The translations under genes were made by a program, and so were the position numbers. Positions 1-64,000 of a stretch of DNA of 64,000 bases are shown here, in pieces (within the stretch, counting starts at the first letter, position 1; each line of letters starts with the position of its first letter). The stretch covers positions 20,124,001 to 20,188,000 of the forward strand of contig OY754467.1 in NCBI GenBank assembly GCA_963575645.1, written 5' to 3'. The notes under the pieces are model-generated. The model saw only the letters and a program-made list of their open reading frames with translations. It was not told the origin of the DNA and ran no database searches. The DNA comes from Xanthostigma xanthostigma. Its lineage: Eukaryota > Arthropoda > Insecta > Raphidioptera > Raphidiidae.

Positions 1-1030
1 TTTTTCAAGCAGAACGAATTTTAAATTCTACAACGCTTTTCTTATGGACAAATATGTGGTCACAATCTATCATTGTCAAATTATATTTTCTGACAATTAA
101 ATTGAAAGTTCTCTAAAATTCTTTATGTAATTTATATGCCTAAAATAAGTGTATATATTCTATGCTAAAGAAAATTCAAGTACCTACATAGTCCCTGATG
201 CGTAGATATAAAATTGTATCATGATTTGTCTTTATTAAATTTGATCCAGAATCTCTGCACCTCAACAACGATAGTTCTACGAAAATAAAACGGATTTTGT
301 ATCATATTCATTTCCATATTATGCTCACGCAGTTATTATTACATATCACGAATTGTAAAAAGCATTATTTCATAAAGCTCGTTCATAATTAGTATAAGCC
401 TGCAAAAGTACATTGACAACGATATAATAGCCCTTTTCTATACCCTTTTGTCTCCAAGGCCAGTTACGTTACACAACTGATTTTTTTTCCGAGGAGTTGA
501 TGTTATTATAAAGAAACAGTATTCCAAATTTCATACGTCTAGGTGGAACAGTTTCCAAGGGACGAGTTTCCAAAAATCACGATTTGGGGAATTCACTTAC
601 TGACTGACTTATAGATCATCATAAAGTAGCGTATAGTTGATAAAGCGTCCTCCAACTCTAATCAAAATTTTCAAGCGTGAATCCTATGGTTGAAGGTTAG
701 GGGATGGAGTTTAAAGTTGGAGTTAGGGGTTGAAGCTAGGTTGAAGTTAGGGGTTAAGGTCGTTTGCTATAGCAAAGTATGACCTCAGCGGTGGGGATAA
801 AAACATGGAGTTTCAGGCTTGAAAATCTTGTTTGGAATTGTAGATTGCCAATCGGTCAGAATAACCTATTTTATAATACACAATTCTGGGAGGAGCATCG
901 ATCCGCGAATGCATCAACCGGTCGTCAAAAGACTACTCGCGTTTAGATAGTGCTGGGATATGGCGTGTGATGTAATGAATTACCTATAGTATACACTATC
1001 ATACGTAATGAAGTGTGGTACATGACTGTA
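1..1030. other. non-coding flank with a dispersed-repeat-like stretch
   Basis: No gene is seen. Bases 480-600 have the wording of an insect dispersed repeat (a 'TTTCATACGTCTAGG' stretch followed by TTCACTTACTGACTGACTTA), but no ends could be defined. At about 688-765 a short imperfect array of GTTAGGGGTTGAAG-like units of roughly 13-16 bp is visible. The rest is AT-rich DNA without a recognisable element. Confidence 0.4.
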
Positions 1031-1463
1031 ATATTGTTACACGCTCCTCTTTGGGACGACAAAGAATTTCGTGAGACAACAATCGGCTCGTCATTCTAAC
1101 AATGACACACGGATTTTCATGAACAACAATCGGCTTGATTGTTTACATAATAACAATGTGCGTAGGTAAAAACGGCTTTGTTGACAAATTTCAGACAACA
1201 GTGAATGCAAGAAAAAGAAATAACTATTCAGTATTCAGCGCATATAATCGAAGAATCTCGCTAGAGATTCTTTTCTGTGCTAAATGCCAACGAATCTCTA
1301 GCGTATTCTTATACATTGATTTTGCCTTTGTCCCATATAACGCCGTGTATATGAAGCAAGTTTCCAAGTTTTATAGTTCTGTGACCACGTGACTTTCATA
1401 GGACCGATTTTTCGTATCACCCATATATACTTCTGTACCACAATAACAGCTTATACTGCAAAA

Positions 1464-1535
1464 GTGCCCGTGGACTAACGGTTACGACGTTAGACTAGTA
1501 ATAACAGGGTCTCGGGTTCGATTCCCGCTGGCATC
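1464..1535 (+). pseudogene. tRNA-like sequence (tRNA pseudogene or SINE head)
   Basis: The acceptor arms GTGCCCG (1464-1470) and CTGGCAT (1528-1534) pair at six of seven positions counting one wobble. A T-arm with CGGGTTCGATTCCCG gives a consensus B box, and GTGGACTAACGGTTA resembles an A box. The anticodon arm is irregular: GTTA/TAAC pair around a nine-base loop containing CTAGTAA, which would suit a Thr-AGT anticodon only if the stem register were shifted. The D-stem does not pair well. It is followed within 20 bases by a run of T, as in polymerase III units. A functional tRNA is unlikely; a tRNA-derived SINE head is the alternative. Confidence 0.5.
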
Positions 1536-1539
1536 ATTG

Positions 1540-1940
1540 GAAATTTTTTTTTCTACTCCATTTTATTTCCACTTGATATTTATATATAATCATATTTTTT
1601 ATTTTTATTTTAAATTTTTTTTTATATTTTTAATTGTTTTTTTTATTTTTACCTAATTTATTTCCTCAATTTTTTTCTCATATACATATTTTTATTTCTT
1701 TTTTAATTTTTAATTTTTTTTCTTGTTTTTTGAAAAATACACTTTCGTCAAATTTTTTATTAAAAAATAACAAAATATATGATTGAAGTTAGATTTAAAT
1801 AATTTAATTTATTAAAAAACATATTCATCATAAAAAGTGCAACAAAAATTACAAAGAGGAAAGTTTTCAAAGTGAAACTTTTTTTTAATGCAAAATAAGT
1901 ATTTTACAAATAATATGAAAAAATTTTTGTATTTTTAATG
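1540..1940. other. extremely AT-rich tract
   Basis: About 400 bases of long T and A runs with almost no G or C follow the tRNA-like sequence. Nothing else is recognisable here. It could be the decayed body of a SINE or simple low-complexity filler inside the 1.4 kb insertion. Confidence 0.5.
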
Positions 1941-2085
1941 GTTGGCCTTGTTCATTGATTTTTTTTCATGCCTTCAAAATTGGCCTTCATGGAATCTGTG
2001 GCCTCTTAATTCTAAAAATGCACATATGTTTATTTTTTGGAGAAAAAATAAAAATAATGTCTCACACTTCGGAAAAAGACGTGAA

Positions 2086-2643
2086 ATCTTAAAAAAAAAA
2101 CTTCGGAGAAGTAAAAACTTCGTTCTGTGCTAAATTCAAAAACTTGAGGCGACTGAATCTCAGAATTATAACTTAAAAAAAAAGAATTTCGGGGCAGACA
2201 AGAAATTGAAATCAAGCTCGAAATTCTGTGCCTAAGACGTCGAAAAAAAAAAGAATTTTGAGGCAGACAAGGAATTGAAATCCAACTTCGAAATTCTGTG
2301 CTTATAAAAGCTACAAGAGCAACAGCAAAAAAAAGTGCACAGACGGCGTTTTTTTAGTGGTAACTAAAGGAGTTATGCGAACACCGTCTTTGCATTTTTT
2401 TGCTGTTGCTCTTGTAGCTTTTATAAGCACAGAATTTCGAAGTTGGATTTCAATTCCTTGTCTGCCTCAAAATTCTTTTTTTTTTCGACGTCTTAGGCAC
2501 AGAATTTCGAGCTTGATTTCAATTTCTTGTCTGCCTCGAAATTCTTTTTTTTTAAGTTATAATTCTGAGATTCAGTCGCCTCAAGTTTTTGAATTTAGCA
2601 CAGAACGAAGTTTTTACTTCTCCGAAGTTTTTTTTTTAAGATA
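2086..2643. repeat. long near-perfect palindrome (about 263-bp arms, 33-base spacer)
   Basis: The left arm (2086-2348) and right arm (2382-2643) are reverse complements. Over the outer 235 or so bases only one substitution was seen by eye (CGGGG against CGAGG); the inner 25 bases next to the spacer carry a few differences. Each arm contains two units of a 69-bp direct repeat, opening with AGAATTT at 2183 and 2252, each with GGCAGACAA and CGAAATTCTGTGC. A third partial unit with TTCGTTCTGTGCTAAA lies at the outer end. A TTTTCTGTGCTAAATG match also sits at 1271-1286. A transcript through it would form a very long hairpin. The 101-codon frame at 2357-2662 is just the right arm read through. Confidence 0.9.
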
Positions 2644-3118
2644 TTATATACCAGCCCGATAGCTCAGTAGACGGACATTCATACATTGTGCTTCATCGAG
2701 TTAACAACCAACAAATAGTTGTGACATAAATTGACAGTCAATACCATGAACAGTACTGCGGTAACTGCTGAGATAAATTGATAAATGAACTGTGTAAATA
2801 AACAGTGCGCGAAATAAATAGTTTAACATAAATAATCTCTTGTATATAGTTAATAAATAAGTGTGCTAAATAAACTTAGGTGTGTTTATGTGTTGTTCAT
2901 ATTTTGTGTACATAAATAGTGACTTTGTGTTCATTATTAACTGTTGTTTTGTTTTTGTTACGTTGTAGAGAAGTACTATTGTTTGTCTGTTTAACTGTTT
3001 TGTTAACGTTTCACTACTGTAAATAAATATTTTCCACCACGAACTAGGACATTTTTGTTACAATATTATGTATTTAGATAATATTTCTAAGTAGAATAAA
3101 TAACAGTATAACTTGAAA

Positions 3119-3353
3119 CTCCTCCAAAAACATAAATGTAAAAACGGCCAAGTTCGATACAAAGAATAAGTGCAGGCTTTGTCGAAAAAAGAAAGTGAAA
3201 TCTAAGAGGGTTCTAAGTTTTCATTTGGCAAGTTTACATTCACGAGTCATTTATAGAAACTTGCTAACTAAAAACTTGTCACCTTCTTAAATCTCACTTC
3301 TTGTTTTCAACAAAGCCATTTATTCTTTTTCTCACATTTATGTTTTTGGTGGG
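3119..3353. mobile_element. foldback MITE with CCAAAAACATAAATGT ends
   Basis: Inverted arms of about 110 bp run 3121-3232 and 3253-3353, with a short spacer around CACGAGTCATT. The outer ends read CTCCAAAAACATAAATGT and, complemented, CCACCAAAAACATAAATGT. Arms share GGCTTTGT, AAGTGA and AGCAAGTTT blocks but have drifted noticeably. No clear target duplication is seen. It lies 57 bases past the LTR copy. It has no coding capacity, so it is non-autonomous; the superfamily is not determined. Confidence 0.75.
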
Positions 3354-3604
3354 ATACACAATACAGCGAGCATGTAAATTGAATAATTAACGACAGGTAA
3401 AAAATCAAATTGCGTTCATGATAGCAGAAATTATAATAAATTGCTTTCTGTAATATAATATTTTATTAATTAATTATAGAGATTACTGTTTAAATCACAT
3501 AATTGTTTTAGATGATTTTGTTATTTACATATTGCTTTTCCATGGCTCCTTTATTACCGTCCGCCAATTCCCATGTTCTAGTCCGACAACTGATAAAAAT
3601 ATTA

Positions 3605-3687
3605 CTTGATTTTTGTTTATATAAGCATAGTTCTTGATTTTTGTTTATATAAACATAGGTTCTTGATTTTTGTTTATATAAACTAAC
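3605..3687 (+). repeat. three tandem units of 28-29 bp
   Basis: CTTGATTTTTGTTTATATAA begins at 3605, 3633 and 3662, each followed by a variable (G/A)CATAG(G)TT or ACTAACGT linker. The units are nearly identical, which indicates recent slippage or expansion. No function is evident. Confidence 0.85.
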
Positions 3688-3762
3688 GTCTTGAAAATAA
3701 TGGATGTTGAAAATGTATAAAATTATTTTTTTTATTTTTTATGTTAGTACGGCTGGTATTTG

Positions 3763-3931
3763 TATGTAGAAATAATTAAAGTTGGATGGGCAGCCAAAAT
3801 ATATAAACAACATTTTCCTTTTTTGCACGTTAATAAATGTTTTATTTTATAAAAAAAAATAAAAATAAAAAATAAAACAAAAAAAATTATATAATTGGCT
3901 GCCTCATCCAACTTTAATTATTTCTACATAT
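3763..3931. mobile_element. foldback MITE, about 43-bp terminal inverted repeats
   Basis: TATGTAGAAATAATTAAAGT at 3763 is the start of the left arm (3763-3805). The right arm (3889-3931) is its reverse complement with one or two differences; both arms contain GTTGGATG and GCAGCCAA. The centre is an A-rich low-complexity stretch. A short non-autonomous element; superfamily not determined and no clear target duplication. Confidence 0.75.
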
Positions 3932-3934
3932 AAA

Positions 3935-6900
3935 ATTAATGTTGTGCAATATTTTCTTGTTCGTTTTGGTTGCTTCTTCTTCTTAAAACCTAAATGCCTG
4001 ATCATTTAAGAGCGTTCTGCAGATTGTTCTTAACGCAATTATTACATTTGTAATGAAATATAAAATAAATTATTAATTTTCATTACTTGATGTGAACGCA
4101 GTGTAGATACTGCTTGATGTAAACACAGTTTTCCTTTTCCACTTTCACAGATTTATTTCAGCTCTTCATGTGTACGCCTTTTTCGCAAACGGTACTAGGA
4201 AATGATACATTTGTATGTATGTATATGGAAACTTGTATATAAAAATATACTATATAATATACATTATATAACATTTTGTATTATGTTGGAACACTATAAA
4301 AGGTCCCATACGTTTTAACTTTGCTTTGGGACACTGATATTGTTATGTAACTGGTGTATACCAGTAGAGAGATTTTCAGTGGTATGAATCCTTATTTGTA
4401 AATTTAAACGTGCCTAAAATTGACTCACATAAAAACCTTTACGCGCGGTCGCGGTGTAACTAGGCTCCGTAACGGTTTGCCGTATGCCCGATTTTTCTTC
4501 ACTACACGATAAGCATCCGAAAGATATATTTAAGAATTTATTCGTTTTCATCACTGCCCGATTGTACTTATCCCAGAGAAGTTATGTGCTAGTTGGCGTA
4601 GAAGATATTTATTTAAATGCTCTCTGCGCATGATTCAAATACTGATAACTTCAGTGTTGTTTTTATAACCTCAAAAGTAAAATAAATGTGTGTATTGTCC
4701 TCATATTGATGAATAGCAAAGAAATAGTATTGAAAACTATTTGTGTGACATGCTAACATATTTTTCGACCAAAGTGAAAAAGAAATTTTAAAAGGTTAGG
4801 TTTACTTAGCGCTCTTTGTTTTATTTTTACTTCTTTGTCTGCGTTGATAACGTTGAATACGAGAATTACTAGAAACCATGGTAATCCAGTTCTAAAAGTA
4901 CTTTGAAAGAAATCTTATCATCCTACCATTATAGAACACTAAATAGGCCAAAGATAACATAAATAATTGACACTAGAAATGTGATATTTAAAAAAATTCA
5001 CAATATTTTATAGTGGTATAAAACAGAAGCAAAACAATGAGGGCTATTACTAATTATTACTAAATGCTATTGCTAACTTTGAGTCTTGAAGAAGTTAACA
5101 GTGTTAACAAAGCGTTGACAATTAAAGTTAAAATATCGCTCAAAAATGTTCACATTCCCATTATTTAAGAATTTAAATAGTGTTTATAGTGACGTGAAAA
5201 ACTCACCCCTTGGGCCTTGGCCCTTCACTTGGATAGTTTTTTTAAGTGGTGTAGGCTTTGAGATGCTTTTAATAAAAGTTACTAACGTTGATGAATAAGT
5301 CATATGCATGAGATTCTACATTGGTTTAAATTTTTATAAATATATTTTAGTTCCGGATATCGTAATGGTTATTTTATTAATCTAATCACTGAAAAAAAAC
5401 ACAAATAATAAAAAAGAAATGTAGAAAATACGCGCTATTTTCGAATTATCAAAACGCAACGTGATGTCAGAGTAGGTATATATCAACAACAATTTCCATG
5501 ACGACCGTGTCGTCTAACAGTAAGATTTTGGCAGTATTTAGAGAAAACAACAAACAAACTTTATTTAGAACATTGACAATTTGACATCAAGGTTGACATG
5601 CATCGTATATCATGATGTCAAATAAGCCCTCGAACATGGCCGATTGTTCAAACTGTCTATTTTTGAAAGTGAAATTTAATAATTTTTTTCTTATGATAAT
5701 ATTACATTTTTAAATGATTATCAATTTTTTTCTGTATTATGGTTGTCTAAATAATTTATTAAAAAAATAAAAAAATACATGCATATGACCTATTACAACA
5801 AGAGACCAGTTTGAAACTAATTTCAAATCGGTCGTGTACTGTCGACCCATATGCGGCTCCTCATTCTCTAAAGTCTAACGTATGAAAGATCACAGAACGA
5901 TCGCATCCTGAACCGGTTTGAATCTCAAATTGCAGCACAGTCTCAACCAGTGTGCAGAGGGCCTTAATGTTACTTCAAGTTGACCTCATTTTTTTGAAAA
6001 AAACTCCATACGAATTGAGTCAGTAGTTTTTACTGCTTGAGCAAACAAACAGATAAACAGCAGTTTTATATTTATTTCTCGTAGAAAATGAAACTACACT
6101 CACATTTTATTAATAAACAGTAAATGTTGTGTCGATCTCTGCAAAATCTTGGTAACTGCTTATCAATAAAACGACTTCAAAGAAAATAAAAAATGAAATG
6201 TATTATAAATAGAAGATTTAGCGGATATTCGAAGACCAAATAGATAACAAAGAGCTAGTCAATATAGAGGCAATCAAATTTATATCGTAAATAATTCAAC
6301 AATACTTTTATGTCAGTTATAAGAAAACTGAACGCGCTTCGTCAGAAATAAAACGGCCTATAAATTCATGTTGAACTCATTCATACAAAACATACATATA
6401 GAGCTTATTTTCAGGCCGTTGCTTCGAATCATAAAGTCATATTTCAGGTGAAGCCGAAAATCCGCTCAATTTATGAGTCTTGATAATACCGTATTTCCTG
6501 TTTACAATTTCAAACAAATCTAGATGTTGAGCGCCCGTTCACTCATTTTTATTTAATACTACTTTTTTTTTAACTGTAAAAAGGGGATAACAAAGCCGGA
6601 CATTTGGACCCGATTTGAACTACTATAGTGGTACCATTCAAATTTTGACATCATCGATTTCTCGTGGAGATTGCATAACTAATTAAGCTTTCTTCACTTC
6701 GCGTTAAACTTACTTCCTCTTTCGTTATAGAAATACTTTTGATCACTCTTGCTTACGGAGGCTGTGAGCAAAGTATTTTGAAACTTAAGAGTTAAGTTGG
6801 AATCTCACGACAAATATTTGTCACGTCATTGGAACGGACGTACAAATATTTAGCACTGATCCTTTTCCACAAATTATTAGGAAGTTTCCCATTTTTTTAA

Positions 6901-7450
6901 ACCCTTAATCATAGTCCTAAAGATTACAAAATTAATGGCGAAAGAATTTTTGTAACAAAAAGCTATGCTAGTTCAAAATTAAAGTTTGAATATACCGGTC
7001 TCAGCACGGGTGATGTCACCTGATACAAGTGTCATACTTGTAGTAACTAGAAATATAGGAAGTCAACAGACAATTAACATTTGAATAGATGTAAAAATTA
7101 ATATTTTAATGTCAAGTTTGACAAGTCTGAATACATTTTAAATGATATACTACTTACTATAGTTTTAGCTACTATAACTACAAATATGACATTTCGTGCC
7201 GCACAGCGTCATAATAGCCGACCCCGCATGCAAAAAATTAAATATCTCCGTTGAAGGTAAAGTTATTGAAATAATGTTTTCAGTATTTTTAAAGTTATCA
7301 TTATTACCAGGATATGACACTGTCATTATTAGCGCTTTCGTTTTTCAAAGGACTAAATAATATTACGTGTATCCTCAGTGTTATTTAATGTTTTAAGCTA
7401 TCGTTTTTCATTTAATAGTACTGACCACGTTTCCTAACGAGTGTTATAAA
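3935..7450. other. gene-free AT-rich stretch
   Basis: About 3.5 kb with no open frame worth reporting and no clearly bounded element. Stretches near 6540-6800 and 7190-7330 read like decayed dispersed repeat. Nothing else can be supported. Confidence 0.5.
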
Positions 7451-7456
7451 AATGTA

Positions 7457-7919
7457 GGCCAGTAAAATGAAGATGATTTGATCCTAAACATTTCCACAAA
7501 ATCACAAAAGGGTGCAAATTTTAGAAAACATTTATACAAGTATGATACACAATCTGTCAAAATTATGACTGGAAATTGTTAAAAAAGAGTTAAAAAAACT
7601 GTGTTTATCTGTTATTTAGTTGTATCTCCAGCCATATTTTTTATTGATAATATTGTAAAAGAGATAATGATTTGCGAAAATGTCTTTAAAAATATTTCTC
7701 CACCTATTGTTAGATATTATTAAAGTAGAAAAGTTGAAAATTTTCACGGCTAACAAAAAGTCTAAAAACACCCAACATTTAAAAATACGAAAAATTATCA
7801 ATTATTTTTCTATTTTTTATTGATTTATAAAAATCGAGCCAAAACGTGTCTCCTTATATCCGCTCCGAGTTCTTCTAACTTTCGAATTAGTGGAAACTGA
7901 GTTTGTCATTTTACTGGCC
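7457..7919. mobile_element. TA-flanked MITE with GGCCAGTAAAATGA ends (463 bp)
   Basis: The element starts GGCCAGTAAAATGA and ends TCATTTTACTGGCC, with TA directly outside both ends (7455-7456 and 7920-7921). A TA duplication with short terminal repeats fits a Tc1/mariner-type MITE by family knowledge. The first 150 bases match the inverted copy at 27358-27616, including CATTTCCACAAAATCACAAA and ATACACAATCTGTCAAAATT; the right ends also match. The middle about 240 bases are unique to this longer copy. No transposase is encoded. Confidence 0.8.
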
Positions 7920-7921
7920 TA

Positions 7922-8800
7922 AATGATCGAAATAGAACTATCTCCAAAAAGCTAGTCAGTGAAGAAAAGCGCAGTTTTGTTTCCCACATTCCTCTTTTTA
8001 TGTATTCAACTTTCTTCAAACCATATTTTTTGCAGTCTTTCGCGTTGAGAAGAGAACTTCCAATAAAGTGATATAATGATTCAGTTAATTTTATTACAAT
8101 GGTTGTTATTTGGGTAAATACACCGTAACACCAGTCACGGGAACATTGTCACAATTTCTACAACGCACAATAATTATTTGTGCATTAGTCAAGTACACAC
8201 GTCGTGGGATGGCGGCTTTAGATGCATTAATTTAAGAAAATCAATAAAAATCCTTTGACATATTTGCGAGAAAATAACTATGAATTAACAAGTTAAATTG
8301 AATGCATGTATCTCATTACAAAACAGCCTTTGAACTGTTGAAAGTTTATTTCTAATTATCTTTGTCGTACAATAATCCAGTTGAGTTTTCGTATAACTTT
8401 CACAGTTTAAAGTGAATGTAATTAACAATGCTGTCTTTTAATATAAATGTTAATTTATAACCTTAATGTTACAAAATAAAATAAATGAAGCCGAGCCGAG
8501 TTGATAAGATCGCGATCTTTAAAACGAATATCAATCACTTTCATGAAGAGCGGCGTTGTGTGACGTAACGAGATGCTGTTAAAGCCAACGACGTCTTTCG
8601 AATACAGACTGTAACAAGACATTGTTTTCTGAATGGAATATTCAGTCAATGAAAGTTTGAAAAAAATAACGTTTTATGAAAGATTCGTTAAGAGGATGAA
8701 AAATTAGTTGTAAAAACCAACTCATTGCAAGAAAAGTGAACAACTTCACTAAAACAATTTGATTTCGTGTATAGGCAGCAATAAAACGGAAAAAACATCA
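7922..8800. other. no recognised feature
   Basis: AT-rich, non-coding, with no clear inverted or tandem structure. A short minus-strand open frame near 8455-8649 has no coding signature. Confidence 0.4.
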
Positions 8801-8837
8801 TCTGAGCAGTTTTGGGTTCTATACATGTTTAAAAATT

Positions 8838-9600
8838 CTGCACACTATACCTACACGAACCAGCACAGCACAGTTTCGCACACTATATCTGCACGGAGCA
8901 GTAACTTTTGATTGCAGTTTCCGTGTGTAGCAGATATTTTGCAGCTTTCAAGTAATGGGTGTGTAACATAGAGGTATGTAGTTCGATGGAAGAAGTTTTT
9001 ATTTTGACGATGGTTTGTGAAGAGGAAGGAGGAGAATCTAGGAAAAAAGAATGTTTTAGAGGTTCACCTTTTTAGTGAAAAATATGGTGAATATTTATAC
9101 ATATTTATACCATAGTGTCCATCGTTATAATAATATTAAGAAAAATATTAGGTTTATATAGTGTACGACGTTTCGTCTATAGAAAAAGTCTAAACGTATA
9201 GCCGAAACGTACATTAAATAAATCTTATATTTATGTCCACGTACTTGCGATTTTTTCTTAATATGGTGAATGTCATCATTAATTTCCTGAATTATGGAAA
9301 GAGATCAACAACAATTCTTTCAATATTTTCAAAAATTCTATGAGCTTTTGTATATCATTTCTTTTCACCTACAGTACCAAAACAGCACCCAAAACGCAAA
9401 AATAACACGGTCAGACATAGAAATTGCAGGTCAGACCAACGCGATTTGCTTTGACGGCCATTGCAAGTTGCTGGTTGCAGGTTCGGGTCTAACGTGTGTT
9501 ACTCCGTTAAATAACATGGGTATCTTTACGATACGTGCTGTGCTGTTTGTGCTGATCCGTACAGGCACCTATAGTGTGTGCGGTCATAGCGTTCAGTGAT
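8838..9600. repeat. decayed dispersed repeats with GCACACTA / GTGTGCGCGGTC motifs
   Basis: CACACTATACCTACACGAAC and CGCACACTATATCTGCACGG at 8840-8900, and GCAAGTTGCTGGTTGCAGGT at 9463-9482, share wording with 13536-13650 and 53495-53645, so a low-copy dispersed family is likely. Between them, 9155-9208 holds an inverted pair, GTACGACGTTTCGTCTATA and TATAGCCGAAACGTACATT, followed by ATAAATC. That layout resembles the termini of hammerhead-bearing retroelements, but no CUGANGA core is present. Bounds are approximate. Confidence 0.45.
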
Positions 9601-10640
9601 TTAATATTTTCTGAAATATTCGTTAAAATTTACACATGAAAATTGAAAACTTTTCATTCACCCCGTAACCTTTAAGCATCACTACTCTAAAGTCTAGATC
9701 TTTAGGAATTTTCTCATCAGAACATTTTCTCGCATGTTCGATAAACGAAATCTGTACCGATCGAGAAAGAATATTTGTTTTCCATGTTTTCCATTTAAGT
9801 CAATTTTCGAATTCCTACGTCCAGATCACAATCCTTCAAAGTGTCAGGCAATTAATTATTTCTATCGCATTCGATACAGTCATTTAAAACAGCTGTTTTT
9901 CGCCCAGTTCGATTCACAGAACTTGTGTAACACGTTCATTTCAACGACACGTACTACCGCCCTCGCTGTATGCTCCATAATGTGCTCCAATATTACAGTC
10001 ATCGATCTTCCTAACTCAGACGTCTCTTTACGTCTTTTACACCTTGCACTCAACACAACAACTATAATCGTGTCTTTTTGACAAAGTACGTGAATAATAT
10101 GTATAGCAAATATGGCCAGATGTTTCTACTCGAGTTTTCTGCAAGCGAATGATGTGGTAAATTGACACTTTTCAAAAAAAAAGGAAAGAAAGAAAAAATT
10201 AATCAAAAATTATCTCGGTACTTGCCGCGTGTCTGAAGCGCTTGTCCCAAAAACGACTTTAAGCCGATTTTAATTAAACTTATTTGTGAATGTGTTCGTG
10301 AAGATTTCATTTAAGACGCAATATATGAATGAGTTTTAACTTTTGTTGATATGGAAATTTTTAATTCATTACAGAAAATCGTACTACTTAAAATGCATAC
10401 GAACCTCTTTTGGGCGCCCTGTCTATGTTGCGTTTTATATGGAAAGATTTTCTGTAATGCATGATTTCCATATCAACTCATTTATATATTGCATCGTAAA
10501 TGAACTCCACTGTACACTAAATTTTATATTTTTAAATTACATTGTTTTCAAATTGTACCTTAATTGGCTACCTTGCGAGTTATGTCCATATTTTTTACTA
10601 AAAAGAAAGGTTAATTTTTTTTAGAGCTGTATTTATCAAG
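9601..10640. other. no recognised feature
   Basis: Non-coding, AT-rich. Open frames of 93-115 codons at 9734-10081 and 10343-10624 lack any motif, codon preference or conserved context, and are considered chance. Confidence 0.4.
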
Positions 10641-10653
10641 AAAGCCGACTGTA

Positions 10654-10960
10654 TATTTTTTTTATGTATGTTCACCGATTTCTTCGTCAATTATGGACCG
10701 ATTTTCAAAATTCTTTTTGATTCGAAAGGGTGCCCTTCCGAGGTGGTCCCATCGGAACCAAGTCAGGATCTGATGGTGTAATCCGGAGAAATCGAGGGAA
10801 ACTCGCAAATTTCAAAAGCACGCATAATGTTTTTTTTATGTATGTTCATCGATTTCTCCGTCAATTGTGGACCGATTTTCAAAATTATATTTATCTAACA
10901 CTAAAAAGAGAAAAATAAAATATTTTTAACAAAAAAATTGAACCGACTTCAAAATATGCA
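10654..10960 (+). repeat. dispersed repeat with internal 172-bp direct duplication
   Basis: Segments at 10654-10721 and 10826-10893 repeat in direct orientation: TTTTTTATGTATGTTCA, CGATTTCT(T/C)CGTCAATT and TGGACCGATTTTCAAAATT. The first copy is followed by GGTGCCCTTCCGAGGTGGTC and CCAAGTCAGGATCTGATGG, wording of a common arthropod dispersed repeat by memory. The tail GAACCGACTTCAAAA at 10940-10954 fits the same family. The 62-codon frame across 10730-10918 is repeat sequence, not a gene. Confidence 0.6.
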
Positions 10961-10971
10961 CTAAAAAGTCA

Positions 10972-11258
10972 AAAATAATTGCGTATTGAAATGAAAAATA
11001 TTAGACTACTTAAAATTCAATCAAATTATTACGATAATATCATGTACTTACAATTATTGTTATTTTTGGAGTCGGTGTCAGTCAAAATGAAATCTATTCC
11101 GAGAACTAGAGACATGTAAGATTTAAATTGCTACTTTCGAATTCCGATATGACACCGACTCCAAAAATAACAATAATTGTAAGTACATGATATTATCGTA
11201 ATAATTTGATTGAATTTTAAGTAGTCTAATATTTTTCATTTCAATACGCAATTATTTT
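10972..11258. repeat. perfect palindrome, 109-bp arms and 69-base spacer
   Basis: Left arm 10972-11080 and right arm 11150-11258 are exact reverse complements as far as can be read by eye. They run from AAAATAATTGCGTATTG inwards to GGAGTCGGTGTCA and back. The spacer (11081-11149) shows no symmetry. A perfect match of this length means it is either a recent inverted duplication or is homogenised by gene conversion. It abuts the GAACCGACTTCAAAA tail of the preceding repeat, so the inner GGAGTCGGTGTC may be its inverted relative. No coding content. Confidence 0.9.
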
Positions 11259-11259
11259 A

Positions 11260-12095
11260 AATATAAATGTTCTGTCTTTTATGAAAACTGATTTCTGTTT
11301 AATAATTTTCACGTTTGTACAATGGCCATTAAAATAGCAAGCTGTGATTAAGTGATAAAACAGTATACTGGGCCTGGCTAATAAAGATATAGTAAATTCT
11401 AAAAACAGAGATCCTACAGTGCTTCCAATCTCCAAGACTCCAACAAATCTTTTTCATCTCAGTTTTGAACTAAATTATAATAACACGAATTTTGAAATCT
11501 GATTATGAAAGAATCGATGAGTGGATCTAAATGACTTTATATTTACAGTGGTTGTTCATGTGTGTACGGCGTGGGTGCGTGAGGATATTATATTTTTTTC
11601 TAAGCTGTCCAAAAGTTATTCCTGTAATAAACAGAAAATATATAGTCCCATGTAAGACGCAATTTTATACGCGATAAACTCATACAAGGAGAGAAAATTT
11701 AGAGAAAAATATTATTTCTGTTTTTTATCCATATTTTTTAAGAAAAAATCAAGATTTCGTCTTATTTTATTTATATTTTAATTGTATACATTTTCTCAAC
11801 TCTGTGATCCGTATACTAGTAAAAGATTGTAGATTATAGACGCTAAACAGCTTAGGTATATACTAGTAAAACACGGCTGCAACATCAGCACGATATTATA
11901 GATATTGCCGAGATTTTTACAATTTTTTTAGACAGAAACATAAGAATCCAGACACGGGACTCGTATGTGTTTAATTGCTAATAGACCGAGAGCTGCAGAA
12001 CTTTTTGGAAGCTGATATAAACATAGAAGTGACATACTTTATATTGTAGTTTAATCAGTGCAAAGAACATTTTGCGTCACAAAGTTTACGGGTTG
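11260..12095. other. no recognised feature
   Basis: AT-rich non-coding DNA; no terminal repeats, no tandem array and no coding signature were found. Confidence 0.4.
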
Positions 12096-12101
12096 AAAAC
12101 G

Positions 12102-12344
12102 TCAACTCATTTTGGCAAGGCTGAGATTTTCACAGTATTTCAAATACACCTTTTCTAAACTGTATTTAAAAAGGCAGAACAAAAGTTTGGTCGGAACACT
12201 CCAGCAGAAGAGGTGAGATAAGAGATGTTCAAAGCAATCTGCCGGGGTGTTTCGATCGAACTTTTGTTCTGCCTTTTTAAATACAGTTTAGAAAAGGTGT
12301 ATTTGAAATAGTGTAAAAATCTCAGCCTTGCCAAAATGAGTTGA
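12102..12344. mobile_element. foldback MITE, about 102-bp arms
   Basis: Left arm 12102-12204 begins TCAACTCATTTTGGCAAGG; right arm 12243-12344 ends CCTTGCCAAAATGAGTTGA. Both contain ACACCTTTTCTAAACTGTAT and GGCAGAACAAAAGTT in complementary order. The outer 80 bases match closely, while the inner 25 have several differences. The spacer is about 38 bases. No target duplication could be defined. Non-autonomous, superfamily unknown. Confidence 0.85.
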
Positions 12345-12374
12345 TTTTTTAACAGTGACTGATCAAGAGTTCTG

Positions 12375-12587
12375 ACCGCCCTAGGCTAATTATGAGGCGC
12401 GCTTTTTAAAATTTCAAAATTCATTGTTAAAATCAGGGACTCTCAAGTGCATTTAGTTTTAGTGTTTTATGTAGGGTAGATGCAATGATGCTAGATTAGT
12501 GCATGCGAAGACACGATTTCAGCGCGCCCCCCCGATTCTCGCGCCCTAGGCTTCAGCCTAATTAGCCTAAGGGTTAATGAGGCCCTG
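12375..12587. mobile_element. hAT-like relic ending GGCCCTG
   Basis: The right end reads GGTTAATGAGGCCCTG, whose complement opens CAGGGCCTCATTAACC, a typical hAT-MITE terminus. A GC-rich core with GCGCGCCCCCCC and CGCGCCCTAGGC follows. The left part repeats CGCCCTAGGCTAATTATGAGG in the same orientation. No matching left CAGGG end or 8-bp duplication is visible, so the copy is truncated or rearranged. Confidence 0.45.
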
Positions 12588-12589
12588 GT

Positions 12590-14160
12590 TTTTCTAACCT
12601 CACGGGTGCATATGTAGCCGGGGCTGATTATACCTAAAAACAACTGTACTTGGTGTGGCAAAATGTTATTTTCGTCGTTTGTATTGATTACACTACAATT
12701 ACATTATAAAGTACCTATGTCACCTCAATGCCTAAATGAATCTCCAAGTAGTTCAGTAGAGCTCTTGGACTATAATAAGTTCCTTTTTGAATATCACCAC
12801 ATTAAAATCACATAAAGTCTGAAAATTATGATTGAAAAAAAAATTACCGCAGTGTTATGACGGTGTGCATAAGTATGTTTCAGAGGTAATTTAAGTAATT
12901 CTTACTTAAAGAGCAACAATAATTAAAGAGAGACTACTTACAATTTTTTGTGTAGAACTGTCGCTACAAAGTAACCTAACTTTATTTTTTTAACACAGAA
13001 AGACAAAACAATATGCGCGTTTTAGAAATGATTAATCGTATTTCATTTTACGCTTCCCTTTAACAATGCTTCTACCTATATAAAAAGACGTTATCGTCTG
13101 ATAAAATAGCAATCGATATAAACTCGACGATTAAATTTTTACGGGTTATAAAATGTTACATTTAAATTTGTACTCACGGAGAATGTTAAAGAGAAATTTT
13201 GTGCACAGACTCATTATTCAGTTTTTGTATGTTTAAATGGATTTCGGAGAACTAATTTAATTATAAAAAGCATTCGTGTTTTTCGTATAAGCAAAAAATC
13301 TTAAATGGATAAATATACGGAAATGCAACCTGTTTAATTATAATTACTTTTTTAATTAAAACACAACTGTCACAGATAAAAAAATAGCAATTAATTGTAC
13401 CCATAACATTTTTAGACCCAACATTTTTTCACAGCGTCATGATAACTTTTTGTAAAATCGTAATTTTTGCCACTCAGCATTTATGTTTCGTTGTTGTACA
13501 TTAATTGTTGCACATTAGTCAAACACAAAATCTCCAACCTGCACACGATATCACACACTAGATCAGTATAAACCAGCACCAACCTGCTCAAACCAGCAAA
13601 TTTTAGTGCAAGATTTATGCTTGACAATTAGTGTGCGCGGTCCTTTAAGATTTCGTACCTCAGAATGAAAAAACAATTGAACCCTTATGTCTACAAAATT
13701 CAGTTAGAATATTAGCAGAGACACATTTCTAGACTTGAGCCAAAAGGATTTAACTTTTATAGTCTTTTATGAAACATCTTTAATCTTATGTGTTAATAGC
13801 TTTTAGAACCTATAATTCATTATATGTTAGCCCATAATATAATATATTGGTACTAATTTGTTTTTATCCTCATCCTTGGCTTCAAAGAAAAATTCCATGT
13901 GCAAAAGAGCTAATGAAAAACCGTAGACAAGACATAAAGAAAACCGACGTCTCTTTTTGCTACAAGCCCGCGCAACATTAGAACACAAAAACACAGGATT
14001 CTTAGGCCGTGTACATATAATGAGACTTTTAATGCAACGAAAAACTTATATCGAAATGTTATACACAGTTCTATTTCCAATTTCATCGTGTTCGAACAAA
14101 CTGATATTTTTTGCCTCGTAAGAAATTTTTAGGGTTCACAGATTCGACCCTTAATAAGTT
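12590..14160. other. mostly featureless, with one dispersed-repeat fragment
   Basis: At 13536-13650 a fragment with CACACACTAGATCAG, AAACCAGCAAATTTTAGTGCA and GTGTGCGCGGTC is the reverse complement of wording at 53495-53645, so it belongs to the same low-copy repeat family. The remainder is AT-rich non-coding DNA without visible structure. Confidence 0.45.
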
Positions 14161-14163
14161 TTT

Positions 14164-14890
14164 ATAGTACAGGTAACAGGCGGTAGAGAGATTTTCCCTA
14201 TGTTAATATGGAAACATACTCCACCTCGCTGAATTTTTGCATACGCTTTTAGGCCTCTATCAATGTCCCAATTGCACAAAAGTCTACAATTTTTGCGATA
14301 CGTGGGCCTCTGAAGAGTGTAAAATTCGTTTTTTAATTTTCTCGGCTTATATTACAGCTACGACAAAAATAATTATACCAATGTAGAGGGCGCTCCGAAC
14401 ACTACAAGTCTGCATCTTATGACTTTCGTCGTAACTGCTACGGTTACCGATTTATATCAGGCATTTCGAACGATGTTTTCAGAATAACAAAATTCAATTT
14501 CTGCATAGCTAAGGAAAAGTAATTTTCACAACATTACATAAGGGGGAGAGAGAGAGGGAGAGAGAGAGAGAGGGAGAGAGAGAGAGAAAGAGTTAATGTA
14601 ACAATACTTTTGAATTCGTAGAACCGTTGCAGTTACGACGAGTCATGGGGGGCAAACTTGTAGTGCTCGGAGCGCCCTCTCTACATTGGTATAATTATTT
14701 TTGTCGTAGCTAAAATACAAGCCGAGAAAATTAGAAAACAAATTTTGCACTTTTCAGCCCCCCACCCTAGTAACGCAAAAATTGTAAACTTTTGTGCATT
14801 TGGGACACTGAGAGGAGCCTAAAAGCGCCTGCTAAAATTTCATCGAGGTAGAGAATGCTTCCAGCTCAAACTCCCTACCGACTGTACTAT
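14164..14890. mobile_element. large foldback element with about 280-bp arms
   Basis: Left arm 14164-14447 and right arm 14620-14890 are inverted copies. Examples are CCAATGTAGAGGGCGCTCCG against CGGAGCGCCCTCTCTACATTGG, and GTCGTAACTGC against GCAGTTACGAC. Arm identity is high near the centre (the region around 14340-14420) and lower at the outer edges. The central spacer contains a GA microsatellite. This is either one foldback transposon or two inverted insertions of one family; the near-equal arm lengths favour the former. No coding capacity. Confidence 0.75.
14541..14591 (+). repeat. (GA)n microsatellite
   Basis: About 50 bases of GGGGGAGAGAGAGAGGGAGAG-type dinucleotide repeat with a few interruptions, lying in the spacer between the two inverted arms of the foldback element. 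Confidence 0.95.
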
Positions 14891-15141
14891 TATGTTCAGA
14901 AAATGTCTAAGACAATTAGTTGTAAGAAAGATATTTAATGGTCTAAAATTTTTAAGGATATTTTTTATCATTCTGCAGCGTTTTTGGTAGTACAGTGATT
15001 AAATCAAATTTCAAATTGGTTGCATTCCATTCTAACATTTCTTGCTATAGGTAGATACGTTAATAATTTACGGCTTGTTATTACGGCTTTCACAATGAAA
15101 GAGACAATAGAAGTAATATCAACTCCCTAAGCCGGTGTTAA

Positions 15142-15576
15142 GGCCGCTGCACACGAGGCTAGAAACGCTGCTTGGAATTCTGCTGGCCGGTAGGCTAGGT
15201 ACGAAGCTGGAAAGACTCACCTGCTAGCTCACAAGATAGGTTTTAAAATAACAACAGGGGATATTTTTCTTGCTAGGTCCGCTGCTAGCTATGAGCATGA
15301 ACCAATCAGGAAGCATGAGTATCTTGTCACGTAGGCGACTTAAACAAACGCCCACAAACCAACATGGCAACATTCTGCACAGAGGCAGACAACAGACACG
15401 TTTAACTCTGTGTTTATATTTGAACTGTCAATGCGCGCGCACCAGATATATCCACAAAACTAGCTTGAAAAGACGTCTCGTTTGAAGCGAGCACATAAAA
15501 GCAATCAAGAAAACCAGCGCTAGAAAACTATAAGTAGGCAAATCTAGCAGCGTTTCTAGTCTCGTGTGCAGCGGCC
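15142..15576. mobile_element. TTAA-flanked MITE with GGCCGCTGCACACGAG ends (435 bp)
   Basis: Terminal inverted repeats of about 31 bp, GGCCGCTGCACACGAG followed by (G/A)CTAGAAACGCTGCT, differ at one position. TTAA lies directly outside both ends (15138-15141 and 15577-15580). A TTAA target is the hallmark of piggyBac-type transposons; a 3-bp TTA or TAA duplication (PIF/Harbinger) cannot be excluded because the site is palindromic. The interior is more GC-rich than its surroundings. The small open frame at 15270-15485 is inside it and has no transposase motif. Confidence 0.8.
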
Positions 15577-15579
15577 TTA

Positions 15580-16240
15580 ACTTCTAGACTTACTATAATG
15601 ATTGCAGATATCGAATATTATGAACAGAGCCAATGACACCTTAGTATGTGTATATCGACGTTGTATTACGTTCTGCATATTAACCTAGTTTCGCCGGTTA
15701 TTCTACTGATACTGTGCAGCTCATTCCTTGAATGCTTAAACCTAAATTGGCAATTAAATTGTCAGACAACGGACAAAGTATCTATTTTATATAATATACG
15801 TCAAACGTATTTTGGAATGCTATCTAAAACTAAGTGTTCTATCTAAATCACTTACTGACTGATTCATCCGTCAAGAACATGACTTTGACAGATTAAATGA
15901 ATATTTGAAAACCAGTCCATGAATTAATTAATATATATATACCTAAATATTTTTAATTACAGATGAGCTTCAACTTTACATCGAGAAGACTTTTACGTAA
16001 GTTTTTCACGTAAAGTTTTGTTCATTAATAGCTGCGTTAAGTTCACAAGGAAACTCTCTTACGTAATTTTTATTACACAAGTTTTTAATAAAGTTTATAT
16101 AGCCATCAACCATAACAAACATATTTAATCACTTTTAATTACTATGTGATGAAAAATAAAGATAACGGAATTTTAACGCAACAGAATTTCATAGACCTTA
16201 CTCACCGATACTTAGGTAAAATGGAATCTTGTTTAGGGTT
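15580..16240. other. no recognised feature
   Basis: AT-rich non-coding DNA. A TTACTGACTGATTCATC stretch near 15852 resembles the one near 597 and may be repeat-derived. Nothing else is supportable. Confidence 0.4.
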
Positions 16241-16243
16241 ACA

Positions 16244-16597
16244 TAAAAAAGTATTTCAACTAGAAGGTAGTTTAACTGTTTGAGAGGCCTCGGCGACACG
16301 AGTTTCACTTTGATCTTTATGAACGTCTGCGGACCACCCTTCATCTACGGAGGGTATTTTGATCGCAAAAATACATTCGTCGTTCGTTCAAAGGTTCAAA
16401 GAATATTATTGTTCCAAATTTGGGTGTCAAAAAAAAGTATTTCAAACAGAAGGTAGTGTGACTGTTTGTGAAGCCTCGGCGACAAAAGTTTCACTTTGAT
16501 CTTTGTAAACGTCTGTGGACCCACCCTTCACCTTTGATCGCAAAAACACATTCATCGTACGTTCAAAGGTTCAAAGAATATTATTGTTCCAAATTTA
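16244..16597 (+). repeat. direct tandem duplication, about 187-bp period
   Basis: Units 16244-16421 and 16431-16597 repeat AAAAAAGTATTTCAA, AGAAGGTAGT, CCTCGGCGACA, GTTTCACTTTGATCTTT and GGTTCAAAGAATATTATTG in order. The units differ by substitutions and by a small length difference after the GACC(C)ACCCTTCA stretch. They look like a duplicated piece of a dispersed repeat rather than a gene; no long frame runs through them. Confidence 0.85.
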
Positions 16598-16959
16598 CAA
16601 TTAATTATTTCACATATTTGTCTGTAATTGGGGAACAACGGGACAAATAAACCGAATCAAACGCAGAGCGGTCATATTAACAATCAAAGTTCTGGTAATA
16701 TTTATGGTTAAAGATATCGACCTTGATTTCGTACTAGATTTGAGAATAAACGAACATGCATAGCGATACCGTTATTTCAATGGCGTTTCCACGATCCGAC
16801 TATTTGTTTACAAGCCCCCAATGCCTATTGTAATATGATGAAAAACATCAGATCGGTGGCAGGCTAATTAAATATTTTGTTTTAACATGTTCTGTTGTCA
16901 GTGTTTAGAATTTTGAGTAGTATCAATTATTTACAATTTTCTAAGTCTCTTGCAATTTC

Positions 16960-17545
16960 ACCAACCCAACCGACAAGTGGGGAATGGTACTAGTTTAGGT
17001 CAAAAATCACTTTTCAAAATTTTACAATATCTTTTCGTTTTTGGTCCTCCGAATTCAAAAAACATACTTTTCGAAAAACTCTGTGTGTCTGTTTGTCTGT
17101 GAGCACGATACAGATCAAACGGATGAACGTATGGAAACCAAATTTTGGGAGGATGTTTGGTATGCAAATATGAAGACCCCTATTGTTTTTGAGGAAAATC
17201 AGCGCATGCGCAGAAGAGATATATGCTATAACGGTGTTTTTTATATAATAATGGTATACTTTTAATAACGGCTTATTATTCTATTTATTTGTTCAAGAAA
17301 GTTTTGTTTCAATTTTTTTTCTGAAATTTATAGTTTCGGAAAAAAATCAGCTGTTCTTTTGTTTTGTAAATTTGTCAGAAATAAACTAGTTGAGCATGCT
17401 TTGATTAATTTTTATATGACGTGGAACATATTATCTATAGGTAACCATGACAACGAATAACAAATATCATATTGAATACTAGCCATTACCCGCGTCACCG
17501 CACGCGATATCAGAAATTTTATTTTCTTTATTAAGACAAACCTCA
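16960..17545 (+). mobile_element. dispersed repeat of unknown class, copy A
   Basis: Matches 52385-53127 over its length: TCAAAAATCACTTTTCA, AACCAAATTTTGGGAGGATG, TTTGGTATGCAAATATGAAG, TATATGCTATAACGGTGTT and TATCATATTGAATACTAGCC. The tail TAGCCATTACCCGCGTCACC recalls the 'TTGCCCGCGACT' tails of common insect repeats. There is no transposase. This copy has a single AAATCAGCTG block, whereas copy B has two. Confidence 0.8.
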
Positions 17546-17688
17546 TATTAATTAGTCTGCTACAGATTTAATATTTTTCATCATACCTAACCTCTTTTAC
17601 ACTCAGTTATAAAATTTGATTAGTGCAGTTGTCTTTTTTACGGTCAAAGCTTTATTTACTCTTATGTCAAACGCTGTATTGTTATTTT

Positions 17689-17902
17689 GACGTGATAACG
17701 TCTTATAAATTGATGAAACACCGGCTGCATGCACGAAAAAGTGTACCGTTCTGAAAAGTGTCACGTTCCGCCTGACCCTGAGCGTGCAAGCGAGAGCGCA
17801 GTATAAGCGATAGAGAGTCGGTAAAAATATAGTCTGACAGCTACTAAAATTTAGGTTATGTATTATTAAATATGATATTCGAGCGGAATACGTTATCACG
17901 TA
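17689..17902. mobile_element. possible MITE with ACGTGATAACGT ends
   Basis: GACGTGATAACGT at 17689 and ACGTTATCACGTA at 17890 form a terminal inverted pair of about 12 bp around a GC-richer interior (CGTTCCGCCTGACCCTGAGC). No target duplication is clear. The 98-codon minus-strand frame across 17603-17899 lies over it and shows no motif. Confidence 0.45.
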
Positions 17903-17904
17903 AA

Positions 17905-18400
17905 ACTATCGTCCGTAAACCGACTTTACAGACAACCAATTTTTTGTACCACAATTCACAATATAAGTTTATTTCTTGTTGATAATTTAAATTGCGTCAA
18001 TTTTAAAGTGATAATTATTATGGCTGTTGGCTTAAGCTAAATGGGGGACCTATCTAGGTTCAACCACACCACAATCCGCAGAGGTTTAATTCTTGCTAAT
18101 GCAGTCACATGGAGCACCGACCATATTATTAATGCGTCTTAAGAGTCTGCATGCGGTGGATTGTTGGAGAATATGGCGCAGTGGAAACACATCCTATATA
18201 ATGCGTTTCAGCTATTATTATAATAAGTAAATGTGAAGGCCTTTGTTGCGGCGTCTATAGGAACCCACCTATCTCTATAAAGTGTCAGTACACAGTCACA
18301 GACACAAGACGGCAGTCAAGCAGACCACACCTTGCCTTCGGGGAAGGTTTTGTTAGTGACGGAGGTATTATAATTATCTTCACCAACTATGCAAAGTGAC
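17905..18400. other. unassigned, moderately GC-rich stretch
   Basis: Contains stretches such as CACACCACAATCCGCAGAGG and GCCTTCGGGGAAGGT that stand out from the AT-rich background and may be repeat-derived, but no ends or partner copies were found. No coding frame. Confidence 0.35.
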
Positions 18401-18404
18401 TTAT

Positions 18405-18537
18405 GTCTAATTTTTAGTATAGTTCCGATTGAGATGAAACTTCAGGATTTGTTGACCTTGGTGGGACATGAAAAACTTCCAATGGATTTTTGGCGCAAAT
18501 TCCTCACAACATTTTTGTAGGGTAATAATAGATTATA
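18405..18537 (+). repeat. dispersed repeat, + copy of an inverted pair
   Basis: TTTTTAGTATAGTTCCGATT, GATGAAACTTCAGG and TTGTTGACCTTGGTGGGA are found inverted at 18868-19012. The two copies flank the hammerhead-like sequence at 18754-18797. The copies differ at several sites, so the pair is not recent. Confidence 0.65.
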
Positions 18538-18753
18538 CTCCTTCATCTCTTGCACATTAATATATAGAAAAAAAAGTCATGTTGAGAATGACATGACTTC
18601 CATACATATAACATCGAATTTTTACAATTTGGTTTTTTCCGCAACTTACTTTCATACCAATTTTTATAAAATATGACAGTTAAAATGTTCTCTACTCTGA
18701 TTCAAATTTTGTTATTTCTACTAAGATGATAATTCTTATTTTATAATTTCTAA

Positions 18754-18797
18754 TGGCCTGATGATGGCATTTATGTCGAAACATGTACATGTAGCCA
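18754..18797 (+). ncRNA. type I hammerhead ribozyme-like motif
   Basis: The sequence folds as a hammerhead. Stem I is UGGC (18754-18757) with GCCA (18794-18797). The core CUGAUGA is at 18758-18764. Stem II is GGCA/UGUC with a UUUA loop (18766-18777), with U18765 as one extra base. GAA lies at 18778-18780. Stem III is ACAU/AUGU with a GUAC loop (18781-18792), then A18793 at the cleavage position. All conserved core bases are present, including the A-U pair opening stem III. Short stem III and type I topology are known from Penelope-like elements and related retroelement ribozymes of animals. Activity is inferred, not shown; the extra base could weaken stem II. Confidence 0.7.
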
Positions 18798-18867
18798 AGA
18801 ATTTAGTTTATTTATATTAAATCTTGCCAAAGGAAGAAGGTTTTTTTTTATTTTATTTCTATATTTT

Positions 18868-19012
18868 TGTAGGGGTTTAAAGATTAAAGACTTCACCATT
18901 TTTAGTAATTTATTCGTAGTGATTTTGTTTGAAAGGTGGGGTGCTTCATCCCACCAAGGTCAACAAATGCCTGCAGTTTCATCCAAATCGGACGTGTCCC
19001 TTAATCGGAACT
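18868..19012 (-). repeat. dispersed repeat, inverted partner
   Basis: Reverse complement of the family at 18405-18537: TCCCACCAAGGTCAACAAAT, TGCAGTTTCATCC and AATCGGAACTTT. It extends further toward CCCCACCTTTC (complement of 18936-18946), so it is the longer copy. No coding content. Confidence 0.6.
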
Positions 19013-19144
19013 TTATCTTCAATTTTTTGTGTCCCTTGCAAACGAAACGCTTACTATATTTAAAACTAATTTTTGCACCGTAAGATAAAATCGATTCATG
19101 AGACTGAAGGTCTGCAATGCTCGTATACCGTCTACTATAAAAAT

Positions 19145-19200
19145 CGGCTGTATAGCCTCGTACGCAAGAGGTCGTGGGTTCAGATCTGGCGGTCGGAGTC
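19145..19200 (+). pseudogene. tRNA-like head (B box) of a possible SINE
   Basis: GGTCGTGGGTTCAGATCTGGC contains a B-box-like GGTTCAGATC, and GGCTGTATAGCCTCGTACGC upstream could be a decayed A-box region. A T-run follows within 15 bases. Just downstream, ACCATTCTAACTCCACAAGT (19241-19260) matches the opening of the 52385 repeat, so that repeat family may have a tRNA-like leader. No cloverleaf can be completed. Confidence 0.35.
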
Positions 19201-19235
19201 ATTATTTGTTTTTTTTTCAATTGTTTTATATTTCA

Positions 19236-19300
19236 CTTATTACCATTCTAACTCCACAAGTGAGGAATGATATTAATTTTGGTAAAAATTTTACAACATT
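19236..19300 (+). repeat. short fragment of the 16960/52385 repeat family
   Basis: TACCATTCTAACTCCACAAG followed by TGAGGAATGATATTAATTTTGG corresponds to the first 50 or so bases of the copy at 52385. The remainder of the element is missing, so this is a truncated copy. Confidence 0.5.
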
Positions 19301-19840
19301 TTTTTTTATAACCTTCGTATTCGCTGGTGAGCTAAATATGTTATAAATGTGTTCTCGAATAATTTGAAATAAACTAATTTGCCTTGTGACCGCAGATATA
19401 TAATGCATAGTAACACAATAGTAATATATAGACACGTGTAAGCGTGGCGAGCGAACATTCGCGATAATTCAATTTAGGGGTAGGTCAACATATTTCTCTG
19501 AACTAATAAATTAATTAATGAATTAATTAACATACACATGATCCGACAAAAGGATTGAAAAATTTTCACCACACGTGTAAGTACTACAAAAGAAGAAATA
19601 GAAACAAAAAAAAAAACTACAGAATGGTTTATAACGACAAAATAGTATATTGAGCCAATTATTTCCCGAAATAAGTCACAATTTCAAGTCATGGAACACG
19701 TTGTGCGTAACGAAGGAGAATAGCATGTTTTCATATTTTTGGAAATTAGCGCAAAAAGACGTGAAAACGACAGAATTTAATTCCTTTGCAACAAGGCTGT
19801 AACGGCCGCGTGAAACCCTATTTTCAACATTAAAGAATTA
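19301..19840. other. no recognised feature
   Basis: AT-rich non-coding sequence with an ATTAATTAATG-type low-complexity patch near 19508-19530. No element or coding frame identified. Confidence 0.4.
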
Positions 19841-19846
19841 TATATA

Positions 19847-20464
19847 CCGGGTGATATTTTTAACTTGACACATCCAAATTTCTCGAGAAGTTAGCACTCT
19901 AGTGAAAAATATCTCGGATCAAAGTCAAATCATCCAATGGGGGAAAGACTTTGGTGCAAAAAATACCCCACCCCCCTTGAGGGGAATGGGGGAACTTTGA
20001 AATTTTAAATACGGACCCCTATTTTTTAACGCGGATTCGGACTCCCTGACTAAAAATACAAAAGTTTTATTCCAACCACTTTTTTTAATAATGCTAGATG
20101 GCGCCGTAAACAACGAAAGCCACTGACGTGCTACCGTAGTATAGTGGGCTCTGGGCTGTGCTGGACTGATAAATCAAAATTTTTTTTGTCGAACTAACCA
20201 AAAAATTTGTCAAATCGACAATATCGTTTGAGATAAAACTCTTGTATTTTTAGTCAGGGAGTCCGAATTCGCCATAAGCATAGGGGGGTCCCTATTTAAC
20301 ATTCCAAAGCCCTTCCTCTCCTCAAGAGGTGGGCAAGGGGCGGAGTAATTTTTGCACCAAAGTCTTCCCCCATGGAACGATTTTGAGCCGAGATATTTTT
20401 CCCCAGAATGCTTAATATACTTCTCGAGATATTTGGATGTGTCAGGTCAAAAAAAATCACCCGG
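19847..20464. mobile_element. foldback MITE with CCGGGTGAT ends and TA target (618 bp)
   Basis: Arms of about 215 bp, 19847-20063 and 20240-20464, are inverted copies. The ends read CCGGGTGAT and ATCACCCGG with TA outside each (19845-19846 and 20465-20466). Shared blocks include TTGACACATCCAAAT, CTTTGGTGCAAAAA and CGGACTCCCTGACTAAAAATAC. Arms have drifted, with several indels in the C-rich part. The TA duplication suggests a Tc1/mariner-type origin. Three short open frames inside are arm sequence, not genes. The spacer carries TAGATGGCGCCGT. Confidence 0.85.
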
Positions 20465-20469
20465 TAGGG

Positions 20470-21135
20470 GGTACTTTTCAATTGGAAATTTTCTCCTCTT
20501 TAAGAATCTTTTTTTCATTTTCCGATATCGCTTATAGTTTTTGAGTAATTGCCAAAAATCTGACCGACTTTATTTTCGTTTTTTGTTAATAACAAAATAT
20601 GTAATTTTTGATAACGAAAAAAATCATAAAAACTTCGTGTTCGGAATATTTATCCGAATCGAATAAGTAATTGCTCACATTTTTTGAAGACTTGGACTTA
20701 TTTTTCGCAAGACTCACTTGAAAGAGTACAAGACGAGCCTTCGCTTACATCAAAACAGTAAACGTTTTGTGATAATAACAGCGCACATTGTTTGAAATTT
20801 GTCACTGTCGAATTCACAGTTCCTCGTCTTCTATTCTGGTGTCTGCTATTAATGTTCTACGTATTTGAACAGTCAGCTGCTACTTTTTTTATGTAAACAA
20901 AGCCACCTCTGACTTATTTCAATTGTTATATAGTTATATTACTACACAGATCTTTCTTTTTACGCTTTTTCTTCAAAATAAGTTGACAGAAATCCTCTGA
21001 TGCGTTTATTCTAATCTACAAAAAATAAACAATACAAATCCTCTTTTAAATTCAGTTTGAAACCTATAAAGCTTTAACAAATCTCAAAAGTCGCTTATGA
21101 CCCGTGTAGTCGAGCGTCTATAATTTACAATATTT
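20470..21135. other. no recognised feature
   Basis: AT-rich non-coding DNA; the part just after 20466 (GGTACTTTTCAATTGG and a run of T-rich sequence) may be flanking repeat, but no partner copy is visible. Confidence 0.35.
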
Positions 21136-21137
21136 AT

Positions 21138-21895
21138 CTATCCCTACTATTATTATGCGAAAGTAACTCCGTCCGCCTGTCTGTCTGTCTGTCACCCTTT
21201 CACGAACAAACCGCTGAGCCGATTGTGATTAAATGTAATATAGAGATAGTTTGAAGCCTGGGAAAGAACATTGACCTCTTTTTTTCAAAATTTAACCTCT
21301 ATGGGGATGAAGTGGGGGTTGTAATATTACATGGGGTTAGGTTTTCACGGCGAGACTGCTGGGCTAATTGTGATTAATTTTTATATGGAGATAGTTTAAA
21401 CTCTGTAGAAGAACATAAACTACGTTTTTTTCTTTTTCTTTAAAAAAAAATTAAAAACATTAGAGGGTTTTTTTTTATTTTTCCCTCATTATAATTATAA
21501 TTTACTTTTCTATACCTATATTAATATTTATTGGAAGCCGAATTAAAACATCTGTCTCCTAAACAATACAGAAGAATAAATCGCTTTGATATAATAAGTA
21601 TCATGTGGAAAAGTTAATTAAAAAACGCAAAGAAGATTCCGATGCCATACTATAGTACTGTCCGTTCAAAAATGAACAGAAGTAGTCTTGTCCAATTGAA
21701 AATGCGCAAAACTAGTTTTGCTCATTTTATAACGCTCAATACTCGTTTAAATGTAAGATTTTGGGTTTGGTAAATATTCGATGCTCAAAACTAGTTTTGC
21801 GCATTTATTTCGGTCATTGACCGAATTCGGGTATAGACCGTAACATATATACTGATTCCACGCGGACAAATTCGCGGGTAAAAGCTACTACTATA
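21138..21895 (+). mobile_element. widespread insect dispersed repeat, with head and tail recognisable
   Basis: The head reads ATTATGCGAAAGTAACTCCG then GTCTGTCTGTCTGTCACCC and AACCGCTGAGCCGATTGTGA. The tail reads TCCACGCGGACAAATTCGCG followed by GGTAAAAGCTA. Both are hallmarks (from memory) of a repeat abundant in Lepidoptera and some other insects. A near-duplicate of the CCGATTGTGATTAA...GAGATAGTTT block lies at 21365-21395. The interior 21660-21815 carries two inverted segments with a shared AAAACTAGTTTTG palindrome and may be a separate insertion. No coding region. Confidence 0.6.
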
Positions 21896-22540
21896 TATTT
21901 AACTAGCCCTGACTTTGTTTAAGTACCTACTAACTAGAGCATGTGTGTGTGTGTGGAGTATAATATTACAGCTTTTACTTAGGTATAAAATAAGCGTAAA
22001 ACTCTGGGCCATAATTTTCTACCATTTGTGCTGTCATTACTCATAACGTAGACTGTATTTTGCACACATATTATATTGTTATATCCATACTTTCAATATT
22101 CTAAGAATGTCTGTGAGATACAGAATAATCTGAATAAAATTTATTACTTTGTAAAGTTTTGAATTAAATACTTGCCTGCAACCATAAGTATTTACAGGAA
22201 ACTAGAATGTAATATAAAGTAATATCTATACAAGAATATTTTTTTGTATCAATCACAATTTTTATTTTCATAATGTCAGGTTTTATTTTAACACTGTTTC
22301 GCATCAATTGAATTGACTTTTTTTATTCAGGACGTGTATTGAAACTACTTTAACAAAGATTGAGAATTTAACCATATAACTATATATACAGATATGAACA
22401 GTTAAAAGCATACATAATAACATTAATCAATTAATTGTAAAAAATTCATTAATGCCATAAAAACATTTTTCAGATAAAAATACTTTAAGATTTTTTTCAG
22501 CATAAAGTAGTGTTGATCCAATAGAGTGTTACGATGAAGG
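21896..22540. other. no recognised feature
   Basis: AT-rich non-coding DNA with a (GT)n run of about 14 bases near 21941. Nothing else to report. Confidence 0.4.
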
Positions 22541-22554
22541 AAGGTTTTGGTTGA

Positions 22555-22650
22555 GGATCATAAATAAATAAACTTTACCAATGTTTCGCTAGTAGCCAAC
22601 GTTTCGAAAAATTTATTTTCATTTTCAGGGCCTATGAACATTGAACATGT
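22555..22650 (-). ncRNA. degenerate hammerhead-like retroelement terminus
   Basis: On the minus strand CTGAAAATGAAAATAAATTT is followed by TTCGAAACGTTGGC. This has the CUGA...GAAAC spacing of a hammerhead, with a stem II of GAAAA/UUUUC, but the second core base block departs from CUGANGA. A second GCGAAACATTGG follows 14 bases on. The strand then runs into AAAGTTTATTTATTTATGATC, the kind of A+T tail seen beside such motifs. It is a relic at best; a chance match cannot be excluded. Confidence 0.35.
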
Positions 22651-23240
22651 AGGTATACTTATAATTATGTATATAATTTAGATCATAATATTATATTATA
22701 TAACAGTTACAATAAGCAAATAATCTGAGGTCATCAATTTACTATAGTTGGGTAGGCAAATTGTTGAACAAAATAGGTCAAAAATAGAAAAAAGTTCACG
22801 CAGGGTCTGGCGGACCCTATATACAATACAGTATGTAAACGGGTAGCATGGAACATTTATCATTGGAATCAAATAAACGGATCAGAACGCGCCATGGCAA
22901 AAAATATCTAATGAACAGTCTTTGTCGACTGTTTGAAGCAATATGTGTACGGCCAGCTTTATGGGTTTACGTGAGGTACAATAAAAGTATACGTAAGTTA
23001 CATGGTCAAATTTTGTTTATTAATCTGTTAATAGTGCGGAATAAAAAATGTTTCCGTCTCACTAAGTTATGTACCAGTAATCTATAAAGGATTATAATAA
23101 ATTACATTATTATAGCAATATGAATATTACAATACTAAGTAGGTATAACAATTAATGCTGACTCAAGGTTAATTTAAAATTTAGTTCCTAAATTCTAGTT
23201 ATCTAGATCTAATTCACTAAATTACAACATTTGTGACATT
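22651..23240. other. no recognised feature
   Basis: AT-rich non-coding sequence; a short inverted repeat GGGTC/GACCC near 22803-22817. The 79-codon frame from 22848 has no coding signature. Confidence 0.4.
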
Positions 23241-23246
23241 AGATAT

Positions 23247-23955
23247 TGTTACAAACTCTCCGTTGAGACGACAAAGAAGTTCTTGAGACAAAAATCGACT
23301 CGTCATTCTAACAAAGCTACACATTGTTGTCTAACGACAATCGACTCGTCATTCTAACAAAGACACACCGATTGTTGTGGGAGACAACAATAGGCTTGAT
23401 TGTTGTTCCAACAATATGCGTAGGTAAAAAGGGCTTTGTTGTCAAATTCCAGGCAACAATGAAAGCAAGAAAAGAAAGAACTATCCAGCGCCTATATAAA
23501 CCACGAGAGAGCTTAGTGGAGCCACAGTCACACAGGGACAGTCATACAGTGTCCCTCATCGAGTGAACAATCGACATAAATTCGACATAAATTAACAGTC
23601 AGTGACCAGTGCTTAGGTAACTGCTGAAATAAATAGTTTAACATAAGTATCCTCTTGTAGATAAATAAATAAATGAACTGTGCGGATAATATTGCACGAA
23701 ATAAATAGAACTGTAAATATGTAAATAGTTAATAAATAAGTGAGCTAAATAAATTTTGGTGTGTTCCTGTCTTGTAAATAATCCTGTGTACATAGTTGTA
23801 TAGTGACTTTGTATTCTGCATTACTGATTATTTCATTAGTTAGAGCTTTGTTTCTGTTACGCTATAGAAGTGCTTTTTAGATTGTTTATTTTTCTGTTAA
23901 GATTTATTATTGTAAATAAATATTTTCCACCACGAACTAGAACAGTTTTGTTACA
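23247..23955 (+). mobile_element. solo LTR, Gypsy/Ty3-type, uninterrupted (copy 2)
   Basis: A 709-bp LTR starting TGTTACAAAC and ending TTTTGTTACA, flanked on both sides by ATAT (23243-23246 and 23956-23959). The U3 part carries direct repeats of CAATCGACTCGTCATTCTAAC at 23287 and 23338 (copy 1 has one fewer unit). A TATA box, CCTATATAAA, lies at 23491-23500. Several AATAAA signals follow in the second half. No internal region is attached. Family: insect Gypsy with ATAT target, as in the 17.6/297 group (inference). It is a fossil: it serves as reference for the interrupted copy at 1035-3062, from which it has diverged clearly, so both are old. Confidence 0.8.
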
Positions 23956-23959
23956 ATAT

Positions 23960-26100
23960 TCTTTATCATTGCGAGAGTATCATTCTTACGCCTATTTTTT
24001 AGTGTTTATTCAATCTTAATGGCATTGGCTTTTCAATCCATTGTTATTAGCATGAATTATATGGTAATTTTTAAAAGTACTTACAAATATTTTTATTCAT
24101 CAACACTGCAGTACCTACTTAATTGGATTAGATTATACGAAATGACAAACATACGCATCTGTTGGTTTATGTATCATCAGTTTGATTGCATATTATAGAC
24201 GCTCAACAGCTGAGGGCTGATGACCTAATTATCTGGTTTAGATAAAATATGTATTGAACCATATATACGCATACAGTTCAATATTTTTTTTATTGATGCA
24301 TTTCATAATTTGTGTAAGTGTTGATGCTATTTACCACCCTGGACATATAATGTTATTTTTTAATTTTTCAGAAGATTTTAAACTGTTGAAACACTTTTTT
24401 GTTATAGGGGAAATACTCGCAAACTTCTTATTATCTGGTTTAATTAATTATCTAATGAAAGAAGAAATATGGCACCATTAATATTGTAAAATTGTATAAA
24501 GTATTGTATTGTATAGTGCAATATAATGTACACTTTGACCTATTTGCATTTTTTACAGTATAGGTACGTAGTTTATTTCACTATTTCGCACAAATGTTAA
24601 GTTATCAAATTTCTTAGACTATTATGTTTTGTCTCTATTGTCACTGGTCGAGTAACACAGTGAAGTCAATATCTATTATTGCAAAATAGAAACTTCAAAC
24701 AGCACTTAGTAAGCTTTTTACGCTCTTTTGTCTTCTTTCATATAGTTTCAATATAAGCTTTGCCTTGTGTGAATTTTATGACATGAGAAGGCACTAAATT
24801 CTCCTTTCTCCAGAAGCACCGCTGGTCTGCAGAAAGCATTGTAAAAAAATTTGATTTGACAATGACCTTAGATGATGAACATACATTCTTCATAAGAAAA
24901 GCATAGTAGAATTGTCAATCCGTCCTGTTCGAAAAATAACTGATAAATTGATACACTGGTATAATATATAACATTGCTTTTTACACAATTTCTACATCAA
25001 ATCAACTTTTTTATGTGTTTTAATCAAAATGTTGGCTTGAAAAGCAATGTTTTGATTAATTAGTTAATTATTTGTTTTTGTTCAAGTACAGCCAAAGTTC
25101 TACAATCTACATGACTAGGTAGTATCATGAAATTAGACTGCTGTTGATATAAAAAATATAATAGTATTATCACATTCTAATGTCATTGTCAAATCAAAAG
25201 TGACAATATTTTCCTGCAACCCAACATAACGACTTTTCACCAGGGGCGTCATGATTCCTAGGTACGTCACTGCTACTATAGGCGCTAGTAAAAAGCAAAT
25301 TCTATACGAGTTTAATATATTTCGTGCTCTAAATGAAAATGGCATCAACATTCAACACTTTTTAAACGAAATTATAAAGAAGTTTAGAATTTCATCAAAG
25401 TAAATGTAAATGAATGCGAAAAGTAAATAAAAAATTAAATTAAAAGTAAGCATCCGAGTATGTTCTAACTATACAAAGATAAACAGATTCTTGAAATATT
25501 CTTTACACTGGAACTGAATAAATAAACCATCAAAAAGAAGTACGTATCTGCAGCAATGTACGTCCGTCGATGCGAATAATCTAGAAATCAAGCCATGCAT
25601 TTAAATTCCTCGCTACGATTTTGCAGATACATATTAGTTTTTACAAATAAAATAGCTGTAGATATATCCAATAGAGGTTTTTCTCGAAGAAATAAAAGAT
25701 CGAAATTTCATTACCTATATAATATAATGTTGATGTAGGTAGTACTATATGTTCAAATGTTAAGAAGCTATACCAACTGTTTCACCAAAGTACATACTGT
25801 GTTGTAGGGAAGCTAATATTATAAATTAATATATAATTTAACTTTTTGTGTGTCTAGTTCACTGAAAAATATTTTTTCGTCCCTTTTGAAACATGTTACG
25901 AACTTTTTGATATACAATGTATAACTATGTGTTCTAAAATGTTGATTTAAATTTAATAAAAAAGATATAGGGGGATAAGTCCCGTAACGCCGGACGGCAC
26001 CTAGCACCGGACACCCGCACTTTCTCAAAAAGTCAGGACGGCAAAAACTAGCGCTGCCCTTCTGTAGAAAAAAGTGTGTGTGTGTCAGCTCCTTAGATAT
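23960..26100. other. gene-free AT-rich stretch
   Basis: About 2.1 kb with no bounded element. A short inverted phrase near 25000-25060 (ATCAAATCAACTTTTT, TGATTAATTAGTTAATTA) is low complexity. Bases 25975-26060 are GC-richer (CCGTAACGCCGGACGGCACC) and share GCGTAACGCC/CGTAACGCC wording with 26391-26432 on the far side of the 108-bp array. Confidence 0.45.
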
Positions 26101-26105
26101 GCTTT

Positions 26106-26370
26106 GTAATGTATTCCATCTCATTCTTTCGCTCGTTAAATCCTACAGATAGTTATACACCTATGTTAGTCTCTATACATATATACACGATTAGTCTATA
26201 GCATCACACAAGTGTAATATATTCCATCTCATTCTTTCGCACGTTAAATCCTACAGATAGTTATACACCTATATTAGTCTCTATACATATATACACGATT
26301 AGTCTATAGCATCGCACAAGTGTAATATATTCCATCTCATTCTTTCGCACGTTAAATCCTACAGATATGT
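26106..26370 (+). repeat. 108-bp tandem repeat array (about 2.4 copies)
   Basis: TATTCCATCTCATTCTTTCG begins at 26112, 26220 and 26328, an exact 108-bp period. Each unit continues with CACGTTAAATCCTACAGATA, CCTAT(G/A)TTAGTCTCTATAC and ACACGATTAGTCTATAGCATC. Units differ at only a handful of positions, so the expansion is recent. No open frame runs through. It sits within a GC-richer block that shares CGTAACGCC on both sides. Confidence 0.95.
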
Positions 26371-26379
26371 TTGTCTCTT

Positions 26380-27040
26380 TTGAAGCGGACGAGCGTAACG
26401 CCACACTTGGAGCGGTGGAGCGTAACGCCTCACCAATTGATTTTACTACTCATAAAATTTCCGTACCGGGTTTTATAACTCAAAATCGTTTGTTAAGGAG
26501 TAAATTCTAAAAATAGTTTTATTTATGGGATCAAAATCATACTTTCCCGGGTAGGAGCAGTTGAGTCCATCTGCCTCTCGTTGAATTAAAATCAGATCAG
26601 CTCGAAACCTAATCGAAACATATCTAAAAATTAAGTAGCTGTAGAATTACTTAACATACTGTGTGTACAGTTATCTACTGTGGTGGAACAGACAATATTA
26701 TTGTTGGTGACGCGTGGCGACGCTTGAGTGTCTAGAGGAGAGAGTTTACACATCAAAAACTAATAATGAACGTGAGTTGCCTTCTTACCTCACCTACTAC
26801 AAAACCAACACATTTATAACACTTGCACACTTCGTATAAATGAAATCTATATAAAGTTATACGATTTGTTAGGCACTATAAGTTACGACTGACGCTGTTA
26901 AACTGTCGTAAAATAACAGTTGATTAAAATAGTTTACAATTATTTTCTATCATCTGTGCAACGACTGAAACTATATTGGTAATAATAATCGTATGGGGAC
27001 AATGTAGGGAAATGAACAGTTTTCGTACTACAAAAACTTA
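26380..27040. other. unassigned sequence after the tandem array
   Basis: Opens with two copies of GAGCGTAACGCC (26391 and 26421), the second in GGAGCGGTGGAGCGTAACGCC. The rest is AT-rich and non-coding. Near 26704-26735 GTGACGCGTGGCGACGCTTG stands out in GC, without a partner. Confidence 0.4.
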
Positions 27041-27043
27041 TTT

Positions 27044-27120
27044 AATTATCGACTAATTGTCTAAAAAATTAGTCGATAATTGTATTTATTGAAGAGTCAT
27101 CAAAGATTTAAATAAAGAGT
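27044..27120. mobile_element. short Penelope-like terminal relic (small inverted pair)
   Basis: AATTATCGACTAATT (27044-27058) and AATTAGTCGATAATT (27067-27081) form a 15-bp perfect inverted pair with an 8-base loop. They are followed by TTTATTGAAGAGTCATCAAA. The same wording, ATTGGTCGATAATTTTATTT then ATTGAAGAG and ATCAAAGATTT, occurs at 48591-48650. This copy lacks the middle, including the hammerhead-like part. Confidence 0.5.
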
Positions 27121-27357
27121 ATTCTTACTGTTATACGGATATTTATTGATATCATATTTTAGTAAATGCTAAAGAGAACAGAGACAACATCACAACACGA
27201 GATAATTATTGTTTCAAATTAATATTTATAACTATAAATCATATTTTTATTCTGCCAAATTTGCCGGACCTATTCATTAATATTTTTTACAATTTGCCTA
27301 TTCAACTACGGGATTTTAACGACCTAAAATTATTTTGCAAAACTTCAAAAGCAAATA

Positions 27358-27616
27358 GGCTAGTAAAATGACGAACTCAGTTTCCACTAATTCGAAAATT
27401 AGAACAACTTTTCCATGGTTACAATATTGAACTTGACCAAATACAAACAAAAAACTGATGAAACACAGTTTTTAACTCTTTTTTAACAGTCATCGCACGA
27501 AAGTGCAATTTTGACAGATTGTGTATCATCTTATATAAAATGTTCCCTCAAATTTGCAACCTTTTGTGATTTTGTGGAAATGTTTAAGGTCAAATCATCT
27601 TCATTTTATACTAGCC
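27358..27616 (-). mobile_element. TA-flanked MITE, inverted and shorter relative of 7457-7919 (259 bp)
   Basis: Ends are GGCTAGTAAAATGA and TATACTAGCC with TA on both sides (27356-27357 and 27617-27618). Read on the minus strand it follows the first 150 and last 50 bases of the copy at 7457, with an additional TGCACTTTCGTGCGATGA segment. About 240 middle bases of the longer copy are absent. A typical internally deleted MITE derivative. Confidence 0.75.
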
Positions 27617-27962
27617 TATCTATTTGAGAAATGTTTTTATGACAATTTTTTTACAAACAATAATTATTTGGATTGATCTATGCTATTATTATGCATGCTG
27701 TGTGAATTATTATTATTGTAATTTTTCAGTAACATTTTGAATTGCACGGGATTTACCTGGATATTATTAATAATTCTAAATCTAAATAATTATCGAATTT
27801 TCCGCGGTTGAGAAGCACGGAATTTTTAATTTGTATTAAGATTTCATCTATATACTGCAGAAATATTTATAACAGTCCAAATGTGTTCTTAACAATTTTT
27901 ATTTTTATTTATTATAAACAGGAATTTTATGCATAAATTTTCTCCATCTTCATTGTTATATT

Positions 27963-28479
27963 ATGCAGAGTGCTTCAAAATTCGTCCAGAAAATAATGTT
28001 ATGTCATTTTATGAAACATGTTCTTGTAAACAGAATATGTCCGCAAACATACAGTTCTTGAGATATAGGGTCGTGTTTTTTTTTTGCTTGATTATATCAC
28101 AAAGTATTATTTCAATTCAATTGAAATTTTGAAGCATTAACAAACTTCTGGTTAATTTCAGAAAAAAACGGTGAATTTGAACCCTACGTTCCCAATTGCA
28201 CAAACGCAAAGAAATTGTTCCGACGGTATTTTGAGAAAAAAACATTTATATTTAGTTACTAAACTATGAGAAATCAAAATTATATTAATAAACTTGTGAC
28301 ACACTAATGCGAATTTAATATCTTGCACTCTCGTAATTAATTAAAAAAAGTCCACAAGGATTTTTTTTTCGAACTATCTAATTTGCGCTGTAGGTACATT
28401 TGCGGATATTTAAAAAAAAAATGTTAATGGACCTGAGTAATTATCTCCAGTTTAACGACGTAATTTTTGAGCGCCTTGT
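27963..28479. mobile_element. terminal-repeat element with GCAGAGTGCTTCAAAA end
   Basis: The left end TGCAGAGTGCTTCAAAATTC and the complement of the right end, TACAAGGCGCTCAAAAATTA, are similar inverted termini. They resemble the 'CAGGGTGTTTCAAAA' ends common among insect Tc1/mariner MITEs. Interior is AT-rich and encodes nothing. The short frame 27929-28132 overlaps the left end only by chance. Confidence 0.5.
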
Positions 28480-29040
28480 ATATATAATTTAAACATATAT
28501 GCAGTTCCTTTTATTTATACATTTTGCAAGTGAAACTATGTAGGTAGTATATAGAAAATATGCCAAAAATGAAACGATCTTCTGAAAAATATTCTATAAC
28601 GAATACATGCATTTTTGCTTTCACCAGCGTTTTACAGAAAATGCAGAAAAATAACAGATGTATTATTTAGATCACTGTTTACGTTACTGCACAACATGCA
28701 GGTCTGAAATAATTTGTTTCTTCAACATTTTTAAAAAGACAAATATGAGTTTAGCGGTAGCTGAAACTTGAAATATGAGAAATATTACTGCGCAATATTA
28801 TCTTAGTACCGTGAATTTTATTCGAATGTTGCTTTTGGTCGCTTTGTAGACTGTTGTTTTGACTGCAGTACAGTTTTACATTTTTGAATTAGAATTGAAA
28901 TTGAACGTAATCGGATAAAATGTCAGGTATTTTGTTTAGTTTTTTTTATTTTCATGAATTTTATATTCCTCTTAACACTAAGACTGTGTTGGTTTATTTA
29001 TTTATATATTATATTTATGCAAAATGTATTTAAAACAGCC
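28480..29040. other. no recognised feature
   Basis: AT-rich non-coding sequence without visible symmetry or coding signature. Confidence 0.4.
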
Positions 29041-29069
29041 TTAACATAATAAAATGTGTAAAATATTCT

Positions 29070-29425
29070 GACTTTCGTCTTAACTGTTTAGACAAAAGTT
29101 GTTATAACTTGAGAATTATGAAATACATTTTAATCATTCCTGATCAGTTCGTGTACCTACTGAAGAAAGAAAACGCATGAAAATCGGTTCAGCGGATCTC
29201 GAGTTATAACCGGACATACAGAGAGACGTTGCATTTTAAACCCTAGATGCAATAAAATAATTGTTAAGTTTCAAATCTTCGTCCGTCTAGCTGTAGCATA
29301 CTCGCTCCAAAAGGGATGAACCGATTTCAATGTGATTTTTGTTTGTTTTAAGGCTAGTATTTGCGAGGTGGTCTTAAACCATGTTTGATTGAAATCGGTT
29401 CAGTCGTTTCCAACATCTTCAGTTC
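29070..29425 (+). repeat. dispersed repeat with 'ATCGGTTCAGCGGATCTCGAG' phrase
   Basis: GAAAATCGGTTCAGCGGATC, GTTATAACCGGACATACAGA and, after a gap, GGGATGAACCGATTTCAATG and GATTGAAATCGGTTCAGTCG belong to the wording shared by many insect dispersed repeats. The latter two are an inverted pair around a 70-base centre (29318-29408). Ends could not be defined. Confidence 0.45.
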
Positions 29426-30750
29426 TCGTCACATTTTGTGTAGAAATCTCAGCCACTAATACAGCTAGAAACTTCGTCTTTTACCTCAAATTTTCAATTT
29501 TTGACTTGCTAAATTAAAAAATATGATACGAAAATTAATTGAAAAGAAACCCAGATGTCAGATATTATAATAATATTATATTATTTCCAATATATCTGGC
29601 GCGACCCATTTTTTTTTTTCGAAATATTTAATTCATAAATGCTTAGGAGACCACAGAAAAATGACAAAAATTTCATTGCCTCAGCGGTTCCTCAAGCATT
29701 TTATCAAATACATATTTCTTCCAAACGAAGAAATAACGTATAATAACGTCAGATATAGTCGAAATTATTTATGTCCTACTTTTTATAGGTTTGTTTTTGT
29801 GCGTCGGAAGTTTTATGCGGGCAGAGAAATGTGTCTGACACCACGCTAGAGATGCCTTTACCCTATGCAAATCTATTTCAGTTACAAATCACTTTCGCGA
29901 AGTTTTAATGTGGTTACATTACCAATTTGTTGTATTAAAAATTGCACATTATAGTATCATATTATTCAGAACGATTAAATGCAATTGGAATTGAATAGCG
30001 TCCGGATAGGATGTTCAACATCGATGTAAAACAATAGATTTAAATTGAAAGCTTCATATAATTCGAGTCATGACCGTTGTACAGGAGCTGCAGAATATAA
30101 AATAGTTTGGCAAAAAATGCAGTGAGCGAAAGTTGGAAGCAAAATTAAAATGAACACAAAAATCATGAAGTATGAGTAAAGTAACAGTTGTAGGTAAACT
30201 AATGTTTCTTTTTAAAATTTATTTTAATTAAAAATATATAATATAGTAAATAGATGTTTAAACAAAAATTCCGAAATTATAAATATTCTCGTCGGATTTA
30301 CATTTTATATTTTTAAAGCTACGAATATATAAATCTGGTACACTAATATTTGAGCCTTCAAAATAAGATCATTATTTGTTAAAGCAAAAACTTGTGTTGA
30401 ATAAATAGGTGTTCATATATTTATAAAACTAGTGAACCAAATGATGTAATAAATATTAATTTGTTTGTTTTTTTTTTAGAATCAGCTATAATATCGTATA
30501 TGTCACTAGATGACACAACACAGTTTTTGAATGATTTAATTAATTTTTTTAAAGTAAAAAACCAAAATCGGTAACAGTGATTTTATTCTGAATATTAGAG
30601 AAACAGTATTTGAGTTTTTTATAATCCGTTGTTAATAAGTCAACTGGTATTTAGAGATTTTTATATACCTATATTGAGTTTTTTTGAGATTATAGAGAAA
30701 ACAGTAATGAAAATCAATAATTTTGCTTATGTTTTCCTTGTTGCACTTAT
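29426..30750. other. no recognised feature
   Basis: AT-rich non-coding DNA. The 62-codon frame at 29661-29849 shows no motif. No repeat partner was found. Confidence 0.4.
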
Positions 30751-30757
30751 CAAACAT

Positions 30758-31305
30758 GTGACACAAGGGTGTTTTTTTCGGTACCATTGGCTAATGTTCT
30801 AGCATTGGACCTAAAAAAAATCTCACAAAATTTCAGCTTCCTAGATCAAACCTATGAACGGCGCTAACCGATTAACACAGTGAAAAAGACGTTTTTACTC
30901 AAACTTGGATAGCTGGTAAACTTATTTTTTAATTTTTTGTTAAGAATAAAATTTCCCACAAGAAAAGTCCTTAGTACTAAATCCGTGAATTCATTGTTTT
31001 CAAAGATATGTTCGTTTAAACATTCTTATAAAAATCGCATTTTATTTATTAAATTAATGCTTAAACGAACAAATCTTTGAAAATAATGAGCTCGCGGATT
31101 TAGTACTAAGGATATTTTTATGGAAAATTTAATTCTCTACAAAATGCTCCTATCAAAAATTTAAAAAAAATTCTCCCAGCTATCCATGTTTGAGTAAAAA
31201 CAGGCTAATTAAAGCCGTTCACAGATTTAATCTAGGAAGCTGAAATTTCTGGAGAATTTTTTTAGGTTCAATCCTAAAACTAAGAAAAAAACACCCCAAT
31301 GTGAC
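30758..31305. mobile_element. foldback element with about 255-bp arms (548 bp)
   Basis: Left arm 30758-31024 and right arm 31056-31305 are inverted. Shared blocks are AGGGTGTTTTTTTC, CAGCTTCCTAGAT, TTTTTACTCAAAC(T/A)TGGAT, CCTTAGTACTAAATCCG(T/C)G and TTCGTTTAA. The spacer is about 31 bases. The arms differ by substitutions and small indels, so it is older than the perfect palindrome at 10972. Non-autonomous; no target duplication assigned. Confidence 0.8.
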
Positions 31306-31309
31306 CCAC

Positions 31310-34300
31310 TCTGCACAAAAATAAAAATTAATAGTTTCATTTAAATCGTATACACAAGAATTTTCAAATATTTAATTTGTTTGTAAAATTAAACGTGTAT
31401 TCACAATAAACAAAAATACCTTTGGTTTGCAGAAGCGATTTGTATTTTTGTTCGTCACTTACCTAAAAAAGAAGAAACAAAACATTAGTACATTTACATA
31501 CAGTTCAGTCTAAAAAATTACAAACTAATTAAACAGGACAAAATAGAGGAAGTATAATTAACAATTAGTTTTTTATAGGCCGCGGTGTTCGGAGATAGTA
31601 GTTCTATTGACTGTATTACACAACTTGATATTAAATTAGTTTACGATTAAGCCCTTAGTTAGACCATTGCAGCCCTTAACCTCGATTTAAAGTTGTTTTA
31701 GTGAAGAGGGTCGTTAAAAGTTTTACGATGTTAGTTAATTGGATGAGACACATCCGTAACGGTGTTTGGGTTCTACCTATATACCGCGTCTCAACTAACA
31801 CCACACTGTATGAGAAAAACACCTGTAGGCTCTTTAAGTAAGATTCATGTTTGGCTTATCATAACGAAAACTTTCGTAACAAACAGTTTCGTAAAAATAA
31901 TCAAGCTAGTAACATTTCCCATCACAGATACCTATACAGAGTTTTAACGTGAACGGTACATGCTCTGTTGTAATGCACAAAATATCTGCTCGGTTGTTAC
32001 ACCGCGTTCGTGTTGAGTTTCAAGTGACAATGAAGATGATGATCACGCAGTTTTATTGCTATGTCTGTTTATGGAATAGACGATAATAGACTCGTCTTCG
32101 AAACATAACGAGTGGAATTTTTAAATATTATCAAGCAAGCAGCTTTGAGGTTATACATAAAAACACGAATGACAGCTGTTCGCGACTATTAGCAAAAATA
32201 TAAGCGGGTTTCTATGGAAACGACATCTAAACAACAGTTGATAGGTTATTTTTCTTTACTGCCGCCCGCATCATTGCGTGTAATCCCACCAATGCGTAAA
32301 TGTTACATTTTCTGCCTTACAATTGATGCCGAAAATATGTACTTCCGATCGACGTATGAAGAAAATAAAATTGCATTACGCACGGTATAGTGAGTTGGAT
32401 ATATACGGTTGAACGTGTAACGAAACAATGCGCACAACACATCTGCGCTATAGTCGTATGCGTACAGTCGATGCGACTAAATTCCCACTACGCTTGTCTC
32501 TAAAACCAGTATTCGTGTTTTGTGCATATTACACACATTTGCAATACGTCTAGAAGTTTTATTTCTGCATTGTGTAGTGTGACCTATACTGGAAATTCAA
32601 AACGTAAGGAATTACACACTCATTTTAACATTATTTTTTTAATTAGAGCTAAAAAACTACTTATAGTTTAGTTCGTAAATTTTAGACAATTATAATTTCA
32701 TTGCTTTGCCGCCTCGTTAAGCGAGCCGTATTATAATGATAACTCACTCCTACTATTTTGGTACCTTACGATGCACGTTCTATTTTTGTTACTGCTTTTC
32801 GTCAAGATATATAGTAAATTATGCACCGGTCAAATTCAGAAGGGAATATCAAAACGATGGTGAAATAGACGGGTATAAGTGGTGGGAGAACGGGTAATTT
32901 AAAATGAGCGATTCAAGTTAATGTTCTCTTTAGGTTTTTTGCTTTGGTTTTTGAAAAATGACTTTTTGTTATAATTTACATACAAATAGAACTTACGTCC
33001 TAACATTTTACTAATGTAATTTAAAAATTAAAGTAAAAACGTTCATTGCAAAAATACTTTGTATAAATCTGCATCTCTTTAAAAAGTTTAGGGAAAAACA
33101 ACACTCACTTCGGTCGTTCGTTTGTTTGAATTAAAATGAGCCTAAACGAGTAAATGGTTTTATAACCTAAAATATTTGAGAAAAAATGGGTGTTTAAACA
33201 CTGTCAGACTTTTTTTAATTTGTTTAATAATAATAAGTCTTTATTTGTTGAGCATTAACGTGTATAAATAGCGTCATTTTAAAAATCATTTTAAACTAAG
33301 TAATTTACATGCTGGGTTAAGAATCTTTTAAATCTTGTTTTTATTTTAGGTAGTTTTTTTTTATTTCATCGGGTGTTTTATTGTATATTCGAATCATGGA
33401 ATTTCTAAACCCCTTTTATAGTTTTTGAGGTTTAAGACAAACGCCTAAACTGAGAAACAAATTAACAAACTTTTCCCCTGTAGTAGTATAGAAAATTGTT
33501 GAGAAAATGGAAATAAAAAAGCCCTTTAACAATTTTATTATGAATTATTTATATGAAATTGAAACCCCGCTGCACCAAAATAAATATTAACAGAAATATC
33601 CTTGTATGACACAGACTAAGTGATTTTACTGTCAACTATTAAATTGTTTTCGTAAGCGGTCATTTAAAAGACAGGAAAAAAATTACTTTCGCTTAATATT
33701 TCGACAGACACATTTATCTGGCTCTGTAGTTTCTATGCCGGGAAACAAACGGGATAATATACTTTATAGGTTATGTGCGCCAACCAAGTTAATAGCATTA
33801 AATTAAGATTCCTATTTACATGAAATTACGTGAATAAACTTTAATTAACATACAATATAGACTATAGAGAATACTAATCTTCATTGCCTTATCAACTTTC
33901 GTGATTGATAATTTATAAAATAAGTAAAGCCTATTTGTTGTGTTCAACTTATTGTCCGATTAAATACTAATTCTAAAATTTTCAAGTTCATATTAATTAT
34001 AATATTTTATTCTTGCAATAATGTTTGGATTGCCACCTATAATTGTTCCAGCTATCGATAGGACCTCTTAGAAATATGGTGTAGCATCTTGAAGCGGGAT
34101 TCACGTTGAACAGTCAGCTAAAAATATCAGATGCACGAAGAAAAAAATGTAAATTGAATGAAAATTTCCGATGAGTTTAAAATATTGTTTATCAATATTA
34201 TATTTTGGTTCTTTGTATAACTACTTGTACCTACTATTTTATTTTTTAAGAAATTCGTTTTCCCGTAGTTGGACAGTGAAGTTTATTATAATATTTTTCA

Positions 34301-35515
34301 ACTTGAATAATGTTAACATAAAAATAAAAATAAAATTAGCTTATGTTAATACTGCATTAAGAAGAGTTCCCACTAAATATCGTCCACGTGTGAAGTCCGC
34401 TTTAGACATAAAATATGTCCATCATAAATTGTTGTCAATTTATTGACAATAATATGTGCACTTCTAAAAACACAATGTAAAAACGAAGAATATGATGCAT
34501 AAGACTTTAATGCTCAAGGATGAATGTAATTATGCAATGGTTTTTGATCTTTGAAATTTTCAGCAAAAAATAAAAAATAAACAAGTTTCCTCTTGAGATT
34601 TGCTTTACTGGCAACGCCTCTGCATTTTTTTTTATTATAACGTACAACTTAGCTATCTACGTATGTACCTAGCCGCGGACTAATAAATAAAAGTATATGT
34701 TTTATTTTCTGTATATTTTATAATGGTATCAGCGTTAACGGTTAAATTTAGAAAAAGGAAAAAATCATTAGATAATGTCCTTCCAAAATTCGTATTAGTT
34801 TTTAAAATAGCCCGACAAGAAAATGTTCAGTTCTGCTATTTAAAATAATCAACACATATGTTTCTTGGTCTTTTTAACTGTTTAGAATATAAATTTAAAA
34901 AAATGATTATGAATCTCTATGTAAAATAAGGTATCAATGATCGGATGTTGCCACATACATATAGTAAGTGCCCTATACTTGGTTATGTAGCATTTTCATA
35001 ATATATTTATTAGTTACACACATTATATTATCTTAATTGTACCTATATTTGATAATGCTGACAGGAAACACAATTATAGTGTAATTAACACCGTAAGATA
35101 CATTTTAAATCAATATTTAAGTGATTCACGAAGTAAAAAAGTTTGTGCATGCCTGTTCAATATGAGTAACACAAACCCAGTTCTGACTTCCTTCAATACA
35201 TTTACAGTAGATATTATGTACTGTAAATACCAGTATAAAACGTTATAAAAGCAACTTTATAAATAGTTATGCATATCAGGTGAATAATAACGGTTCGCCA
35301 TAAAGCTGGTCAAGTATTAAACGCTTACATAGTTAACATACATGTCGTTTAAAAACATATGTATGGAAAACTAGTACAAAATATGGCAAAAAATTGAAAT
35401 AATGTTAAAATTAGTACTTATTTTATTTTTTAATTTTTACTTTGTCCAATATTATTTGCAACGAAATAACCAAAAATTTATTTAATATCATTAGTCTAAA
35501 ATAATTTCATTTAAT
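31310..35515. other. long gene-free stretch
   Basis: About 4.2 kb of AT-rich DNA without coding signature, bounded repeats or tandem arrays. Single potential protein-binding words occur (for example CACGTG at 34385), but none can be supported as regulatory from one sequence. Confidence 0.5.
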
Positions 35516-35524
35516 TTAAAAATA

Positions 35525-35787
35525 CTGCTCGTGGAATGTATGGCTTTTTATATAAATTTTTCTTTTTGATAAAAGCATAATATGTAGATAGATATAAATA
35601 TTTTATGTATTTATCAATTTAAATTTGCAAAAGTAATATGTTATGGTGATCATACACATTATTTTCTTTAAAAAGCAATTTTCAGGTCTATGCAAATTAT
35701 TCCAAACTTACCACTATTTTTTGTCTATTTTGACCGAACTGAAAATTTCTTTAGGTACATATAAAGCCGCATAGATTCCACGAGCAG
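35525..35787. mobile_element. TA-flanked MITE with CTGCTCGTGGAAT ends (263 bp)
   Basis: The left end CTGCTCGTGGAATGTATGGC and the complement of the right end, CTGCTCGTGGAATCTATGCG, match for about 30 bp. TA lies outside both ends (35523-35524 and 35788-35789). The interior is AT-rich and non-coding. The layout is that of a Tc1/mariner-type MITE. Confidence 0.8.
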
Positions 35788-35789
35788 TA

Positions 35790-36640
35790 TTACGAATTTT
35801 TATTTTAGAGAATAGATATATAAAATAACTTTTTGCTAGCTTTTAAGGTAATGAAAAAGACACAAGTTATATCAAAACGTCGATTAAGGTTTTACCTTAT
35901 TATTGTTATTATTAATAGCTTAACGTTTGTGTAAAAATTGTTATTCAGAAAATTGATAACCAACTTATTTAGTTTTATTGGTAATCGACTTATTAAATAA
36001 ATAATATTCTCTTTTGCGTTTAGTGTTTTAAGAAAATTTTTAAAAACATCTTTATTTTTTTATATATGTTTTCTTCTAGATATTTCAGTACAGTAATATC
36101 TCGTTAACTATATACGCAACACAAGAATTTAATGTCTACTAACTATTATTTTTGTCACATCTATGAACTTTTTATTAAAAAAGTCAATCCAAGATGAGTT
36201 CCATTTTTCAACTAAAGATTGGCAGACACCTGTATATATAACAGGTGTCGGTACAAATCTATGCATTTTATTCATGTCCATAAACATGTTTTGTATGTGT
36301 ATATCAGATTCACTTTTTTACCGTTCGATTCTAGAAGACCAGCTGAGTACTCTTTATAAAAAGTATCTTATAGTAAAGTGAAGGTCACTTGTATTATTAA
36401 CATCGAGGTATTAAATTAATTCAAACACATCTAGACGCATGTTTATTACAATAAGTAATCTCTAAAGACAATTAATCTTTAACAATATAATAGTTATATT
36501 TAAAATTGTAATAGCGCCACTTGCAGATTTTTCGAGGTATTCGGGCATTTTGTAAAGACAGACACACATTATAAACTATAAAGTATAATAAAAGCTTAAC
36601 AATAATAATGTTTATTGTTACAATATTATATCTTTGTCAA
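35790..36640. other. non-coding stretch with one short perfect palindrome
   Basis: At 36225-36249 GACACCTGTATAT and its complement form ACACCTG...CAGGTGT arms around a TATATA centre, placing two E-box (CANNTG) words in mirror order. Otherwise nothing is recognised. The 72-codon frame from 36163 crosses it and has no motif. Confidence 0.45.
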
Positions 36641-36699
36641 CGACATCAATGTGAATGGTTCAAGTCACTGGAAACTTAGTACTATTACACTTACAAGTG

Positions 36700-36935
36700 T
36701 GTCATTCGACATTAAATGACTCAGCAAAGATAACTGCGTGCGTGCAGAATTCACTAGTGCCTCTGTGGCCTGCGCTGTATGCGCTCTGTAAATGTGCGAA
36801 TGCAACAGTACAGAGCAGCTCAGCACAGAGTAATGGCGCTCGGAGTGACTCATTCTCAAAAAAATAGAGCGACTCGCTCCGCTCAGAGAAGGGAGTCATT
36901 CATCATGAACGACTCGCTCAGGAGCGACACAACAA
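36700..36935. repeat. GC-rich cluster of GAGTGACTC/GAGCGACTC words
   Basis: ATGACTCAG (36716), GAGTGACTCATTCTC (36842), GAGCGACTCGCTCC (36867), GGGAGTCATTCA (36890) and CGACTCGCTCAGGAGCGAC (36910) repeat a GA(G/C)TC(A/G) theme within 220 bases. They sit in otherwise AT-rich surroundings. Several overlapping open frames on both strands result from the stop-poor composition. It could be a fragment of a repeat or an array of AP-1-like words (TGACTCA occurs twice). No partner copy is seen in the window. Confidence 0.4.
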
Positions 36936-36939
36936 TAAT

Positions 36940-37570
36940 ACAGTCTATTATTTTTCGTTTATTTCAACTTTTATGTAATGACACGCTATCTATTTACTAT
37001 TCGTAAATTTTCATGCGAATTTAACCAATATCGTTTCATTATATATTATCTTATATATAGTAATATAAATATTGCTCAAACTATGTTCCAATCGAAACGT
37101 AATTAAAATATTTATTGACAAATTCTTGAAAATAGATTTTTTCACTCTCCATTCGGTGTTTCCAAAGAGTAAATACCAAACTGTTATTAAAAATTGCAAA
37201 ATTTCAATATTGAAGTGTTACAGTAATATTTAACTTCAATTAGTTTAGTTACAAAGTAATTACCTATACACGTTTAATAAAAATATACATTGCAATAATT
37301 TAAATTGTACTATGTTACAATATACGTTTGTATCAATTTAATTCGTATTTTCTGTAATAACCAATATTCATTTATTTATAAACAATTATTTTTGTTTTGT
37401 AATTGTTCATTTTTATAAATACCTACTATATTATTTTTGATCGCAATAAAAATATCACAGTTGAGTGTGCTGGATGTAAAAAAAATTAAATAATTGTTGG
37501 ACAATTATAGTTGTTGAAAGTTAGAATTGTAATGAAATATTTTTAAGAATTTTATATTAGGTATACTAGC
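36940..37570. other. no recognised feature
   Basis: AT-rich non-coding DNA without visible structure. Confidence 0.4.
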
Positions 37571-37574
37571 GGCA

Positions 37575-37812
37575 CAGTCTGGCTTTGTCAGAATTTGTAG
37601 ATTGCCACAGTTTTTTGGCGACTTACGTCGCAAAATTGGTCTCCACGAAAAGCGATTTTATTTTAACACTGTAATATATAACCTATGGCCATCTTCAATG
37701 GTACATTCTAAATATTTGTGAAAAAAAAAATTGAAATCGGATGAGTAGTTTCGCAGATTACCTCCAACACCTAAACTTTCAAATTTTACATCTTTATAAT
37801 ATTATTGACTTG
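37575..37812 (-). repeat. dispersed repeat (minus copy of 61943-62115)
   Basis: On the minus strand: AATATTATAAAGATGTAAAA, GAGGTAATCTGCGAAACTAC, CACAAATATTTAGAATGTACC, TAAAATCGCTTTTCGTGGAG and ACCAATTTTGCGACGTAAGT. The same order is found on the plus strand at 61943-62115. The opening 'TAATATTATAAAG' is typical of a very common insect repeat. Confidence 0.7.
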
Positions 37813-37814
37813 AT

Positions 37815-40800
37815 ATAGTATTGAATAGCTTTTGGCCTGGATTCGCCCGAGTATAATTTGGTTTAAATAACTAAAATCTCTAATATCACTTAACTGTAAG
37901 CCGTAAGTTTGGCTCTACTTTTTTTGACGAACATCAACAGACCTGTATTTTTTTAACATTTTCTGATTGGTGTCATTGATTGTAAATTTGAATATTGTAA
38001 TTTGTGGTAATCTTTCCGTTTAAATACCAGATCAAAAGTTTAATGAGTTTGATGGCACATAAAAACAGATCAAGTTTTTCATTACATAAGCAAAATAATA
38101 CAAAAAAAAACATTAAGTTAGATTTTTGACATACCAAAATATACTGGTTACCGTTATTTTATTGAGGCATAAATATTTTACATTAGTAATATTATAAAGA
38201 ACCTTTTGAGAATTAATATTCTTTAGGTTTTAATTAATGATAGATATGATTTTTTTGAATACTTAAGATTTCCATTTGAGTGAGATGTCATAATATATAG
38301 GCACAACGTAAACACAAATTTTATTATTATGAAGACATTAGCATAACAACTGCACTCAAAAAGTATAATTATTCTACCGACGCATTATAAAAATAATATG
38401 TAAGTAGGTTACAAAATGCAAATGCAAAGGTTATTTCGCTGTTTTGGCAACAGATATAATTTGGGAGAGATCAAAACATTTTTAATTTTATTCGGCCTTT
38501 GTAAGACAAAATATTCTATGTAAGCAGCCTGCAGAAGGCACAACTTTTACACATTTGAATTTATTTTACATCTGTATATAATAAAAAAAACACAACCAAA
38601 TTCGAGGAAGGAATCCAAAAATGATAAACTATTTTTTTCGTTTTATTATCATTTTCACTACCCACCTTAAATTCTTTCAAAGATAGTCATAGCGGTGTAA
38701 GATTATTGAATGTAGACAGGGAAGGTAATAAAAAATCAAAATAAAAATTGTGTGATCTTTTTTTGAAGTCGATCCAATAATATTTTTGTTTGAATATTTT
38801 TTTTGCAATGGTGATCTTTTTATAGAGACAATTTGATCTAACCCCTTTACCCACCAATCTCTAATATGACTTGGTCTAAAAGTGTATCAAAATGCATGTT
38901 TTTATCATCTGCAGCTGTAGTAATTAGAAAACAAGCTATTCAATAAATTTTTAATCAGGTATAAAAAATGCATTTGTCTAAGATATTTGTAAATAGTAGT
39001 TTTGTTTAAATTTGTACATTTAATATTTTGCGCGTTTTGTTTTATGGCATACCAAATATCGATGCAAGTTCTTTGCGTAAGAGACGCGAGTAATATAGCC
39101 AAAAATTTTATACGTAAAGGGTAGCAGCCACCAAATTTATTAATTCGTTATTGCTTTCAATTAGGAAGTATAATCTAATTGTTATCCTTAAGCAAGGTAT
39201 GCACTTAACTTTTATTGAGGTAAGTACTATTTGTTCGAAACAGTTCTGATCTTGAAACAGAACAGTTTCTTCCCCTCTGTTTTAATTGATATGTATATTA
39301 TAATAATGTTTAGTAGAGCAATCGCTTACACAGTTTACCTTGGGAGTACAGTCTACCAATATAAACACTGCGAGTGCTGTTTCTACTTGTGATCTAATTT
39401 AAATGGATGGAGAAGTTTCAACAATATAACGCCGTCTGGAAACTTCTTATAGACTAAAGCAACTACACTTTAATTATTTTCACATAACGCGAAAGGATTT
39501 AATTTTAATTACATTACATATTCCTTTGAACTAATTTAAAAGAGAAACAATGTATTTTCGATACATAAGAGTATTTCATTTTGAGGTTAGTTTTAATGAA
39601 ATCATCAGTTTCGAAATAAGCGTTCAATAAAATATACTATTATTATATTATAATAGTTGTTTAACGCTTCTTGCTTAACAGTGCCATCCATTGATTTTGA
39701 AAAATGTACAATGTCATACTTTTGAATCAATGAGTCTTAATGAAAGATAAAATCTTCAATATGTCTAATTTACGTAAAATTTGTAACATTTTGATGCTTA
39801 TAATGTTTCCAAATATCACAAAAAAGTCATCTCGAGCTGAAGGTTTGCACACAACTTGACATATTGTATTCTATGCACTTTTCGTCTTGCAATATTATTA
39901 TTGCGCTCTATGTACTAGTTGTAATAAAATTGGGTATCATAAATTGACAATTTGTCAACAGGTCACTACATTAACACAGCATAATCAAATAGGCTATACC
40001 TTCTACTAAAACTTATGAAATGTAAACTCGCGTAAATATTTTAATTTAAGCGGTTTATTTTAGAATAATTGTAATAGCAAAGATTAAAATTTTTATTATA
40101 ATGCTACATTATGTTCCTTCAAACAGAAATGCAAGTGACTTAAATTGCCTTCAATTCCATATTGGTTTTGGTACAAGACACTGATATTGTTCCCTTCTAA
40201 AGCTTAATTAAATCGTTACTAAAGATTATCTCTAATGGATACATATTATAGCAACGTAATTAAGTTAAATCGACAATTACGATTTTAATCTTAGTAATGT
40301 TAAGTAATTTAATTAAATTAAACAAATAGATAGGTAATAATTGCGAATTTAATAGAATAATAACGTGCGTTTCTAGAACAAAGACTCTATTAATTGTACA
40401 TATTCTTACAATAAAGTGTTATAATGAAAGTTGATATTTTTTTCTACTTTTATATGCATATCTGCTATTAAAGAAAATGTTAAGTAGTTCATTATGTATA
40501 GCATACAAGAAGATTCCTTTGAAGAGCGGTCGTTTATCTGAGTAAAGAGTGAGATATTCTAAGTAAAAAATTGCTTAGACAAATGCTTTAACTGATTCGT
40601 TTCTCAGGGGTGATACTAGAGAAGAGCTAATTAAAAGAATTAAAAATACCTCTAATAAAATTCAGCAATTAGTTAATGAGAGTTCAAAATTCAATCGCAT
40701 AACTATGCCAAAAATGCACCCAATAAAATGGATCTGACACTGAATATTCGTTTTAGCTCATTATAATAGAAAAACTACTCTGTATAGGTACCTTGGTACA

Positions 40801-41215
40801 GTAGATTTCAACTACTTAAATAGACAGATCCAAAAATCTTTAAGGTGATGTTAGTTGAAATAGGCAGAAATATGTTTTCTACTTGAAAAGATACATTTCA
40901 TTTTTATTTTCTAGGCAACTTTGTACTGTAAATGTTTTTATTTTTTTTTAAAGAAAAGGTTGTTTCTAGTGCGTGATGACATATATTATGGCCAATGTGG
41001 CATTACGTTAAGAACGAGTGACAACGAGTTTTAACAGTCAAAGAGCCATAATATTATCACGCTCGAAACACATAGGTATATACTTAGTATTTTTTGCATA
41101 ATTAAAAACACATTTTTTAAAGTTTAATTTTGAGCAAGTTCACTTACAATTGTATTGTTTGATTTTCATACATTTACTATGAAAATGGTGGTACGACTAC
41201 TTTGCTTATTTCTTC
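37815..41215. other. long gene-free stretch
   Basis: About 3.4 kb of AT-rich DNA without defensible features. Short low-complexity AATTAAATTAA patches occur near 40255-40330. Confidence 0.45.
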
Positions 41216-41223
41216 TGTTTTAC

Positions 41224-41292
41224 ATTACACACTAGTGCAAAATGGGTCATTTTACTACCGCTATACAGGCATGAAAAGCAGTTATTTTATAG
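41224..41292 (+). repeat. GCACTAGTGC-family repeat, copy A
   Basis: CACTAGTGCAAAATGGGTCA then TTTTACTACCGCTATACAGG and CATGAAAAGCAGTTATTTTATA. Three further copies occur at 42331, 60200 and 61665 (inverted). The palindrome GCACTAGTGC or its remnant starts each copy, followed by AATGGGTCATT. Confidence 0.7.
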
Positions 41293-42330
41293 GACATAAA
41301 GGTCACGTTTCATGTTGCATTTTGCGGATGCAAGCAATTACTTTTTTAAATACTTACTCTGACATTGAAATCAGTTTTTATATTCAATGAACGATTGTAG
41401 AATTTTTTAGAGCAGTTAAGACATGTTTTATATTCATTATACGCGGAACACAAGAAAAGAAAATGTTACTTATTCGTTTGATATTCAACTAATATTCATA
41501 ATCTATAAATAATTTTTATCCATAAACAACACATTATTTAAAAAAGGCCAGCTTAAATGACACACTGATAAGTGATAACATTTTTAACATAAACATGTCG
41601 ATAAAATTAGCTGTAAATCTGTCAAAAATTAGTAATGAAATGTGAAAATAACAAAGTAGAAACTTTTTTTATTATCAACTTTTTAAAACTAAATCTCTAA
41701 AATTATGTTATTGAAAGGAGGCGATAGTTTTAAGAGTTTTAAATTGCATTTTAATATAAAGATTTGCATATAAATAAAATTTGGCTTTCTCTGTGTTCTT
41801 TATCGTGGGCAGCAAGACATTGTTGCTTTTGGCGGTTTATAATAAATTTATCGTGAAATCATAGCAAAGATAGTAACTGAAAATGCCGACCAATCACGAA
41901 TTTGAATTATTTCGTTAATGTTTAATCAAGAAGTCATCAGAAGTGATTCAGGTTTTGATTAGTACATTTTTTCCCCGTCTTAGATCCGTCAACTTACGAT
42001 TCTTCCATATTATTTGAAAATATTTGTAACATAAATCTCTACAATGAATAGTTCGTTTATGTATCTAGGTTGTAAAGAAAATTATTTTAGGTGAGCAAAC
42101 CAACGTCTTAACTGTCATACGTATCGAAATAGCATCACGGTCGAGATATTTTCTTACCGTAATAAAAATATTTGCAATACTTTTCACAGACATATACGTG
42201 TTCATTTGCAATCTACCTATTGGTGTTGTTTTCAAAACTTTACTGTTTCTGTTTCTCATATACTGCTAAATGACTGACATGTCAATTTTGGAAATTACAG
42301 TTGGCATGGAATTTATCTGTTTTACTGCCC

Positions 42331-42398
42331 AAAACTACTAGCGTTAAATGGGTCATTTTACTACCTCTGCTAGGCGTGAAAAGCAGCTATTTTATAAG
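42331..42398 (+). repeat. GCACTAGTGC-family repeat, copy B
   Basis: AACTACTAGCGTTAAATGGG then TCATTTTACTACCTCTGC and GTGAAAAGCAGCTATTTTATA. The palindrome has decayed in this copy, but the 50 bases after it match copy A well. Confidence 0.65.
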
Positions 42399-42399
42399 G

Positions 42400-43300
42400 G
42401 AGTGTGCAAAAATTGTTTTAAGTGGCTAAGACGCTAAACGTATTACATTATATTACAACGGTGTCTAAACTAAACTGTGCGGCTCTTCAAGAGCTTGTTG
42501 TGGCTCAACTAATAATTAATACAAAATGTAAAAAATATTCGTCATTTTTTTTTTCTGTATCTGAAAATACACCGGGCATCCTTCGACTTGACACGGTTCA
42601 ACCTACGAAACCTATATAATATGATTCCAATCTAGTATAAGAACCTTCCGCAGTAAGTTTTCAGGCAGGGTAACTAAGCCTCTTACTGTATAAACATTAG
42701 GCACCCCTGCTTTTGTGGAATATTTATTTTATATGGTCGGCTGTAAGTATACTATATAATATTATTATACTTATGTAGATTAAAATACTGTTCTTAGGTC
42801 TACCAAGGTCGACAACGTAATATGAATACCGTGTATAAAAATGACCCGAGAAATATATGAAAGTATTTATATGTACGTATTTACCATAAGCGCCACTAAT
42901 GTTAACATTCAGATGACTATAGTCAATACGCGGCAAACTGCAATCTTAATCAATATATTTATTTCCACGGATAACCACGGATCTGTTTCTGATGACTTAA
43001 AGTTATGAATTCATGTACTTACATATTAACAATGCCGCTAATAGCGCCCCCATTGGCAGATGTTTCAATCGCTGACTGATTAGTCTCAAAATATTAGTCT
43101 TTAGAAAATTTTTACAATTTTTGATCTTGACCTCTTGGGGTAGTAGAGTCTAAAACGCCGAGTATATCCAAACTAGTCATATTCCGGATATAGTAGATAT
43201 GCACTTTCATTTGGTAACGTACGAATATTTTGATTTTTGTGATCGTTGCATGTGACACATCTCGTGATGAATTCGGACTATATTATGTCGAAGTATGAAC
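42400..43300. other. no recognised feature
   Basis: Non-coding, AT-rich. The 65-codon frame at 42422-42619 follows copy B directly but has no motif. The last 150 bases are slightly GC-richer and lead into the coding-like segment. Confidence 0.35.
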
Positions 43301-43307
43301 ATGCTAA

Positions 43308-43610
43308 TATACGTTCCAGGGAAAGACAGGAAATGTGCCCGAGAGAGGAGATGGTTCGAGGCGCTACACATGTTCGGAACTACTCAACGTTAATGCGAGC
43401 GAACTTTGCGGGCAAATTCTAGCACAGTATTACAACCTTTTTATTAATTTGTATCTGAATAACTCAGATTATGCACACCACTGTGCACGAGCCGGTTCAA
43501 ATATTACAAGAACGCAACACATAGTAACTATTTCGCAAGACTGCTCGACTCAAGCTTTACTGTTGCCCGAGGATATCAATAACTACTTTGCCTTTGTGTC
43601 GGAAGTCTAG
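43308..43610 (+). CDS. unidentified coding-like fragment
   Basis: An open frame of about 100 codons without a good start of its own. A TGCTAAT word followed by TTCCAG at 43302-43319 could be a branch point and splice acceptor. The translation is rich in Cys and Asn and contains sequons (NAS, NNS, NIT), ending near INNYFAFVSEV, so a secreted or surface segment is imaginable. A separate short frame just after it (43650-43721) holds a hydrophobic stretch, FLLACLLFVANIKIL. No family was recognised. It may be an exon, an old element fragment or chance; GC and CpG content are higher than in the flanks, which weakly favours coding. Confidence 0.3.
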   Translation, partial: YTFQGKTGNVPERGDGSRRYTCSELLNVNASELCGQILAQYYNLFINLYLNNSDYAHHCARAGSNITRTQHIVTISQDCSTQALLLPEDINNYFAFVSEV

Positions 43611-43690
43611 TGGATACGTTGACAGTCGATAACCTATTCATTCCCATGTTTTTACTGGCTTGTTTACTTTTTGTGGCCAACATTAAAATA

Positions 43691-43975
43691 TTATCGGAAA
43701 CTATAAACACGCACTGAAATCAGGGAGCACGTTAATGCCATCGTCAAGCCTAGCATTGATAGCCTATCTTCTCGAAGCGAATCGGCATATTTTTGAACCC
43801 TATAGTAACTTTGCTTTGCTCTGGATATCGTATCTCCATTGACTAGCTTTCGTATTGCCTCTTGTGCAAACGGTTTAATAGAGCCAAATACAAAAGTAGT
43901 AAAATCAAAACCTTGGCCGGCTTTGAAATTCAAGTTTACTCTAAGAGAATAAATGTCGAATGACTAAACCTCTAA
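43691..43975 (-). CDS. unidentified coding-like fragment, opposite strand
   Basis: A minus-strand open frame of about 90 codons, with balanced composition including GQGFDFTTFVFGSIKPF, AQEAIRKLVNG and SYYRVQKYADSLREDRLSML. The last segment faintly recalls the 'ERLSxLALLSIE' C-terminal part of hAT-type transposases, but no catalytic residues are visible and the similarity is weak. It could equally be a host exon. It faces the plus-strand fragment ending 80 bases away. Confidence 0.3.
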
Positions 43976-44217
43976 ACCTTGCAGTGGAAATAAAAAAAAA
44001 TAATTCTGTTAGCAAACTTTGAAGTTAGCTAAGTTTTAAATTTCACTACTTTTCAAATACAAAATAATTGACTCTTGACCCTATTTTGCAACGATTGTTT
44101 TTATGTAATATTTTAGTAATATGATCACTTGAAATGGTTAAAAAGCTTCAGATGAAGATTTTTGATAAATACTATGACGTAATAACATTTACTTTTTATG
44201 TAGTACGTTTAATAGTC

Positions 44218-44401
44218 CTAACAGACGGTCGAACTTGGTTCGAAGCGGACAGCGGATCTGGTCCGCTCCGTACCAAATCTGTTCATCTGTACAGTAGTCT
44301 GCGTGTCCGCCCGGTTCGATGGGAACAGATTCGGTCGTCTGTTGCAAGATCCGCCGTACCATGTCCGTTGTCGGACCGGACCAAGTTCGACCGTGTGTTA
44401 G
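44218..44401. mobile_element. GC-rich MITE with CTAACA(G/C)ACGGTCGAACTTGGT ends (184 bp)
   Basis: CTAACAGACGGTCGAACTTG at the left and, complemented, CTAACACACGGTCGAACTTG at the right give about 21-bp terminal repeats with one mismatch. The interior has further inverted words (CGGACAGCGGATC / GATCCGCCGTACC). Its GC content is far above the surroundings, which keeps stops rare: the 124-codon minus-strand frame (44189-44563) and a plus-strand frame over it are artefacts. No clear target duplication; superfamily unknown. Confidence 0.8.
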
Positions 44402-44409
44402 CACTATAA

Positions 44410-45225
44410 AGTATCCTTCTGATCTATTTTTTGAGGAAATTTCGTAAAACAATAAGTTTTGATGCAGTTTGTAAATTTTTTTGGGAACAAACATTCGAGC
44501 TTTTAATTGGTGGAGGGCCCCTGGAGGTGGAAGCTCTAGAACCATAGCGCTACTTAAATTCAAATAGCACTAAGTTGGCTTCTGCAATGAAAACACAAAA
44601 CTAGTCAACATGTGATAAAAACACTAGCTTATAAAATATAGCTTAAATGTGTTTTTCTACAGCTTTTATATATACATTTTTAGAGCAGCAATCTCATACA
44701 AACGTTATTTTAAGTTGCACAAAAGTTCCCACAATATTATGCAAACATTGTGTTACAAAACCAAGTACAAAAAAACGGTGTAAAAATAAAGCTGCAGCAC
44801 GAAAATTATACATCAGATATATATGTAACAAGGGAGTTCTAATAATTATGCCAGCACTTGGTGAAGTATACGCGTCCAATGTGTAGAAGCTTTTGGCGTA
44901 TGCAAATGATTGTCATTGTCCACACAACGTGTAATACGGATGTGTCATCTACAGGATGTTACACGGAACTTCCTTTAGACAAAAATTGAAATCGTCTTTT
45001 TAGATTTCAATAAATTGCAATAAATTACATTTTTAATATCAAATTTTAATTACTGCAGAACGAAAAGTATGTGAGGTTATAATCTATACAAATGAATAAA
45101 ATTGAAGTGTCTGTTTTTAATGTCAAAACAACAGCTTTTTATTAAATGCATATGAAAGTATAGGTATATTATATAGGTGTAAGTATACGTCATGTTCTCG
45201 TAATTTTGACTTCTATATTTTAATT
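44410..45225. other. no recognised feature
   Basis: AT-rich non-coding DNA. Frames of 61-79 codons around 44647-44886 overlap on both strands and have no recognised motif. Confidence 0.35.
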
Positions 45226-45227
45226 AT

Positions 45228-45305
45228 TTTTTTCCGCGGACCCCTTGGGATATGCTCGTGGACTCCCAAGGTTTCCTGAACCCCAGCTTGGGAAACCGTG
45301 CAATG
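45228..45305 (-). mobile_element. hAT terminal relic
   Basis: On the minus strand CGGTTTCCCAAGCTGGGGTT, then CAGGAAACCTTGGGAGTCC and CCAAGGGGTCCGCGGA, is the wording of a widespread animal hAT terminus ('GGTTCCCAAACTGGGG'). The opposite end is not found, so only one terminus survives. Confidence 0.45.
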
Positions 45306-45564
45306 TAAATTTATTTCTATGTCGAGACTCAAACCCGTCAATCATGCAATTGCAAATATGCTCTATTATGAGAAAGATTGATTGCTTGGATATGTCATTA
45401 TAGAGTAAATGACGACCCACCCGCCGTGATAGTGGAAGTTGCTGGTTTGAGTCTCGACAGTGATATTGTTTGAAAATATTGTTTTCTTATATTGTAGCTG
45501 CAAAAATTTGTGTTTCATAACAACAATAGTAAATTATTGTTATATATCCATACCAAAATTTTTG

Positions 45565-45913
45565 TCCACTCTTGCGTTATTATAGGTTTTGATGGGAACT
45601 AGACGTATTTCACGCTTACCTGGCAGCCTTGTAAATAATGCCATATACACGATTGTCGGGAAGAAAAATGTACAAGAAATTTCATACTTGCACGACAAAT
45701 ATCGTGGCCAGGTAACTGTAAATGACACCCGGCTGTTGTACTATTGGTATGGGAAGCCGATAGCCCCCACTGAGAGGAGCTGACTGCCCGTGATGGTAAA
45801 ATAAACTGGAGAAGCTAGTGGGGCTGCGACTTATTGAACGTTTTCACATCTACGACCCCGACACCGGCATGACATCAGCACAGAACCGACACGTCGGCAG
45901 AATTTTAGATTAA
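45565..45913 (+). pseudogene. unidentified coding-like fragment, interrupted
   Basis: A 64-codon frame (45589-45783) reads TRRISRLPGSLVNNAIYTIV then KKNVQEISYLHDKYRGQVTV and TRLLYYWYGKPIAP. A further coding-like stretch, ending IYDPDTGMTSAQNRHVGRILD-like wording and a TAA at 45911-45913, lies just downstream in another frame. TTATTATAG before the first could be an acceptor. GC content is well above the flanks. The protein family was not recognised; it may be a decayed retrocopy, an element fragment or exons of an unknown gene. Confidence 0.35.
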
Positions 45914-45998
45914 CAATTTTCTGGCAGTGTGTGTAAATAAATGACAAGATTAAAAAATGTTATGTCATTTCAGTAAGAAATATCCCATCAAAAACATA

Positions 45999-46522
45999 AA
46001 ATGTAAAAAAATGTCAAGTCTCTCAACACAGTTCTTTCGCTACAAAAAGTTGTGAGATTTCATGTAAAACCAAGTCAGTTATTTTAATTAGTCTATGGAA
46101 GCACCTGTCCAACAACTTTGTTGTAAATTGTTACCTAATCTATTCTACTATTTAAAATACTTTATTCTTAAGTGCACTGTTTAGATTTAGTTAAAAATTG
46201 CGATTGCCAAGTGATTATAATTGTTATAGAAATAAAGATGTCTAATATTGATACGTTCAGTATAAATGTTGATACGCAATTGATTAGGCAACAATTTATA
46301 ACAAAGTTTTTTTTTTTTATTAAACAAACACAAACAAAAAATGTGCATCGGCTTATGCCACTAGCACTGTTTAAATGGTATAATAATTACAATATAATGT
46401 TGGACAGATAAGATGCTTCCATAGACACTAACTAAAATAACTGACTTGGTTTCACATGAGATATCGCAGCTTTTTGTAGCAAAAGAACTGCGTTGTGAGA
46501 CTTGGCATTTTTTAACATTTTT
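45999..46522. mobile_element. foldback element with about 125-bp arms (about 524 bp)
   Basis: Left arm from AAATGTAAAAAAATG (45999) and right arm ending CATTTTTTAACATTT (46520) are inverted. They share CAAGTCTC(T/A)CAAC, AGTTCTTT(C/T)GCTACAAAAAG, AAACCAAGTCAGTTATTTTA and CTATGGAAGCA. The interior of about 270 bp contains a 79-codon plus-strand frame (46172-46411, with MSNIDTFSINVDTQLIRQQF) that has no known motif. Non-autonomous as far as can be seen. Confidence 0.75.
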
Positions 46523-46529
46523 TGTCTTC

Positions 46530-46895
46530 GATAGGATCTTATTTCTTTTTGTAGGTTGTCCTCCTTTTTTTCTCGGGTAATCTTATCCGTCAGCTATTGA
46601 TTTTCTTAAAGCCCACTCCCTGTCACCTGTATTTTTCGAATAATGGAATTTCGAGATTTTTCAATTTTTCCTACCTTTATAGGATAAACGCTAACTAAAA
46701 TTTCAAGTTTGTGAGACTGCTACAAGACCTAGAATTTTGACGATCGGTGAGTGTGTCAGTGACAAAATTAAAGAACTGGCTAGTGATAATTCGTAAACTA
46801 CGGGGTATAAAAATTAGGTACCTATATTGGCAATATAGCCAGTTATAAAATGTCCTCTTGATCACAAAATATTAAAACTTCTTGCTTTGTCCACA
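46530..46895. other. no recognised feature
   Basis: AT-rich non-coding DNA between the foldback element and a small GC-rich insertion. Confidence 0.35.
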
Positions 46896-46900
46896 ACGAA

Positions 46901-46998
46901 GTTACACGGGGGTCAAGAGTGTCGAGAGACGCTTCGAGAAAAGGATGGTTCGGCAGTGCTCGATTTGGCGGGGGCACGTCCGTGCCCCCTGATGTAAC
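46901..46998. mobile_element. possible short GC-rich MITE
   Basis: GTTACACGGGGGTC at the left and GTGCCCCCTGATGTAAC at the right are imperfect inverted ends around a 70-base GC-rich core (GATTTGGCGGGGGCACGTCC). No target duplication is clear. It could be a fragment of a larger element. Confidence 0.35.
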
Positions 46999-46999
46999 T

Positions 47000-48435
47000 G
47001 TGAAAACGTATACGACTAATAAATTAAAATAAAAAAAATTGTTTAAAAATCGGAGACGACGCGACTAATCCTCGGCGACGAGTAAATAGCGCAACGATTA
47101 ATCGAAAAACTGAAATAATTGTTTTGATTAATCGATTATTCAATTATGATTTTTTAAGCTGCTCGCATACCCCATCATTCAAAGAAAACTAAAAACATTC
47201 CTGTTTTTAGATGTGAATCTGTGTTCATGCAAACTGTAAGAGTATTTTAAATGCTTTGTAAAAATAAGAATACATTGTTTTGTTTTTTACAACTTTAAAT
47301 TTCTGATGGCAGTTTAATTATTTACTTGACTCTTAGTAAATTTAACAATGGAACATGTTTGGCAAATGTGCTTTTTATGTTCAAACAAGGATTGAAATTT
47401 ATTTTAAATATAGGTACATTGTGCAAGAAATAAAAGTACAATAAACAGTACAGTAATTTGTATATATTTTCTATTCTATGTTTTTCAATTAATTATTCCT
47501 CAGCATACTACGTATTGTTCCATGCACTAGTGCAGTGTTTTGATCATTGTTGTAATTATTTATTTACACAATTTATAATTAACGTGGCATTGCCCTCTAC
47601 TTTTAAAGATTGTTAAACAATTAAGAGAACAATTGGCATTTTCTATATGCCATTGTAAAATAAATGGGCTTGCCTAAGAGGGACTTTCAAAATCCTAATT
47701 TGTTATATTATTTACGCTTAAGTAGACACAAATATAATCTAATAAAAAATAATTAACCAGAATGGCCTTTAAAAGGGTTAAATCAGTTTTCCTTTCGTTT
47801 TGCAATCGTCCTCATTATTATAGATCATTTAAAAATTGACGTAATTTCCTAGCTAATGTGGTCACAGTAGATTATTTACACTGTTTCTTATGCACTTTAT
47901 AAGGTAGAGAAAATGATTATAAAAACCAAAGGATTTTATTTTTTTTTGAAGCCAGTTTATTTTTTCTTTCAAATTATTTTCAATAGGCATTTTTAGTTTG
48001 CGTTGCGCGGATAAAACCGGATTATGCGACTAGCCCTAAGGCTTTCCTCACACACTCCTAAAACAATATGATACAAAAGTGAATGCGCGTTAGAACTTGT
48101 ACTTCTTTGACGTGATATAAAACTGATTTTTAAATTTGCATGCAAATAATTTATTGAAATAAAATATTAAAAGGACTGGAATATTCACAACTAACAAATG
48201 TTTTCAATAATATTCATCAATACTCACTAGCAATCACTAATGCTTTGATATAATTTATAAGCACGACGTATAATATAATTTGTAATCGTATTGAAATAAA
48301 ACATCACCTGGTATCTCTCATATTCACTATTTTTTGCATTTTCCATCGCTGCGCTATGAGTCGAATTTATGGTAAGCGTACTCAAAATTAAAATGTCCAA
48401 AGCATATAGTTTAGTGAGCAACTTTGTCCTGTTAA
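47000..48435. other. no recognised feature
   Basis: AT-rich. A CGACTAATCC / GATTAATCGATTA-rich patch lies at 47060-47140, and a GCACTAGTGC palindrome at 47526 may be a remnant of the four-copy family. No genes. Confidence 0.4.
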
Positions 48436-48441
48436 ATAAAT

Positions 48442-48650
48442 AAAATTATCGACCAATTTTTTAGACAATATATTAACAAAAAATATAATTATTAATACAT
48501 TAACGTTTCAATCCGGATTTGGACCTTCTTCAGAACTGATCTAAAAAATATAAAAAATAATTAATATTTAATTTCTAATTCGCTTTATATAAATTGGTCG
48601 ATAATTTTATTTATTGAAGAGTTCTAATCAGACGTTAATCAAAGATTTGA
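48442..48650. mobile_element. Penelope-like terminal structure with inverted arms and degenerate hammerhead
   Basis: AAAATTATCGACCAATTT (48442-48459) and AAATTGGTCGATAATTTT (48591-48608) are 18-bp perfect inverted arms. Between them, on the minus strand, CTGAAGA is followed by AGGTCCAAATCCGGATT and GAAACGTTAATG. That is CUGANGA, a stem II with a bulge (A-U, G-U, UCC/GGA) and GAA, then ACGU/AUGU as a short stem III. Stem I does not pair well. Penelope-like elements are known to carry type I hammerheads in inverted terminal repeats, so this is the likely family. A shortened copy is at 27044-27120. Confidence 0.6.
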
Positions 48651-48654
48651 ATAT

Positions 48655-49175
48655 TTTGTCCTGTTAATTTTATTGTCGTTATATCGTAAGAATTCACACT
48701 CGTAATTTTTTCATACGACGCCAAAAGAAGTGTGACTTCAAAAAATGCATCCCTATCAATCCAGTAGTTTCTGAGATAATTGCGTCTATACAAACATTCA
48801 CGTCGAATCTCTTTTTTAAGGAGTTTAAAATTATTTTTTATTTTTCAAAAAACATGTACCTATTGACCTTTTTAACGACCGATTCACTTATACATGTCTT
48901 ATGTTTTATTAAAAGCATTTTGTAAGAATGTTAGTTTTAGTACCAGATAAATCGATTTACATAAATTGAAATTACATTAAATTGCTTTAGAAATTGCACA
49001 AATACTCACTTCACCAAGGACATAAATCACGAAATATATATTTAGACTTGTCAACGAATTCTTAAACTTTAAAAAACAAGATTGCGTGAATGACAATATT
49101 TCGTTATGGTTATTACTTTCGGATAAAGACATAGCTACTATATTCTTTGCTCCTAAATATATTATGCTGATGATA
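48655..49175. other. no recognised feature
   Basis: AT-rich non-coding DNA; a stretch around 48720-48800 (CCCTATCAATCCAGTAGTTTC) reads like a decayed dispersed repeat. Confidence 0.35.
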
Positions 49176-49184
49176 ATATTTGAT

Positions 49185-49545
49185 TAATAAAAAACAAAGT
49201 CGCTATCTTGGTCTGTCTGTTCGCTTAGTTCTTCTAAACAATGGATTATGATACGATTTTCACCACCATTTAGTAAAATTCATCAGGAAGGTTTATGTGC
49301 ATAGTACATAAAACTTAGTAGTGGAAAAATCTCGATGTTTTCCAATCAAATCGTAAAAAAACGCGTTAAGGGCGCTTACATGGTTTACGTTGACTAAACC
49401 ATAAGGGATACATCAAATTAATGTAGGTTTTAAAAAGGTCTACAGAAAAGTCCCAGATAGCATGTGTCCATCGTCTAAGGATGACCCACAATAACCATTT
49501 TTATCTTTCGAAAATTCGATCAAAAATAATCTGCGAACATATTTT
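49185..49545 (+). repeat. dispersed repeat, 'CTATCTTGGTCTGTCTGTTCG' family
   Basis: CGCTATCTTGGTCTGTCTGT, AACAATGGATTATGATACG, ATTTTCACCACCATTTAGT, CATCAGGAAGGTTTATGTGC and AAGTCCCAGATAGCATGTG then CCATCGTCTAAGGATGACCC are in the order known to me from a common insect dispersed repeat. Only one copy is in the window and its ends were not defined. No coding content. Confidence 0.55.
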
Positions 49546-49549
49546 GATT

Positions 49550-50350
49550 GACATAGGTAGTTATAAATCCTTAACCAAGTAAATTTATTTCAGATGAAAA
49601 CTGAATTTTCCATCTTTACATTTAAATGAATATCTTAGGAAATATCACATATTTAAAAAATTACTCATAATAAAAAAAATGATTTATTTTTATGGTTTAC
49701 CTACTTGGCTATTTTGACCAACCTAGTATTAAAGTATTAATCCTTATCCAATTAAACATGTTATCTTTAATAGCCAATCTGTAGATTCCCAATCCGGGAG
49801 AAGTTGGTCGGGTCGTTAATTTATAGAAATAAAAAGGATTCAATAAAAACTAGTACGATTTGCACCTCAACACTGATGTGTGTAATTCATTTTGTATCAA
49901 TATATCAACATAATAGCTGTACATAATAGAAGAATTCAAGTTTAGAAAAATGTTACCAAATAACTACAATATATGAATTCCTGGTGGGTTATTGGAAAGA
50001 CCCTCGTACAATATTGTAAACAACAGATAAGTGTATAGGTACCTATACTAATGTTGCAATTTGCACTTAGAACAAACTGTGTAGAATATATTGTAGGTAC
50101 ACAGTGGCATTGTTTTCTCCACAACGATTTCATTTAAATATCCGTTATTATATGTATGTAGGAGTGTATGTGCAAATGCAAAATATATATATTTAGCGTA
50201 TAGGTACTTTATAAATGAAATTATGCAAAAGTGAAAATTCCTAGAGAAGTGAAATTGCTTTATGTATCGGTTACAAAAAAAAAAGTATTTTTCAGTGAAA
50301 ATTATGTCAACTAAATTGCGGTTTTGTCAAAAATGAACAAGTTATTAATT
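49550..50350. other. no recognised feature
   Basis: AT-rich non-coding sequence with no visible inverted or tandem structure. Confidence 0.4.
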
Positions 50351-50352
50351 TT

Positions 50353-50514
50353 TAACTTCCCGCTTAAAAAAAAAAAATTTTTTTTTTTTTCAAAAATCGG
50401 GAAGTTATTGGTTTCACCCCGATTTTCGAAAATCGAGTTTTCGCCAGATCTCGACGTTTTAAGGTCCTAGGAAGCTATTGAAACTATTTTGGCGATGATG
50501 TCCGTAGGGCTGTA

Positions 50515-50560
<46 letters not shown>

Positions 50561-51279
50561 AACCTTTTATATCTTTTGAACGGAGTGTCCGACTGAAACG
50601 CGGTTTGCGGCATCTGACGTGATCTTGGTGAACTTAGACTTCCTGAAAATTTGAAACGATTCGGCCCAAAAAATTTTGAGAAATCTTAAAAAAACAAGTT
50701 TCAAAAATTTTTAAAAATTTGTTTTTGTAAAAAATTTTCTAAACTACTAAACCGATTAATTCCAAAAACTAATCAGCTCTTCTCCTTAACAAACTGCGTC
50801 GATTTCCGCAAACCGCATCAAAATCGGTTCATTTGTTCACGAGAAACCGTGAACGAAAAAATCGTAAAAAAGTGTTTTTTTAAAATGATTCTTAAAATTG
50901 TTATCAGATTGATTTTTTTGTAACAAATTACTTTCTTAAGCTAAAAAAACTGCGTCGATCGCCGCAAACCATATCAAAATTGGTTCATTTGTTCATGAGA
51001 TAACGTGAACGAAAAATTAGGAAAAAAGTAATTTTTTAAAATTGCTCGTAAAATTCTTATCAAATCGATTTTTTTGTAATAATTTACTTTCTTAGGTTAA
51101 AAAAACTGCGTCGATTGCAGCAAACCGCATCAAAATCGGCTCATTTGTTCATGAGATACCGTGAATGCAAATTTCGTAACAAAGTGTTTTGTTTTTGAGC
51201 TCGAAGAGCTAAAAAATAAACTTCTTGCTATATTTGATATATTTTTGGGCGTTTTGAACTCGAAAATAGCGGGAAGTTA
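50353..51279 (+). mobile_element. ACTTCCCGC-ended element with internal tandem repeats (927 bp)
   Basis: The ends are TAACTTCCCGCT and AGCGGGAAGTTA. TCGGGAAGTTATTGGTTTC follows the left end, familiar from insect dispersed repeats. Inside, a unit with AACTGCGTCGAT, GCAAACC(G/A)(C/T)ATCAAAAT(C/T)GG and TCATTTGTTCA(C/T)GAGA occurs three times (from about 50784, 50948 and 51103), with the same AAAAA(A)TCGTAA(A/C)AAAGTG-type linkers. A TG/GTAT microsatellite lies at 50512-50561. No open reading frame of note; non-autonomous. Confidence 0.7.
50512..50561 (+). repeat. (TG)n / (TATG)n microsatellite
   Basis: About 50 bases of GTGTGTGTGTGTGTGTGTGT flanked by TATGTATG units on each side, inside the ACTTCCCGC-ended element. 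Confidence 0.95.
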
Positions 51280-51284
51280 CAGGG

Positions 51285-51880
51285 ATGGCCTGCAGGGTCA
51301 AACTACTTTTCAAATTTTTTTGGTACTTAACGTAATTTAATTGTGGCAAGTATATATTTTATACGCAAAGAAACTATCTCCGTACAATTTACACTAAATA
51401 TCCGGACTCTATAATTTCCGGAGAAAATTTTAATGCAATATTAGTTAGGTTCTTAAAAATTTACTACGGTTGTAATTGGGTACATGAAATTTCTTTGGAT
51501 TATTATTAGTTAGTAATAAATTATTATTGGACTTTTATACAACACCCACAAAAAATATTAAGAATCGCAGAGGTTGCTTTGAGTAAAAAATGTAGCATAT
51601 TTTGCTATTTTATGTAAAATTACATCATGCAATTTATAAACTCAATTTGATGAAAATAACCAATACAAAACTAGTACAAAGTTGCAAATACATTATCTGT
51701 TTTTTTTTAATTCATTACAGAAAAAGTGTGTGTTTATATTTTTGTGACCGAATTCCAAATTTATGCATTAAATTAACGCATCACTGGATTTTTCTGTTAT
51801 ATTTTTAGTAATGAAAGAATAATTGAACTGAAGTCTGAAAACATGTTTTATTTTTTTATGAAACCTGGACAAGGTTGAAA
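51285..51880. other. no recognised feature
   Basis: AT-rich non-coding sequence between two repeats; the short frame at 51602-51808 has no motif. Confidence 0.35.
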
Positions 51881-51889
51881 CCATTAGGT

Positions 51890-52105
51890 GGTCGTTAACG
51901 TGTATATGGCGAAGATTTGGATAAAGGTTTGCTGCTTGCCCCACAGCTCAGTGCGGACGTCACCTTCCCAGAACATTCTTGACCCACACCCGACATGTTC
52001 GATTATAGAGATAATTCAGGCAGCAAATCTTTTTACAGGTTTTCGCCATACACTTTCATTCTTACTCCAGTTTCATCAGAAAACAAAATGTACTTTCAGT
52101 CCAAC
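51890..52105 (-). pseudogene. Tc1-like transposase relic
   Basis: Minus-strand reading gives a SVWRKPVKRFAA-like segment (about 52041-52076), preceded in another frame by a VFSDET-like stretch, and followed by EHVGCGSRMFWEGD (about 51957-51998). In Tc1 transposases the order is FSDET, VWRKP and then KHGGGSxMVWG, so the match is to the middle of the DDE catalytic domain. Stops and frame changes show it is decayed. No terminal repeats were found nearby. A 101-codon plus-strand frame over it is an artefact. Confidence 0.45.
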
Positions 52106-52384
52106 AATTTGTTCAAAACTAAAAGTTACTAAACGTTGCGTTAATTTTGATCAAGAATGCGTAGGTATACTGTTTTATTTTTTTGCTCATTAATTTGTTG
52201 ATCCGCTCATGAAACTTTACAAGGCGACCCATTTTAAACTAACCAGTTAAATATCGTAAACGGTAGACTCTATAGAACATTTTCTATGCAGAATTTGTCG
52301 CGTCTGAGGGGAGGAAGAAGACGGTGATATCAGGTGTAATAGAAGGGATGCTGTCAAGGCCAAGTGAAAACCAACTTTGATTTT
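52106..52384. other. no recognised feature
   Basis: Non-coding; a GC-richer patch near 52296-52365 has no partner in the window. Confidence 0.3.
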
Positions 52385-53127
52385 ACCATTCTAACTCACA
52401 AGAAGGGAAATGGTGCTAGTTTAAGTCAAAAATCACTTTTCATTATATCTTTTCGTCTAGAGGTCTCCCGAATACAAAAAAACATATTTCTAGAAAAACT
52501 CTGTGCGTCTGTTAGTCTGTGAATACGATACAGGTCAAACAGATGAACCAAATTTTGGGAGGATGTTTGGTATGCAAATATGAAGTCCCTTATTGTGTTT
52601 GGGGAAAATCTGCGCATACGCAGAAGAAATATATGCTATAACGGTGTTTTTTATTTAATAGTGGTATACTTTTTAAAACAGCTTATTATTCTATTTATTT
52701 TTTCAAGAAAGTTTCGTTAACAATTTTTTTTTCAAAACTTTATACTTTCAGAAATATTTTAAAAATAAAAAAAATCAGCTGGTGTTTTGTTTTGTAGATC
52801 TGTCAGAAATAAGCTAGTTAAGCATGCTGGGATTAATTTTTACATGACGCGGAACATATTATGTGTAGCAATTCTATTTATTTTTTCGGTAAAATTTTTT
52901 TTCTAAACTTTATAGTTTCGGAAACATTTTAAAATAAAAAAAATCAGCTGTTATTTTGTTTTATAGATTTGTCAGAAATAAACCAGTTAAGCATGCTTTG
53001 ATTAATTTTTGCATGACGTCGAAAGTATTATGTACCTAAGTACCATGGCAAAGAATAGCAAATATCATATTGAATACTAGCCATTACCCACGTCATCTCA
53101 CGCGATATCAGAAATTTTATTTTCACT
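52385..53127 (+). mobile_element. dispersed repeat of unknown class, copy B (with internal duplication)
   Basis: Opens ACCATTCTAACTCACAAGAA and follows copy A at 16960. It differs in carrying two tandem blocks of about 169 bp, each with AAAAAAATCAGCTG, TTTTGTTTT(G/A)TAGAT, GTCAGAAATAA(G/A)C and AGCATGCT, where copy A has one. The tail TACTAGCCATTACCCACGTC matches copy A. No protein coding capacity. Confidence 0.8.
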
Positions 53128-53129
53128 AT

Positions 53130-53490
53130 TATACTCTATCAAATGTCGACATTTTGAAGTTGAAATGGTCCCGTCGCCCAATTGCCTGGAATTTTTTAAT
53201 TATAACAGAGTATTTGTATGTAAAGTATAGGTATACGATACAGCATTTAATAGCTTTAAAGACCCTAGTCAAGCATGAAACTACACGATCAGTATAGTAT
53301 AAAGAAAAAAGCTTGTTCGTGAAGGTACCCATGTTATAGGAGTAACGCATATTAGACCAGCACCTTCCACCAGCAGCCAGCAACGACCGTCAATCGGTCA
53401 ATCTGTATAGCCATACTAGGCCGATCTAGTGTGCTAGTGATGCGTCGTTTTCATTGATTACTTTATATTGATGAAACTACTTGAAAAATG
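53130..53490. other. no recognised feature
   Basis: Mixed AT-rich sequence; the part from 53390 (GTCAATCGGTCAATCTGTAT, GATCTAGTGTGCTAGTGATG) likely belongs to the repeat that follows. Confidence 0.3.
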
Positions 53491-53494
53491 CAAA

Positions 53495-53645
53495 ATGTTC
53501 AGACATCACAGAACCTGCACTAAAATTTGCTGGTTTGTACTAGCTTATGATGGTCTAGTGAGCGACATCGTGCAAGTTGCAGGTTTGTGTTGTGCTGGTT
53601 GTGCAGGTTTGTGCTTGAAAGTGTGCGCGCTCTTTTAAGGTACCT
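53495..53645 (+). repeat. dispersed repeat sharing GCACTAAAATTTGCTGGTTT
   Basis: TGCACTAAAATTTGCTGGTT, GGTCTAGTGAGCGACATCGT and GTGTGCGCGCTC appear inverted at 13536-13650 and in fragments near 8840-9600. A low-copy, old repeat family with approximate bounds. The 76-codon frame starting near 53587 is chance. Confidence 0.5.
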
Positions 53646-53649
53646 CTAT

Positions 53650-55440
53650 ATGAGCTCAATTAGACAGAAATTAAATGACAAATTGAAATTTTCTATTCGT
53701 TTCTTTTATGAATTGAATTCTAGTCAAGAAGGCCGGCGCGTAGCATCATCGTTATTTCATATGTCAATTTATCTATCTGGCGTTTGTGTCACAATCTGCA
53801 GTTACTGTTCGATATAACTTTTATAGAATCTATGTTCAAATAATTTTGAACAATAACTCCAAAATATTACATTAACGTCGGTTAGATAAATCAGTCATAG
53901 AGGATAGTTTGTCGAACATCATGAATTTAATTTTATTCGCAAAAGATCTAAATTGAATAATTCAATTTGTCACATATATGTCTACTTGAGTTGATACTGT
54001 ATCGTATTCCAGAATAAAAATGCACTGTTACAATTAAAAAACTGAAATTGACCTCCACCTTACCTTGGAAACAGTACCACTTACGTTAAATTCAATATCA
54101 TCGCCTTCTTTCTTCCTTTACGATTTCATAAAGTCTTTTTATAAGATCTACCGTTTGTTTAAAAAGGGCCAGCTTGTATATACGAGGGTATATATTATTA
54201 TGTACAAATCAATTCCCGGTAACTTTCTAAACACACTTAAGATATTCTAAATTCTAGAATAGTCATTACGTATAATATGTGGGTACTGTGCTAGTATTCA
54301 CAAGTTAAAATTCAATTAACGCTCTATTTTTTGCATATACTTGTGCTAATGATCTTATATTTCCTTGGACAATGTCAAGCGTGTATTATAAATGGCATGT
54401 ACATTTTTTTCACATCTTATTATAGTATTATACGAAGACAATGGTTATAATGAATAGAGAAAAAAATACATAAATTCTGACCCAGATTACCTTGGTTCAG
54501 GAATCAAAATATAAACAGTGATTTTGGGTACTTAACATTCTATGCAGCCACAATCATAATTGAAAAAAGTTGCCAAGGTAAATACCGAGGTTGAATTGTT
54601 ATTAATAGCTCCTTTGACTGTTAAAATCAATGAGATCATTGTGTTGTGCATTAAAAAATTGATTCTTTAATTAAATAATTGCAATCGCAATTCAGTCATT
54701 TATTGAATGTGCTATAAATGTATGATTTAATAAATAACGTCACTGAAGACAAACGAGGAAATGAGCATCTTATTATTATCAGCAATAACTGATACTTTAA
54801 TGGGTCATTAAAACTTACACGACTGATTCAACCTTGGCTATTGCCTGAACAGATGTTTGTGATTGTAGAACATACTTTGATGTGTCACTGCGATAAGAAA
54901 AAAATCGTCAAAGTGAAAACTACACTATGATGACCGTAATTGGTTGATTCGACTTGACATCAAGTTAAGTACTGATCAACCGACAACTGCTGTTCGAGAT
55001 TTTCAATGACTATTTTTGGAGTAATTATGAACTCGAATCAATCAAAAATGGTTCCGCCTTATAGAACAGAATCTCCCCTTGTCAAAAAGCAACAATTTAA
55101 ATGGATTTCGTGTGAAATTAACCTACATTTCTTGTATGAACAAAAGTCAGCTCTGACGCGCAAAGCGATAATAGAGCACATACACTAGCAGTGTAGCGGT
55201 ATGTCCAATAGACGTTAGTCGACAGACCATACGTCTTGCTTTTAAACTAAGTGTCTCGCAGTCCCCAAAATATGTAAAAATGTCCCGCTTTGACAAAACA
55301 AAAACGTAACACTAAGCAAGTCCTGTCGTCCGCACGTGCATAGTCAATGTTGCCTGATATCTTAAAAAGCGGTATCTAAATAAAGCGGTAGATTAAGAAA
55401 AAAGACGGGTTGCACTCCGGGAGTGCCGGCGGAAGTGAAA
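53650..55440. other. no recognised feature
   Basis: AT-rich non-coding DNA. A 60-codon frame at 55006-55188 has no motif. The last 200 bases are GC-richer without identified structure. Confidence 0.4.
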
Positions 55441-55448
55441 ACCTAGAT

Positions 55449-55750
55449 GTACTTAAACTAAATTTCGCTAGTAGCAATATAAGTTACATGCAGTGCAAAA
55501 AATTATAAGCTATATAAGCTTTGACAAAACATTAAGAGATGTCGCTATGCATCCAGGTTTCGTAAAACTACACATTTATAAAATTACATGCAGCCAGTCA
55601 CTGCATGTAATTTTTTAAATTTGTAGTTTTACGAAATCTGAGTACATGGCGACATCTCTTAAGGTTTTGTTAAAGCTTATAGCTTATAATTTTTTGCACT
55701 GCATGTAACTTATATTGCTACTGACATCTAGCGAATTTTAGTATATGTAC
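55449..55750. repeat. hairpin element, about 147-bp arms and 7-base loop
   Basis: The arms run from GTACTTAAACTAAATTT (55449) and back to AAATTTTAGTATATGTAC (55750). They share GTAGCAATATAAGTTACATG, CAGTGCAAAAAATTATAAGC, TTAAGAGATGTCGC and TTTCGTAAAACTACA. The tip is ATTACATGCAG, loop CCAGTCA, CTGCATGTAAT. The arms differ by a short indel near the base and roughly ten other positions. A transcript would form a compact, miRNA- or siRNA-precursor-like hairpin, though longer than a typical pre-miRNA. Foldback MITE is the simplest reading. Confidence 0.85.
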
Positions 55751-55754
55751 TGCC

Positions 55755-56775
55755 GAAGCAAGTACGGTAGACCGTCTCAACAACTCGTCAGGGTTACGTG
55801 ACCCTAAAGCCTGACGCGTCAGATCTGACGCGAGTTTAACAGTTTTTACCCATTACAAAAAAAGTGTACAACGCCGCTAAAGAAGTTTTCACTTCAAAAA
55901 CGGCAAATTTAAAAGGCTTACAGAAGTATATAAATTACTTTCAATGTTGCACAAATTCGTAGCTTATAATCAGTTTTGAAAGGTACAGATTCAGTCTCAA
56001 CAACAAAGTCTTCATACTCTGCTGATATGTCATTTCAATTAACAATAACAATTTAAGGGTGTCCCGCTCTGAGGAAAAAAATAATTAATATGGTCACGTT
56101 ATCTATGTATCAATTTTTTGTGTTCTTTGAATGTACTAAACGGAGCAATTACAGTAATTCACGTTTCACATCTGATATTTACAGAAGTTGAAAACAAACA
56201 TCACAACAATATATTAAACCGTACGATAAAAGGATTATAAATTGTAGCAAAAGGAGTTATGTTTGACTATTCCCATAGTTCGCTAACGTAACTGTAGATA
56301 GTCCCAATGGGAATAATATTATATGAATGCATTCTACGATTGTATAACAAATGGAATATTTAAATTATGCAAGATTCTACATGCGGTTAAAGAATAACGT
56401 AATCCCATAGGATTTATGATGTTTGAGTTTCATTATGAAGAATAATAATATTGTATGTCCATTGTTAACATTTTTCATTTTAGATTTTAAATGTTAAATT
56501 ATCTCATGCAGCACGAAAACCACTTCGAATTTTATTTAAATTGATATCTTCTTAAATGCCATACATTCGAATACTTGACATAAAATTACCTACACAGTTA
56601 TATAAATATGTATCCATCCTGAATTCTTACTGATAATCGAGATTCTACTGTACACGAAAACGTTTTTTTTTCAGTAGTTTCCGCAATTTCATTCGACGAC
56701 AGTCTTTTAAATGGTGCTGCCGAATGGTAAAATACGAATACTAAAGCATGAATCAGTAATCTGTTTTCATATTCG
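55755..56775. other. no recognised feature
   Basis: Starts with a GC-richer piece (GTCAGGGTTACGTGACCCTA, a local inverted word, and CTGACGCGTCAGATCTGACG), then AT-rich DNA. No coding frame or bounded element. Confidence 0.4.
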
Positions 56776-56786
56776 ATAGTACCTAC

Positions 56787-56973
56787 CAGACTTGTAAAAA
56801 ATACTTTTTAAAAGTATTTAAACACAAATACTCTTGCTTCATTGAGTATTAAAATACAAATAAAAATACTTTTTCTGCATATACTTCTAAAAGATTTTTT
56901 TTAAAAACATTTGAAATACAAATACTAGAAACGTATAATTTGTATGTTGAAATACTATAGACCTACAAGTCTG
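56787..56973. mobile_element. hAT-type MITE with CAGACTTGTA ends (187 bp)
   Basis: The ends CAGACTTGTA and TACAAGTCTG are inverted. GTACCTAC is duplicated perfectly outside both ends (56779-56786 and 56974-56981). An 8-bp target duplication with a CAG start is diagnostic of hAT transposons by family knowledge. The interior is made of TAAAAATACTTTT-like words in both orientations. No transposase. Confidence 0.9.
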
Positions 56974-57139
56974 GTACCTACTACTTGACCGATTATATAG
57001 CAGCTACTCTAAATGTCAATTATCAAAATAGCAATTTATAATTAATAATAATCTTATCCACAGTTTTTACATTATTTTCTAATTTTTAACAATTTTCTTC
57101 TTAAATTTGAAACTGCCAGTGCTAAATTTAATTATTTAA

Positions 57140-58213
57140 GGGGGAAACCTAGTTGAGAAGTCAAAAAAAAAGCTCATATTTAAGAATTTTTTTTTTTTGT
57201 CACACATTAAAATAATTAATAACAAATGTTTTTCCACATGAAAGATAATATATTATGTATTTCAAGAAGGTATTATACATTTTTTATGACTAAATATTGA
57301 GATATACGTGGGATACAGCAAATTTGCGAGAGGTTAAAAAAAGGGTTTTGCCGTGATCACTGCAACTCGTCACCGGATCAGCTGATATCAAAATAAAAAA
57401 AGGAGTCATTAGTTAATGACATAATGCTTCGGATGGACGAAGGGATATAAAAAAAATTTGATTTTTCGAAAAAAGACGGATGTTAAAAGTTCAAAATTGT
57501 TTATTCCGCCAATATTTCACTCACTCGGCTATTAAAAAAATAATCGTCCGAAAAAAAAAACCTTCGTCCATCCGGAGGACAATTATATATAGAATAAGTG
57601 ATAAAAATTTCAAACTGATCGGTAAAGCCGTTCTCAAGTTACAGTGATCACTGACTTTGAAAACATGGTTTCGAGAAAAACGCGTTTAAAGTTTTGAGTA
57701 CGATTGCATGCAAATAAAAAAATTATTTTGGAACTTACACTGAATCGTGTATTCCAGGACCACATAATGTCCCTTCCTCCGCACAAAAACCGGTTTGAGT
57801 GTATAATATACCTATATAATAGGTACAACAAAAAGGTTTACAGTCCCTACCCAGGGCCCGATCCAGCTATTTCGCCGGTTCGGGCAAAATAATATTTGCC
57901 GCCTTTTACCCATGCGTTGTTCCATGAATGGTGTAATTTTGTTTTGTTTATCCATCTTTCAAATTTTCGCCGCCGACGCCGCGCCGCCCTCAATTTTGCC
58001 GCCCGATTTGTCCCCCCTCTAGATCGGGCCCTGTCCCTACCTACCTGGCTACTTTTATGCGTTAAAGACGACTCCATTCAAAGTTATTTATCTCCATAAA
58101 TAATACTCCGATTTGTCTGAAATTTTCAGAGAATACTTTTGAAATATTCTACTTTTAGAAAATGCAAAAATAGAAAAATCGATATTTTCAAAATTCTAAC
58201 TTGGTCTCCCCCC
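57140..58213. mobile_element. TTAA-flanked element with GGGGGAAACC ends (1,074 bp)
   Basis: The left end GGGGGAAACCTAGTTGAGAA and complemented right end GGGGGGAGACCAAGTTAGAA match over about 20 bp. TTAA lies outside both (57136-57139 and 58214-58217), as in piggyBac-type insertion; because TTAA is palindromic and TTTAA is present, a different class is possible. An internal inverted pair CGGATGGACGAAGG (57430-57443 and complement 57561-57574) is present. A hAT MITE is nested inside at 57852. No transposase coding region, so non-autonomous. Confidence 0.75.
57852..58033. mobile_element. nested hAT-type MITE with CAGGGCCCGAT ends (182 bp)
   Basis: The termini CAGGGCCCGATCCAG and CTAGATCGGGCCCTG are inverted. 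TCCCTACC is duplicated perfectly outside both (57844-57851 and 58034-58041), an 8-bp hAT signature. The core is GC-rich (CGCCGCCGACGCCGCGCCGC). It inserted into the TTAA-flanked element and is therefore younger. Frames of 67-76 codons over it on both strands come from the GC-rich composition. Confidence 0.92.
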
Positions 58214-58219
58214 TTAAAT

Positions 58220-59095
58220 GAGAAATGGTTTTCGGGCTGGAGCCGCGTCTCAGACACTTTTTCAGTATGCATCATCAGGTCTTTTGTCTCAAAGTTCTGT
58301 ATTTAGGTTTCCGGTATGAAGCTCTTCCAAGTCTGATGCTGCACACTGAAATGTTTGCGAAACACCGGAAAAAAGTATTTTTATAAGTACTTAAGTATAA
58401 ACTAAAATTTCTCCTTGTTTTTCACCGTAGGAAAATGATGTGTCTTAAAGTCGCATCTCCAACCCGGAAACCGCTTCTCTTTTAAAATGTTTTCATCGGA
58501 TTTGTTGAGAACTAGCAATGTGTATTTAGGTTTGTTATTTATATTTTATCATATTTTGAAAAGAAGCATTGAACAAATATACATTTGGAATTTATTGTTT
58601 CTAAATATAGAATTTTGTAAGACATAAAATTTCAAACTGATCGTAGATCTGCAAATTTTACGATGTGTTTAGAGAACCAGATAAAAGGAAAGCTCGTCGG
58701 ATAGTTCAACAGAAGCAAGCATTTATGTTCAGTGAATGCAGCTACACGAATAACGGTTGGCTGCACTGTAAATGCTTACACATTGCTGACTTCACACGCA
58801 ATGTCTCTTGCACTCGTATATTATAATAATGTTAGATTTTATCCCAAACTCATTTTCTGTTGGCGTTGAGCAACAACGGTCAAGTTTGCATCTTTTATCT
58901 TCCAGAGGAAAAATGATGTATGTTTTATTTCAGAAATTGTTCTTACATGTATATACAGAACGCTAAAAGTTTTTCTCAAGGATGAACAAGAAATTATTTC
59001 AGTTTAATCATATTTTACATTTGTACTTCTTTCTAAAATTTCCATTAACTAAAAAGTTATAAATAAATAAATATTAAGGTAATGTGAACTTAGAC
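58220..59095. other. no recognised feature
   Basis: Non-coding sequence; a stretch near 58225-58380 (GGCTGGAGCCGCGTCTCAGA) is GC-richer. No element boundaries identified. Confidence 0.35.
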
Positions 59096-59098
59096 TGA

Positions 59099-59200
59099 AT
59101 AAAGCAAAATGCTAAATTTTGCAAATTTGCAACTTTTTGTAGACCGTTTATCTATTTTATCAGTCTACGAAACGTAAAGTTTAGCATTTGCTTTACCTAG
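59099..59200. repeat. small inverted repeat
   Basis: AAAGCAAAATGCTAAATTTTG at the left and AAGTTTAGCATTTGCTTTAC at the right form an imperfect inverted pair with TTTTGTAGAC / GTCTACGAAA inside. It could be a short MITE of about 100 bp; no target duplication seen. Confidence 0.4.
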
Positions 59201-59319
59201 TTAAAGTAACCATCATCATATACTATTTATTTATTTTCGTGGACGATATCAATTTTAATAGTGTGCAAAATAAATTTCTTTCTCTTCTATAATCTATATA
59301 ATAATTTGTTAAGGAGTGT

Positions 59320-59527
59320 CAGGGCCTTCTTTGGAACATGCAAGGCACTGGGCCGAACCAAGCTTGGAGGCCCCTTAAGGAATTCGTAATGGGTAAATAG
59401 AAGATCAATGTTAATGAAAATTTGTTACAATTATTTACTTCTCCATTCAATTTAGCATATTTTCGAGGTCTTGAATATTACGAGGTCCCTGGGTCCGAGC
59501 CCGGTCGGCCCATACTTAAAGACCCTG
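59320..59527. mobile_element. hAT-type MITE with CAGGGCCTT end (208 bp)
   Basis: The left end CAGGGCCTTCTTTGGAACAT and complemented right end CAGGGTCTTTAAGTATGGGC are short inverted termini. The flanks AGGAGTGT and AGTAATGT agree at six of eight positions, compatible with an old 8-bp duplication. The interior carries ACTGGGCCGAACC and GGTCCGAGCCCGGTC. Non-autonomous; older than the two hAT MITEs with perfect duplications. Confidence 0.65.
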
Positions 59528-59529
59528 AG

Positions 59530-60195
59530 TAATGTGAAGCACTCACTTTATCTATATTTTCTTTAACTCATCGAGTTACAGTAGAGAAAAGAAATATATT
59601 TTCTACTTTTTAGTGCGTTTATATACAAGCGTTTTTATATTTTATTATTTTTTTTGAAGCTACACGTTTTATTTTTAAAAACTTAGTCATTTTTATATTA
59701 GTTTATTTTAAATTTCAAACGACTGAATACATTTTCTTATCATCAGTACCGTCACTCCCACCACTTGTTTTGTATTTCTATTTTTTTTAAATTTACAACA
59801 TAAATATTATTAAAGCCATATGCATTGTATTGTCTTTAAAACTATAAAATGCTGGAAAGTTTCACGTCAAATGGACGTTTGAAAGAGGGTGAAAATCGAA
59901 TTGCAAGATTTTTTTACACATAATATGTCAAACAAGTCAAGTTAAGAAAGCGTTTTGAATTAGTGTCGTATTGTTTTGCATTACCATAAGTTGCAATATT
60001 GGGTTTAAAACGAACGTCAGTAAGTTTAATAGTCACACGAATTTTAAAATAATTGCGCACGAGCTATATTATGGTATATTTTGCATGTATCTCCTATAAA
60101 ATTACTGAATATAAGTTCATTTTTAAACATTTTGACAGTTCACTTTGGTATAAACAAACAGTGATTTGATATGAAATTTGCATAGCGGGACTAGT
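59530..60195. other. no recognised feature
   Basis: AT-rich non-coding DNA without visible structure. Confidence 0.35.
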
Positions 60196-60199
60196 TTTG

Positions 60200-60260
60200 T
60201 TTTACTCTGGCGCACTAGTGCGTAATGGGTCATTCTACATGTCTGTAAAGCAGATAATAG
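60200..60260 (+). repeat. GCACTAGTGC-family repeat, copy C
   Basis: GGCGCACTAGTGCGTAATGG then GTCATTCTACATGTCTGTAAAG. The palindrome is intact and extends to CGCACTAGTGCG. The part after AAAGCAG diverges from copies A and B. Confidence 0.65.
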
Positions 60261-60518
60261 GATCCAGTTCAAAAACGATCTAAAGATAAAGAAAAGTTGG
60301 TGCACGAAAATATTGACATAAACGGTTATGTGTTTTCTACACAGATGTAGTTTTTGTATGAAAGATTATGAAGTGAAGCAATTTATGTTTCATTATTATT
60401 ATGGTTCTTTACATTAAAATCTAAAAAAAACTACCCTGTTCTGTTTGCGCGCTATAATTACATAATATAGAGAGCGGCATTATAATCAGTTTAATTGATC
60501 ATAATTAACAGTTAGATA

Positions 60519-60719
60519 ATGTTCGTTAATGAACATAGTGAAATGTATAAAATCTTTTTTACAGACGCTATAACTGATAATTTACACGCTCAGTTAGCTA
60601 CGCGTTATTCCGGACGGAAAGCGTTAAAATCAGTGTTACGTAAATGTCACTATGACTGTGATCGTTCTTTCATAACTAATAATAAAGTATGTATTTTCAG
60701 CGGAAATATTAAATTATAA
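60519..60719 (+). CDS. unidentified small open frame
   Basis: A 66-codon frame starting with ATG and ending TAA, with moderately high CpG use (CACGCTCAG, ACGCGTTATTCCGGACGG) compared with its surroundings. The translation MFVNEHSEMYKIFF...ITDNLHAQLATRYSGRKAL has no motif known to me and no signal peptide. It could be a decayed fragment of an element; a functional gene cannot be supported. Confidence 0.15.
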   Translation: MFVNEHSEMYKIFFTDAITDNLHAQLATRYSGRKALKSVLRKCHYDCDRSFITNNKVCIFSGNIKL

Positions 60720-61140
60720 TATGAGGAATACCTCGCTTAAATTACTTAAACGTAATATATTTAAAATCCGTGCATGGTACAAGTATCGGAAGTGGTATTT
60801 TTTTTAAGTTATATAAAAATATTAGAACTCAATAGCACGCTATAAAGTCGCAGCTATTGAATTTATTCACAACCAGAGAACGGACACTTGGATTTTCATT
60901 TTTTATAGTGAAACTTGGGTCCAGTTCGATAACTCGATGTGCCCAAATTTTGATTTTTTTTTTGTAAGTCATAGAAAACGCAAAATTTTGACGTTCCAAA
61001 AAAAAAACATTGCGGATTATTCACAAATTTCCTCAAAAATACCTACGTAAAAACTTTCCGTCTTTCACTGTCATTTTTTTAATCAAGCCAATCACATATA
61101 CAGGTCATAGCAACTGGTGTAGAATTACTGTATTACTTTG
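60720..61140. other. no recognised feature
   Basis: AT-rich non-coding sequence; 60880-61060 has dispersed-repeat-like wording without a partner. Confidence 0.3.
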
Positions 61141-61143
61141 TAT

Positions 61144-61368
61144 ACACGACCCCGTAATTATTTTTTAAAGAACTTCCCTCACACGCCCTCCCTTTGTACT
61201 GCGCAAAAAAAACGTCATCGCATCGACACGACCCCGTAATTATTTTTTAAAGAACTCCCCTCAAACCCTCTCCCTTTTTACTGCGTAAAAACGCCATCGC
61301 ATCGACACGACCCCTTTTTAAAGAACTCCCCACAGATGACTTCACCTTTTCACTGCGCAAAAAAAAAT
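61144..61368 (+). repeat. minisatellite, three units of about 80 bp
   Basis: ACACGACCCC starts units at 61144, 61226 and 61305 (periods 82 and 79). Each contains TTTTTAAAGAACT(T/C)CCC, a CCCT-rich stretch, ACTGCG(C/T)AAAAA and CATCGCATCGACACG; the third unit lacks GTAATTATT and the last part. No coding. Confidence 0.9.
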
Positions 61369-61451
61369 TATTTATAAAAAAAGTTTCCGCACTTAAAACG
61401 GCTAATAACGTACTGTTATAGGTATAAAATAAGAATTATGAATTTTCAATG

Positions 61452-61525
61452 GACTACAGGCTACAGGTACTAAGGCGCTTGCTTACTGACTATTGGAAAT
61501 CTCAGGCCCAGGTTCAAATCTAAAT
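61452..61525 (+). pseudogene. tRNA-like head of a possible SINE
   Basis: GGCTACAGGTACTAAGGCGC resembles a D-arm/A-box region. CCCAGGTTCAAATCTAAA contains a B-box-like GGTTCAAATC 48 bases on, a spacing usual for tRNA genes. No acceptor pairing can be made. A T-run follows within 20 bases. Confidence 0.35.
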
Positions 61526-61664
61526 TGATAAGCTGTTTTTTAATAACAATATTTTGGATAACAATTACAATAACGCATATTATTTAAAAATAAAAACTAT
61601 AAGCGAATTTATTTCTGCGTTGATGTAAAAACAAAAGTAATATATTTTTGCACGAACCCCAATA

Positions 61665-61726
61665 AAAAGGCTGTATAGCAGTAGGTAGTAAAATGACCGA
61701 TTTCGCACTAGTGCGTAAAATAAAAC
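61665..61726 (-). repeat. GCACTAGTGC-family repeat, copy D (inverted)
   Basis: On the minus strand TTTTACGCACTAGTGCGAAA then TCGGTCATTTTACTACCTAC and TGCTATACAGCC. It matches copy A most closely. Confidence 0.65.
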
Positions 61727-61942
61727 AATAGAAATGCGATGTAACCAATTCAATAGTAAGTTCTCATTCAGTTGCTATTTAAATCCTTATGAGCAGCAGA
61801 GACAGCAAAATAGGCGTTGTCTTCCTTAAAAATCCAAATGGATTCCAATATAGACGGACATGAACTGTCAAATAATATTTTATACAGGTATTTATTTTAA
61901 GTGAAAGTTAGATATTTTATAGGAGGTACGTGCAAGAAATCT

Positions 61943-62115
61943 GTACTAATATTATAAAGAGATAAAGTTTGTAAATTTTGATGTAGAAGGTAATCTTCTT
62001 AGCTACTCATTCGATTGCTAATTTTTTTCACCAATATTTAGAATGAACTTTCAGGATAGACTAGGCGTTAAAATAAAAGCGCTTTTCGTGGAAACCAATT
62101 TTGCAACGCAAGACG
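61943..62115 (+). repeat. dispersed repeat (plus copy of 37575-37812)
   Basis: CTAATATTATAAAGAGATAA, GAAGGTAATCTTCTTAGCTAC, CACCAATATTTAGAATGAAC, AAAGCGCTTTTCGTGGAAAC and CAATTTTGCAACGCAAG follow the same order as the minus-strand copy. The 61-codon frame 62043-62228 that starts inside it is therefore repeat sequence and not a gene. Confidence 0.7.
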
Positions 62116-62119
62116 ACGA

Positions 62120-62860
62120 AAAAACGGACGCTATTTACAAATTCGGACGAAATTATTATTTTTTGCTCGAACGTAATGCTTTTACGACTCGTGTCACTGT
62201 TAAAAAAATCGCTTGTTTTGCATTATAATCTAGATACATGAAGTGTTATTTTGCACACCCCTTATAAAATTCTAATATCTTCAATATTGAAGAATTTAAT
62301 ATTTATACGAAATATATATTAAAATGTCCTAGTGTTCACTGTTCAGTCTCTCTATAATGAAGACTATCTTATTATTCTGTTTTGGCAGGTTGATATACAT
62401 AACTACGGTGTGTTCCGTATGTGACGCATACTTCCCTATATGTTGAGAGATCGCAGTGAAACTTTTATTTCGTTTTTGATGCATATTTTATATCGCACTA
62501 CGTGTTACAGTCCACTTGTATTACTCAATCGTACATGCATGAGGTATGTGACCATGTCTGATACAGATATAATATGCAACCGACAAATATATTATATAGG
62601 TATACTTATACAGTACGGTAAAAAGAGATATTATGTCACCGTAAATATTCAAAATGCGCAAGTTCTAGTACCTAAAAACTCGAAACTAACGTGTTAGTGA
62701 AAACTAAAAAATACCGAGTTGGTTAGTAAAAATTATAATTTGAAAAAATTAAAGAATCATGCTTTTATGAGGTACACACTAAAAAACAAAAAATAGTTGT
62801 TGATATAGCTATTGCTTGTTACAATTGTTAAGAAACACTCATTGTTACATTGCTAGATTA
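62120..62860. other. no recognised feature
   Basis: AT-rich. An 85-codon frame (62440-62697) has an ATG and no recognised motif; it crosses ATATAGGTATACTTATAC low-complexity sequence and is probably chance. Confidence 0.35.
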
Positions 62861-62864
62861 GAAA

Positions 62865-63038
62865 AATTGTACGATCGAGCGAATTGAAGAGATCACGGGT
62901 GGGAAATTCCGATTATCCTTTCCTTTATTATTTAATGGAACAAAAACTTGGGTTGGGGTGATCTCTTCGAGCGAAACAATCGATATAAATATGATCGAGC
63001 TGCACCCGCCTTCAGCGGGCTCGCTCTATCGTACAATT
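62865..63038. mobile_element. MITE with AATTGTACGAT(C/A)GAGCGA ends (174 bp)
   Basis: AATTGTACGATCGAGCGA (62865-62882) and TCGCTCTATCGTACAATT (63021-63038) are inverted with one mismatch. Inside are GAAGAGATCAC / GTGATCTCTTC and a GCCCGCTGAAGGCGGG hairpin (complement strand), giving nested symmetry. No clear target duplication. Non-autonomous. Confidence 0.75.
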
Positions 63039-63039
63039 A

Positions 63040-64000
63040 TATCTCATGTTTTGCTTTCAAGATCACTAAGTAGTATGTTTAGAGCTATCTAAAACACATA
63101 TGTGAAAAAAGCAAAACAATGTTTGATAAATATCAAAACAGGACTGTTAATCATCAAAAATAAATTATAAAAGAATCACTTTAAAAAACACTTTATTGGT
63201 GAAAAAAGTTGAAACGAAAAAACGCGTCTGAACTGTGACCGCACAAAGAACGTTATGACATATCGTAACGAGAAATGGCACAGGGCTGTTTCTTTCTTAC
63301 TTTATCTAAATTGTGGCGCCATCTGTGTACAAATACAGTGCACTACTTAGTGATTTATTACAATTCTCCCGGGTTGTCGAGAGTTGGAAACCCTAAGTAA
63401 TCGTGTCTAATAGTTCGACTAACACGTACATGTGGCAATTGAAATGGGCACGTAGCAGAATTTGTTGACTGTAAACTACCAATCCGAACTTTGTCAGTCT
63501 ATATTCTGCTTTTCCCAGACATCGCATGGAAAATACATTAAAAACATGTTTTTTTTTATATAGATATAAAAACTTAAAATGTCACATACAGGCGTAACTG
63601 GAATGGAGCAAGAATAACGTCTGGCCATCTCTATAAACTTAAGGATTAATAAGAAAATAGTGAGTTTATTCTATTTTCAACAAAAAGTGATCAGACAGTC
63701 ATAGAGAGTATTAATAAAATATTATAATACGAAATGTTTTTTTTTTTTAATATCACAATATATTAAATATGTCAGTATTACGTAGACACTGCAATTGCAT
63801 CATTTTAAACTCTCTCTCTTTTCCCGTCTGGTTTACATATTTGTTATTTGTAAAAAATGACAGTAGCAAAATTTCATAATGTTGTCATCAAAATCCCGCA
63901 CGAATACAGTTTTACGTCAATTGGACATTTGGAACATTCATACATAAGCGTTTATTCCATCAACAATACAAAAATTGATCACAACTGTGTATTGTCTTAA
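63040..64000. other. no recognised feature
   Basis: AT-rich non-coding to the window's end. TGTGGCGCCATCTGTGTAC at 63313-63331 is a word seen in insect repeats; the stretch 63180-63480 may be repeat-derived but has no bounds. Confidence 0.35.

Follow-up and report, generated by a model that had tools for sequence, protein, structure and literature searches.

Positions 18523–18862 of the window, by which we mean the whole 64-kb stretch of DNA that was analysed, are very probably a solo Penelope pseudo-LTR bearing a minimal type I hammerhead whose catalytic activity is putative. The earlier note on this DNA had described a type I hammerhead at 18754–18797 with intact core bases, three stems and a cut site before 18794, and direct reading of the sequence bore out each of these points. 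The hammerhead motif is real. Its parts, assigned with the standard hammerhead numbering, are as follows.

18754 to 18797, plus strand: minimal type I hammerhead motif (direct sequence reading, descriptor and folding)
18754 to 18757, plus strand: 5' strand of stem I, UGGC, pairing with GCCA at 18794 to 18797 (sequence; 0.939 identity to the window, 42 rows)
18758 to 18764, plus strand: core C3-A9, CUGAUGA (sequence; with GAA, 0.956 identical across copies)
18765, plus strand: extra nucleotide U between A9 and stem II (one extra base in 34/34 distinct motifs)
18766 to 18777, plus strand: stem II, GGCA-UUUA-UGUC (sequence and folding; 0.852 identity, below the flanks)
18778 to 18780, plus strand: core G12-A13-A14, GAA (sequence)
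18781 to 18792, plus strand: stem III, the 12-nt palindrome ACAUGUACAUGU (folding; 0.810 identity across copies)
18793, plus strand: H17, an A, with predicted cleavage 18793/18794 (sequence and hammerhead numbering)

All fixed bases of the type I core C3-U4-G5-A6-N7-G8-A9 and G12-A13-A14 are present at 18758–18764 and 18778–18780, the A15.1-U16.1 pair is A18781-U18792, and H17 is A18793 and not G; with core, A-U pair, H17 and stems in place, the type I assignment holds. Stem I is an open stem of 4 bp with no loop I evident in the sequence, and stem II is read as GGCA (18766–18769) paired with UGUC (18774–18777) around the loop UUUA. Stem II does not directly abut A9 as in the textbook arrangement, since U18765 intervenes. 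This base, overlooked when the core was first described as a plain one, is the sole departure from the textbook core, and it is a departure of a known kind because an extra core nucleotide in a viroid hammerhead is reportedly the subject of De la Pena & Flores 2001, going by its title.

The bare core pattern by itself matched 13 places in the window, and hence the stems matter. Our descriptor comprised the core, 0 or 1 extra base, a stem II of at least 4 bp, a stem III opening with A-U and a stem I of at least 2 bp. Applied to both strands of the 64-kb window it matched two places, the motif at 18754 with a score of 14 and a minus-strand motif at 48533 with a score of 10. Among 1500 dinucleotide-shuffled versions of the window, 2 reached a score of 14, and among a further 3000, with a stem II of 3 bp allowed, 0 did; these figures are somewhat generous because the descriptor was designed with the motif already known. 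With the same reservation about a post hoc descriptor, they agree with the view that such a match is unlikely by chance. They also count against the explanation that an unrelated repeat happens to contain a hammerhead-like sequence and has multiplied it along with itself, which we regard as extremely unlikely.

The silence of Rfam speaks for such a chance resemblance. At the gathering threshold the whole window gave 0 matches, and a sensitive scan of 18500–19100 returned three sub-threshold snoRNA matches and no hammerhead. A genome-wide search with Hammerhead_1 recovered loci L001 and L002, with the window absent among the 73 of 81,843 first-look candidates that were scored. The Rfam library does find canonical hammerheads in L001, yet it was equally silent on L033, L039, L040, L026 and L012, all of which have motifs of the window form; its silence therefore does not discriminate. 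The covariance test proposed in the earlier note thus gave the background-level result that was to tell against the motif, but the test is blind to the minimal form. Folding stability of the motif with its flanks was unexceptional (z 0.46; 133 of 200 shuffles fold equally well or better). The two canonical hammerheads in L001 lie face to face, at 1210–1256 on the minus strand and 1489–1562 on the plus strand, with about 230 bp between them, and score 35.7 bits with Hammerhead_1 and 36 bits with HH9. Downstream in this region, the sequence resembles, by eye, a Ulp1-type protease.

The motif belongs to a dispersed family. A query with 18500–18900 matched at least 86 pieces of the assembly, counting that of the window itself, and 29 other family loci were fetched (L004–L032; about 24 places by hand count, several head-to-head pairs having been taken twice). 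The copies examined are single or, often, head to head, and the 14-base pattern GGYCTGAWGATGRC occurred 40 times, compared with 6 times for its letters in reversed order. The number of copies is no proof in itself, because the copies share the motif by descent. Over 42 aligned rows, identity to the window was 0.956 for the core, 0.939 for stem I and 0.905 for H17, and 0.852 and 0.810 for stems II and III, which fall below the flanks. The better conservation of the core than of its surroundings argues against a chance resemblance; the motif as a whole, at 0.881 compared with 0.881 and 0.878 for the flanks, is no better conserved than they are, and this, with the lower values of stems II and III, is a point in favour of chance. 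Of 38 other copies, 28 retain an intact core and 10 have a broken one. The closest copy shares 97% identity with the window in the part of 18700–18868 that was compared, and the median identity is 89%.

The boundaries of the insertion can be read from its surroundings, which contain the following features.

18523 to 18862, plus strand: the whole insertion, a putative truncated Penelope-like pseudo-LTR copy (between the duplication copies; at least 86 pieces in the genome)
18511 to 18522, no strand: left copy of the 12-bp target-site duplication ATTTTTGTAGGG (exact match to 18863 to 18874)
18863 to 18874, no strand: right copy of the target-site duplication ATTTTTGTAGGG (exact match to 18511 to 18522)
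18523 to 18575, minus strand: family 3' tail in inverted orientation, located at the insertion's 5' end (83–98% to the tails of other copies)
18418 to 18510, plus strand: left part of the interrupted host repeat (49 genome-wide matches to 18390 to 18511; empty site in L081)
18875 to 19015, no strand: right-hand portion of the host repeat, with its inverted arm at 18949 to 19015 (repeat matches; empty site in L081)

The insertion is 340 bp long. An empty site was found in the one relative examined, L081, where two units of the host repeat cross the insertion point without an insert (77–78% identity). The host repeat is a high-copy one, and L081 holds neighbouring units of it. The two inverted copies of an unrelated repeat between which the hammerhead had been placed are the arms of this host repeat, into which the element jumped. 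Among tail-bearing units of the family, 10 of 21 have a flanking direct repeat with a score of at least 10, compared with 0 of 21 controls; the remaining 11 units have none, and one of the ten, L026, lies at the edge of the search range. An inverted pseudo-LTR layout is a PLE trait, and the features by which PLE insertions were judged, inverted or tandem pseudo-LTRs, a tail at one end and a target-site duplication, are found here.

The genome also contains Penelope-like elements (PLEs) with motifs of the same form. A genome search with GIY-YIG gave at least 37 matches, among the best 150 of 521 candidates scored. Of three proteins tested against Pfam, those of L040 and L041 comprise RVT_1 and GIY-YIG and that of L033 GIY-YIG; RT with GIY-YIG is the enzyme pair of canonical PLEs, according to excerpts of PMC11167929. 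In a second search, with the L040 endonuclease, there were at least 150 matches among the best 150 of 1015 candidates scored, and 24 loci were fetched. The descriptor, with a stem II of at least 3 bp, matched 4 of the 9 loci L033–L041 and 17 of the 24 loci L042–L065, all of them brought in by their endonuclease and some overlapping (L042 is L040's place). It gave no match in L034–L038, L051, L052, L053, L055, L058, L061 and L063, among which L051 and L061 have damaged-looking versions of the motif. At 16 of the 17 loci, by a hand-derived count, the motif lies on the endonuclease strand, 0.2–0.6 kb 3' of the matched piece; at L059 it lies solely on the opposite strand, on the 5' side of the endonuclease, while L044 has both and L062 has a second, upstream. 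The window motif has the same layout as these motifs beside GIY-YIG/RT ORFs. In L039 (G000:C4:23141801-23149800) three long Penelope-like ORFs stand within 8 kb in both orientations, with an identical hammerhead-like motif about 250 bases past each of the three.

Five PLE proteins searched against the window gave no match at E 0.01, and a weak one at 40975–40811 with E 0.18. Since this search found no RT and GIY-YIG ORF in the window copy, we filed the copy as a pseudo-LTR remnant and not as an element. The same proteins were searched at E 0.01 against the family's 44 fetched loci, a few of them (within L066–L079) with other motifs, and L017 alone has a piece of PLE ORF beside a family copy. 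There a decayed piece of ORF without endonuclease lies immediately 5' of window-family sequence in the same orientation, matching the L048 protein with E 1.7e-11 and the L040 protein with E 1.3e-6, in alignments whose first part runs, by eye, into sequence of other origin. A stop-free piece of 56 aa matched 20 other places at E 0.01 or less; its nine best matches have 45–56% identity and E 7.7e-6 to 2.3e-5, and 8 of the 9 are at listed endonuclease loci. The direct link of the window family to PLEs rests on this one copy. The joined ORF fragment and family pseudo-LTR, at 940–1720 of L017, sit inside another coding-looking sequence.

The DNA of the ORF part of L017 (query 1–225) had no other copy in the genome, and so an intact source element was not found. 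As a candidate source, L056 was rejected: its pseudo-LTR is 76% identical to that of the window over 55 bp, and a search with this pseudo-LTR does not list the window. PLE proteins searched against 14 further loci gave a single match, an unrelated one in L076, by the L033 endonuclease and next to a motif of non-fitting form. Together, the shared layout beside the PLE ORFs and the ORF fragment adjoining a family copy count heavily against a chance resemblance.

To see how constant the layout is, we collected the descriptor matches on both strands of all fetched loci and the window, except the controls L001–L002 and L080–L081, and obtained 34 distinct motifs, 21 from window-family loci and the window and 13 from PLE loci. 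These are not independent, because many are relatives. Exactly one extra base was present in 34/34, and a perfectly palindromic stem III in 26/34 (14/21 in the window family and 12/13 at PLE loci), neither feature being required by the descriptor. For comparison, 3000 shuffles yielded 118 descriptor matches, of which 61 carried a single extra base, 7 had a perfectly palindromic stem III and 3 combined the two. Ten representatives were hand-picked from the 34 motifs, two of them from the window; they include none of the 8 motifs with an imperfect palindrome, and our counts therefore rest on all 34. All ten have one extra base and a perfect palindrome of 4, 6, 8 or 12 nt, the window's palindrome being the one of 12 nt as against 4–8 nt in the other nine. 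Stems I and II of the ten are paired by differing base pairs (II-3, for example, is CG, AU, UA or GC). Multiple copies with covarying stems had been suggested as a check, and both copies and pair changes among the picked motifs were found, but the kept pairing is no independent evidence because the descriptor itself demands it. The motifs were compared by scripts and without a covariance model, since alignments misplaced stems of unequal length.

The second window motif, which runs on the minus strand from 48533 to about 48490, is likewise a Penelope-type hammerhead-like sequence, with CUGAAGA, one extra A and the palindrome ACGU. The repeat that holds it has 92 matched pieces genome-wide.

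The palindrome in stem III would form a 4-bp hairpin in the monomer and 12 bp in a dimer. For the 44-mer alone, the hammerhead fold has –5.4 kcal/mol and the predicted minimum –6.1 kcal/mol, so that the monomer fold with three independently pairing stems put forward in the earlier note is not the predicted minimum. In two-strand folding the predicted minimum is a double hammerhead of –27.2 kcal/mol, in which the 12-nt palindrome would let stem III pair between two copies. With two strands, the full double hammerhead came out as the minimum in 5 of the 34 motifs (the window letters, which also occur in L005, and L004, L017, L020 and L025) and in none of the 13 PLE-locus motifs, and these proportions support dimer action weakly. 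Dimer action through the 12-nt palindrome is plausible for the window copy, and folding does not predict it for the class in general (5/34; 0/13 PLE). Transcripts with two motifs would join by way of their palindromic stem III to give a double hammerhead, which may then cut after A18793 and so process the PLE RNA.

Primary studies of minimal type I hammerheads in PLEs are said to be those of Cervera & De la Pena 2014 and Lunse et al. 2017. Excerpts of PMC7761336 and PMC6155905 describe minimal type I hammerheads, without helix III or without loop contacts, as conserved in PLEs, located in pseudo-LTRs and also dispersed in non-coding DNA, and as possibly cleaving as dimers; their role in PLEs is called a mystery in PMC7761336. 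The window motif resembles those described there in its type I order, intact core, short helix III, lack of an evident loop I, location in a pseudo-LTR and self-complementary stem III that could pair between copies, and differs in that it lies in a solo copy without an ORF. PMC11167929 presents PAc (Poseidon of Anolis carolinensis), which has a pLTR with a hammerhead, a tail signature and, in the element type, RT and GIY-YIG. PAc keeps its ORF, whereas the window copy has none and its hammerhead is known here from sequence. Cleavage by the PAc hammerhead occurred solely when protein was supplied, and in vitro insertion seemed not to need this cleavage (PMC11167929). A palindromic stem/loop III that permits dimers, as in the window, is noted for hammerheads of Aedes and others in PMC3088659, whose main text lacks the word Penelope. 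Because minimal hammerheads in PLEs are already published (PMC7761336, PMC6155905 and PMC11167929, in the same excerpts), the window motif is not new in kind. Of the two readings in the earlier note, an uncatalogued ribozyme-bearing element gives way to a solo terminal remnant, and the duplication, tail, family and PLE motif layout are best fitted by a Penelope-like pseudo-LTR.

Metazoan non-LTR retrozymes, small non-autonomous elements with type I hammerheads and circular RNAs, are another conceivable source. The window insertion is similarly short (340 bp), non-coding as far as an ORF was sought, dispersed and hammerhead-bearing, and excerpts of PMC7229834 and PMC7761336 put known retrozymes at about 300 bp and suggest that PLEs mobilise them. 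Known retrozymes are, however, tandem repeats with canonical hammerheads in the same sources and give circular RNAs in PMC7229834. The examined copies instead stand singly or as head-to-head pairs, here with a tail in inverted orientation and a motif of the minimal type, and no head-to-tail tandem of about 300 bp with a canonical hammerhead was found among them; moreover, canonical hammerheads visible to Rfam exist elsewhere in this genome. We consider a retrozyme very unlikely.

The preferred reading, a pseudo-LTR remnant of a PLE, suggests that the window copy arose by target-primed reverse transcription, perhaps with the enzyme of another PLE. Alternatively, the family could be a non-autonomous derivative of PLEs with recent activity, still mobilised in trans, in which the longer palindrome would allow the ribozyme to function both as a monomer and as a dimer. 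The closest copy at 97% identity over the stretch compared within 18700–18868, the perfect 12-bp duplication, and the double hammerhead shared as predicted minimum by L004, L017, L020 and L025, all with a 12-nt stem III, are consistent with recent activity. Against it, the median identity of 89% and the 10 broken cores among 38 suggest that the copies are mostly old, and we find recent activity unlikely. Also rather unlikely is the idea of a non-autonomous, ORF-less Penelope derivative in which the stem III palindrome lengthened from 6 to 12 nt as a monomer/dimer switch and which spreads with enzymes supplied by other Penelope families of this genome. As for the copy in the window, it is probably a remnant that is inert or transcribed just by accident.

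Overall, the window copy is ordinary, one among many of a known kind. The genome, in turn, contains elements of several kinds that share a constant layout with an extra base in the core, and the palindromes of the ten picked motifs measure 4, 6, 8 or 12 nt. As the layout is constant and the palindrome lengths vary, the genome provides a natural series in which the importance of dimer cleavage could be examined.
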